Below, one piece after another: positions 1 to 40,984 of a stretch of DNA of 40,984 nucleotides. The DNA lies in IMG/VR virus record IMGVR_UViG_3300008625_000022, positions 1 to 40,984 of that record; one strand, written 5' to 3'. The notes under the pieces are model-generated. The model had not been told where the DNA came from and searched no databases. It saw only the letters and a list, made by a program, of their open reading frames with translations. Made by a program: the position numbers and the translations under genes. This DNA comes from a virus. The first letter of the stretch is position 1; every line of letters starts with the position of its first letter.

Positions 1-2033
1 CCGATGAAGAACAAGCAGAAGGTGTAGAGAAAGGAGAAAACATTACAAAGCCTATACCAGACGGTAAAGGTGGAAGTGGTAGTTTCCAACAATGTGTTAA
101 TAATAACAAAGATAAAGATAATCCAGAAGGATGGTGTGGAGCTATTCAACAAAAATTAGAAAAATCAGATGCACAAAAATACATAAATACAGTTGATATG
201 TTCTTATCAAAAGAAGAGCAAAATATGATATGTCCAACTTGTAATAAACCTTTATCAGAACATGGTATTACAAAAGATTCACCATATGGAACTGATACAT
301 CAACTAACTTTTCACAAATGCCTGACAGTCCAAGAGTTTCAACTGAGAAGGAAGAGGTTGAAAAGAAAAATAAAAAAACAATTCAACAAGTAGAAAGTCA
401 GTTAATTATTGACGGTAAGCATAAACCACAGAATATACATCATGGACAGAAGAAAGAGACCAGAATGTCTGATTTATATGAATCTGAAGCTAATGCAATC
501 AAGTCTTCAGACAAATTGAAATCACAGTTTATTGCAGATGAAATAAAAACGATGCTAAGTAAAAAAAAAACTCGTCCAGAAACCCCAAATAAAGAAAACA
601 AATATCAAACACATATAGACAAACCTATTCACTTTAACGCCTTAAAAGAAATAATAGAAGATAAAAAAAGAAAAAAGGAAGAAGAGGCGAAAAAGGGTAG
701 ACATGGTGCAGAATTTTATCTTCCTAAAAGAGGACATAAAGTAGAAGAACCAGAAGAAGATAAACCTAAAAAAGAAAAGAAGAAGACTAACGCATTAGGT
801 AAATTATTATCACAGATGGGTAAAAGAAAAAGAGGTAAAAAAGATGTTTTATATGATGAAGAGAAGAAAGCAATTATAGATAATGCATTAAAATTTGTTA
901 GAAAACCATCATCGCATTCACCTGTAGGAGCTGAAGGAAGAGCATCCGATGAAGGTAAAACACTTAAAGAAGTTCAAGCAGAAAGAGCTAAAAAAAGATT
1001 GAAAAATCCAAGATCTTATCAGTCTGAGAAAAGGATATTACCAACAGAAGCTGATTTAGATAAATTAATAGCCCAAATAAATGCAAGGAATAAAAAACCA
1101 AAACCAAAATTCGATGCATTGGAACTTTCATCAGTATTAAGTGGAAAGAAAGGAAAAAAGAAAATCAAATCTCTGGATGATATAATCAAGAGAAAAAGAA
1201 GTAGTCCATTCCAGAAGAACCCAACTAAACCTAAACCAAGGGGGGAAGGTTATTCAGCTAATAGTGCTATATTAGCAGAAAGTAAGTTACCTGATGGTAT
1301 GACTCTAGCAGAATTTCAAACTGCAAGAAAACTAAGTAGACAGAAAGACCCTTGGCAGAAAAGAATGGGTACTCTTTCAAGGAGAGAGGCAAAAAAACTA
1401 CCTGACGAAGACGCTTTGGATAAAATAATAGCAGATAAAAAAAGAAAAAAATTAGAACATAAAACATCATCATTGGGAGATATTAAAGATAAATTAAGCA
1501 GGATTAAAAGAAAAATAGAAGAACAATATTCAAAAGACCATCCATATGAAAAAACAGACAAAGCGAGACCACAGAGTACAGGAGATAAGATAATAGATGA
1601 AATGCCAAAAACATTAGAAAGACTTCTTTTAGAACCATTAGGTATTAAACAAGAAACAACAGGAAAAAAGAAAAATAGAGACCATTCAAACTCACAGGGA
1701 GATGCACATAGGATGTATACTCAAGAGGCTAGTCAAGATACATGGATAGGAAGTGGATTACCTCAACCAAAGAAAACCGAATCTGATGAGGATGACGAGG
1801 AGTTTGGAGTACCTATAGAACAAGGTTTACCACATAATGGAGATGCAAGACAGAAGGGAGAAGAAGGTACAGGGTCAATTGGAGGTTTAATTCGACATAA
1901 CGTAGGTGATGGTTCAACTTTCGCACAAGGAAGTGGTAATTCTGCTCAAATAACCAACAATAAATTAAATAATCAGATGCGTGGAAACAAATATATGCCT
2001 AGATCAGTTAAAAGAAAACCAAAAACTAATTAG
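1..2033 (+). CDS. Lys-rich head-region protein, 5' truncated
   Basis: The frame is open from base 3, so the start lies outside the window; 676 codons are visible. Near the N-terminus (bases 108-150) is a pattern FQQCV...DNPEGWCGAI, which I know from phage portal/prohead-protease region proteins, followed by CPTCNKPLSEHG, a possible zinc knuckle. The rest is highly charged and Lys-rich with predicted helices, and it contains two diverged copies of a motif TLxExQxxRxxxRxKxP...LPxExxLDKIIA (about 957-1095 and 1298-1447). It sits immediately before a scaffold-like gene and the capsid gene, so a role in head assembly (portal tail, protease-linked scaffold or internal head protein) is inferred. The exact function is unknown. 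Confidence 0.6.
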   Translation, partial: DEEQAEGVEKGENITKPIPDGKGGSGSFQQCVNNNKDKDNPEGWCGAIQQKLEKSDAQKYINTVDMFLSKEEQNMICPTCNKPLSEHGITKDSPYGTDTSTNFSQMPDSPRVSTEKEEVEKKNKKTIQQVESQLIIDGKHKPQNIHHGQKKETRMSDLYESEANAIKSSDKLKSQFIADEIKTMLSKKKTRPETPNKENKYQTHIDKPIHFNALKEIIEDKKRKKEEEAKKGRHGAEFYLPKRGHKVEEPEEDKPKKEKKKTNALGKLLSQMGKRKRGKKDVLYDEEKKAIIDNALKFVRKPSSHSPVGAEGRASDEGKTLKEVQAERAKKRLKNPRSYQSEKRILPTEADLDKLIAQINARNKKPKPKFDALELSSVLSGKKGKKKIKSLDDIIKRKRSSPFQKNPTKPKPRGEGYSANSAILAESKLPDGMTLAEFQTARKLSRQKDPWQKRMGTLSRREAKKLPDEDALDKIIADKKRKKLEHKTSSLGDIKDKLSRIKRKIEEQYSKDHPYEKTDKARPQSTGDKIIDEMPKTLERLLLEPLGIKQETTGKKKNRDHSNSQGDAHRMYTQEASQDTWIGSGLPQPKKTESDEDDEEFGVPIEQGLPHNGDARQKGEEGTGSIGGLIRHNVGDGSTFAQGSGNSAQITNNKLNNQMRGNKYMPRSVKRKPKTN

Positions 2034-2081
2034 GGTATATAAACGAAATACTTATAAACACACATTATAAATCTTTATTAA
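2034..2081 (+). promoter_or_regulatory. TATA-rich leader of the scaffold/capsid operon
   Basis: Three TATA-like boxes lie in the 52-nt gap: tatataaa at about 2036, cttataaa at 2051 and attataaa at 2064. None is at the usual 29-nt distance from the ATG at 2086, so this transcript may carry a short leader, unlike most genes here. Confidence 0.45.
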
Positions 2082-2085
2082 TAAC

Positions 2086-2712
2086 ATGGCTGAAAACGAA
2101 AAAGATTCAAAAGTAGATGCTTCTGAAGACAAAAAAGTCGAAGAAGCAGACACCAAAGACTCTAAACACGAAGAAAAGGAGAAATCCTACTTCGAGGAAA
2201 CCGTCAAGTCAACTTTTGACACAATCACTGACAATCTGCAAGTAATTGCAGAATCTCAGAAATCACTACTCGACTCAGTTCAAGTAATTGATGATAGGGT
2301 TAAAGCATTGGAACAACCTACCGACCTTCCAGCAGCACCAAAAGGAACTGCTGACAAAGAAGACGTTGGTACAGAAACCAAAGCTCCAGAAAAACCTTAC
2401 CCTCAAGGAGAACAAAGTGGATTAGATGATGATGGTGATGATACATCTGACGATGATTCAAAACTATCAGGTCAAGAGAAACCAATCGGTAAAGCAACTC
2501 GAATTGTTGAAAAGGCAGAACATACCTTTACAACAGAGACCCCAAGACCAAACTCATTAGAGAACGTTGATAAAGCAGAATTTGGAAAAGACTTTAGTCC
2601 AATCCTAAAAGATGCTAGATCAAATGGTTTTGAAGGACTAAGTACAGTTGCACAAAACATCCTGAACGGTAAATACTACAAACCAACCCAAGATGAGGTC
2701 GGACAGTGGTAG
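2086..2712 (+). CDS. Acidic scaffold-like protein before the capsid gene
   Basis: This 208-aa, strongly acidic protein starts with about 35 charged residues, then a predicted coiled coil (FDTITDNLQVIAESQKSL to DDRVKALE, residues 44-80), an Asp/Glu-rich linker around residues 110-130, and a conserved-looking end (FSPILKDARSNGFEGL...NGKYYKPTQDE). Size, charge, coiled coil and position directly in front of the major capsid gene match scaffold proteins of HK97-type viruses, but I recognise no specific family. Its stop at 2710-2712 is two bases from the capsid ATG, so the two are co-transcribed. Both use more C-ending codons than most neighbours, consistent with high expression. Confidence 0.6.
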   Translation: MAENEKDSKVDASEDKKVEEADTKDSKHEEKEKSYFEETVKSTFDTITDNLQVIAESQKSLLDSVQVIDDRVKALEQPTDLPAAPKGTADKEDVGTETKAPEKPYPQGEQSGLDDDGDDTSDDDSKLSGQEKPIGKATRIVEKAEHTFTTETPRPNSLENVDKAEFGKDFSPILKDARSNGFEGLSTVAQNILNGKYYKPTQDEVGQW

Positions 2713-2714
2713 AT

Positions 2715-3935
2715 ATGGTTCAAATAAAAACTATCGATGAACTTGAAGCACTCTATTACGGATATAACCGTAATCTCCTCCGTAAAGCCGACGCACCAGT
2801 AACAACATCCACAACTGGCGTTTTTAACGCTATTTATGGAGCTTACGCATGGGCGCAATTGAATTTGGAGGCGAATGCCTTCGGTATATTGCCAAAATAC
2901 CCATGGGATAAATCTGGATGGAGGGTCATTACAGCTAAGCCAACTCTGAACACCATCAGTGGTAACACTGCATTAGGTGGAACATCAGAAGGTGGTACCA
3001 TCGCAGAGACAGTAAAACCAACACTTCAAGAAATTGATGTACGTCCAAAAACTGCTCAGTTGCCTTTCAGTGCATCTGAAGTTATGGAATGGTTGGCAAC
3101 ACACTCTAAAGATGACATTTGGGGAGGACTTGGTTCTCTCAGATTGTATATGGCTGTACAACACAAAGAATTCCTAAATAGAATGCTTTTAGCAGACGTT
3201 GAATCCGAAGCAGCAGGATCATCAGGTAACAACACTGGTACCACCAACTTTGAATCACTAGATAGAATTGTATCAAGTGGTGCAGAGGAGACAGCATTAG
3301 GTGGCTCACACACAAGCTATTACGATCCATGGGCAGCAAACGCAACCATTGATAGAGATAGTGGTACAGACTTTGACTGTACAGTTGAGAGTGCATCAGG
3401 CACAATTGGTACAAATGGCGTTTTGACCGATGATACCTTAAGAACTTTCCTTAGAAAGATTCGTATCGCAGCAGGTAAAGATCCTAATGTATTTTTGGGA
3501 TCTCACGAAGTATATTCCGAAATCCAAGGCTTATACATGCCTTCAGTCCGTATTCCAAACCCATACGGTGAAGCATTAGTACAAGTTGACGTAAATGGAA
3601 TTCAAACCTTCCGAGGCACAGGTGTCGGAATTCACGTAGATTCAATCTATGGAATCCCATTCATTCCAAGTAAGGATGCTCCATCAAACTCTGGTGACTC
3701 ATCAGAAATTGGTAGACTATTCGCATTTGACACAAGTGACAGTGAGGGCTACGGATATCCAAGAATCGGAATTCAAATCGCAATTCCTACTGAGTATTAC
3801 GAAGCTACAAGACGTTCACCAGCTTATCCATTTGTTAATAACGCATTCGTTGAGAAAGGCGTTTTCAGAACAATGGGTGAAACTGTTTGTCGTCACTTCA
3901 AGAGTCAAGGTAAGATTAGAGATATTAAACTTTAG
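2715..3935 (+). CDS. Major capsid protein (HK97 fold, probable)
   Basis: This 406-aa protein forms the icosahedral head shell. It opens with a helical segment (IDELEALYYGYNRNLLRK), then a mixed alpha/beta body with GSHEVYSEIQGLYM and a C-terminal GRLFAFDTSDSEGYGYPRIG...AIPTEYYEATRRSPAYPF stretch typical of capsid P- and A-domain strands in marine tailed viruses. Length, gene order (scaffold, capsid, small virion proteins, connector) and richer codon use agree. I chose the ATG at 2715, which follows the scaffold stop at once; a GTG at 2706 in the same frame would add three residues. A T-run follows the gene. HK97 membership is inferred from pattern and context, not from an alignment. Confidence 0.85.
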   Translation: MVQIKTIDELEALYYGYNRNLLRKADAPVTTSTTGVFNAIYGAYAWAQLNLEANAFGILPKYPWDKSGWRVITAKPTLNTISGNTALGGTSEGGTIAETVKPTLQEIDVRPKTAQLPFSASEVMEWLATHSKDDIWGGLGSLRLYMAVQHKEFLNRMLLADVESEAAGSSGNNTGTTNFESLDRIVSSGAEETALGGSHTSYYDPWAANATIDRDSGTDFDCTVESASGTIGTNGVLTDDTLRTFLRKIRIAAGKDPNVFLGSHEVYSEIQGLYMPSVRIPNPYGEALVQVDVNGIQTFRGTGVGIHVDSIYGIPFIPSKDAPSNSGDSSEIGRLFAFDTSDSEGYGYPRIGIQIAIPTEYYEATRRSPAYPFVNNAFVEKGVFRTMGETVCRHFKSQGKIRDIKL

Positions 3936-3970
3936 GCAACTAAAGTGGGGATCTTGTAATCTATAAAACC

Positions 3971-3981
3971 CCTTTTTTTTT
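3971..3981 (+). terminator. Poly-T terminator after the capsid gene
   Basis: A run of nine T follows CC 35 nt after the capsid stop, with GGGG upstream (about 3945-3950) able to pair with CCCC. T-runs are the usual archaeal termination signal. Confidence 0.6.
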
Positions 3982-3986
3982 AAACA

Positions 3987-3994
3987 TTTAAATA
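3987..3994 (+). promoter_or_regulatory. TATA box, leaderless promoter for the 4016 gene
   Basis: Octamer tttaaata begins 29 nt before the ATG at 4016. Confidence 0.7.
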
Positions 3995-4015
3995 AGGCTG
4001 ACTGCATCACATTTT

Positions 4016-4165
4016 ATGGAATTTTATAGTGATAAAAAAACATGGGATTTACACTATAAAGATTGGAATAATATTATATCTAATATAAAAGATGACACAG
4101 AGTATAATAGATATAGGAGAAAAATAATCCAAAATCTTATTAACATATACGAAAGTAACAAATAA
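4016..4165 (+). CDS. Hypothetical 49-aa protein
   Basis: A small ORF starts MEFYSDKKTWDLHYKDWNNI and ends NIYESNK; it is rich in Tyr, Trp, Asp and Lys and predicted mostly helical. It lies in the gap after the capsid gene that would otherwise look empty. Support comes from a TATA octamer placed exactly 29 nt before the ATG and a T-run terminator just before that. The next promoter begins only 7 nt after its stop. No family is recognised. Confidence 0.55.
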   Translation: MEFYSDKKTWDLHYKDWNNIISNIKDDTEYNRYRRKIIQNLINIYESNK

Positions 4166-4171
4166 GCAATC

Positions 4172-4179
4172 TTTATATA
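4172..4179 (+). promoter_or_regulatory. TATA box for the 4202 gene
   Basis: Octamer tttatata begins 30 nt before the ATG at 4202. Confidence 0.75.
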
Positions 4180-4201
4180 AGAATAGATAACATATTTTGT
4201 A

Positions 4202-4561
4202 ATGGCAATTACAATCAGTACATCCGATTGGACAGCAGCTAATGTTAGAAAGACATTATCTTTCAACGCAGCATTAGTTTCAAAATTGCGAATATATAGT
4301 ATCAAAGTTACCTTCGGTAGTGGTGATAACTATGTAACAGGAGGAGTGTCGGCTGACCTCAAAGAGAACAGAATTTCCACACTCGTTGCTGTAATACCAA
4401 CATATTCAACTTGTTTACAGGAAGTAAGATATGACAAAGACAACGAGAAAATCCAACTATATAACGTAGGTGGAGGAGCAGAAGCCAAATTTGTTGAAGT
4501 AACAAATACCAGCTCAACTTGTGCATCTAAAATATTCGAGTTTCTAGTCATAGGCTACTAG
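4202..4561 (+). CDS. Small virion (decoration-like) protein
   Basis: A 119-aa, beta-rich protein with FGSGDNYVTGGVSADL and a later YDKDNEKIQLYNVGG stretch. This combination (Y.TGG... then YD..N.KI..Y) is one I associate with small structural proteins encoded next to the capsid gene in marine tailed viruses. It stands alone between its own TATA box and a long T-rich terminator, so it can be expressed independently and strongly. A capsid decoration or head-stabilising role is inferred from position and size; no enzyme motif is visible. Confidence 0.6.
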   Translation: MAITISTSDWTAANVRKTLSFNAALVSKLRIYSIKVTFGSGDNYVTGGVSADLKENRISTLVAVIPTYSTCLQEVRYDKDNEKIQLYNVGGGAEAKFVEVTNTSSTCASKIFEFLVIGY

Positions 4562-4573
4562 AGTCCAAAAAGT

Positions 4574-4595
4574 CTTCTTTTTTTTCTTTTTTTTT
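4574..4595 (+). terminator. T-rich terminator
   Basis: Two T-runs (nine each) separated by a single C begin about 15 nt after the stop of the 4202 gene, immediately ahead of the next promoter. Confidence 0.65.
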
Positions 4596-4602
4596 CACAA
4601 AG

Positions 4603-4610
4603 TTTATATA
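4603..4610 (+). promoter_or_regulatory. TATA box for the 4632 gene
   Basis: Octamer tttatata begins 29 nt before the ATG at 4632. Confidence 0.75.
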
Positions 4611-4631
4611 TAATACTTAATCACTGATTGT

Positions 4632-4898
4632 ATGGTCGAATTAAACCACAATGTTATATCATTTAATGCTGATACAACTATAAAAGGTAGTCATGGTGTA
4701 GTAGTAGCTGTCTTTTGTAGTAAAAAAGGTTCAAGTGGAGCAAAATGTGTCCTTAAAAATGGTGGTGCTAGTGGAACAACAGAATTCACTATTTTTGGTG
4801 AAATAGAGGGTAATTACCAAGATATTAATAGAAGATTTGAAGATGGTATTTACGCAGATATAACAGGTTCAGCAGAATGGACAGTTGTGTTTAAGTAA
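4632..4898 (+). CDS. Small beta-rich virion protein
   Basis: An 88-aa protein with alternating hydrophobic strands and a C-terminal FEDGIYADITGSAEWTVVF, a pattern shared with small virion proteins that follow the capsid gene in marine viruses. It has its own promoter and is followed by the promoter of the connector gene. Probably a second decoration or head-surface protein; this is inferred from size and place, with no motif that fixes a function. Confidence 0.5.
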   Translation: MVELNHNVISFNADTTIKGSHGVVVAVFCSKKGSSGAKCVLKNGGASGTTEFTIFGEIEGNYQDINRRFEDGIYADITGSAEWTVVFK

Positions 4899-4899
4899 A

Positions 4900-4907
4900 T
4901 TTAAATA
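4900..4907 (+). promoter_or_regulatory. TATA box for the connector gene
   Basis: Octamer tttaaata begins 29 nt before the ATG at 4929 and overlaps nothing but the end of the preceding gene's spacer. Confidence 0.7.
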
Positions 4908-4928
4908 CAAAGTTAAATTACTATTATT

Positions 4929-5567
4929 ATGGCTACAACTTACTGTACAGTTGAGGATGTATCTGATTTTCTCAGGGTTCCCATTAATTCTAATACTACT
5001 CCTAATAAAGCACAGGTTGAAAAAATCATCAACCGAAAAGAATCAGAAATAGAGAGAAGAATAGGTCATGCATGGAGATCAAAAAAAGTTACAAGAGAAG
5101 TTCATGATTTACCTTTACTATATACATTTGGTTGGGGTACTCCATTGTTTTTACAACATAGAAACATTTATGAATTAGATTCAAGTTCTGGTGATAAAAT
5201 AGAGATTTGGCAAGGAGCATCATCATCTTGGGAAAATATTCTAGGTAATAATCAATGGTATGATATAGAATATGAGTATGGTAGATTATACTTGAGAGGT
5301 TTTATATTTTCAATTTTAAGAAAAAACAGATGCAGAGTTACATACAGATATGGTGGAGAAAACTTTGCTGGTGATACAGAAATACCAGATGATATCAAAG
5401 ATGCAGTAATTAAAATGACAGCAGTTGATATATTAACAACTAGTCTAAGAATGGATAGATTACCTGTAGGTGGTAATACATTAAGCTGGTCTGAAATGAT
5501 ATCTGCTTGGAAGGAAGACATTGAACATTGTATTATAAATCGCAGAGAAGTATTTGTGATACCATAA
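4929..5567 (+). CDS. Head-tail connector (adaptor) protein
   Basis: A 212-aa protein beginning TYCTVEDVSDFLRVPI, followed by VEKIINRKESEIERRIGHAW, a central beta region, and a C-terminal helical part (IPDDIKDAVIKMTAVDIL). This is the typical architecture of gp6/gp15-type head-tail adaptors, which bind under the portal and form the ring that joins the neck. Position between head and tail genes agrees. The next gene starts directly at its stop codon, so the two are co-transcribed. Confidence 0.75.
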   Translation: MATTYCTVEDVSDFLRVPINSNTTPNKAQVEKIINRKESEIERRIGHAWRSKKVTREVHDLPLLYTFGWGTPLFLQHRNIYELDSSSGDKIEIWQGASSSWENILGNNQWYDIEYEYGRLYLRGFIFSILRKNRCRVTYRYGGENFAGDTEIPDDIKDAVIKMTAVDILTTSLRMDRLPVGGNTLSWSEMISAWKEDIEHCIINRREVFVIP

Positions 5568-6152
5568 ATGTTTGGATTCATTAAAAATGCTATAAAAAAA
5601 GTAGCAGACCAAATAACAGAGGTATTTAATGATATTGTAGAAGGTGACAGAGATGGAAACGAGATAGAAGTTGAAGCAGAATCAGAGGAAGAAATAAAAG
5701 AATGGCTTGAGGAAATTGGAGCTGAAGAAGATCCAGATGTAGATGATGGAAATCAGTTTTTCACTCATAGATGTAGATATGAATACCAAATAGCAAATCA
5801 CTATCATGGAGGAGGAGGAAATAGATCATGTACAATATGTATAGAATTTGATAAAGCATATTCATACGGTAGTTATGTTGAAATAACTTATGATAAATTT
5901 GAAAATGGAGAAACACTATGGGCTGGAGATGGAGATGAACATTTATTGAATTCATGGTTCTCACAAATGGACGATACACAGAAAGAATATGTTTTAAGTA
6001 GTGCAGAAAATAGAGAAGATATTAAAGTAGACACTCACAGGTCTATAGCTCCTTATATGATAGATGATGAGACTGGTGATGGTGAATGTAAATGCTGGTT
6101 AAAATTTATCTCTCATAGAATAGACGGAATAACAGAATGGGAAGGTAAATAA
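5568..6152 (+). CDS. Hypothetical acidic neck-region protein
   Basis: A 194-aa protein whose ATG follows the connector stop directly. It begins with an amphipathic helix (MFGFIKNAIKKVADQITEVF), then a very acidic segment (residues 22-65), then a folded-looking part with NHYHGGGGNRSCTICIEF and a later ECKCWLKF. The Cys pairs and nearby His could bind a metal. Tail-completion or head-closure proteins usually lie here, but I do not recognise this one as either; the function is open. Confidence 0.55.
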   Translation: MFGFIKNAIKKVADQITEVFNDIVEGDRDGNEIEVEAESEEEIKEWLEEIGAEEDPDVDDGNQFFTHRCRYEYQIANHYHGGGGNRSCTICIEFDKAYSYGSYVEITYDKFENGETLWAGDGDEHLLNSWFSQMDDTQKEYVLSSAENREDIKVDTHRSIAPYMIDDETGDGECKCWLKFISHRIDGITEWEGK

Positions 6153-6158
6153 TATATA
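6151..6158 (+). promoter_or_regulatory. TATA box for the 6180 gene
   Basis: Octamer aatatata begins 29 nt before the ATG at 6180 and overlaps the stop codon of the preceding gene. Confidence 0.55.
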
Positions 6159-6179
6159 CTAAGAAGAATGTAATAATTT

Positions 6180-6596
6180 ATGTCTCTAACATATGATGCA
6201 GTTGAAGACCTTAAAGTACTTTTGAAGGATAATTGGACATATGGTCAATTACCTGTTATTGAAGTAGTATGGAAGGTAAAATCTGTAGGATTTGTGGATG
6301 ATAGGAGAGACAAGATAGTGATAATACCAAAGAATGAGAAGATTGATTATTTCAGTTTATATGGAACTGATTTTTTACATACGTTACCTATATCAGTAGA
6401 AGTTAGGTCATATGGAGAACAGGATAAGACATCAGAGGTTGTTAATGAAGTTTTAAGGATTTTGAAGGCTAATTTGAGAAGAACAGGATTTGTTGACCTA
6501 CAGGTCATAAGGTCTGTGTCTGCAAATGATGAATATAGGAATATGTTCAGACATGTAGTTGTATGCCAATATAGGCAACATTATAACTTGGCATGA
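6180..6596 (+). CDS. Tail terminator / tail-completion protein (probable)
   Basis: A 138-aa protein with an N-terminal helix (YDAVEDLKVLLKDNW), strands around KIVIIPKNEK and LPISVEVRSY, a second helix (SEVVNEVLRILKANL) and a last strand FRHVVVCQYRQHYNLA. Size, alpha/beta order and the place directly before the tail tube gene match tail terminator proteins, which cap the tail and join it to the head. It has its own TATA box. The assignment is by pattern and synteny. Confidence 0.65.
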   Translation: MSLTYDAVEDLKVLLKDNWTYGQLPVIEVVWKVKSVGFVDDRRDKIVIIPKNEKIDYFSLYGTDFLHTLPISVEVRSYGEQDKTSEVVNEVLRILKANLRRTGFVDLQVIRSVSANDEYRNMFRHVVVCQYRQHYNLA

Positions 6597-6604
6597 GCAA
6601 AATC

Positions 6605-6612
6605 TTTATATC
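6605..6612 (+). promoter_or_regulatory. TATA box for the tail tube gene
   Basis: Octamer tttatatc begins 29 nt before the ATG at 6634. Confidence 0.75.
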
Positions 6613-6633
6613 TAAACACAGTAAGGGTTTATT

Positions 6634-7632
6634 ATGGCAATAACTACTGGCTCGTATGGTACGCTAAAATATGCTTGGGAAGAGACTTATGCTAATCTTT
6701 ATAGCACTGGTAACCAACAAACACCAAATAAGAAATTTGGTATTCAAGACAAAGTTTCATCATGGACTATAGGAAATAATAGAATTGACCTAGCAGAACT
6801 AAATCAGACAGAACTAGCTAACTATGCATACGGAACACAGACTGGTAGCCTAAGTGTTGATTTTGTATTAGCTAACCCATGGATATTAAGAGCATTTTAT
6901 GGAGAACCATCGGTTGTAACAGGTTCACCAAATGTATGGACTTGGCAAAAATCAGGAACAAAGACAAAAGATGTATCAACATTTACTACTGAAATAGGAA
7001 TAGACATTCCATCAACATCAAATGATATTAGGAGAACATTAAAAGGATGTATGATGAGATCGCTTACAATTAACGCATCAATTGGTGGAACAGTTGACTG
7101 TTCTGCTGACATTGCATATGCAGAGGAAGATGCTCCATCTACAAGTGGAGTAGCAGTTGCAACTGAACCAACAGTTGAATTCCCATATACATTTGCACAC
7201 GCAACTATCAAACAAAATAACGTGACATTAGGAAAGGTACAAGACTTGAGCATTACATTTGCACAAAACTCTGACTTCTTATACGGATTAGGTTCACACC
7301 AAGCAGTTGACAGTTTCAGACGTGTATTCGATATTACTGGTTCATTCAAAATCTCATTACAAGATAAGACTAACTTAGAAGTTGTTCTAGACCAAATAGC
7401 AAAAGGAACAGCAGGTACATATGCAGAAACATTAGATTCATCAGCACCATATTTAGAAATTAAATTCCTAAAGGATGCAAACGAAGAGATAAAACTAACA
7501 TTAACAGGAATATCTCTAACAGACCTAGGTATATCTGGATTAGAACCAGTAGAACCTATATTTGAGGATGTTACATGGAGAGCAAAATCATGTATATGCA
7601 CAGCCGAGAATAACCAAACAACAGAAGAGTAA
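6634..7632 (+). CDS. Major tail tube protein
   Basis: A 332-aa, beta-rich protein beginning AITTGSYGTLKYAWEETY, with SWTIGNNRIDLAELNQTELANYAYG and repeated strand-rich parts (GSLSVDFVLANPWIL, ITGSFKISLQDKTNLEVVL). The layout matches tube proteins of long-tailed viruses, which stack as hexameric rings around the tape measure. It is followed by the overlapping chaperone frames and the tape measure, the standard order. Own promoter, and a separate promoter follows, so it can be made in excess. Confidence 0.75.
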   Translation: MAITTGSYGTLKYAWEETYANLYSTGNQQTPNKKFGIQDKVSSWTIGNNRIDLAELNQTELANYAYGTQTGSLSVDFVLANPWILRAFYGEPSVVTGSPNVWTWQKSGTKTKDVSTFTTEIGIDIPSTSNDIRRTLKGCMMRSLTINASIGGTVDCSADIAYAEEDAPSTSGVAVATEPTVEFPYTFAHATIKQNNVTLGKVQDLSITFAQNSDFLYGLGSHQAVDSFRRVFDITGSFKISLQDKTNLEVVLDQIAKGTAGTYAETLDSSAPYLEIKFLKDANEEIKLTLTGISLTDLGISGLEPVEPIFEDVTWRAKSCICTAENNQTTEE

Positions 7633-7635
7633 ACA

Positions 7636-7643
7636 CTTATATT
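7636..7643 (+). promoter_or_regulatory. TATA box for the tail chaperone gene
   Basis: Octamer cttatatt begins 29 nt before the GTG at 7665. This spacing is what decides for a GTG start. Confidence 0.65.
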
Positions 7644-7664
7644 GGTGAATAAAAAACATTTTCT

Positions 7665-8060
7665 GTGGTATTAAAATCATTTACTATAAAATATGAAGGT
7701 AAAGATGAAATAATAGAATATGAAGACGACTTAACTTTTGGTGAGATGGAGTCAATAATTAATTCATCAATTGATCTTACAGATGTAACAAAACCCAAAG
7801 TTAATTTACCAGAATATAGAACAAAAGTACTATTAAGTACAATAAAAAAGGCTCCGTTTAAAACAGGAGATGTTGTCGCATTAAGAAATTTAAAATCTAG
7901 TGTTGTCAATCAGGTGCTTGGAGGGGTACTCAAAGACTACCCTTTATCGAAGTATTTGGAGCAGTGGATGGTAAGCTTCGTAGGAAACGAGGATTTCGAG
8001 ATACAGCAGAGTTCTACTACTTCTTCGCCAAAGAGTTCGGCTGGGCGAAAGAAACGGTAG
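7665..8060 (+). CDS. Tail assembly chaperone, short form (gpG-like)
   Basis: A 131-aa protein starting at GTG, with FTIKYEGKDEIIEYEDDLTFGEMESI, as in tail chaperones, and a Ser-rich basic tail (SSTTSSPKSSAGRKKR). It lies between tail tube and tape measure, where long-tailed phages encode two overlapping chaperone frames. A second frame, shifted by -1, is open from 7901 to 8173 and overlaps its 3' half. Residues 1-94 up to the slip site are common to both products. It should bind the tape measure during tail assembly and not stay in the virion. Confidence 0.7.
   Translation: MVLKSFTIKYEGKDEIIEYEDDLTFGEMESIINSSIDLTDVTKPKVNLPEYRTKVLLSTIKKAPFKTGDVVALRNLKSSVVNQVLGGVLKDYPLSKYLEQWMVSFVGNEDFEIQQSSTTSSPKSSAGRKKR
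7940..7946 (+). promoter_or_regulatory. Slippery heptamer C_CCT_TTA for -1 frameshift
   Basis: In the frame of the 7665 gene the codons are tac|cct|tta, giving the canonical X_XXY_YYZ heptamer ccc-ttt-a. It is the only such heptamer in the overlap where the -1 frame is open (7901-8060). A stem CGAAGT (7948-7953) with GCTTCG (7975-7980) follows it at once. Frameshifting here would yield a fusion of 94 + 75 residues. Confidence 0.7.
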
Positions 8061-8173
8061 ACAGACAATCTGCTCAATATTTAGCTAGTTTAATCAAGGT
8101 TCATAAACATGTTCAGGCTCTTAATGAAAGAGAAACACGCTTGACAGGTATGCGTAATCCTCGAAAACTTTAA
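7946..8173 (+). CDS. Tail assembly chaperone, frameshift extension (gpT-like)
   Basis: This is the -1 frame part of a predicted fusion read as join(7665..7946, 7946..8173), 169 aa in all. The extension contains RDTAEFYYFFAKEFGWAKETVDRQ and ends MRNPRKL. A stand-alone start (GTG at 7964) exists but has no TATA box or leader at the usual spacing. A helical T-domain reached by frameshifting between tail tube and tape measure is the known arrangement in long-tailed phages. The exact rate and slip site are not testable from sequence. Confidence 0.65.
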   Translation: MEVFGAVDGKLRRKRGFRDTAEFYYFFAKEFGWAKETVDRQSAQYLASLIKVHKHVQALNERETRLTGMRNPRKL

Positions 8174-8176
8174 TAC
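8169..8176 (+). promoter_or_regulatory. TATA-like box for the tape measure gene
   Basis: Octamer tttaatac begins 31 nt before the ATG at 8200 and overlaps the stop of the chaperone extension. Confidence 0.5.
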
Positions 8177-8199
8177 TATAATCGTTTGGTGTATTATAT

Positions 8200-10107
8200 A
8201 TGGCTAGAAATTATAAAGTAAAGATGGAGTTGGAAGTTGATTCCAAATCCATGAATAAATTGAAACAACTGTTCAAAGATATGGACATGAAATGGAATAG
8301 AGATACTCTAAAGGAAGCAAAAACAATGTCTGACCAGATGAGGGAGTTGAATAAAACATTAGCAAAGTTAAGAGTAGACTTATCTAAGATTAAAAGCTTT
8401 GGAGGTAGTAGTAAGGGTGATGAGAAAAACCTAGAAGACCTATTAAAAGAAGTTAAAACATTGAATGATAATACAATGAAAAATCACAATCAGATTATTA
8501 CAAAATACTTCAAAATATGGACTGATGCCAAAGGTGGAATGAAACAAGGTAAGGATTTAAGTGAAGAGGGAAAGACAACAAGACAATACAGTAGAGAACG
8601 TATTGCACAAATAGATGCAGATTCACAATATCAAAAAACACTATGGCATACGCAAGTACAACAAGAACATGCGAAACTTATTAGACTGGATGATCAATTA
8701 AAAAATCAGAGAATGCTTAATAGATCATTCTTGTCTACATTAGGTAGTGGTGGAAGTTTTTTTCAAGGTATAAAACAAGTTCTAAAAACAACTGATACGT
8801 TTTCTAAATATGATGATATGTTAAAATTAATGCATATAGACCCATCAATAAAAGCAAAGATTGAACAAGCAAGAATGAGTCATGATCCAGTGGCTCAAGC
8901 AACTGCTAGTAGTCTTGCAGCCAATGAAGGTGTCAATTTATCAAATGCCATGGCAGCACAAAACACAATACTTGGTAAAATATTAAAAAAAATAGATAGG
9001 ATTACACCAGATGCATCTACTCCTAGGGGAATGGCAATGGCTGGTTTAGGAATAGCTGGTGTCGCATTACTAACAAAAGCATTTAGAAAGGCATTAGATT
9101 CATCACCAATGCTAAAACAAATGGCTAAACTTTTAGACTTTGGTGTTATGTTAGTGTTGAGACCTATAGGTGACTTCTTTGGTTTCTTATTTAGACCTAT
9201 ACTTATATTATTACTAAGAAAGTTCATTATACCATTCTATCAGGAATATATGCCATTAATGAGAAAATTAGGTGGAGATATAGGTAACTTTTTAACCAAA
9301 GTAATTGACATTGCAACTAGCTTTGAAGGAATGACAGCAGCAGGTGCTGCCGTCGCTGCTGGAATATTTGCATATTTTAAAAAGAAAGGTGGTAAGATAC
9401 AAATATTTAGTAAGAATGCTGTAGCAAATTTGGCAAAAATGGCTAGACCGAGTTTATGGAGTAGGATTTCTAATGCCTTAACAATGAAAGCTCCAAAAGC
9501 TAGTTATTGGAGAAGAGTATCTAATGCGTTAAGAATTAAAGGTTCTATTCCTAAACTACCAAAATTACAATTACAGATTCCAAAATCATTGCAACCTTTA
9601 ATAAAAATAATTCAAGAGACACAAGATGCATTATCAAAAACTAAGATACCACCAACATCTGATGATGTAGTAAAAACTCCTTTAAAGGAACTAGATAGAC
9701 CACCAAGAGGTAGCAAATTTACAGTGCCAGTAAGTGCTTTAAGTAAAGCAGCAACAATACTTAACTTATGGGATTTAGCTTCAGGTAAGATGGGATATGA
9801 TATTTTCAATGCAGCAAACGCACCAGAAATGACTGAATTTAACAAACAAATGCATGGACAAGCATCTGAGATTTATCCATGGATGTCAGGAACAAAAGAC
9901 CCATTAGTTGACAGATGGGGGGATATTGGAGGTATACCATCAACAGGTCAAATACTTTCAGGTGATTGGGGAATGGGTACACCTCCTCCATCTAGTACAC
10001 CAAATCATCAAATAATAATTCAAGCAGATACAATTACAACTGAGGCAATAGATAACGTAACAGATAAAATGGTAAACGGTAAGAGGACGTTTAGTAGCCT
10101 TGGTTAG
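8200..10107 (+). CDS. Tail tape measure protein
   Basis: A 635-aa protein that is long, helical and low in Cys. The first 170 residues are coiled-coil-like (SMNKLKQLFKDMDMKWNRD, DQMRELNKTLAKLRVDLSKI). The centre has hydrophobic segments: GMAMAGLGIAGVALLTKAF, then FGVMLVLRPIGDFFGFLF with PILILLLRKFIIPFY, then AAGAAVAAGIFAYF. These are usual for tape measures, which set tail length and may enter the membrane on infection. At 635 aa it would predict a tail of roughly 95 nm using the usual 1.5 Å per residue rule. The next gene starts 8 bases before its stop. Confidence 0.85.
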   Translation: MARNYKVKMELEVDSKSMNKLKQLFKDMDMKWNRDTLKEAKTMSDQMRELNKTLAKLRVDLSKIKSFGGSSKGDEKNLEDLLKEVKTLNDNTMKNHNQIITKYFKIWTDAKGGMKQGKDLSEEGKTTRQYSRERIAQIDADSQYQKTLWHTQVQQEHAKLIRLDDQLKNQRMLNRSFLSTLGSGGSFFQGIKQVLKTTDTFSKYDDMLKLMHIDPSIKAKIEQARMSHDPVAQATASSLAANEGVNLSNAMAAQNTILGKILKKIDRITPDASTPRGMAMAGLGIAGVALLTKAFRKALDSSPMLKQMAKLLDFGVMLVLRPIGDFFGFLFRPILILLLRKFIIPFYQEYMPLMRKLGGDIGNFLTKVIDIATSFEGMTAAGAAVAAGIFAYFKKKGGKIQIFSKNAVANLAKMARPSLWSRISNALTMKAPKASYWRRVSNALRIKGSIPKLPKLQLQIPKSLQPLIKIIQETQDALSKTKIPPTSDDVVKTPLKELDRPPRGSKFTVPVSALSKAATILNLWDLASGKMGYDIFNAANAPEMTEFNKQMHGQASEIYPWMSGTKDPLVDRWGDIGGIPSTGQILSGDWGMGTPPPSSTPNHQIIIQADTITTEAIDNVTDKMVNGKRTFSSLG

Positions 10108-10945
10108 TGTAAGACTTGCATTATTAGAAACGCAAGAACAAGATGCTGCCACAACTAACGAGCAACATACGTTTGTTATGAGAAACTTCACAAACCTCAA
10201 CATAGATTTGAGAACACCTATATCGCCTATGCCATTACCAGAAGAAAGTGATACGGAAAATATTCTTGTCAAGGTTGAAGGAAACACCACTGCTATATCA
10301 TACAGTTTTGTAATTAAGCCTGAATCTGCAAGTTCTCCAACCACATATAGTCAAGGTGCTTCTGATGTCGTCGCTAATGCAAATTATACTGTGAGAGATC
10401 AAATAGATTTTTTAAAACAAGATATGCAAGGAAAAAGTATAGATGACCATTACAAATTACAGATAAAATACAGTGAAGATGGAGATGATGATTTAACATT
10501 TTACGGATTTGTTAATAATATATCAATAGTTATAGATTCCAGCGCTCCAGCTACAGCAGTTTGTACAATTAGTTTCCTTGTAGGAGATACAATAACCTCT
10601 TTGGATGAAGATATTCCAAGTGAACCATCATTCTCTATTGGCACTGTTAGTGGAACAACCATACCATTAACCATTAGTTTACCAGTAGATAAAGGTGGTT
10701 CAAATAACATTGTTAATTACTATATACAATACTCTAACTACATAGGAGGAAGAGGCTCAAGAAGTCCATGGAAAAAGTATAATTCGACTGATTCTTCAAT
10801 ATCTGGTAATGTGAGTTTCAATCTAGGTTCTTCAGATGGTATAATTGCTGATAAAACATACAGTGTAAGAGTTGCAGCAAAAGGTTCTGATTATCTCAAG
10901 GGTGAATGGTCTGATTGGCAAAATGCTGGAAGTGCAACAACATGA
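10100..10945 (+). CDS. Distal tail protein with fibronectin-III-like C-terminus
   Basis: A 281-aa protein starting at TTG inside the end of the tape measure gene. Residues 1-165 are beta-rich (NFTNLNIDLRTPISPMPLPE; later DDLTFYGFVNNISIVID), and residues about 170-281 have the look of a fibronectin type III domain (PSEPSFSIGTVSGTTIPLTI ... YYIQYSNYI ... TYSVRVAAKG). Distal tail proteins occupy this slot after the tape measure and form the platform for the hub. It overlaps the next gene by ATGA, so translation is probably coupled. The start is uncertain. Confidence 0.65.
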   Translation: MVSVRLALLETQEQDAATTNEQHTFVMRNFTNLNIDLRTPISPMPLPEESDTENILVKVEGNTTAISYSFVIKPESASSPTTYSQGASDVVANANYTVRDQIDFLKQDMQGKSIDDHYKLQIKYSEDGDDDLTFYGFVNNISIVIDSSAPATAVCTISFLVGDTITSLDEDIPSEPSFSIGTVSGTTIPLTISLPVDKGGSNNIVNYYIQYSNYIGGRGSRSPWKKYNSTDSSISGNVSFNLGSSDGIIADKTYSVRVAAKGSDYLKGEWSDWQNAGSATT

Positions 10946-13257
10946 GTAATGTAAAATTAATGGTTACCAAAAAAAACTCATCTGGTACAGTAACATCAAT
11001 AAAACCAGCACAGGTTATCAAGGCAAGAATAAAAAGAGAGGGAGTGAGAGCAGTTGATAGTGGAACTGTTATAGTTCCATCTAAATATGATATAGAACAA
11101 GGTGATGAAGTTGCATATATACAAGATGTATGTAATACACAATATCTAAAAGGTATTTGGAATTTTCAAATGAGTGGAAGAGATGAATCAGGTTATAAAT
11201 TATGGGATAATGAAAGTGCAAGTAGATATTTTTTCAAACAATTCCAAGGAGAGTTTGAGAATGAAGGTAATTCAACAACTTTTAATTGGCACTCAAATTA
11301 TTCAAGTTCAGCAACGAAAGATAGAAAATTTGCTGAATGCTGGGTGTTAAAATTAGATGGAACTACTGGTACGGCTGCAGATGGGTCAACATCAAGTGTT
11401 AGTTCAAAGATTAGGATAGCAAATAAAGTATACCCACAACAAAGTGGTTCAAATATAGTAAATTTAAGAGACCATTTTGATATTTATATTTGGTTAAGAA
11501 GATATGATGGTACTGAATCAGGTACAAAGAAATGTCTATTTAGTAAGAGAGATGGAACTACTGGTTTAGAAATATTTTATGTTCTTCCTACAATAACAGA
11601 TGATGGGCATATAGAAGTACAGGCAACAACAGCTAGTACAACAACAGATATTAATTATTCTAATCCAACTAGTGATCCTGTTCATACAGGATTGGGTGCT
11701 TCAATGGATTGGACACTTGTAAGAGTAAAGAGAGATTCTTCTGATAACATACAGATTTTTGTTGATGGTATTAAAGTAAAACAACAGAGTTATGCAGCCA
11801 GTTTAGATAATACAGGAAATATTACAATAGGAGCTGATTATAACGGAAGTAATAATGCAATATGTTATATGGGTCAATGTAGGGTATATGCAGGTGGAAC
11901 ATTAGAACGTGACAGTGAAAAAGTAAGAACATCAAAACCACAACCTATGACAATGAAATTAAACGGTGTGTGTGTAAGGAAGAAAGAGAAAACAAATAAG
12001 AAAGAAATAGTGATAAATGGTACGTCAAAGATAATGATGCAGATGAAAGTCACTGAAAAACAGAGAGAATCTAACGGTGATTTAGAAGAGGGTATATGGT
12101 ATCAGTCAGCACAAACTTGGGAAGAATCAACAAGAACAGGTAATAAGAATGTATTAACAAGCACATCTGCATATGGTGTCGTAAACGATTTAATAAGAAG
12201 TGCAGATCCAGAGTTTAGAACATACATTGACGGTGATTTATCAAGTGGTGATGGTACTAGTGGTGATGTCACCAATATAGTTGATCCTGAAGGGTCAGAT
12301 AAAAAGAGTAAGACAATATCAAAATTTGTCGCTAATGGTCAACTAGTTAATCTTATCAAATTATGTAATTTAATAGAAGACCAAGATACTAGATTTTTTG
12401 CATTTCCTACAAAAGTACTAGCTTTAGAAAAAGCAAAACAACACCTAGTTATGTTTACTAATTACATACATGGTATTAATGGTGTAAGAATAATGGAAGA
12501 TTTAGCAGATGAAATGAAACAAATAAATAACGTTATAGCAGTTGGAACTACGTTCGCATATAGAGTTAAAGAGACTAAATCAAGCCCTTTTGGAACATCT
12601 GAAGCTTTAACATATACTCCTATTGGTTCTGTTACTGTGACAAAAGATGGTACTGTATTAGAACAGATAACAGAATATGACTCTAGTGGAAATGCAAGTT
12701 CCCCTTCGTCAACTCAGTTTTATGTTAATATGGAGTCAAAAACCATAATTATGGGAACTTCTCCATCATCATCACTTGTAATTGAATATGAATACGAAGA
12801 ACTGTCTAACACACAGAAATATTCAAGAACTGCATCTATAACAGAAAGTGGTTTAAGAACTTTAACAGTAATAGCACCACAGTTTAAAAGTAGAAAGAAT
12901 CTTTATTCTTTAGCAAAGAGTGTTGGAGATAATCTTTATAATGTTAAAAAAGGATATAGAGTAGAATTCGGTACACTTATTAATCATGTAAGAGAAAATA
13001 TGGGTGTATTTTTAGGTAGTGGTATAAGAGGTTTTAATCATACAACAAGAATTATAAAAGATCCACAGGGAACAACTGTATCTAAATCAGGTTATCATAG
13101 TGATAGGCTTGAAGTAATGGGTATTGAATGGTTTTATCCAGAAAATAGAACTGTTTTACGAGTGGGAGAATATGCTTTAGATGTCAAGGACTTGGAGCAA
13201 TTATTTGGTCAAGAGGTATCAGGTTTAAAAAGCAGTGTTACGAAGACACTCACATAG
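10942..13257 (+). CDS. Tail hub / tail-associated protein with inserted LamG domain
   Basis: A 771-aa protein, started at the ATG that overlaps the preceding stop (ATGA). Residues 1-75 (VIKARIKREGVRAVDSGTVI) and about 330-771 (IVINGTSKIMMQMKV; INHVRENMGVFLGSGI; MGIEWFYPENRTVLRVGEY) look like a baseplate-hub type tail protein. Between them, residues about 75-330 form a LamG/concanavalin-like jelly roll with the signature DWTLVRVKRDSSDNIQIFVD. Hub proteins close the tail and carry receptor-binding parts. The LamG insertion suggests sugar binding close to the tail tip; ligand unknown. Confidence 0.65.
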   Translation: MSNVKLMVTKKNSSGTVTSIKPAQVIKARIKREGVRAVDSGTVIVPSKYDIEQGDEVAYIQDVCNTQYLKGIWNFQMSGRDESGYKLWDNESASRYFFKQFQGEFENEGNSTTFNWHSNYSSSATKDRKFAECWVLKLDGTTGTAADGSTSSVSSKIRIANKVYPQQSGSNIVNLRDHFDIYIWLRRYDGTESGTKKCLFSKRDGTTGLEIFYVLPTITDDGHIEVQATTASTTTDINYSNPTSDPVHTGLGASMDWTLVRVKRDSSDNIQIFVDGIKVKQQSYAASLDNTGNITIGADYNGSNNAICYMGQCRVYAGGTLERDSEKVRTSKPQPMTMKLNGVCVRKKEKTNKKEIVINGTSKIMMQMKVTEKQRESNGDLEEGIWYQSAQTWEESTRTGNKNVLTSTSAYGVVNDLIRSADPEFRTYIDGDLSSGDGTSGDVTNIVDPEGSDKKSKTISKFVANGQLVNLIKLCNLIEDQDTRFFAFPTKVLALEKAKQHLVMFTNYIHGINGVRIMEDLADEMKQINNVIAVGTTFAYRVKETKSSPFGTSEALTYTPIGSVTVTKDGTVLEQITEYDSSGNASSPSSTQFYVNMESKTIIMGTSPSSSLVIEYEYEELSNTQKYSRTASITESGLRTLTVIAPQFKSRKNLYSLAKSVGDNLYNVKKGYRVEFGTLINHVRENMGVFLGSGIRGFNHTTRIIKDPQGTTVSKSGYHSDRLEVMGIEWFYPENRTVLRVGEYALDVKDLEQLFGQEVSGLKSSVTKTLT

Positions 13258-13266
13258 GAAAAAATC

Positions 13267-13274
13267 TTTATATA
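13267..13274 (+). promoter_or_regulatory. TATA box for the fibre operon
   Basis: Octamer tttatata begins 29 nt before the second ATG (13296) of the next gene and only 20 nt before the first (13287), which decides the start. No similarly placed box is seen again until 24463. Confidence 0.75.
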
Positions 13275-13295
13275 CTCCAATCAGGAATGAGATAT

Positions 13296-13847
13296 ATGAT
13301 AACTCTAACAGAATCGGATACACCAGTATCAACTTGGATTAACCCAGATTTGAACATTTGTATTGTTAAAGAGAACACCGAGACTGGTAAGAAGACATGG
13401 TATCACACTCATAATATTGTAACAAATGATGGCGATTTATATTACGCACAACAAGCTGTAGAGACAACACCAACAAGCGACTTTGGTGGTTCTAATGGTA
13501 GAATGGAACTCAGAACAGGTTCAGCAACTCCAGCAAAAGATGACACTTATGGAGATGTAACAACACCTGTAACAACATCAAGAAGAGCTATAGATACTGG
13601 TTATCCAAAAGTAAGTGATGGTGACGGTGATAACACAGGTTCAGGAGCAGATATCGTAACATGGAGAACAAGTTGGGAAACTGGTCATTTTAACGCAACT
13701 GGAATAATTGGTGGTTGTATTCACGTAGGTGGAGGAAGTCCAGCAAGTGGAACAAAATTATTAACACATTATAGTATCACTTCATTCGACAAAACAGCAT
13801 CCGACACACTAAAAATATTCGTTAATCATACATTTACAGGAGTATAA
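13296..13847 (+). CDS. Minor tail / fibre-base protein
   Basis: A 183-aa protein, with ATG 13296 preferred over ATG 13287 by promoter spacing. It contains TWYHTHNIVTNDGDLYYAQQ, MELRTGSATPAKDDTYGDV, and an end TASDTLKIFVNHTFTGV. This set is common in small structural proteins next to fibre genes in marine viruses. It opens an approximately 11-kb adhesin run and probably attaches fibres or sits at the baseplate. No catalytic motif. Confidence 0.55.
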   Translation: MITLTESDTPVSTWINPDLNICIVKENTETGKKTWYHTHNIVTNDGDLYYAQQAVETTPTSDFGGSNGRMELRTGSATPAKDDTYGDVTTPVTTSRRAIDTGYPKVSDGDGDNTGSGADIVTWRTSWETGHFNATGIIGGCIHVGGGSPASGTKLLTHYSITSFDKTASDTLKIFVNHTFTGV

Positions 13848-13851
13848 TCTC

Positions 13852-13995
13852 ATGGCTGGAATGGCTAAAGTTTTTGAACTTTTAAACAGTATTAATCATA
13901 TATTAACACCTAATCAAGGAACTAGATACCAAAGAGATTCTGGTATGAACGCTAAAATAAAAATGGGTGAAAACGTGGTGGTAAAACTTGGCTAA
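13852..13995 (+). CDS. Hypothetical 47-aa protein
   Basis: A short ORF (AGMAKVFELLNSINHILTPN ... MGENVVVKLG) starts 4 nt after the preceding stop and overlaps the TTG start of the large fibre gene by 8 nt. Tight packing on both sides supports translation. A basic, partly helical peptide, possibly an N-terminal virion anchor split from the fibre; that is speculation. Confidence 0.5.
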   Translation: MAGMAKVFELLNSINHILTPNQGTRYQRDSGMNAKIKMGENVVVKLG

Positions 13996-16522
13996 ACGAA
14001 CAGCAGGCACAGGTTGGGGTAGACACGTTAAAGTTGTAACTGTAGTTGATGATGGTACTTCTGAAGTAGGTACTAACGAGTGGAATGAAGATCTAGACAA
14101 TAAAGGTATTCTTGGTTTCTCACCAGCTAATGCAACAATAACAATAGCTGGAGATGGTACATTAACACCAACAGATAGTATAGTTGTTTGTGCAGCAAAC
14201 AGCAGTACATCAGATACAATTACAAAATTAACAAATACAAATACAAATGAATATGATTTCTTATACTTATTTGCAGATACAGGTGATACAATAACATTAA
14301 CACATACATCAGGCACACCATCAAACGCTGGTGAAGTAGTACTTCTAGGTGAGGCAAACAAAACACTTGATGAGAAAGTTCCAACAATAATAGTTAGAAA
14401 AGGAAATTACTGGTATGAATATGGTGGATCTCCAGTTATAGCTGGTACAGGTCTGTCAAAATCTGCAGCAACTTTGTCAATTGACATGACAGATACAAAC
14501 GCAATTAAAGACGAAGATAATATGTCAAGTGACAGTGCAACACACTTAGCAACACAACAATCAATTAAAGCATATGTAGATTCTCAAGTAACAGCACAGG
14601 ACTTAGATACAGCAGGCGATTCTGGTACAGGTGCTATTGATTTAGACAGTCAATCATTAACAGTATCAGGTGGTTCAGGTATAACTACAACTGCATCAAA
14701 TCAAGCAATAACAATAGATGGTGACAATGCAACCACAAGTGCAAAAGGTGTGGCAAGTTTCAGTTCTGATAACTTTTCAGTAACAAGTGGAGCAGTAACA
14801 ATCAAGGATTCAGGTGTATCAAACGATGAATTAGCAGGTTCAATTTCTAACGATAAGTTAGCAGGTTCAATTTCTAACGATAAGTTAGCAGGTTCAATTT
14901 CTAATGATAAGTTAGCAGGTTCTATCGCAAATTCAAAATTAGTGAATTCAAGTATAACAGTATCAGATGGTTCTAATTCAACAGCAACAGCATTGGGTGG
15001 AACAGTCACATTCAGTGGAACAAGTAATGAAGTAGAAGTAGCAGAAAGTAGTGGAACTGTAACAGTAGGACTACCAAATGATGTAACAATAACAGGTGAT
15101 TTAACAGTAAATGGAACTACAACAACCATTAATTCAACAACATTAGAAGTAGCAGATAAACAAATTGAAATTGCAAAAGTCTCTAGTCCATCAAACTCAA
15201 CAGCAAACGGTGGTGGTATTTTAATTGAAGGTGGTTCTGATGGTGATAAAACAATCACATGGACAAGTGCAACAGGCGACTTTGATATTTCAGAAAACAT
15301 AGACATTGCAAGTGGTAAGGTATTCAAAATTAACGGTACAGAAATATTAGGTGGAACAACATTAGGTTCTACAATAGTATCTTCAAGTCTTACAAGTGTG
15401 GGAACTATTGCAACAGGAACATGGGAAGCAACAGATGTAGCAGTAGCACATGGAGGTACAGGTTCATCAACAGCAGGTGGAGCAAGAACAAACTTAGGTT
15501 TAGTAATAGGTACAGACGTTCAAGCTTACGATGCACAATTAGATAGTATTGCAGCCTTAACAGCTAACCAAGTAGCTGGATTAGTTGATTTAGCAACATT
15601 AGAGGCACCAGCAAGTGACGGTCAATTTATAGTTGCAACAGGAGCTGGAGCATTTGCATATGAATCAGGAGCTACTGTAAGAACTTCATTAGGATTAACT
15701 ATAGGAACACATGTTCAAGCTTATGATGCCCAATTAGACACACTTGCAGCATTAACAGCAAATCAAGTAGGTGGTCTTGTAGACTTGGCAACACTTGAAG
15801 CACCAGCATCAGATGGACAATTCATTGTAGCAACTGGATCTGGAGCATTCGCTTATGAATCAGGTTCAACAGTAAGAACATCGTTAGGACTAGCAATAGG
15901 CACTGATGTTCAAGCTTACGATGCACAGTTAGCTGACGTATCAGGGTTAACTGCTGGTGATGGAAACTTTATTGTAGGAGATGGTTCTAACTTTGTAGCA
16001 GAGTCAGGATCTACAGCAAGGAGTTCATTGGGATTAGGAACTATAGCTACACAAGCAGCAAACAGTGTTAATATAGATGGAGGAGCAATAGACGGTACAA
16101 CTATAGGAGCAAACAGTGCAGGAGCAGTTACAGCAACCCAAGTAGATATCACAGCAGAAGGAGACTTAAGATTACAAGATGCTAGTGGTGGTGAATATGT
16201 AGGATTTGAAGCACCATCAGCAGTAACAACAAGTTATACATTGGAAATGCCAGTAGAAACAGGTTCAGCAGGTGAAGTATTAAAACTATCGTCATCTGCA
16301 AATGTATTGGAATGGGGAAGTGCTGGTGGTGGAGCAACATCAACACATGATTACACATTACAGGCTTACGATTATTCAGGTGGTGGAGCTAGTGGAACTA
16401 CAAGATCAGTTTACATTAGACCATTAAAAACCTCTGGTGGAGCTGAGGACACAAATAATGAAGGTGTCTTTGTCAAAATCAAAAAGAACGGAACAGCAGA
16501 CACAGAAGTGCAGATAGCGTAG
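13988..16522 (+). CDS. Tail fibre protein with phage-type repeats
   Basis: An 844-aa protein starting at TTG. It holds four 9-residue repeats LAGSISNDK (bases 14831-14938), a beta-helix-like middle (GDLTVNGTTTTINSTTLEVA), and a 65-residue tandem repeat RT.LGL.IGT.VQAYDAQLD ... DGQFIVATG.GAFAYESG (15485-15874, with a third partial copy). AYDAQL/LGL repeats of this kind are typical of side tail fibres of bacterial phages. It likely forms a trimeric host-binding fibre. The C-terminus has a charged beta-strand cap. It is inside the long fibre operon. Confidence 0.8.
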   Translation: MAKRTAGTGWGRHVKVVTVVDDGTSEVGTNEWNEDLDNKGILGFSPANATITIAGDGTLTPTDSIVVCAANSSTSDTITKLTNTNTNEYDFLYLFADTGDTITLTHTSGTPSNAGEVVLLGEANKTLDEKVPTIIVRKGNYWYEYGGSPVIAGTGLSKSAATLSIDMTDTNAIKDEDNMSSDSATHLATQQSIKAYVDSQVTAQDLDTAGDSGTGAIDLDSQSLTVSGGSGITTTASNQAITIDGDNATTSAKGVASFSSDNFSVTSGAVTIKDSGVSNDELAGSISNDKLAGSISNDKLAGSISNDKLAGSIANSKLVNSSITVSDGSNSTATALGGTVTFSGTSNEVEVAESSGTVTVGLPNDVTITGDLTVNGTTTTINSTTLEVADKQIEIAKVSSPSNSTANGGGILIEGGSDGDKTITWTSATGDFDISENIDIASGKVFKINGTEILGGTTLGSTIVSSSLTSVGTIATGTWEATDVAVAHGGTGSSTAGGARTNLGLVIGTDVQAYDAQLDSIAALTANQVAGLVDLATLEAPASDGQFIVATGAGAFAYESGATVRTSLGLTIGTHVQAYDAQLDTLAALTANQVGGLVDLATLEAPASDGQFIVATGSGAFAYESGSTVRTSLGLAIGTDVQAYDAQLADVSGLTAGDGNFIVGDGSNFVAESGSTARSSLGLGTIATQAANSVNIDGGAIDGTTIGANSAGAVTATQVDITAEGDLRLQDASGGEYVGFEAPSAVTTSYTLEMPVETGSAGEVLKLSSSANVLEWGSAGGGATSTHDYTLQAYDYSGGGASGTTRSVYIRPLKTSGGAEDTNNEGVFVKIKKNGTADTEVQIA
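14831..14938 (+). repeat. 27-bp coding tandem repeat, four copies
   Basis: Unit begins ttagcaggttcaatttctaa; copies start at 14831, 14858, 14885 and 14912, the last diverged. It encodes LAGSISNDK inside the fibre gene. Confidence 0.85.
15485..15874 (+). repeat. 195-bp coding tandem repeat in fibre gene
   Basis: Two full copies (15485-15679, 15680-15874) and a partial third from 15875, each starting with codons for R-T-x-L-G-L. Copies differ mostly at synonymous sites, so they are old enough to have drifted while the protein was kept. Confidence 0.85.
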
Positions 16523-16534
16523 GTGTTCTAGTAT

Positions 16535-18292
16535 ATGGTAGAATATCTTGACGGTGGTAGAATCCAAGGAAGTTCTACGGCAAACCCAGAAATACAAGGA
16601 TATGCTGGTGGTAATGCTACTTCAACAACACAATCAGCTGGAGGAGGAGGAGCTGGAGGAACAGCAACAGGTTCAGGTAACAAAAATGGTGGAATAGGAA
16701 AAGTAAATCCCATTGTAGGTTCAACTCATGGTGAATCATCAGGTGGTAGTTATTATTTAGCTGGTGGTGGAGGTGGAGCTGGCGAAGCATCAGGTGCATC
16801 AACTGGAGGACTTGGTGGAGGTGGAAACGGTGGCACGACCAATGCTCCAAGTTCAGAACCAACAAGTAGTTATGGTGGTGGAGCTGGTGGAGGTGGTAAT
16901 AGTGGTACTAATTATCCAAACGGTGCATCAGGAGTTGTAATATTAAAATTATTAACATCAGCAAGTTTTAGTTCATCAAATGCTACTTCAACTACAACAG
17001 GTTCATACACTATACTAACATACACTTCAACAAGTTCAAGTTCTTTCACAATATCATCAGGAACAGCAGATGTTCAATATCTTGTTGTAGCTGGAGGTGG
17101 TGCTTCAAAAGATAATTGGGGATATGCAGGAGGAGGTGGAGCTGGAGGATTTAGAACAGGAACTAAAACAGCAATGACTAGTGGCACATATACAGTAACC
17201 GTTGGAGCTGGTGGTGTTGGTGCTGGTTCTTCGACTACACCAGCAAATGGTGGTAATTCAGTATTTGCAGATATAACATCTTTAGGTGGTGGAGGAGGTG
17301 GTAGTTGGATTGTTAATAGTGGTACAGGTTTTGATGGTGGTTCTGGAGGAGGAGCTCAAGGTAATTCAGGTGGAGATGATGTAGGAGGTAGTGGTTATAC
17401 AACAACAACAAATGAAAAAGATTCAATAACAAACGTTCCTGAAAATACACGTTATGAAGAAACAGATACTCGTAAGATATACAGATGGAAATCAACACAA
17501 TTATCACCAAGTTTTCATTATAAATTTGATGAATCATCAGGTAATGTAATAAATCATGGTTCAGTATCAAGTGCAGATCTAACAGTTTCAGGTTTAACAA
17601 GAAGTGTATCAACGCCAAGTGGAATAGGTGATGGTATGAGTACACCTAGTAATAGTTCTGCTGATTATGCACAAAATACATCAAGAGTAAATGATTATAA
17701 ATTCATGCATGATGGAACTACAAAATGGTCAATTACATTTTGGTTATATCCAACAGATTTACCAGATTCGTCTACATGGACAGAAACTATGGTCTTTGGA
17801 AATATTTGGACAGATGATAATGGTATTGGTTTTGCAGTAAGAATGTCATACGATCAATCACCAACTTCATCATCATCAGCTAGAATCCAAACATTAATTG
17901 CAGATGGAAATTCAGGTATGCCTTTGAATGATCAATCACCTAATGGTATGATACCTGAGCTTAATGCTTGGCATTTCTATTGTATAACGTATGATCCAGA
18001 TTTAAGCAGTAATCATTTAACAGTAACAAGAGATGCAGCAACATCAGGGACAGGATTTCATCAGGGTAGTGAAGATAATAATACTTATTCAAGTTCAAAT
18101 CCAACAAGAAAAGTAACATACTTTGCAAGACCAACATCTAGTTATGATGGTGGGATGGCAGGTAGATTAGCACAAGTGATGATTTTTAAAGATAAAATAT
18201 TAACACAAGCAGAAAAGGTTGCACTTTACGCTGGTGGGAATGGAACAACAACTATTGCATTAGAAGAATGGAAAGAGAGAGGTACAGCATAA
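16535..18292 (+). CDS. Gly-rich adhesin with C-terminal LamG domain
   Basis: A 585-aa protein. Residues 1-290 are Gly/Ser/Thr-rich with many GGGG runs (LAGGGGGAGEASGASTGGLG), like Gly-rich tips of phage fibres, interrupted by FTISSGTADVQYLVVAGGG. Around residue 300 is NTRYEETDTRKIYRWKS, a motif that returns in the next two genes. Residues about 325-575 are a LamG/concanavalin-like domain (WSITFWLYPTDLPDS, NAWHFYCITYDPDL, GRLAQVMIFKDKILTQAEK). A receptor-binding virion protein is likely. It is in the fibre operon, 12 nt after the preceding stop. Confidence 0.7.
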   Translation: MVEYLDGGRIQGSSTANPEIQGYAGGNATSTTQSAGGGGAGGTATGSGNKNGGIGKVNPIVGSTHGESSGGSYYLAGGGGGAGEASGASTGGLGGGGNGGTTNAPSSEPTSSYGGGAGGGGNSGTNYPNGASGVVILKLLTSASFSSSNATSTTTGSYTILTYTSTSSSSFTISSGTADVQYLVVAGGGASKDNWGYAGGGGAGGFRTGTKTAMTSGTYTVTVGAGGVGAGSSTTPANGGNSVFADITSLGGGGGGSWIVNSGTGFDGGSGGGAQGNSGGDDVGGSGYTTTTNEKDSITNVPENTRYEETDTRKIYRWKSTQLSPSFHYKFDESSGNVINHGSVSSADLTVSGLTRSVSTPSGIGDGMSTPSNSSADYAQNTSRVNDYKFMHDGTTKWSITFWLYPTDLPDSSTWTETMVFGNIWTDDNGIGFAVRMSYDQSPTSSSSARIQTLIADGNSGMPLNDQSPNGMIPELNAWHFYCITYDPDLSSNHLTVTRDAATSGTGFHQGSEDNNTYSSSNPTRKVTYFARPTSSYDGGMAGRLAQVMIFKDKILTQAEKVALYAGGNGTTTIALEEWKERGTA

Positions 18293-18294
18293 AA

Positions 18295-21200
18295 ATGGCT
18301 ATAGAAAATCTCGGATCAAAACTTTACAGTGGAATTAAAACTGATAGAGTTAGTGATTCACTAGGAAGTTCAGCAGATGGAGCTAATACTGGAATTACAT
18401 TAGTTGATATTAATGATTATGCAACATTTAATGGTAGTAGTAGTTACATATCAACATCAGGAACACAAACCGATACAGATTTCCAAGCTAGTGAATCGTT
18501 TTCAGTAGCATTTTGGTTTAACTCAAGTGATTCAGGTGGTGCTGCTTTTATTGATAGATGGGGAACTCAAAACGGTAGTGGAAATAACGGTTGGTTAATT
18601 TTAAAGGATTCAGGCACAGCTTGTTCATTTAGACTTTCTAGTAATTGGGGTGCTAGTCCACAGGCAGCAATTAGAGTTGTCAGTAGTAGTAATAACGCAT
18701 TTGGTGATGGAAAATGGCATCATTTAGCTGTAACTTATGGTGGTAGTGGTCACACAAGTGTTAAGATATACATTGATGGTGCAGAAGACACAAGTGCATC
18801 AGCTAACATTACAGGTACAGTTGGTTCAATAACATACGGTTTGCCTTTGGAAATAGGTGCATACAGTTCTAGTCATAGTGATAAATATGATGGTTCTATG
18901 AAACAGGTTTTAATTTATAATGATGTAATAACATCAAGTGAAGTGAACACACTATACAATAGTGGAACGCCTGTCACAAGTCCTTCAACATCTAATTTAG
19001 TAGCACGTTATGATCTTGGAACAGATGCAAATGATTCACAGGGAAGTATTAATGGAACAGCAACAGGTGTAACTTGGGTTTCAGATGCTTACAAACTTGG
19101 CACAGGTGCTTATAGTTTTGATGAAAGTTCTAGTGGTAGAGTAGTATTTGGAAGTGCAAGTGATTGGCAATTCTTACATAATTCTAATTCAAAGTGGACA
19201 TTTGCAACGTGGTATAAAAGACCTACCAACTTCGCAGGTTCAATATCAGGTAATTTAACATTTTTAGCAGAAACAACTGATGGTGCTGGACATGGCATAG
19301 GTATAAAATACGATAATAGAGGTGGAACTAATCAGAATCATTTTCTACAAGTTGAAATGATCACGGATAGTAATCAATTAGTTGTTCAGCTACAAAAAAA
19401 TAATTTTTGGGCAGATGATGATGATTGGCATCATCTATGTATTACGTGGGATTCAACTATTGCAAACACTAACATGGTGGTATATTTAGATGGAGTTCAA
19501 GAAGCAACTGCAAATAAAACATCATATGCTCCAACAAATACAGATTCAGGTGATCCATTAACAATAGGTGGTGGTGTAGACGGTCATACTAGATATGGAG
19601 ATTGGACTTTAGACGATATTGGAATTTGGAAACGTGTTCTTACTGCAACAGAAATTTCAGATTTAGTAAATGAAACAGAAGATACACCAACAGTATCAAC
19701 ATTAAATGCAACTAATGGAACAACAAATTGGTCAACAGCTACATCTAAACTAACAAAGTCAGGCAACACAATAACATTTAGTGCAACAGGTGCTAGTAAT
19801 GATGAGGAAATTTACCTTGATTTACAAAATGCAAGTTATTTGGATGGTTCTAATGCCAGCGATGATGCTTGGACATTAAGATTCAAAGCTGATTTCACAT
19901 CTATCGGTGCTGGTGCTAATGCAACACACCAACAACTTCAATTTGGTATCTTTGATGCAACAAATCCTAGTGGTAATAATGGAAGTGGTGATGCCATAAT
20001 ATTTTATCTATCAAGTGCAGGAACCGTTAGTAATGCTGTAAATGGCGTTAATGGTGGAACAGGTGGTATTACATCAACAAACAACACACCTATTGCTTCA
20101 AGTGGTTCTGCCGTCACATATTATATTGAATTACAAAGAACAAGTTCATCAGCTATTCAGGCAAAAGTGTTTAGTGATGAATACGAAACACAGGTCGGTT
20201 CAACATTAAGTAAAACAGGTCTAAGTGGAATAACAGGCTTACGTTATCTAATGGTTAGATTATGGGGTGAAAGTGGTGCAGGGAACGGTGCAGTTGGTTC
20301 TGTCACAGCTATGAAGTTTTGGAATGATAAAACATCTGTAAAAACAATAAACGGTGCATTAGTTTCATCATTGAGTGACAAGTCAGAATTAAAGGCAAAT
20401 TATACTATGGATAGTACAAGTTTGGGTGCAACAGGAACATCAACTACAACTACAAGTGGTGCTACACAACAAGGATCTCAAAGTTCAAGTAATCAAACCA
20501 CAGCTCATGTAACAAGTGGTTCTAATACAGGTTTAAAATTCACATCAACTCACAATGGCACTGGTTCTGCTATTGGAACATTCAATCTTGGTTCAGCATT
20601 GGCATCAAAATGGTTAATACAGGTATCTTTTACAACTGGAAGTAGTTATACAGCTTCTGGAAACGGTATGTTTGCGTTTGGTCTATCTGACAAATCAACA
20701 TATTCTAGTTCAGAACATATGAATACAAACTCTAGTGGTGATACAGTAAATTGGATATATCATATAGGAGACAACAGTACCAATGATAGGAAAGATAGAA
20801 TACGAACAATACTTAATGGTACTGGTTCAGATGGAACAGCATCTGCACAACATTCATGGGAAGATAGTACAACATATTATTATGAAATGAGTTATGATGG
20901 ATCAACAGTAACAGTTCAAAGAAAAACAGATGATACCTATGCAACTAATCACAGTAATGGTGCTGTCACAAAATCAACATCAGGTATAACTGGATTACAA
21001 TATTTCAACTGGGGTTCGACTGATAATGGTGGAAGTCAAGGTGGATTCAATGTAACACTAAATACTATTAAAATTTTTGATGGTATATCATCAAATGTAG
21101 GTTGTAAAAACGACTTTTCAGCAACAAGTGACTTGGATGGATTAACAGGTGTAAGGACAAATTCTATCTTCCAACAAACAGATGATACGCCTTCTTACTG

Positions 21201-21876
21201 GTGGTATGATGGTACGGATTGGAAATTAGATGGAATTGCACAACTAGATATTAATTTCAGTTCAGATAATTTTGTTGATAGTACATCATTAATTGGTGTC
21301 GATACTACTAATACGAGATTGGATTATGATATTAGAAGGCACAGTACAAATGATATATCATCATACGATTTCGGTGAAGGTGAAATTTCAAATTCAAAGT
21401 GGGTTCTTAGATTTAAACTAACAACTGATACTATTACTGGTGGTGGATCATCACATAAGATGGCGTTCTTTGGATTATCTAGTGGAATTGGAAGTTGGTC
21501 TTCAAGTGTCGATAAAATTGGTTTTCATCACCAAATATCATCAAATTCGGCAGAACGAGACATACACCCTTCCTATGGCGATGGTGCAGATTATAATTCA
21601 GGTAGTCAAAGTGAATTATCAACAGCACTTACAAACAGTCAAACCCATTACTATGAATTAACTAGATTATCAGAAACAAAATATAGGATAAAAATTAGAA
21701 GTGGTTCTCATAGTGGTACGCTTGTTGAAGATGAAGAATATACTATACCATCAACCATTCAAAATTTACGTTACTTTGTAATAGTTAATGATAATAGTTA
21801 TTCAGTTAGTGGTTCACTTGTAGGATATATTAATGACTTAAAATTCCAAAACGGAAGGAGTACGTGGTTAGAATGA
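18295..21876 (+). CDS. Giant multidomain adhesin (two LamG plus three related beta modules)
   Basis: A 1193-aa protein; ATG 18295 was chosen because it follows the preceding stop by 2 nt. Residues about 35-240 and 250-460 are LamG domains (GKWHHLAVTYGG...VKIYIDGAED; DWHHLCITWDS...MVVYLDGVQE). The remaining part holds three related modules of about 200 residues (about 465-690, 690-940, 980-1193), each with a W.LRFK or KWLIQVSF start, a YYYEL/YYIELQR core and an end like MKFWND / IKIFDG / LKFQNG. SIFQQTDDTPSYWWYDGTDW lies before the third. Likely a surface carbohydrate-binding tail protein. Confidence 0.7.
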   Translation: MAIENLGSKLYSGIKTDRVSDSLGSSADGANTGITLVDINDYATFNGSSSYISTSGTQTDTDFQASESFSVAFWFNSSDSGGAAFIDRWGTQNGSGNNGWLILKDSGTACSFRLSSNWGASPQAAIRVVSSSNNAFGDGKWHHLAVTYGGSGHTSVKIYIDGAEDTSASANITGTVGSITYGLPLEIGAYSSSHSDKYDGSMKQVLIYNDVITSSEVNTLYNSGTPVTSPSTSNLVARYDLGTDANDSQGSINGTATGVTWVSDAYKLGTGAYSFDESSSGRVVFGSASDWQFLHNSNSKWTFATWYKRPTNFAGSISGNLTFLAETTDGAGHGIGIKYDNRGGTNQNHFLQVEMITDSNQLVVQLQKNNFWADDDDWHHLCITWDSTIANTNMVVYLDGVQEATANKTSYAPTNTDSGDPLTIGGGVDGHTRYGDWTLDDIGIWKRVLTATEISDLVNETEDTPTVSTLNATNGTTNWSTATSKLTKSGNTITFSATGASNDEEIYLDLQNASYLDGSNASDDAWTLRFKADFTSIGAGANATHQQLQFGIFDATNPSGNNGSGDAIIFYLSSAGTVSNAVNGVNGGTGGITSTNNTPIASSGSAVTYYIELQRTSSSAIQAKVFSDEYETQVGSTLSKTGLSGITGLRYLMVRLWGESGAGNGAVGSVTAMKFWNDKTSVKTINGALVSSLSDKSELKANYTMDSTSLGATGTSTTTTSGATQQGSQSSSNQTTAHVTSGSNTGLKFTSTHNGTGSAIGTFNLGSALASKWLIQVSFTTGSSYTASGNGMFAFGLSDKSTYSSSEHMNTNSSGDTVNWIYHIGDNSTNDRKDRIRTILNGTGSDGTASAQHSWEDSTTYYYEMSYDGSTVTVQRKTDDTYATNHSNGAVTKSTSGITGLQYFNWGSTDNGGSQGGFNVTLNTIKIFDGISSNVGCKNDFSATSDLDGLTGVRTNSIFQQTDDTPSYWWYDGTDWKLDGIAQLDINFSSDNFVDSTSLIGVDTTNTRLDYDIRRHSTNDISSYDFGEGEISNSKWVLRFKLTTDTITGGGSSHKMAFFGLSSGIGSWSSSVDKIGFHHQISSNSAERDIHPSYGDGADYNSGSQSELSTALTNSQTHYYELTRLSETKYRIKIRSGSHSGTLVEDEEYTIPSTIQNLRYFVIVNDNSYSVSGSLVGYINDLKFQNGRSTWLE

Positions 21877-22730
21877 CAGATTACAAAGCAAGTAAACGCA
21901 TTGTTGGAACGAGTGCAGAGAGGACGGCACTTTCTCCAACAAAGGCACTGTCAAATACAGGCGTTTCAACATCAAATCTAAAGGCGTATTACAACTTCAA
22001 CGAATCGTCTGGAAACATAACAAACCAGCAGACAACAGGCGACGGTTTGGGAAGTGCAGCAGACATTACCATATCAGGTGCAACATATTCGCAGACAGGA
22101 AAGGTAGGAAATGCGTTATCGTTTGACGGATCTGATGATTATGGAGAATTAGGATCATCAACATCACAATGGAATTTTATACATGGCACAGGAGATTGGA
22201 CAATTAATTTTTGGGTTAATCATACATCATTCACATCTGAAGATAGATATTTTAGCAATATGGACAGCACAGAGACAAAAGGTATTAACATGTATCAATC
22301 TACTACTTCGCTAGGATTGGCGTTAAAGTCTGGAAGTGGATGGATGCATAATGGTAACTTGGCATATAATCAGACATTATCAACAGGAACGTGGTATATG
22401 ATTACAGTAACATGTGATTATTCATTAAGTTCTGCAAATTATACTGTTTATGTTAACGGAACTGCACAGGGAACAGGTAACAGAGCAACAACTGGATCGA
22501 CTGGTGATACTGAATATTCATTAAAAGCCATGTGTAGAGGAAACGCAGCTGATAAATTTGCTCATGGTTTACTTGATGAGGTATCATTATGGGATAGGTT
22601 ATTAACAACCAGCGAAATATCTACAATTTACAAGGCAGATCCAAACCTGCAAGCCAACTCAATCTTTGAGGAAACTGACACTGGAAAACATTACATTTGG
22701 TCAGGTTCAGCATGGACAGAGATAGTATAA
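21873..22730 (+). CDS. LamG-domain tail adhesin
   Basis: A 285-aa protein whose ATG overlaps the preceding stop (ATGA). After a short N-terminal anchor (TDYKASKRIVGTSAERTALS), residues about 40-255 form a LamG domain (LKAYYNFNESSGNITN, WTINFWVNHTSF, TWYMITVTCDYS, YTVYVNGTAQG, GLLDEVSLWDRLLTTSEI). It closes with SIFEETDTGKHYIWSGSAWT, the recurrent motif of this operon. The first roughly 270 bases use C- and G-ending codons and CpG more than the remainder, which suggests recombination of the anchor part. Confidence 0.7.
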   Translation: MTDYKASKRIVGTSAERTALSPTKALSNTGVSTSNLKAYYNFNESSGNITNQQTTGDGLGSAADITISGATYSQTGKVGNALSFDGSDDYGELGSSTSQWNFIHGTGDWTINFWVNHTSFTSEDRYFSNMDSTETKGINMYQSTTSLGLALKSGSGWMHNGNLAYNQTLSTGTWYMITVTCDYSLSSANYTVYVNGTAQGTGNRATTGSTGDTEYSLKAMCRGNAADKFAHGLLDEVSLWDRLLTTSEISTIYKADPNLQANSIFEETDTGKHYIWSGSAWTEIV

Positions 22731-22731
22731 C

Positions 22732-23985
22732 ATGTCATATCAAAACACATTTCAGCAAACTGTATTTCAGGGAGCTGGAGTATTTCAGGGTGGAATAAGA
22801 ACAGTTGTAGTAGATGAAGATGAGAATATATTACAAAGAAGAAACCTATTCCAAAGAAGTGTTTTTCAAACAAATGTATTTCAGCATAGACCAGCAGATG
22901 ATGTAGATGGTTATGTTAAAGTAATGGAATTGGTTAGACATTCCAATGAGCTACAACAAGTGTTAGAACCTGTAAGTGCCTTCCAAGACTCTGCATTCCA
23001 AGATAATGTATTCCAACAGGAAGCCAAAAAGGGTATTATTAGAGCATTGGGTGCTGTAAAATCTATTGTAGAAATTTTCAATATAACTGATAGTGATTCT
23101 GACAATGCTCATAATAAAGTATTAGGTTTTAATAAATTTATTAATGAGACATTAAGGATTCAAAACATCACAGGTACGTTATCATATAGGGATAGATTCT
23201 TTTTAATTGGTGAAACATTGAATGTCACTGATCTTCCTACAAGACTAAGAGCAAGATTTAGATTTGCAAATGAGGACATGCATATTATTGACTTTGATGG
23301 CAGATTAAAAGGAATAATAAGAGCTATAAATGAAGTAATGCAATTATTGGAACCAGTGAGTGCCTTCCAAAATTCTGCATTCCAAGATAATGTGTTCCAA
23401 ACTTTAGTACGAAAAGGAATAGTAAGGGCTATGGGATTTGCAAGAACAGCACCTATGGAGATTATGAACATATCTGAAGTAGTTCCAAGATTGAGTCTAA
23501 TAATAAGATTTGAAAATGCCGTAGTAAACATTGCAACAGCTACACATAAGGCATTCGGTTATAATAGATTTGGAAATGATAACATTAGTATGAGTGAGAC
23601 AACAGGAAGTCCAAGAGAAATGTCAAGATTTGAAAACGCTGTGGTTAATGTGTCAGAAACACTGGCAAAACAGAGAACTTTAATCAGACGTATAGCTGAA
23701 ACCATGAATTTGGCAGAAGTTCCTTACATATTCAGATTAAGAATAAGAGCAATAGCAGAAACATTAAACATCGCAGAGGCATTAGCCAAACAAAGAAGTT
23801 GGATTATTCGTGTGAATGAAACTGTTAATATTGTAGAGTCATTCTTTAAGAAGAGGATTCATACAATCTCACCAACAAGAAGTACACGAGGATTTAACAG
23901 GGTTAAGAGTTCACGCCTATACAACAGAGTTAGAGGAGCAAAACTATTTAACAGACGAAAATCAACTAAAGGTGCTAGTCGATGA
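22732..23985 (+). CDS. FQ-repeat / 20-residue-repeat protein
   Basis: A 417-aa protein. The N-terminus and two later blocks carry FQxxx pentads (TFQQTVFQGAGVFQG; SAFQDSAFQDNVFQ; SAFQNSAFQDNVFQ). From about residue 250 comes a roughly 20-residue repeat of the form RFENAVVNVSETLAKQRTL / IRRIAETMNLAEVPYIFRLR / IRAIAETLNIAEALAKQRSW / IIRVNETVNIVESFFKKRIH. The C-terminus is very basic (about residues 385-417). FQ pentads occur in marine phage proteins of unknown function. Position among tail genes suggests a virion filament or coat; no enzyme motif. Confidence 0.6.
   Translation: MSYQNTFQQTVFQGAGVFQGGIRTVVVDEDENILQRRNLFQRSVFQTNVFQHRPADDVDGYVKVMELVRHSNELQQVLEPVSAFQDSAFQDNVFQQEAKKGIIRALGAVKSIVEIFNITDSDSDNAHNKVLGFNKFINETLRIQNITGTLSYRDRFFLIGETLNVTDLPTRLRARFRFANEDMHIIDFDGRLKGIIRAINEVMQLLEPVSAFQNSAFQDNVFQTLVRKGIVRAMGFARTAPMEIMNISEVVPRLSLIIRFENAVVNIATATHKAFGYNRFGNDNISMSETTGSPREMSRFENAVVNVSETLAKQRTLIRRIAETMNLAEVPYIFRLRIRAIAETLNIAEALAKQRSWIIRVNETVNIVESFFKKRIHTISPTRSTRGFNRVKSSRLYNRVRGAKLFNRRKSTKGASR
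22963..23016 (+). repeat. 54-bp direct repeat, copy 1
   Basis: Near-identical to 23347-23400; codes for LEPVSAFQDSAFQDNVFQ. A recent internal duplication in the FQ-repeat gene. Confidence 0.8.
23347..23400 (+). repeat. 54-bp direct repeat, copy 2
   Basis: Near-identical to 22963-23016, 384 nt downstream in the same frame; codes for LEPVSAFQNSAFQDNVFQ. Confidence 0.8.
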
Positions 23986-24335
23986 GTCAAAATATGATAG
24001 GAAGAGCAATTGAATATAGAGTGAAAGCAGGGTCACGAGCAACAATATATATCAATATTTTAGATGCAGATGGAAACGCAAAAGCATTAACTGACACATC
24101 ATTATATGGAAGTGCAACTTGGAAAGTTTGGAAACCTGATGGTACATTAATCATAAATGGTGCATGTACATTCTCTGATAGATCAAGTGGTGAAATAGCA
24201 TATACTTTGTCAGCTACCGATACAGCAGTTACAAACGCTGGTAATTGGGAAGGCGAAGTAGAGATAAAGAGTTCATCCAATGTAATGACAGAACAATCAA
24301 AAACTTTTAATTTCATAATAGAGGAGAGTTACTAA
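23982..24335 (+). CDS. BppU-like N-terminal baseplate domain protein
   Basis: A 117-aa, beta-rich protein whose ATG overlaps the preceding stop (ATGA). It holds IYINILDADGNAKALTD, ATWKVWKPDGTLIINGACTF and AGNWEGEVEIKSSSN ... SKTFNFII, the usual pattern of the small beta-sandwich at the N-terminus of baseplate upper proteins, where it docks receptor-binding proteins to the baseplate. Here it stands alone without the binding part, which may be supplied by the adhesins upstream. Confidence 0.65.
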   Translation: MSQNMIGRAIEYRVKAGSRATIYINILDADGNAKALTDTSLYGSATWKVWKPDGTLIINGACTFSDRSSGEIAYTLSATDTAVTNAGNWEGEVEIKSSSNVMTEQSKTFNFIIEESY

Positions 24336-24457
24336 TGGCAGATATAGTGATAAATGCAAATTCATGTAAAGAGTGTGGGCATTCACAGAAAGAACATGCT
24401 GATAATCATGGTTGCAAAGTAAAAGATTGTAACTGTAACAGTATAGGAACATATTAG
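24335..24457 (+). CDS. Zinc-knuckle microprotein, 40 aa
   Basis: A short ORF starts within the preceding stop (TAATG). It contains SCKECGHSQKEHADNHGCKV followed by CNCNS, that is CxxC, two or three His and a CxxxxCxC group, enough for one or two zinc sites. A similar CxxCxxxxxEH occurs in the first gene of the window. Last gene of the fibre operon; the next promoter starts 6 nt later. Function unknown. Confidence 0.6.
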   Translation: MADIVINANSCKECGHSQKEHADNHGCKVKDCNCNSIGTY

Positions 24458-24462
24458 GTACG

Positions 24463-24470
24463 TTTATATT
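24463..24470 (+). promoter_or_regulatory. TATA box for the nuclease/packaging operon
   Basis: Octamer tttatatt begins 30 nt before the TTG at 24493 and supports that unusual start. Confidence 0.7.
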
Positions 24471-24492
24471 ACCTATTTTTACATCATTTGTA

Positions 24493-25254
24493 TTGATAAA
24501 ATTAGAGGATATTAGTAATAAAGTATATTTTGACTTTAGAAAGGCTCAACTTGAGGCAATGAAAACAGAGAGATTAGGTGTTATACATGTGTCAGACCTT
24601 ATCAAACCATGTCTAAGAAATGTCATGTATAGTAAATTAACTCCAAACACAGGAACAGATACAGAGGATATTAAGAGTCTTTACATTGGTCAGGCTATTC
24701 ATAATGCTTCAATGGTTGCAGATGAGAAACATCATGAAATGTTTCTAGGATATAATTATGTAACAGATGAACCAATATCATATAAAGATGCAAAAAATCT
24801 ACCTGAAAACGACCCAAAACATTTAGACATAATATATGGTAGTATAGATGATTTAGTTAAGGTAGGTACTGAGTGGGTTATTACAGATAAAAAAACTACA
24901 GGTTCAATAGATTACTTTAGTAAAGCAAGATCACAACCTAGTGAATCTCATGTTCTACAGATTAACAGATATAGAGTTTTACTTAAAAAATGCTATGGTA
25001 TAGATGCAAAATATGGTGCTGTTATATATGTATCAAACACTATCTCAAAGGAGAAAAGAGATAAACCAGTAGTACTATCATTTAAACTACAACCAATAGA
25101 AGAGACTTTACAAGATATGGTCATAAAATCAAAAATAATAAAAGAATCATTAACAGATAGAACATTACCAGAAAGAACAAAATGTTTTTTGTGTGATGGA
25201 TTCTGTAAGTTTGCTACAAAGTGTTTTGGGGAGGATAGTGATAAAATTGATTGA
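24493..25254 (+). CDS. Cas4/RecB-like PD-(D/E)xK nuclease with Fe-S cysteines
   Basis: A 253-aa protein started at TTG by promoter spacing. It has GQAIHN (His of motif I), GSIDD (D120), DKK (D132-x-K134) and LQINRYRVLL (the QxxxY motif), the order of the RecB/Cas4 nuclease core. Cys40 and a C-terminal C231-x2-C234-x3-C238-x5-C244 match the four cysteines that hold the Fe-S cluster of Cas4. Such enzymes cut single-stranded DNA ends. No cas1 or cas2 and no repeat array is nearby, so this is a viral repair or recombination nuclease, not a CRISPR component. Confidence 0.8.
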   Translation: MIKLEDISNKVYFDFRKAQLEAMKTERLGVIHVSDLIKPCLRNVMYSKLTPNTGTDTEDIKSLYIGQAIHNASMVADEKHHEMFLGYNYVTDEPISYKDAKNLPENDPKHLDIIYGSIDDLVKVGTEWVITDKKTTGSIDYFSKARSQPSESHVLQINRYRVLLKKCYGIDAKYGAVIYVSNTISKEKRDKPVVLSFKLQPIEETLQDMVIKSKIIKESLTDRTLPERTKCFLCDGFCKFATKCFGEDSDKID

Positions 25255-25426
25255 TGAGGGTTCTATAAGAAATATGTTACTTTATCAGAAAGAAGAATTA
25301 CTTCATGAAAACCCAGATCCAGATGAATTTCAAGTTCCTAAAAGATTCTTAGAAATGACTGATGATGAAAGAAGGGGATTTATACGTGGATTAAGATGGG
25401 TCATCAGTGAAGATGACCTTAGATGA
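25238..25426 (+). CDS. Hypothetical acidic 62-aa protein
   Basis: It starts at GTG 25238, just after GGGGAGGA (25227-25234), one of the few Shine-Dalgarno-like sequences in this window, and overlaps the end of the nuclease gene. A TTG at 25247 is another possible start. The sequence reads LLYQKEELLHENPDPDEFQV then RFLEMTDDERRGFIRGLRWV. No family recognised. It overlaps the next gene by ATGA, so it belongs to the nuclease operon. Confidence 0.6.
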   Translation: MIKLIDEGSIRNMLLYQKEELLHENPDPDEFQVPKRFLEMTDDERRGFIRGLRWVISEDDLR

Positions 25427-26190
25427 AGATATATTTTAACGCAAATAATAAAGCAACTAGAGATGCATTAATCTCATGTGGTGTAAAAAATGTCATGCTC
25501 TCATATAGGCATTCATATGCTAATATAGATAAATTCCGAAAAGACTTTGAATCTGTATTTGTTGTTGCTGGAACAAACACAGAAGCTGATGGTTATCATA
25601 AGTTTCTAAGAGAGAAAAGAAAACTCTATGATTATGCAACACAGTATGATGTTAGATATGACTTGGAGAAAACACTATCATATTATGAGAAGGAGAGAAA
25701 GGATGGTATTGATTGGACAATACCTGTCTTGCAACAAAATTATTTACAACATATAGGAAGAATAATACCATCAAAGGGAGATTATATAGCATTAGGTGAA
25801 ATACATGGTAAGGACGAGACTGATGATCAGATAAGAAAACTACCTAGACATGTGAAATACCATGGGTTAGCTAAAGGTAAATTCATTAGTAATAGAATCT
25901 TTGAAAGTATTGATACGAGTGCATGGATTTCGGCTGCAGTTTCAAAGAAGACAGAGATATGGAATGCAAATTCAACATACTCAATGTTCTTTGGAGATAA
26001 AGGTAAGACAATGAAACCAATGTTAAACCATGCGTTAGAGATGTATAAGGATAATATAGAGAAAATAAATGTAAATAAATCTAAAGTTATAGAAAATGAA
26101 TATTATTCCTTGTTAAAGCTACCAATTGCAGTTTTATTCATGCCTTTATGTAAAGCAATGAACTGTTATGAAGATAACTTTATAAGTTAA
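25423..26190 (+). CDS. TGT/DpdA-like TIM-barrel protein (tentative)
   Basis: A 255-aa protein. The string of motifs NVMLSYRHSY, DWTIPVLQQN...RIIPSKGDYIALGEIHG, VKYHGLAKG and FESIDTSAWISAA follows the order seen in a phage TIM-barrel family related to tRNA-guanine transglycosylase and DpdA, in which the last two read HGfGxT and SVDSxSW. The usual early DSGAF motif is replaced by VVAGTN, so the first catalytic Asp appears lost. Activity on DNA or RNA bases is therefore uncertain. No preQ0 biosynthesis gene is present. It overlaps the preceding gene by 4 nt. Confidence 0.5.
   Translation: MKIYFNANNKATRDALISCGVKNVMLSYRHSYANIDKFRKDFESVFVVAGTNTEADGYHKFLREKRKLYDYATQYDVRYDLEKTLSYYEKERKDGIDWTIPVLQQNYLQHIGRIIPSKGDYIALGEIHGKDETDDQIRKLPRHVKYHGLAKGKFISNRIFESIDTSAWISAAVSKKTEIWNANSTYSMFFGDKGKTMKPMLNHALEMYKDNIEKINVNKSKVIENEYYSLLKLPIAVLFMPLCKAMNCYEDNFIS
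26179..26186 (+). promoter_or_regulatory. TATA box for the terminase operon
   Basis: Octamer tttataag begins 29 nt before the ATG at 26208, inside the end of the preceding gene. Confidence 0.7.
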
Positions 26191-26207
26191 CAATTATTAA
26201 AACAAAT

Positions 26208-26720
26208 ATGGCAGAAGACCTATTTAAAATAAAGCCTATAGGAGGAGGAGGTAAAGTTGTTATCGATGGAAGAAAAACAATATCACCATTCAACTCTGCA
26301 AAGCATATGAAAACTGCTAACTTACCAGCATTATGTGACCAATGTATTTATAGGTCAATAGATGACGGTGGAAATGGTAAATGTCCAAAATACGAAGCTG
26401 GAGCTATTTGTGCTATAAGAGAAGATTTTGTTAAATTCATCAATGACTTAGATACTAGAAAACCTGATGATGTTAAAGCCATGTTAGATATGATAGCAAA
26501 ATTATCCTTTGAGAATGTATTGATGGCGTTAACAGAGTCTAAGATGGATGGTAATATACCTGATAGAAACACCAAATCTGAGATAAACACCCTACTAAAT
26601 ATAGTTAAATCAATCAATGAATTGAATAGCAAGATAGTATTAACCGAAGAAACTAAACTAAATAAACAGGGTGACATAGAAAGTATCTTCAAACAAATAA
26701 AAGCGAGAAAGTCAGATTGA
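26208..26720 (+). CDS. Small terminase subunit candidate
   Basis: A 170-aa protein placed three genes before the large terminase in the same operon. N-terminal part: a Gly-rich turn, then a possible zinc site C-x2-C-x12-C-x8-C (LCDQCIYR...GKCPKYEAGAICAI). C-terminal part: predicted helices (VKAMLDMIAKLSFENVLMAL, INTLLNIVKSINELNSKIVL), as in the oligomerising core of small terminases. No clear helix-turn-helix is seen. The call rests mostly on position. Confidence 0.5.
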   Translation: MAEDLFKIKPIGGGGKVVIDGRKTISPFNSAKHMKTANLPALCDQCIYRSIDDGGNGKCPKYEAGAICAIREDFVKFINDLDTRKPDDVKAMLDMIAKLSFENVLMALTESKMDGNIPDRNTKSEINTLLNIVKSINELNSKIVLTEETKLNKQGDIESIFKQIKARKSD

Positions 26721-26833
26721 TATATAAAGACGAGATTCAAATAAGACATTGTATTTGGTGTGGTAAGAAAGGATTTAAAAACTCTCAAGAAGTTGTTAAT
26801 CATATTAAAACAAAACATACGAGGACAGCCTAA
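26717..26833 (+). CDS. C2H2 zinc-finger microprotein, 38 aa
   Basis: TTG start overlapping the preceding stop (TTGA) and a stop that overlaps the next ATG (TAATG). Sequence CIWCGKKGFKNSQEVVNHIK then TKH gives C-x2-C-x13-H-x4-H, a single classical finger with the hydrophobic residues at the usual places. Probably binds nucleic acid or a partner protein in packaging; unproven. Confidence 0.6.
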   Translation: MIYKDEIQIRHCIWCGKKGFKNSQEVVNHIKTKHTRTA

Positions 26834-26931
26834 TGGTGAAAAGAGAGAAATGTTGTGTGTGGTGTGATTGTTGTAATGATGAAAAAGAAGGAGATTGTAA
26901 ATGTCATTGCCATGATAGGTGGAAATATTAA
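26833..26931 (+). CDS. Cys-rich microprotein, 32 aa
   Basis: ATG overlaps the preceding stop and its stop overlaps the terminase ATG (TAATG at both ends), which strongly suggests coupled translation. Eight Cys and two His in 32 residues (KCCVWCDCCND ... DCKCHCHDRW), enough for two zinc sites or a metallothionein-like cluster. No known family. Confidence 0.55.
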   Translation: MVKREKCCVWCDCCNDEKEGDCKCHCHDRWKY

Positions 26932-28313
26932 TGGCTAGACCATCAAAAGAAGTATTAGAGGAGAGGCAGAATTTCATACAAACTGTGACAGATTGTGCTG
27001 GTAACGCATCATTATTCAGTAAGGTTTTTCTTGACCATGAATTATTTGATTATAATGTAAATTATGTAAACTGTAAAGATAGATTTATTGTTTATAGGTC
27101 TGGAAGACAGGTAGGTAAAACCATGAGTACAGCAGTGAAAGCTATTCATTTTGCTTTTTTTGCTCCTTTAATGTTAGAGACAGTTAAAGATGAATGTATT
27201 ATTGTAATCGCAGCACCTACCCAAAACCAAGCAAGTATCATGTTTGGAAGAATACGTGACCTTGTTATGAAGAATGAATTACTTGAGGGATATGTAACAA
27301 GAAACACACAAACAGAATTATGGGTTAGATTTTTGGATAACACTGGTCAGACTAAAATCATTACTAGAGCAACAGGTGAAAGTGGTGTAGGACTTAGAGG
27401 TTATTCACCACACGTTATTATTGCTGACGAATGTTCTTTTATTAAGACTGATATACTTAGAGCATTCTTACCTTCTGGTATGGCTACATCAGCTAGAGTT
27501 TGGTTAACCTCCACTCCGTTTAGTAAGAATGGTTATTTCTATGAAGCATGTCAAGACTCAAGACCAAAAAACCCTGATGGTATGTGGACAGAATTTCATG
27601 TTAAATCAACTGATAACCCACTTGTACAAAAAGATCCTATATTTATAGAAGAGATTAAAAAGTTAACACGAGAAGAATATGTTCAAGAAGTTGAAGGTGA
27701 GTTCCTAGACATTGGTGATGCATTAATACCTAACTCATTAATCATGGAAGCATTAACTAACCAAAATCCAAAAGGAAGATTACGATATTATCTTGGTGTG
27801 GATGTTGCAAGATCAGGTAGAGATGAAACAGTATATACTGTGACATCATTGGACGAAAATGATATATGTTTTGTTGAAGAAGTTGAGGCAGAATCACAAT
27901 CTAATGTGGTTGATGTTGCTGGTAGAGTAGGTGAATTAACACAAAAGTATGGTGTTGAAACTATCTTTATAGATGAAACTGGTTTAGGTGGAGGTTTGTT
28001 AGATTTATGTAGGCAGAGGGGAATGCCTTGTAGAGGTGTTATGTTCACATTACAGGAGAAGGCAGAGATGTATAAGAATCTTAGACTGTTATTTGAGAAC
28101 CATAGAATTAAACTAAAGAATATTAATAAAATGGTATATCAATTATCATACCTAAGACGTGAGTATACGGAAAGTGGGATTATGAAGATAAAGTCAGATG
28201 AACATGATGACTATCCTGATAGCCTAGTTTTAGCTTGTAGGGCTGCATATAAGGGCAATGATTGGCATGTTTTAGAGGTAGGAAAAGGATTAAAGAAGGC
28301 ATTGTTCGGTTAA
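26931..28313 (+). CDS. terL: Terminase large subunit
   Basis: A 460-aa packaging motor. ATPase: Walker A SGRQVGKT (about residues 57-64), Walker B VIIADE (about 162-167), coupling motif STP. Nuclease: RNase H-like fold with GVDVA (Asp at about 290), FIDET (about 347) and DDYPD (about 428). The length is normal for a terminase. ATG 26931 is chosen over GTG 26919 because it sits in a TAATG overlap with the Cys-rich microprotein. It translocates viral DNA into the prohead through the portal and cuts the concatemer. Confidence 0.93.
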   Translation: MARPSKEVLEERQNFIQTVTDCAGNASLFSKVFLDHELFDYNVNYVNCKDRFIVYRSGRQVGKTMSTAVKAIHFAFFAPLMLETVKDECIIVIAAPTQNQASIMFGRIRDLVMKNELLEGYVTRNTQTELWVRFLDNTGQTKIITRATGESGVGLRGYSPHVIIADECSFIKTDILRAFLPSGMATSARVWLTSTPFSKNGYFYEACQDSRPKNPDGMWTEFHVKSTDNPLVQKDPIFIEEIKKLTREEYVQEVEGEFLDIGDALIPNSLIMEALTNQNPKGRLRYYLGVDVARSGRDETVYTVTSLDENDICFVEEVEAESQSNVVDVAGRVGELTQKYGVETIFIDETGLGGGLLDLCRQRGMPCRGVMFTLQEKAEMYKNLRLLFENHRIKLKNINKMVYQLSYLRREYTESGIMKIKSDEHDDYPDSLVLACRAAYKGNDWHVLEVGKGLKKALFG

Positions 28314-28314
28314 C

Positions 28315-28322
28315 TTTAAATA
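28315..28322 (+). promoter_or_regulatory. TATA box for the 28344 gene
   Basis: Octamer tttaaata begins 29 nt before the ATG at 28344, immediately after the terminase stop. Confidence 0.75.
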
Positions 28323-28343
28323 TATATATCTAATAAGGAAACT

Positions 28344-29954
28344 ATGGCATCAGTCTCAGAACCAATGGATATAGAAGAAGAGGTACATGAAATAGAGGAT
28401 GAAATAAAGAAACCAGAAGAGAAAAAAGTACCAAAATTAACACCTGAAGGTAAGAAGATTTTACAAGAGGCAACTACAGTTGCTCATTTATATAGATCAT
28501 TTGGACATGAAAAGTTAGATGTGATTAGTGAGATTGTTAATAAAATTGGAAGCGCTCCACCTATGATGGGAAGACGGCAAGGTTCTACAGGAAATCCAAC
28601 TGGAAAACTTAATACTGGTAGTACTGTAGAGGTAAACCCAAGTAGAGGTAGGAATGAAGCACAGAATGTATTAGGTACAGGTTTTAGAGGATCGAAAAAA
28701 GTACCAGCAGTAGGTTCTATACTAGGTGGAAGAAGAGGTTCAAATACAGGAAGAGGAACAGGTCAAAGTTTCCAGTCAGCTAGAGGACATGCTTTACAAA
28801 ATCACCAAGTCACTGGTGGAACACAAGCAGTAACAAATGTAGGAGAAAGAGAAGAAGTTTCAGGTAATTATGTACGACCTACAGGAGGTGGTGGTGGAAA
28901 AAAAGTACAAAACGTTGCAGCAGCAACTGACTTATCAGCAAATTCAGGTGAAAGTGCAAGAGTTATACCACCTACACAGGGATCACCTAAATTTACTAAA
29001 CCAAAAATTAGACCAAAAACCACGTCAGTACCTTACTATACTCCAGAAAAGAAAGGAGAAACCTTTATATATAAAGACGGTTATGGGTCTGGAGATTCTA
29101 GAGTAGAAAACGTAGAAGTTCACAATGCTGTCTATGATAGTGAAACTTATATAGGAAAAATCAGAAATTCAGATATGAATAAAATAAAAAATACAAAGAT
29201 TGGAGATGAAATCCATTACTACCAGAACGGTGAAGAAGGTAGAGGAGTAGTCGCCAAGATGGGTAATTCATATGTAACAGTTTTTAAAGAATCAGGAGAC
29301 TTTATTGATATTCATATTAATGATACTTTCTACGTTAAAGATATAGTGTTAAATAAAACATGGAATGAAATGTCACTTGAAGAAAGAACCGAGGCATTGG
29401 AAAAAGCACATGCTCCATCACCAAGATTCTTATCAAAGACATGGGAAGAACTTCCTAAAGAATTACAGAATATTCTAAGAATGGGTAAAGAACACGAAGA
29501 TGAAGATAAGACAGTAACTCCAGAAAACCATGAGTTACAAGACAAATCCTCAGTAGAAGATGGAAACTATGGTAACGCTGGAAGAAACCCAAATGCTGGT
29601 GTTAACACAAACATAGACTTTGATGCAGAGGAAGATTATGAAGGTCAAACACATGAAAAAGATAGTGATGCAGAAAATGAATTCCAACATGATGCAATAA
29701 AACCTTCAACAAAAACAATAACAAAAGGTGTTCCATCAGCAAATGTTAACACATGGGGAATAAAGTATGTTCAAAAAGAAGACGTAACTAAAGATGCAAA
29801 ATGGTATGATAGTAAATCACCTAAAGAGCAACATCAAATTTTATTGGGAGCTGGTGTGGATATTAGACATCATGGATTATCATGGCAAAACCTAGGTCAA
29901 GAAAACCATAAAAAAATACTAGATGAGTATAAACCATCTCTTGGAAAAGAATAA
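28344..29954 (+). CDS. Virion-associated candidate with SH3-like and W-motif repeats
   Basis: A 536-aa protein. Acidic start, a helical segment (LTPEGKKILQEATTVAHLY), a long Gly/Ser/Arg-rich disordered part (about residues 75-240), then an SH3-like stretch (GDEIHYYQNGEEGRGVVAK ... YVTVF). The end carries four short related motifs: TWNEMSLEERTEAL, TWEELPKELQNIL, KWYDSKSPKEQHQILL and SWQNLGQENHKKIL. Motifs of the type W..L....R..iL occur in head and portal-linked proteins of tailed viruses. It follows the terminase under its own promoter. Not a recognisable portal; function open. Confidence 0.5.
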   Translation: MASVSEPMDIEEEVHEIEDEIKKPEEKKVPKLTPEGKKILQEATTVAHLYRSFGHEKLDVISEIVNKIGSAPPMMGRRQGSTGNPTGKLNTGSTVEVNPSRGRNEAQNVLGTGFRGSKKVPAVGSILGGRRGSNTGRGTGQSFQSARGHALQNHQVTGGTQAVTNVGEREEVSGNYVRPTGGGGGKKVQNVAAATDLSANSGESARVIPPTQGSPKFTKPKIRPKTTSVPYYTPEKKGETFIYKDGYGSGDSRVENVEVHNAVYDSETYIGKIRNSDMNKIKNTKIGDEIHYYQNGEEGRGVVAKMGNSYVTVFKESGDFIDIHINDTFYVKDIVLNKTWNEMSLEERTEALEKAHAPSPRFLSKTWEELPKELQNILRMGKEHEDEDKTVTPENHELQDKSSVEDGNYGNAGRNPNAGVNTNIDFDAEEDYEGQTHEKDSDAENEFQHDAIKPSTKTITKGVPSANVNTWGIKYVQKEDVTKDAKWYDSKSPKEQHQILLGAGVDIRHHGLSWQNLGQENHKKILDEYKPSLGKE

Positions 29955-29956
29955 CC

Positions 29957-29964
29957 TTTAAATA
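29957..29964 (+). promoter_or_regulatory. TATA box for the zinc-finger/RNase H pair
   Basis: Octamer tttaaata begins 30 nt before the ATG at 29987. A second tatataaa lies at 29971 but is too close. Confidence 0.65.
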
Positions 29965-29986
29965 CCAAGTATATAAATAGATTTTA

Positions 29987-30124
29987 ATGAGGAAAGATGA
30001 GCCAAAAAAATGTATAGTCTGTGAGGCTACACTACCATGGCGTTATAAAGGAAGGCAGAAAATCTACTGCTCAGATGACTGTAGAAAAAAGTTTAATAGA
30101 GAACGAAAAGAAGAAGAATTGTGA
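29987..30124 (+). CDS. Zinc-finger microprotein, 45 aa
   Basis: Sequence KKCIVCEATLPWRYKGRQKI then YCSDDCRKKFNRER: C-x2-C-x15-C-x3-C, the pattern of small zinc-binding proteins with the conserved K.YCS..C+...R stretch known from phages and bacteria. Leaderless promoter upstream; GTGA overlap with RNase HI downstream suggests that they work or at least are made together. A nucleic-acid role is inferred. Confidence 0.7.
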   Translation: MRKDEPKKCIVCEATLPWRYKGRQKIYCSDDCRKKFNRERKEEEL

Positions 30125-30477
30125 TAAAGATCTACATAGATGGGGGAACAAGAGGTTCAAGAATATGTTTAGTAGATAAAACAAATGGTGTCACATATGT
30201 GAAACATAGACATGGTGAATTAACTAATAATGAATTAGAATATCTTGCGTTAGAGTATGCGTTACAATACGTAAACAACAAGCATAGGGATAATTTTATA
30301 ACAATATACAGTGATTCTAAACTCGTTGTTAACCAAATTAACGGTGATTGGAGAATAACAACAGAACATCTCATACCATTATATGAAAAATGTATGAAAA
30401 AAATGAGTGATAGAATAAAATTAAAATGGGTCAGCAGAGATTTTAATCTTGCTGGTCATGTTCTTGAGAAACCTTAG
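30121..30477 (+). CDS. rnhA: Ribonuclease HI
   Basis: A 118-aa enzyme that removes RNA from RNA-DNA hybrids, for example primers. Start GTG overlaps the preceding stop. Catalytic residues: D7 (YIDGG), E40 (TNNELE) and D65 (YSDSK). The fourth acidic position, usually D in NxAD, reads NLAGH here, a variant I recall from some RNases H. The C-terminal NLAGHVLEKP is encoded in a 35-bp overlap with the convergent gene 30443-30691. Shorter than bacterial RNase HI (about 155 aa) and without the basic handle. Confidence 0.85.
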   Translation: MIKIYIDGGTRGSRICLVDKTNGVTYVKHRHGELTNNELEYLALEYALQYVNNKHRDNFITIYSDSKLVVNQINGDWRITTEHLIPLYEKCMKKMSDRIKLKWVSRDFNLAGHVLEKP

Positions 30478-30691
30478 TTGGGTATGTTGTTTTTGGCTCA
30501 GCGTTCTCTGGTAACTTATGATGTTCTTCATAGAAATCAACCATCTTTTTAAATAAAACTAAATCACTTTCTGAACGTTGACCTGACTTTGTTTTTTTAA
30601 CATACTCTGCATGTCTCCTAAATCTTTCTTTATCATTCCAATCAACTGCTATTGTGGTGTTCTTTGCGTTAATTATTCTTCTCCTAGCCAT
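30443..30691 (-). CDS. Ribbon-helix-helix-like DNA-binding protein (probable)
   Basis: An 82-aa basic protein: a strand (NTTIAVDWND), helix A (KERFRRHAEYVKK), turn, helix B (SESDLVLFKKMVDFYEEHH), then a polar tail. This is the order of ribbon-helix-helix repressors, although the A-B loop is longer than usual. Leaderless promoter 29 nt upstream. Its last 11 codons overlap the 3' end of RNase HI on the other strand, so the two transcripts converge. It may regulate early genes; target unknown. Confidence 0.55.
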   Translation of the reverse strand: MARRRIINAKNTTIAVDWNDKERFRRHAEYVKKTKSGQRSESDLVLFKKMVDFYEEHHKLPENAEPKTTYPTKVSQEHDQQD

Positions 30692-30712
30692 ATTGTCATC
30701 ACTTAACTCTTA

Positions 30713-30720
30713 TATATAAA
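30713..30720 (-). promoter_or_regulatory. TATA box for the 30691 gene (reverse)
   Basis: On the reverse strand tttatata begins 29 nt before the ATG at 30691. Confidence 0.75.
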
Positions 30721-30725
30721 TCATT

Positions 30726-31274
30726 CTAGAATCCTTTGTCTTCATTTCTACTGTTTGTTATGTCAGTTATATCAACACCGACATACCTGATAGTCTTTCT
30801 CCAACCTAACCTTCTGCTTAGGGTTCTAACTTTTCCTTCTGCTAATCTATCATGTACTTCAGAACTAAAGAACTTTCTCTGGGTTCCAGTCTTACCATAG
30901 AAATCATCATATCTTTGTAGTGTTAACTTGTCTGGATAGTATATCATTAATATCATATGTGCTAATTCATGACATATTACAGTCATATTTTGTAAGAGAA
31001 TAAGAGGGTTATCACTATCAGTTATATAACATATGACAGTTCCTTGACCTGTGACACCATGAGGTATAGAATAATCTAAATCATCAGTCTTACCTGATGA
31101 TGAATAAAACCCTCTATCAAAATCTTGCACTCTCTTAATTGTTATAGTCCATTTATCTTGGACTTGATATTTTTTATAATCCTTATAATGATAATGATCG
31201 TATATGTAACCAAGTATCAATTTCTCATAGAGAGATTTATCTATATTACAAGTGTTCTCAAATTTAATTTGCAT
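30726..31274 (-). CDS. HExxH metalloprotein (zincin, SprT-like candidate)
   Basis: A 182-aa protein with VICHELAHMILMIYYPD: H102-E-L-A-H106, the zinc-binding helix of zincins, and SSEVHDRL (E139, H141) as candidate third ligand. There is no signal peptide, so it acts inside the cell. SprT-like proteases that act on DNA-protein crosslinks have this size and place, but no C-terminal zinc ribbon is present and the family is not certain. It overlaps the preceding zinc-ribbon gene by 11 nt. Confidence 0.6.
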   Translation of the reverse strand: MQIKFENTCNIDKSLYEKLILGYIYDHYHYKDYKKYQVQDKWTITIKRVQDFDRGFYSSSGKTDDLDYSIPHGVTGQGTVICYITDSDNPLILLQNMTVICHELAHMILMIYYPDKLTLQRYDDFYGKTGTQRKFFSSEVHDRLAEGKVRTLSRRLGWRKTIRYVGVDITDITNSRNEDKGF

Positions 31275-31503
31275 TTCTTATCATCTCTTTTAATGTTGTT
31301 TCTTTCTTTGCTCTATCACTTCTATTCTTTCTTTGTCTAACTCTGGTTGATAGTTTTCTTTTACAACATGGACATGTAAATCCAGTAACCTTAAGTGAAA
31401 TACAACAAGTTCTACATTTTTTCCACCCATCACCCATAAGGGAGAATCCCATTGTGAATGATTTGGTAGGTAAATTATCGCAAATATTCTTACATATGTT
31501 CAT
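31264..31503 (-). CDS. Thaumarchaeal-type small zinc-ribbon protein
   Basis: A 79-aa protein: NICKNICDNL, then KKCRTC, then FTCPCCKRKLSTRVR and a basic helix. I recall a very similar small family (CKnIC...G.kRC..Ce...CPCCg..LR.kPR) from genomes of ammonia-oxidising archaea, where many copies occur. ATG 31503 is chosen because it overlaps the stop of the upstream microprotein (TAATG). Probable nucleic-acid-binding or transcription-linked ribbon; useful as a host marker. Confidence 0.65.
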   Translation of the reverse strand: MNICKNICDNLPTKSFTMGFSLMGDGWKKCRTCCISLKVTGFTCPCCKRKLSTRVRQRKNRSDRAKKETTLKEMIRNAN

Positions 31504-31625
31504 TACCAAACACTTCCTTTATCTGAGCAATCCATATGAGCTCCACAATTCTCACATATTAAATGACACATTGTTAATTCTTTCATTTTAAATCCACATC
31601 TCTCACATTTTTCTTTAGAAGCCAT
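31503..31625 (-). CDS. Double-CxxC zinc-ribbon microprotein, 40 aa
   Basis: Sequence MASKEKCERCGFKMKELTMC followed by HLICENCGAHMDCS: two CxxC knuckles (CERC, CENC) with extra Cys and His. It starts 14 nt after the preceding stop and ends in a TAATG overlap with the next zinc-ribbon gene. No motif beyond metal binding. Confidence 0.6.
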   Translation of the reverse strand: MASKEKCERCGFKMKELTMCHLICENCGAHMDCSDKGSVW

Positions 31626-31628
31626 GAT

Positions 31629-31636
31629 AAAAAAAA
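31629..31636 (-). terminator. T8 run between reverse genes
   Basis: On the reverse strand CCC followed by eight T lies between the stop of the 31987 gene and the ATG at 31625. It could end part of the transcripts, but it is only 3 nt from the next ATG. Confidence 0.35.
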
Positions 31637-31639
31637 GGG

Positions 31640-31987
31640 TTATGGCTTAGGAACCTCCCACATGCTAAGGGCAACCATTTCTTTGCCTGACCCTGTAGCA
31701 GTTTTGGATGTAACCCAAGCATTCATACCATCGGAAGCATCCTTTTCAAGACATTTCTCTAATGCGAACTGCCAATGTTCAGAACCAACTTGACCAACTA
31801 CAACTTTACCATATGTATGAAAGTCACCCTCTTTACAATGAAGTTCAGCAATAGGTGCTCCTACACTTTCAACATCTTTTGTCTTCATTGACAAAACATG
31901 AAGTAAAGTTCCTTTTGGTACAGAAGATAAGTTCTTACTATCTGAAAAGTTACTTTCAATATCTAGTACTTCTGATACATTTACCAT
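31640..31987 (-). CDS. Hypothetical 115-aa protein, possible OB-fold
   Basis: A mostly beta protein: LLHVLSMKTKDVESVGAPIA, HTYGKVVVGQVGSEHWQFAL, AWVTSKTATGSGKEMVALSM. The strand pattern and the closing GKEMVALSMWE recall small OB-fold single-strand-binding proteins, but nothing is diagnostic. It has its own leaderless promoter in the reverse cluster. If it is an SSB it would complement MCM and RadA, for which no other SSB is seen. Confidence 0.45.
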   Translation of the reverse strand: MVNVSEVLDIESNFSDSKNLSSVPKGTLLHVLSMKTKDVESVGAPIAELHCKEGDFHTYGKVVVGQVGSEHWQFALEKCLEKDASDGMNAWVTSKTATGSGKEMVALSMWEVPKP

Positions 31988-32008
31988 GATTGTGGAAAGA
32001 TTATCTCA

Positions 32009-32016
32009 CATATAAA
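32009..32016 (-). promoter_or_regulatory. TATA box for the 31987 gene (reverse)
   Basis: On the reverse strand tttatatg begins 29 nt before the ATG at 31987. Confidence 0.75.
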
Positions 32017-32035
32017 TGTTAAGAAAAAGGGAAGG

Positions 32036-32686
32036 TTATACTCTTATGAGTAATTCCAATATACCTTTGAGAAGTTTCATTATCTCTATTCTAAGGTGGA
32101 GGATGGCTGTCTCTGTTGTATCTTCTACTGTATCTTCTATCTCATCGGTAACAGAATCAAATGGATTACCTCTTGGTTCAGGTGTTTGTGTATTAGCACC
32201 AAATATTTCATACGATGCAACTCTTATTCCATCTTTATATGCTACCATTTCAGTTCCCTCATTCTTCCAACCAGTGAATCCGTTTTCATGTGGGTCGGTT
32301 TCTATTAATACCGTTGGTGGTGTAACAGTTGCATTCTGTGGTATTGTAACAACTGGTTCTGGAACTGGACAGTTGACAACATCAAGTGTGAATATATCAT
32401 CAATGTAGAATGTTGAATCAAACTTGTATGTATTACAAGTATCAAATGTATGTGTGATTGATGGGTTATCATGGTTCAAGAAGTTATGCCCACCATACCA
32501 TGGATTAGAAACATCATGTGCTTCACCATCTCTAATAATGAATGTCACTTTGTCGCCATGTGTTGCATTAAGATATTGTGGTGTAAAACCATCCTCTATG
32601 CTTAACTCTACTGTGAATTCTTCTGCATATGCAAACCCAATTAATGGTGCTAATAGAAGAAGACCAATAATAGTTATTGTTTTCAT
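32036..32686 (-). CDS. Secreted cupredoxin-like protein lacking the copper ligands
   Basis: A 216-aa protein with an N-terminal signal peptide (TITIIGLLLLAPLIGFAYA). Residues 23-106 read as a plastocyanin/cupredoxin domain: FTPQYLNATHGDKVTFI, EAHDV (H57, first ligand), ITHTFDTCNTYKF. In cupredoxins the last loop is YKYYCTFHPWM; here it is YKFDSTFYIDD, so Cys becomes S91 and His becomes Y94 and Met is gone. C84 and C106 could form a disulfide. A Pro/Thr linker and second domain end in LHLRIEIMKLLKGILELLI, perhaps a membrane-associated helix. Thaumarchaeal hosts have many cupredoxins, so host origin is likely. Confidence 0.7.
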   Translation of the reverse strand: MKTITIIGLLLLAPLIGFAYAEEFTVELSIEDGFTPQYLNATHGDKVTFIIRDGEAHDVSNPWYGGHNFLNHDNPSITHTFDTCNTYKFDSTFYIDDIFTLDVVNCPVPEPVVTIPQNATVTPPTVLIETDPHENGFTGWKNEGTEMVAYKDGIRVASYEIFGANTQTPEPRGNPFDSVTDEIEDTVEDTTETAILHLRIEIMKLLKGILELLIRV

Positions 32687-32707
32687 ACAAGTGTGTTAAT
32701 ATCTACT

Positions 32708-32715
32708 AATATAAA
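32708..32715 (-). promoter_or_regulatory. TATA box for the cupredoxin-like gene (reverse)
   Basis: On the reverse strand tttatatt begins 29 nt before the ATG at 32686. Confidence 0.75.
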
Positions 32716-32717
32716 TG

Positions 32718-32882
32718 TTATTGGAGATTGATTTGATTCTTTTTACAGAATAAAACTATTTCCAAAGAAGATTTTTCTACCATGTCTAGAACTTTGTTAT
32801 GAAGTGCAACTAATTCCTTATACTTTTTTAGTAACTCATCGAAAGTTAACTCTGGTTTTTTATCTTGTTTCTTTTTACTCAT
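32718..32882 (-). CDS. Hypothetical coiled-coil microprotein, 54 aa
   Basis: Reads MSKKKQDKKPELTFDELLKK then YKELVALHNKVLDMVEKSSL, a basic head followed by a single amphipathic helix. Its ATG overlaps the stop of the upstream gene by 8 nt, so it is the second gene of a pair. Probably an adaptor or dimeric helix; no family. Confidence 0.55.
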   Translation of the reverse strand: MSKKKQDKKPELTFDELLKKYKELVALHNKVLDMVEKSSLEIVLFCKKNQINLQ

Positions 32883-33270
32883 CTTGTACCCTCATAAGAT
32901 GTGATAATGCAATTAATTGATCTAAAATTTTAGAACGTATCTGTCCAAACACATGTGAGTTAACATCCTGTTCAGGATAATATGATTTAGCTAGAGCATT
33001 AGCAGTTACAAAAAACATTTGGTGATGCTCACCTATCTCTTTTATACTATCGGATGCAACTATCTCTGGTATTTTTGCTACAATTGTCTCTTCACTCTTC
33101 TTTTGATATGAGTTTCTTGTATCTAATTTACCACCCTGTTCATCAAAACATTCCTTTTCACTACATATTGCTTTAGGTAATTTCTGATAAAAAATTGATT
33201 CGCCTATAGCCCAATCAGCACCACATATTTTACAATTACCTACAAACTTTGCCTTTATAGTTGTACCCAT
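32875..33270 (-). CDS. Zinc-finger protein with helical C-terminus
   Basis: A 131-aa protein beginning TTIKAKFVGNCKICGADWAI, with AICSEKECFDE next: a C-x2-C...C-x4-C zinc ribbon of the kind KA.F.G.C..CG..I..Ge found in many phage proteins. The C-terminal half is helical (NSHVFGQIRSKILDQLIALS). ATG 33270 is chosen over an upstream GTG (33288) because the TATA octamer is 29 nt from it. Confidence 0.6.
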   Translation of the reverse strand: MGTTIKAKFVGNCKICGADWAIGESIFYQKLPKAICSEKECFDEQGGKLDTRNSYQKKSEETIVAKIPEIVASDSIKEIGEHHQMFFVTANALAKSYYPEQDVNSHVFGQIRSKILDQLIALSHLMRVQDE

Positions 33271-33291
33271 ATAGATGGTTTTTAACACCTC

Positions 33292-33299
33292 AATATAAA
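33292..33299 (-). promoter_or_regulatory. TATA box for the 33270 gene (reverse)
   Basis: On the reverse strand tttatatt begins 29 nt before the ATG at 33270. It is 2 nt from the forward box at 33302, forming a compact divergent promoter. Confidence 0.75.
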
Positions 33300-33301
33300 T
33301 C

Positions 33302-33309
33302 TTTATAAG
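33302..33309 (+). promoter_or_regulatory. TATA box for the metzincin gene
   Basis: Octamer tttataag begins 28 nt before the ATG at 33330. Confidence 0.7.
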
Positions 33310-33329
33310 ATAAAAAGATAAGATTAAAC

Positions 33330-34187
33330 ATGAACATATTAAGATTAGTATCTATAGTATTGTTAGTATCTTCATTATCAACAGTATCTTTAGTAACAGC
33401 ATTTGGTCAATATCCACAAAATGGTGATAAGTATGAGACCCTTGGAGTTAGACATAATACAAATCCACATGTGTGTTTATTTGAACCTGATACAAGTAGG
33501 GTGGATTATATCTATTGGACTAATGTTCAATATCAGTCTTGGAAAGCATTATTAGATTGGCAAATAGCAATGACTGAATTTGCACCTGAAGGTGATTGGT
33601 CGATGAGAATTCATAGCACAGTTCCTTTTGAAGAACATGAGAATAAAACCCCTGATGATTATAGACATTGTACTGTTTTCTTAACATATGAATATGAGAA
33701 TACAGATAATGATAGTCAAGCACTTGGTCATGCAGGTGTTGATTTTAGAAAAAGTTCCCATAAGTTTTTTTACATAACAGTTTTCTTACATCATACACAA
33801 CATAATAATATAGTATTAAATTTAGAAGATGCAAAGAAAAACCCAGAGACAGGTCTTACTGAATTCACACTTACTCTAGCAAAGAAAGAGTTACCTCTTA
33901 ATGCAGTCTATAATATAGTCCTTCATGAGTTCGGTCATGGGTTAGGATTAAGACATTATGAAGCTGGTGAGTTTCCAGAAGCTAAAGGATTTGAACATTT
34001 ACGTTCAGCTATGACACCATCGTTAGACCCATTCAAAACGGATCAGGTCTTTGAAGTTACTATCTCTGATAAATTTATGTTATCACAAATCTATGGTATG
34101 GATGGTTTTAGTAAACCAAATCCAGTATGGTTACCTGACCACTGTCTCTTTATTAGAGGAGGTCTTGAATCAAATGGGTGTTATTAG
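33330..34187 (+). CDS. Secreted matrixin-like zinc metalloprotease (metzincin)
   Basis: A 285-aa protein with a signal peptide (RLVSIVLLVSSLSTVSLVTA). The zinc motif HEFGHGLGLRH (H199, H203, H209; catalytic E200) is the exact HExxHxxGxxH of metzincins, and SAMTP (M228) is the Met-turn. The N-terminal QYPQNGDKYETLGVRHN ... VCLFEPDTS resembles secreted proteins I know from ammonia-oxidising archaea, so the gene was probably acquired from a host. It should cleave proteins outside the cell: S-layer, other surface protein, or those of competitors. The active site is complete. Confidence 0.8.
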   Translation: MNILRLVSIVLLVSSLSTVSLVTAFGQYPQNGDKYETLGVRHNTNPHVCLFEPDTSRVDYIYWTNVQYQSWKALLDWQIAMTEFAPEGDWSMRIHSTVPFEEHENKTPDDYRHCTVFLTYEYENTDNDSQALGHAGVDFRKSSHKFFYITVFLHHTQHNNIVLNLEDAKKNPETGLTEFTLTLAKKELPLNAVYNIVLHEFGHGLGLRHYEAGEFPEAKGFEHLRSAMTPSLDPFKTDQVFEVTISDKFMLSQIYGMDGFSKPNPVWLPDHCLFIRGGLESNGCY

Positions 34188-34192
34188 AAACG

Positions 34193-34200
34193 CTTATATT
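34193..34200 (+). promoter_or_regulatory. TATA box for the 34224 gene
   Basis: Octamer cttatatt begins 31 nt before the ATG at 34224. Confidence 0.5.
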
Positions 34201-34223
34201 GTAAAGAATGTCTATATACAAAC

Positions 34224-34322
34224 ATGAAGAATTGTAAAAAATGCCAGTCAGAGGTAGATGTAGAATGGATAGAAGGAACTCGTGGGTTGGTACCAAAAGC
34301 AAAGTGTAAATGTAATGATTGA
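34224..34322 (+). CDS. Zinc-knuckle microprotein, 32 aa
   Basis: Sequence MKNCKKCQSEVDVEWIEGTR ending KAKCKCND: CxxC plus CxC spaced by 20 residues, a single small zinc ribbon. TATA-like box upstream; its stop lies inside the start of the next gene (ATGATTGA), so the two are coupled. Confidence 0.55.
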   Translation: MKNCKKCQSEVDVEWIEGTRGLVPKAKCKCND

Positions 34323-34578
34323 TTGGGAAAAACTTCCTAATGGAAAGTGGAGAAAAAAAAACGAAGGTCTTGATAAATCCATGAATAAAATGAAAAATAA
34401 AAAATTGTTTTGTGATGATTGTCAATCATTTTATTTACTAAACAATCCATGTATACATCACCTGACTGATTCACCAGAAGATAGAGCAAGATTTGAAGCT
34501 CATAAACGTGCAATGAAAAAGAAAAGAAATGCAGAACCAAAAGAAGTAAATAAACAACAACGTTTATATGATGGATGA
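34315..34578 (+). CDS. Hypothetical basic protein with CxxC...CxHH
   Basis: An 87-aa protein starting at ATG 34315, which overlaps the preceding stop. It contains IDWEKLPNGKWRKKNEG, LFCDDCQSFYLLNNPCIHHL (C-x2-C-x10-C-x-H-H) and a basic helix RFEAHKRAMKKKR. Likely zinc-bound and nucleic-acid binding; no family. Confidence 0.6.
   Translation: MIDWEKLPNGKWRKKNEGLDKSMNKMKNKKLFCDDCQSFYLLNNPCIHHLTDSPEDRARFEAHKRAMKKKRNAEPKEVNKQQRLYDG
34563..34570 (+). promoter_or_regulatory. TATA box for the phosphoesterase gene
   Basis: Octamer tttatatg begins 29 nt before the ATG at 34592, inside the last codons of the preceding gene. Confidence 0.7.
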
Positions 34579-34591
34579 CAAATGATTTGAT

Positions 34592-35437
34592 ATGACATCA
34601 AGTTTAAAGTTAAGTGGTAGACAAGGTTCCTCAAAAACAATTGTGAATATAGCAGATGTTCATGGTGGTGCTACAACAGCAGTTTGTTCACCTGATCCTG
34701 AAATAGTTGATCAGAATACCACATACAAACCAAACAAATTACAGAAAACACTTTGGTCAATATGGGAATCTATACCAGATTCATTATCAAAAAAGAAAAC
34801 AGATTTAATAGTTATAAATGGTGAGCCTGTTGATGGAGCCAATAGAAAAGGGTCTGGGCAACAGTCATGGACTACAAATTTATGGGATCAAGCAGAAGAC
34901 TTTATGAAATTAATGAAAGTTCACAGATATGATAATATTCTATTTACAAGAGGTTCAGGATATCACGTTCAGTTAGATGGAACAAATATTGAAGAAATAA
35001 TTGCAAGTAGAATGGGAGCTTTAAAATATAAAGCATATGGTGGTAATGGATATACTGATTACTATGCTTTTGTGGAAGCTTACGGTAAAATCTTTAACTT
35101 TACTCATCATGTAGGGTTCAATAAATGGGCTGCCTATAGAACCACAGCATTGGCGAGAGAGATGGCTGGTATGGTATTTGAGAATAATAAATTACACAAG
35201 TCAGATGTTATAGTAAGAAGTCACGTTCACTATTTTGTTCATGTAGAGTTTACAAATACACATGGTTGCACAACACCAGCATGGAAATTTCCTGATGCTC
35301 ATTTGTTTAGAGGTGGTGTAGCTGGAACAACTCCTGATATAGGAGCTGTGGAATTCATTATAGAACCAAACGGTGAAGTAATAATTCAAAAACATATTAC
35401 AGAATTAGAATTAAAACCATTGGTGAGACATATATAA
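34592..35437 (+). CDS. Calcineurin-like metallophosphoesterase
   Basis: A 281-aa protein with the motifs of the fold in order: D22-x-H24 (NIADVHGG), G-E78-PVD81-G (usually GDxxDG), RGSGYH (H125; usually GNHE), HH (172-173) and SHVH (211-213; usually GHxH). The overall pattern, with the segment AYRTTALAREMA, matches a phosphoesterase common in siphophages. The first-shell Asp of motif II is Glu and the Asn of motif III is replaced, so metal choice or activity may differ. Substrate unknown; DNA ends or nucleotides are possible. Confidence 0.7.
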   Translation: MTSSLKLSGRQGSSKTIVNIADVHGGATTAVCSPDPEIVDQNTTYKPNKLQKTLWSIWESIPDSLSKKKTDLIVINGEPVDGANRKGSGQQSWTTNLWDQAEDFMKLMKVHRYDNILFTRGSGYHVQLDGTNIEEIIASRMGALKYKAYGGNGYTDYYAFVEAYGKIFNFTHHVGFNKWAAYRTTALAREMAGMVFENNKLHKSDVIVRSHVHYFVHVEFTNTHGCTTPAWKFPDAHLFRGGVAGTTPDIGAVEFIIEPNGEVIIQKHITELELKPLVRHI

Positions 35438-35544
35438 TGCCAAGTTATAGGTCATATTCATTTGGGGTTGAAGGTTATAAAAAGTGGTCTAAATATAGGT
35501 TGAAGGGTTATGAAAAAGAAAATAATACTAACACTAACAGATAA
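35437..35544 (+). CDS. Hypothetical 35-aa basic microprotein
   Basis: ATG overlaps the phosphoesterase stop (TAATG) and the frame runs into the winged-helix gene. Sequence PSYRSYSFGVEGYKKWSKYR, rich in Tyr, Lys and Ser. Supported only by the overlap pattern usual here; it could be leader sequence of the next gene instead. Confidence 0.35.
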   Translation: MPSYRSYSFGVEGYKKWSKYRLKGYEKENNTNTNR

Positions 35545-35776
35545 AGACTCAGATATCTGGGAGTCTAAGACCACCAGAGAGTTAATCTTAGAACACCTAC
35601 CTGTAGGTAAACCAACAGTTTGTTCATTGGTTGCAAAATCTTTAGATAAACATCCGAGAAGAGTTAAGGATATATTAATAGAGTTGACGGAAGAAGGCAT
35701 ACTTGATATGAGAAACGGTAAGGTTGAAACAAAAAACGGTAGTACCATGGCACATATATTTACAAGGATTAAATAA
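35510..35776 (+). CDS. Winged helix-turn-helix protein
   Basis: An 88-aa protein: TTRELILEHLPVGKPTVCSL, VAKSLDKHPRRVKDILIELT (recognition helix) and EEGILDMRNGKVETKNG (wing). This is a standard wHTH transcription factor or replication-linked DNA binder. It lies between the phosphoesterase and the MCM operon. No well-placed TATA box; probably read from the phosphoesterase promoter. Confidence 0.65.
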   Translation: MKKKIILTLTDKDSDIWESKTTRELILEHLPVGKPTVCSLVAKSLDKHPRRVKDILIELTEEGILDMRNGKVETKNGSTMAHIFTRIK

Positions 35777-35804
35777 AATATATTTCCAATTATATTCAGT
35801 TATC

Positions 35805-35812
35805 TTTAAATT
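35805..35812 (+). promoter_or_regulatory. TATA-like box for the 35835 gene
   Basis: Octamer tttaaatt begins 30 nt before the ATG at 35835. Confidence 0.5.
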
Positions 35813-35834
35813 ACCCTTCCACAAAACAAACTCT

Positions 35835-35972
35835 ATGTTCATTTATCTCTGTTGGAAAAAGGAAGATGGAAAGACTTTGAAGACTTTATTACCAGTAACA
35901 AAAGCAACCAGAATGTCCGAACAACTAGAGAATAAAGGAATAGTAACTTGGTTTAAATCAGAACATAGCTGA
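35835..35972 (+). CDS. Hypothetical 45-aa protein
   Basis: Sequence MFIYLCWKKEDGKTLKTLLP ending KGIVTWFKSEHS. The frame extends upstream without a stop as far as a possible start at 35724, but the TATA-like box 30 nt before ATG 35835 and the overlap with the winged-helix gene favour this one. The pattern T..SEQLE.KGIVTWFK could be half of a small wHTH. Confidence 0.45.
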   Translation: MFIYLCWKKEDGKTLKTLLPVTKATRMSEQLENKGIVTWFKSEHS

Positions 35973-36015
35973 TAAAATATATTATATTTATATATATATA
36001 TAATTAAATAATATT
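35972..36015 (+). other. A/T-only island before the MCM operon (origin candidate)
   Basis: Forty-four consecutive bases with no G or C (ataaaatatattatatttat and on) lie in the 79-nt gap before the promoter of the MCM operon. Such islands unwind easily and are common at replication origins, and the position next to the helicase gene fits. No inverted repeats typical of ORB elements were found; it may only be promoter-flanking sequence. Confidence 0.35.
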
Positions 36016-36022
36016 AGTTAGA

Positions 36023-36030
36023 TTTATATT
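36023..36030 (+). promoter_or_regulatory. TATA box for the MCM operon
   Basis: Octamer tttatatt begins 29 nt before the ATG at 36052. Confidence 0.75.
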
Positions 36031-36051
36031 ACAAAACTACAACACACTTGT

Positions 36052-36336
36052 ATGCCAATAGTAAAATGTATATCATGTGATTTTAATGGAGAAAAAGTTC
36101 TAAAAAGATTAAAGAATGAAACAGGAAAACCATTAAGTACATCACTAATTATAGCATCAAGTTTTTTTCTAAAAAATAAAAAGAAACTGGAACCAGATAC
36201 AAATTCTCTTTTTGATACGATTGATGAGATTAGTAAAAAGATTAATAAGTTAGAAGGACAAGAACTTATCGATGCACAGAAACATTATCAACAGATTGGG
36301 AATTTATTAAACATGAGGGTGAGTAAATTCTTATGA
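36052..36336 (+). CDS. Hypothetical protein co-transcribed with MCM
   Basis: A 94-aa protein, first gene of the MCM operon, overlapping MCM by ATGA. N-terminus VKCISCDFNGEKVLKRLKNE, then a hydrophobic helix (STSLIIASSFFL) and a coiled-coil-like end (TIDEISKKINKLEGQELIDA). Possible ribbon-helix-helix or helicase accessory protein; neither can be shown. The tight coupling suggests a role with MCM. Confidence 0.55.
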   Translation: MPIVKCISCDFNGEKVLKRLKNETGKPLSTSLIIASSFFLKNKKKLEPDTNSLFDTIDEISKKINKLEGQELIDAQKHYQQIGNLLNMRVSKFL

Positions 36337-38324
36337 GTCATATGTATACACAGTCTGCTTTACGTGATAGATTATTAGAAGAATTTCGTAAACCAATGTG
36401 GACTAATATGATTGATAGTCTAAGACCTAACGGTAGTTTATCAGTTAACATAGCTAAAAAACCCTTCATTGATATTTATTGTGACTTTAAAGAAACAAGA
36501 GAATTTATTGATAATGTTAAACAATGTATTCTTATTATTTTAGAGGAGAAATATGGTGCAAAATTTGATGTAAAACACACGTTTAGAAAACTTCAGGTTA
36601 AGTTAACAGATGAACATATATTATTAATGCATGATCTAAATGCAACAGATCATGAGGGTGCCATGGTTACATTTGATTGTGAAGTAATAGCATCCGAGTC
36701 ACCAAAATCTTATATAAAAACCTGTACTTTACGTTGTCCTTTATGTGGTAATGATTTTGATTCTAAATGTGATATTGATAAGAAAATTCCTATTATGATT
36801 TGTACTAATTCATCTTGTAAGAGACATAAATTAGAAGTAGATAGGGAGACAGTTAAAACTGAAAATATCATGACGGTATTATTAGGAGAACCAATGGACA
36901 CTTCACTTCACAGTTCTCCAGTCACATTAGAAGGTGTTGTTACAGGTGATATGATTCGTGAGATATTTATAGGTCAGCGAAAAAGAATCACAGGTATTTA
37001 TCGTTCGGTCTTTGACCTTAAAGAAAACATACATAATTTAATCATAGATGTTATCGCATCTGAAGATTTAGATGAGTCAAAAGAATTAGAATTATCTGAA
37101 GATGATTTGAAAAAGTTTAAAGAGGATAGTAAAGATGCAGAACAATTCAAAAAGGATTTAGTTAGTAGTTTTGCTCCACACATATACGGTATGAATATTA
37201 TTAAAGAGTCAATCATTTTACAATTGGCAAAAGGTGGAAACAGTTTAAGAAGAGGGGATAGTCACATACTTCTTGTTGGAGATCCATCAGTTGCAAAGTC
37301 AGAGATACTTAAATTTGCAGAGAAGGTTACACCACGTTCAATGTATGTATCAGGTAAAGGTAGTTCTACTGTAGGATTAACAATAGGTATAGTCAAAGAA
37401 GATAACGGTAAATTATATGCCAAAGCTGGAGCCTGTCCACAATGTAATAAAGGATTTTGTTTTATAGATGAGGCAGGGCATATGAAAGAACAAGATCAAT
37501 CAGGACTTAACGAAGTGATGGAACAACAACAATGTAGTATAGCAAAGGCAGGGTTTAGGATAACACTTGAGGCAAAAACCACAATACTCGCAGCAGCCAA
37601 TCCAAAGTTTGGTAAGTATGATCCTGATGAATCTTTAGCAACCAACATAAATATGCCAACCCCATTACTGTCAAGATTTGATTTGATATGGTTAATCAAG
37701 GATGAGATAGAACAGTTCACTGATAATAAGAAAGCAGAACATATACTCACATCATATATTAACCCAGACAAAACCACCTCCTGTTATATGACTAAAGAAC
37801 AACTCACTGCTTACATAAATCATATTAGAAAATTAAATCCAAAGATGATTGATGTCACAAAGAATAAAATTTTACATATGTATGAAACAATGAGAGGAAT
37901 GTCAAAGAATAGTGATTCAATTGCTATAGGAACTAGACAGTTAGAGGCAATAGTTAGATTAAGCACAGCCCACGCAAAGATGTTTTTTAGAGATGAAGTA
38001 TTAATTGAAGATGTGCTAGCAGTTGAGAATATTATAAAAGAAATGTATGCTAATTTTGATATTAATTTAGATACCTCAAAGAAATTTGATCAAAGTAAAC
38101 TTACAGGTGCTACCAAGTCAGAATCTAAAGAACAGAAAGCTTATAGGGTATGGAAATCATTAGAAAATGAGAATGGACGAGTTAAAGAATCACATTTTTA
38201 CAAACTTATGGAGATGGAAGATAACATGTCTGAAGAAGATGCAAGAAAAATATTTGCTAGATGGGAACAGAATTGTATTATCAAAAAAGTCGATGGAAAT
38301 TGGTACACAAAAACTAAAGGATAG
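36333..38324 (+). CDS. mcm: MCM replicative helicase
   Basis: A 663-aa, single-subunit archaeal-type MCM that unwinds DNA at the fork. N-terminal domain with zinc motif (LRCPLCGNDF ... ICTNSSC), then the AAA+ core: Walker A GDPSVAKS (about residues 316-323), Walker B GFCFIDEAGHM (about 375-385), sensor ILAAANPKFG, arginine finger LLSRFDLIW. The C-terminus carries a winged-helix-like part (HFYKLMEMEDNMSEEDARKI). Length is normal for archaeal MCM (about 650-700 aa). No polymerase or primase is seen in the window, so the virus must use those of the host. Confidence 0.95.
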   Translation: MSHMYTQSALRDRLLEEFRKPMWTNMIDSLRPNGSLSVNIAKKPFIDIYCDFKETREFIDNVKQCILIILEEKYGAKFDVKHTFRKLQVKLTDEHILLMHDLNATDHEGAMVTFDCEVIASESPKSYIKTCTLRCPLCGNDFDSKCDIDKKIPIMICTNSSCKRHKLEVDRETVKTENIMTVLLGEPMDTSLHSSPVTLEGVVTGDMIREIFIGQRKRITGIYRSVFDLKENIHNLIIDVIASEDLDESKELELSEDDLKKFKEDSKDAEQFKKDLVSSFAPHIYGMNIIKESIILQLAKGGNSLRRGDSHILLVGDPSVAKSEILKFAEKVTPRSMYVSGKGSSTVGLTIGIVKEDNGKLYAKAGACPQCNKGFCFIDEAGHMKEQDQSGLNEVMEQQQCSIAKAGFRITLEAKTTILAAANPKFGKYDPDESLATNINMPTPLLSRFDLIWLIKDEIEQFTDNKKAEHILTSYINPDKTTSCYMTKEQLTAYINHIRKLNPKMIDVTKNKILHMYETMRGMSKNSDSIAIGTRQLEAIVRLSTAHAKMFFRDEVLIEDVLAVENIIKEMYANFDINLDTSKKFDQSKLTGATKSESKEQKAYRVWKSLENENGRVKESHFYKLMEMEDNMSEEDARKIFARWEQNCIIKKVDGNWYTKTKG

Positions 38325-38330
38325 ATTTAT

Positions 38331-39413
38331 ATGGCAGTGAAGAAAAAGAAGGATGTGTCAGAAGTAGAAGTTGATCCAGATTTTGAAGCAGCAAAAATAG
38401 GTGATGCAGATAATGATTTTTCACAAAATCCAGAGAGGCAAACAGAAGTACCTGAATTAGATTTAAGTGTTACACAATTAGAAGGTGTTGGAGCTCAGAC
38501 TGAGAAGAAATTAACTTCATTTGGTGTTAATTCTTTATATGATATATGTATAAGAGGAGCAAAAGAAGTAGAAGAAATAACAGGGGTTGCAAAATCAAAA
38601 GCAATACAATGGGTGTTTGAATCTCAAAAAATACTTGAAAATAATAATTTAATTAGAAGGTCTGATATGACAACCATAGAACTGTTAAAGTATCAAGAAA
38701 ACCTACCTAAACTAGGAACAAAAACATCTGTAGAGGTAGATAATCTATTTGGTGGTGGTCTTATACCTGAATGTACCTATGAAGTATATGGTGCTTTCGG
38801 TTCAGGAAAAACACAGTTCTGTAACTCACTAACAGTTGAAGCTATTCATGATGAACAAAATGTAATATGGATTGACTGTGAAGATACTTTTAGACCAAGA
38901 AGAGTAATAGAAATACTTATGGCTAGAGGTTACATTGAAGATAAGTCTGAGGCAACTAAGTTCCTTGAGAGAATTTCATATATTTATACACCAAACACAG
39001 AACAACTAATGGGTACTATTAATGCTCTATCAGACAGTATACAGAAGGTAAAACCTAGAATTATAATATTAGATGGTGCTATAGGTCAATTCAGAGAGGA
39101 GTATTTAGGCAGGGGTACCTTATCAGAAAGACAAAATCAAATTGCACGATTAATGACACACCTGAAAAACATATCATTTTACTTTAATTGCACAGTATTA
39201 TTTACCAACCAAGTACAAAGTGACCCTGCTATCATGTTTGGTGATCCTATAAAACCTATAGGTGGTAATGTAGTAGGACATGCATCAACATATAGAGTAT
39301 ACTTTAAGAAATCAGGTAAAAAAAGGATAGCTAGAATGGTAGATTCACCTGAACACGCACAGATTGATGCTGAGTTTGCTTTAACAGCAAAAGGTATTGA
39401 AGACATAGAATAG
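38331..39413 (+). CDS. radA: RadA recombinase
   Basis: A 360-aa archaeal RecA/Rad51 homologue. Residues about 45-105 form the helix-hairpin-helix N-domain (VTQLEGVGAQTEKKL; VEEITGVAKSKAIQW). Core: Walker A GAFGSGKT (about 153-160), Walker B IIILDGAIGQF (about 243-253), and an L2-like region near FTNQVQSDPAIMFGDPIKP followed by GGNVVGHASTYRVYF. It drives strand exchange for repair and probably for recombination-dependent replication. It starts 6 nt after MCM, in the same operon. Confidence 0.93.
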   Translation: MAVKKKKDVSEVEVDPDFEAAKIGDADNDFSQNPERQTEVPELDLSVTQLEGVGAQTEKKLTSFGVNSLYDICIRGAKEVEEITGVAKSKAIQWVFESQKILENNNLIRRSDMTTIELLKYQENLPKLGTKTSVEVDNLFGGGLIPECTYEVYGAFGSGKTQFCNSLTVEAIHDEQNVIWIDCEDTFRPRRVIEILMARGYIEDKSEATKFLERISYIYTPNTEQLMGTINALSDSIQKVKPRIIILDGAIGQFREEYLGRGTLSERQNQIARLMTHLKNISFYFNCTVLFTNQVQSDPAIMFGDPIKPIGGNVVGHASTYRVYFKKSGKKRIARMVDSPEHAQIDAEFALTAKGIEDIE

Positions 39414-39421
39414 TTTATATT
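39414..39421 (+). promoter_or_regulatory. TATA box for the 39443 unit
   Basis: Octamer tttatatt begins 29 nt before the ATG at 39443, right after the RadA stop. Confidence 0.7.
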
Positions 39422-39442
39422 AACGTTGTATTTTTAATCTTT

Positions 39443-39541
39443 ATGGTAAGGCTAGATTCATATTATAAGGTTTGTGATAACACTAGACTCGAAAACATGA
39501 CATGGTTGTCTTGTACCAGCATTGATGCCTTGCCAATTTAA
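39443..39541 (+). CDS. Leaderless 32-aa microprotein or small RNA
   Basis: An ORF reading VRLDSYYKVCDNTRLENMTW then LSCTSIDALPI starts exactly 29 nt after a perfect TATA octamer and stops 2 nt before the next gene. It has two Cys and one Trp but no known motif. The same stretch is bounded by GGTAAGGC (39445-39452) and GCCTTGCC (39527-39534), which can form an 8-bp stem with one G-U pair, so a structured RNA is also possible. Confidence 0.45.
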   Translation: MVRLDSYYKVCDNTRLENMTWLSCTSIDALPI

Positions 39542-39543
39542 TT

Positions 39544-39891
39544 ATGAACCCTAGACAAAGGATGCGATTTTCAAATAGGAAAGCTGTTCTATGGTTATTA
39601 GAAAATGATTATGATGATATCTGGTTAAAAGCACATGGTAGAAGACATGATTTAGTATATACTAGGGGTGAATGGTATCGAGCATTGGATTTATGGAATC
39701 TTTTTGATGGCATCTGTTTCAATGATGAGGGTGTAGTCGTATTTTTACAAATAAAAACTAATGCATGGGCATCTGAAAAAGAAATAAAAGATTGGCTTAT
39801 AGACAGAAAGGATTTAATAGTGTTAATAATCAACGTAAAGGGTAAGGGTAAAAAATGGGAGGTAAGAGTGAGAAAATATGAAAGTAAATGA
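39544..39891 (+). CDS. PD-(D/E)xK-like nuclease (VRR-NUC / resolvase-like candidate)
   Basis: A 115-aa basic protein. WNLFDGICFNDEGVVVFLQIKTN has the D-x(n)-(E/Q)xK core of this fold (Asp of FDG, then Q-x-K), preceded by a helix with a conserved KAHGRRHDLVY. A nuclease of the resolvase or VRR-NUC type is likely, with DNA junctions or flaps as substrate. It follows RadA, as resolvases often do. Its last 14 nt overlap the next gene. Confidence 0.6.
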   Translation: MNPRQRMRFSNRKAVLWLLENDYDDIWLKAHGRRHDLVYTRGEWYRALDLWNLFDGICFNDEGVVVFLQIKTNAWASEKEIKDWLIDRKDLIVLIINVKGKGKKWEVRVRKYESK

Positions 39892-40285
39892 AAAAGGTGA
39901 GTTCATAGGAGATGGAGAAGAGGTAGCATTAGAAATACTTCGAGATATTTTTGGTGAAGAGGCAGAATACTCTACACAGGTAAAATTTACATCACTATTA
40001 GAACCTGAATGGCTAGATACAGTATCAGAAAGACAAGAAAAAGAGACATTAGACATAGTTATATCACAAAACAATAGAACAATAGTATTTAGGGTTCAAG
40101 ACGACCATCATAAAGGTTTTCATACGCAACAGCGTGACTTAGTGCAAAAAAAGACGTTAGAATGGAATAATTGTATTGTAATTGACTTATGGAAGGACGA
40201 ATGTCCTATTTTGTTTAAAAATATGAAAAATGAAGACTCATTTTCGGAAATAAAGAGTGTTCTTTCTCTTGAAAAAAACATTTAA
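39878..40285 (+). CDS. Nuclease-like protein with RVQD motif
   Basis: A 135-aa protein: GEEVALEILRDIFGEEAEYS, then ETLDIVISQNNRTIVFRVQD followed by DHHKG, then RDLVQKKTLEWNNCIVIDLW and ECPILFKN. I recall relatives of this RVQDxHHxG...Q...LE...DxW..eCP pattern among archaeal and phage proteins of unknown function. The LDIV...VFRVQ part could be a PD-(D/E)xK core with altered residues. Operon partner of the preceding nuclease-like gene. Confidence 0.5.
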   Translation: MKVNEKGEFIGDGEEVALEILRDIFGEEAEYSTQVKFTSLLEPEWLDTVSERQEKETLDIVISQNNRTIVFRVQDDHHKGFHTQQRDLVQKKTLEWNNCIVIDLWKDECPILFKNMKNEDSFSEIKSVLSLEKNI

Positions 40286-40308
40286 AATTAAAATTTTTAG
40301 TGTACAGA

Positions 40309-40539
40309 TTATTTGTAGATATTAGACGTTTCTGTAACTGACTCATCTTTTAGATACATGAGAAATGCTTGTAATTTATTCTCGTCAATTTTTTCCTTCA
40401 ACATCATCATAATAATCCGAATTTCAAGGAAGATTAATTCATCTTTAGTAATGGCTTCAGTTAACACTTTATCTAACTCGTCATAGACTTTATTGATTAT
40501 ACTCCACCTAGGCTCTTTTACTTCAGGCTCTTCTGACAT
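40309..40539 (-). CDS. Hypothetical acidic helical protein
   Basis: A 76-aa protein, nearly all helix (IINKVYDELDKVLTEAITKD; LIFLEIRIIMMMLKEKIDEN), with a charged start. Its ATG lies inside the end of the upstream membrane-protein gene, so the two are coupled and may act together. No family. Confidence 0.5.
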   Translation of the reverse strand: MSEEPEVKEPRWSIINKVYDELDKVLTEAITKDELIFLEIRIIMMMLKEKIDENKLQAFLMYLKDESVTETSNIYK

Positions 40540-40792
40540 ACTTCCTGACCCTTGCTGTTATTAATAAAGTTATACTTATAATAGGTATCAATTCGAGTAG
40601 GTCAATACCATATAACAAGAAATCCAACACTATATTTTTACCGAATAAATAGGTATGGTTATGGTCTCCAAAAAAGCATTCGGCTGCAGTTATTGTATGT
40701 GGTATTTGGAGGTATAATATGATGGCAGAGGCTAAAAGGCTCTTTGTCATATGCCTCTCATACCAATCTAGGAACCTACCTAACACCCTCAT
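40523..40792 (-). CDS. Small membrane protein
   Basis: An 89-aa protein with two predicted membrane spans: SLLASAIILYLQIPHTITAA and about residues 55-80 (LLYGIDLLELIPIISITLLI). The N-terminus (GRFLDWYERHMTK) and C-terminus (RVRKYVRRA) are basic and the middle loop holds ECFFGDHNHTYL. Could be a holin-like or superinfection protein; there is no lysin next to it to support lysis. Led by a TATA-like box. Confidence 0.55.
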   Translation of the reverse strand: MRVLGRFLDWYERHMTKSLLASAIILYLQIPHTITAAECFFGDHNHTYLFGKNIVLDFLLYGIDLLELIPIISITLLITARVRKYVRRA

Positions 40793-40815
40793 ACTATAAC
40801 AGTAAATCTTATTTA

Positions 40816-40823
40816 GTTATAAA
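40816..40823 (-). promoter_or_regulatory. TATA box for the membrane-protein pair (reverse)
   Basis: On the reverse strand tttataac begins 31 nt before the ATG at 40792. The A/T-rich 48-nt gap probably also holds the forward promoter of the 40841 gene (tttagtta at 40812). Confidence 0.5.
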
Positions 40824-40840
40824 TCCAACGAAAATTAGCT

Positions 40841-40984
40841 ATGCCTCTCAAAATGGATTTAAGGGTAAATGGGTATGATGATGATAATAGAGGAATCTAT
40901 TATTCTGAGACTGGAAGGTGCCTTATATTCTTAACCAACCATGAGTCAATTGAGGATATCTTTAAGACAATATCACATGAGGTT
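40841..40984 (+). CDS. Probable HExxH metalloprotein, 3' truncated
   Basis: The frame is open from ATG 40841 to the end of the window (48 codons). It reads MDLRVNGYDDDNRGIYYSET, then CLIFLTNHESIEDIFKTISHEV and breaks off. ISHEV after a strand and a helix looks like the beginning of a HExxH zinc helix, similar in layout to VICHELAH of the reverse gene at 30726. The missing second His is outside the window, so this is a guess. Confidence 0.45.
   Translation, partial: MPLKMDLRVNGYDDDNRGIYYSETGRCLIFLTNHESIEDIFKTISHEV

Follow-up and report, generated by a model that had tools for sequence, protein, structure and literature searches.

The window, a stretch of 40,984 nucleotides from IMG/VR virus record IMGVR_UViG_3300008625_000022, contains on its minus strand a gene, here called P0001, for a secreted cupredoxin-like protein that lacks the copper site. 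A check of the open reading frame and its translation showed that it runs from ATG to stop and encodes 216 residues. The translation begins with MKTITIIGLLLLAPLIGFAYA, followed directly by EEFTVELSIEDGFTPQYLNATHGDKVTFIIRDGEAHDVSNPWYGGHNFLNHDNPSITHTFDTCNTYKFDSTFYIDDIFTLDVVNCPV. Read from the sequence, the N-terminus is a typical Sec signal peptide, MKTITIIGLLLLAPLIGFAYA, with an AxA site placing the cut between AYA and EE. Secretion of P0001 by this signal peptide is well supported, and cleavage of the peptide and a location at the cell surface would be expected to follow. In a single-sequence AlphaFold2 model the C-terminal helix has a local pLDDT of about 60-84. The positions of P0001, its parts, and the surrounding genes are collected in Table 1.

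Table 1. P0001, its parts, and neighboring genes in the window
Feature	Position	Strand	Basis
82-residue protein, conserved cassette neighbor	30443..30691	-	synteny
115-residue protein, conserved cassette neighbor	31640..31987	-	synteny
P0001, secreted copper-less cupredoxin-like protein, 216 residues	32036..32686	-	open reading frame and translation; family by profile
C-terminal helix, residues 188-215, where sister proteins have a coiled coil	32042..32125	-	single-sequence model
Cupredoxin-like domain, residues 22-108	32363..32623	-	hhalign against canonical cupredoxins, with shuffles; family profile
Cys106, probable disulfide partner of Cys84	32369..32371	-	covariation in the family
Tyr94, in place of the second copper His (relatives have Phe, Tyr or Ser)	32405..32407	-	alignment
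Ser91, in place of the copper Cys (relatives have Asp)	32414..32416	-	alignment, hhalign
Cys84, probable disulfide partner of Cys106	32435..32437	-	covariation in the family
His57, the sole copper ligand position kept; 11 of 11 family members	32516..32518	-	alignment
Signal peptide, residues 1-21 (MKTITIIGLLLLAPLIGFAYA), AxA cleavage motif	32624..32686	-	read from the sequence; similar N-terminus in sister viral proteins
137-residue CxxC protein, conserved cassette neighbor	32875..33288	-	synteny
Secreted metalloprotease with HEFGHGLGLRH, proposed partner	33330..34187	+	motif; co-occurrence in sister viruses

The window comes from a tailed virus, with a major head protein, a terminase and an MCM helicase that match PHROGs. 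An identical copy of the P0001 gene is found in the 56.7-kb IMG/VR contig IMGVR_UViG_3300008952_000057, which matches the window at 99.7-100% in a circularly permuted order. The two records are the same virus and together imply a genome of about 60 kb; positions 17479-21105 of the window are absent from the second contig. Relatives of TerL occur in 5 of 250 genomes of the host family, with 36-52% identity in the best three, and therefore support an ammonia-oxidizing archaeal host. The host family searched is probably the Nitrosopumilaceae, judging from its Nitrosopelagicus centre genome. In the tail region, plus-strand open reading frames at 13988-16522 and 22732-23985 translate to proteins with internal repeats, the repeat units being GSISNDKLA; FQ.SVFQDNVFQ and ET.NI.E.

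Single-sequence searches with P0001 gave no significant match in Pfam, PHROGs, the PDB or phage records. The protein does not rise above the curated Pfam cut-off for PF00127, and NCBIfam returned a sub-threshold pseudoazurin match to residues 34-61 (E 0.08). Profile comparisons were more informative. Against a profile of 17 canonical thaumarchaeal cupredoxins, taken from hosts of this kind, the P0001 domain alone had an hhalign score of 37.9 (E 7e-7), compared with a mean of 11.1 and a maximum of 20.6 for 200 shuffled controls, so that sequence homology is supported over the region that forms the Greek-key beta domain in the superfamily. An alignment of six members of the P0001 family scored 56.2 against the canonical cupredoxins, with 200 column shuffles at or below 19.1 and the reversed alignment at 12.7. 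A PDB search with an 11-member family profile produced 29 matches below E 5, none individually significant and all cupredoxins (plastocyanin, amicyanin, pseudoazurin or nitrous-oxide reductase). The Copper-bind family (PF00127) is touched weakly by three of six family members, the best at E 0.01. AlphaFold2 gave poor models for single sequences (pLDDT 43 and 49 in two models), and Foldseek with the better of these returned no matches; because of this poor structure prediction, the cupredoxin fold was assigned from sequence homology. The poor models and the lack of a significant single-sequence match could mean that P0001 is not a cupredoxin, its likeness being that of any secreted small beta protein. 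We consider this very improbable given a real score far above the shuffled controls, PDB profile matches confined to cupredoxins, and the weak contacts of relatives with Copper-bind. Judged by these comparisons, the kinship of the domain to cupredoxins is more than chance. The first-pass annotation had proposed a secreted cupredoxin-like domain and a comparison with host cupredoxins; the hhalign result from that comparison, together with the AxA signal peptide, bears the proposal out. Matches to P0001 residues 92-141 in four host contigs (L072, L073, L075, L097; E about 1e-3 to 1e-2) proved to lie opposite plastocyanin genes, on the antisense strand, and were discarded as chance.

The closest canonical host cupredoxins end in FTFYCRYHLPVM (FYCRYHLPVM). 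Alignment to them puts S91 of P0001 on the Cys and Y94 on the second His, and hhalign agrees on S91 as the Cys position. Where a type-1 site has His, Cys, His and Met, P0001 has H57, S91, Y94 and no Met in the domain, which is the reading given in the first-pass annotation. The same loss is seen throughout the family. The Cys position is occupied by Asp or Ser in 11 of 11 members and the loop Met is present in none of the 11; 10 members extend as far as the second His position, and each has Phe, Tyr or Ser there, the eleventh having lost this position to a contig end. Glu55, His57, Ser60 and Pro62 are kept in all 11 in the family alignment, so that every member combines an ExHxxSxP motif with Asp or Ser for Cys and has no Met, and none that extends to the second His position has a His there. 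That P0001 has lost its copper site is well supported by these alignments, and electron transfer by type-1 copper is excluded by the sequence. The survey of homologues suggested at the outset supports the loss itself and, through the missing ligands, the view that P0001 is probably not an electron-carrying metabolic gene.

The invariance of Glu55 and His57 in all 11 members, despite the lost copper ligands, could reflect a different metal site, for example one binding zinc or copper through His57 with Glu55, an Asp or another His, and serving in metal scavenging or in structure. The P0001 domain has further His residues at 67, 72 and 79, but these are not conserved and no known metal motif was recognized, and we regard such a site as rather improbable. 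Seven members have both Cys84 and Cys106, three have neither, and none has just one of them (the remaining member is truncated at a contig end). Because the two covary in this way, P0001 is likely to be held by a C84-C106 disulfide, as had been suggested when the gene was first described. Four sister viruses have a second Cys pair, in the pattern HC[IV]SDP...ESC.

The copper-free family is found in the window's virus, in five other IMG/VR viral contigs (3300037585_003327, 3300032278_000021, 3300007513_000041, 3300035214_000175 and 3300002231_004827, located by profile and other scans), and in 5 of 250 Nitrosopumilaceae-type genomes, where one member is on a 1.36-Mb contig. The member count is a lower bound because IMG/VR was surveyed with short patterns. 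Sister viruses with the domain, among them the TerL-sister contigs L004 and L008, were recovered by profile only; the family escaped detection both in a phmmer run on the TerL sister loci and in a single-protein search covering 32 sister records. In a tree of 13 domains the family separates from two canonical cupredoxins (100/99); the branch leading to P0001 is long, and the tree favors neither direction between virus and host. In one host protein the copper-free domain comes immediately after a plastocyanin domain that retains its Cys, His and Met, so copper-binding-type and copper-free domains coexist in one polypeptide. A scan of IMG/VR with two short patterns found no canonical thaumarchaeal plastocyanins, and full-text literature searches gave no earlier description of the P0001 family.

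On this distribution, loss of the copper site appears to predate P0001 and defines a family common to viruses and hosts. A recent, virus-specific decay of a host electron carrier does not agree with a loss present in 11 of 11 members, chromosomal host proteins included. The same result bears on the suggestion that P0001 is a decoy or competitor that occupies host cupredoxin partners and disturbs electron flow in ammonia oxidation. The hosts do have many cupredoxins (2 to 23 matches per genome in 40 of 41 genomes), and the P0001 domain is distantly related to them. Because host proteins show the same loss, however, it did not arise as a viral weapon, and conservation is centered on the ExHxxSxP loop and not on any docking face identified. 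The decoy idea from the first-pass annotation is not sustained, and we think it quite improbable.

The relatives of P0001 point to another kind of function. In the viral relatives a signal peptide is followed by one copper-free domain, a coiled coil, and a C-terminus of the form RDxWKxLAxNWYxVAxEQLxVMxxVLGL. The host homologues are signal-peptide-bearing, multi-domain coiled-coil proteins; two follow this layout and add extra beta domains, and a third runs off the end of its contig. The C-terminal module is conserved on 15 IMG/VR contigs with differing N-terminal heads. Secreted viral coiled-coil proteins with one conserved C-terminus in L172-L186 and L198-L200 have at least three kinds of N-terminal head. 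Two of the other head types looked cupredoxin-like by eye, and scores of 19-21 against canonical cupredoxins, at the edge of the shuffle noise, led us not to make this assignment. P0001 itself is a head only. The conserved 38-residue NWYxVA C-terminus has no match in the window record, and an equivalence between the C-terminal helix of P0001 and this module is not supported (hhalign 8.5, within the shuffles). Because P0001 is without the coiled coil and the conserved C-terminus, the stalk argument applies to it by kinship only.

Copies of the host stalk protein (L156, L157, L188 and L189) adjoin a divergently transcribed gene of a single family, MDTVHTM...VHIAPVGFEIDR, which is CARF-like by reading. 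These host islands also hold DnaJ-like, TPR and restriction-like genes.

The stalk architecture could also belong to a virion component, either a receptor-binding fiber or a decoration, with a coiled-coil stalk carrying beta heads that can be exchanged, so that a change of head sets the host range. The occurrence of one C-terminal module with different heads on 15 viral contigs would suit this, as would the position of a stalk gene directly upstream of a TerL-like gene in another virus group (L175 and L180). A Sec signal peptide is, however, at odds with cytoplasmic assembly of a tailed virion, the same architecture occurs in host chromosomes, and P0001 has neither stalk nor conserved C-terminus. 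We consider a virion role for P0001 unlikely.

The gene neighborhood offers a further clue. A P0001-type gene lies amid the same small genes within the TerL-MCM block of the window and of L008, L004, L178 and L186. Of the blocks holding both neighboring small genes, 13 encode a secreted HExxHxxGxxH protease and 17 do not; a P0001-type gene is present in 5 of the former and 0 of the latter (Fisher 0.009; 0.02 after one near-identical pair is collapsed). These P values are optimistic because the genomes compared are related. The window's metalloprotease has a metzincin-type zinc motif and weak Pfam matches, to matrixin/M66 only. It is conserved in many sister viruses, and the zinc motif is intact in every copy found. 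We regard this enzyme as a candidate, putative agent of attack on the archaeal surface.

Because the copper-free domain also occurs in related viruses and in host surface-type proteins, P0001 is probably meant for cell-surface binding. Among the roles first proposed for it, that of an adhesin fits best, since in the relatives a coiled-coil stalk bears the domain at its end. This head-on-stalk design, together with the association with a secreted protease, suggests that P0001 binds to a surface during infection. Our preferred reading, to which we assign a probability of about 0.5, is that P0001 is a secreted, disulfide-held, copper-free binding module at the host surface and not an electron carrier. 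The protein would be exported by the host Sec pathway. Its type-1 copper site would have disappeared earlier, in an ancestor that it has in common with other viruses and with ammonia-oxidizing archaeal proteins of the surface type, and the disulfide would hold the cupredoxin-fold domain. In the sister viruses the domain would cap a coiled-coil stalk whose C-terminus is conserved, and P0001 would be a shorter form with a C-terminal helix of its own. P0001 may dock to host surface proteins, of the S-layer or otherwise, and together with the neighboring metalloprotease may alter the surface during infection, perhaps for release or for blocking a second virus.

When a virus of nitrifying archaea has a cupredoxin-like gene, it is easily taken for a helper in ammonia oxidation. 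The family-wide loss of ligands, also seen in host proteins, rules out electron transfer by a type-1 copper site for one such family, and points to a surface protein common to viruses and hosts. To our knowledge, very little is known about the ways in which these viruses cope with the surface of archaeal cells, and the family provides a testable handle on this question. A bolder and more doubtful proposal is that tailed viruses of ammonia-oxidizing archaea and their hosts share the copper-free cupredoxin domain as an exchangeable head of secreted stalk proteins, and that with the metalloprotease it remodels the S-layer, as a surface-attack or superinfection-exclusion module not described before. 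If this were true, a respiratory fold would have been turned into a surface ligand.

Several known systems resemble P0001 in part. Like the plastocyanin/azurin blue copper proteins (PF00127) of Nitrosopumilaceae-type genomes, it is secreted and has a homologous beta domain with the first His and the strand pattern up to the last loop; unlike them, it is without the copper Cys, the second His and the Met, and some of its relatives match PF00127 weakly. The secreted coiled-coil proteins with the NWYxVA C-terminus include sister viral members that share the N-terminal copper-free domain, whereas P0001 has neither the coiled coil nor that C-terminus. Thaumarchaeal integrated elements carry genes for plastocyanin (PetE) and multicopper oxidase, and their metabolic genes have been discussed as auxiliary (PMC6563490). 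These genes likewise are related to cupredoxins and sit on mobile elements of this type of host, but unlike such auxiliary metabolic genes the copper-less family cannot form a type-1 copper site. In plants, the early nodulin-like proteins (ENODL) are copper-less phytocyanins, which like P0001 are secreted and have a cupredoxin-type domain with a disulfide and no copper ligands (PMC10048054). The ENODL differ in being plant proteins, mostly arabinogalactan-type chimeras, with no link to viruses or to coiled-coil stalks. The likeness would be one of design only, and offers a precedent for copper-free secreted cupredoxins.
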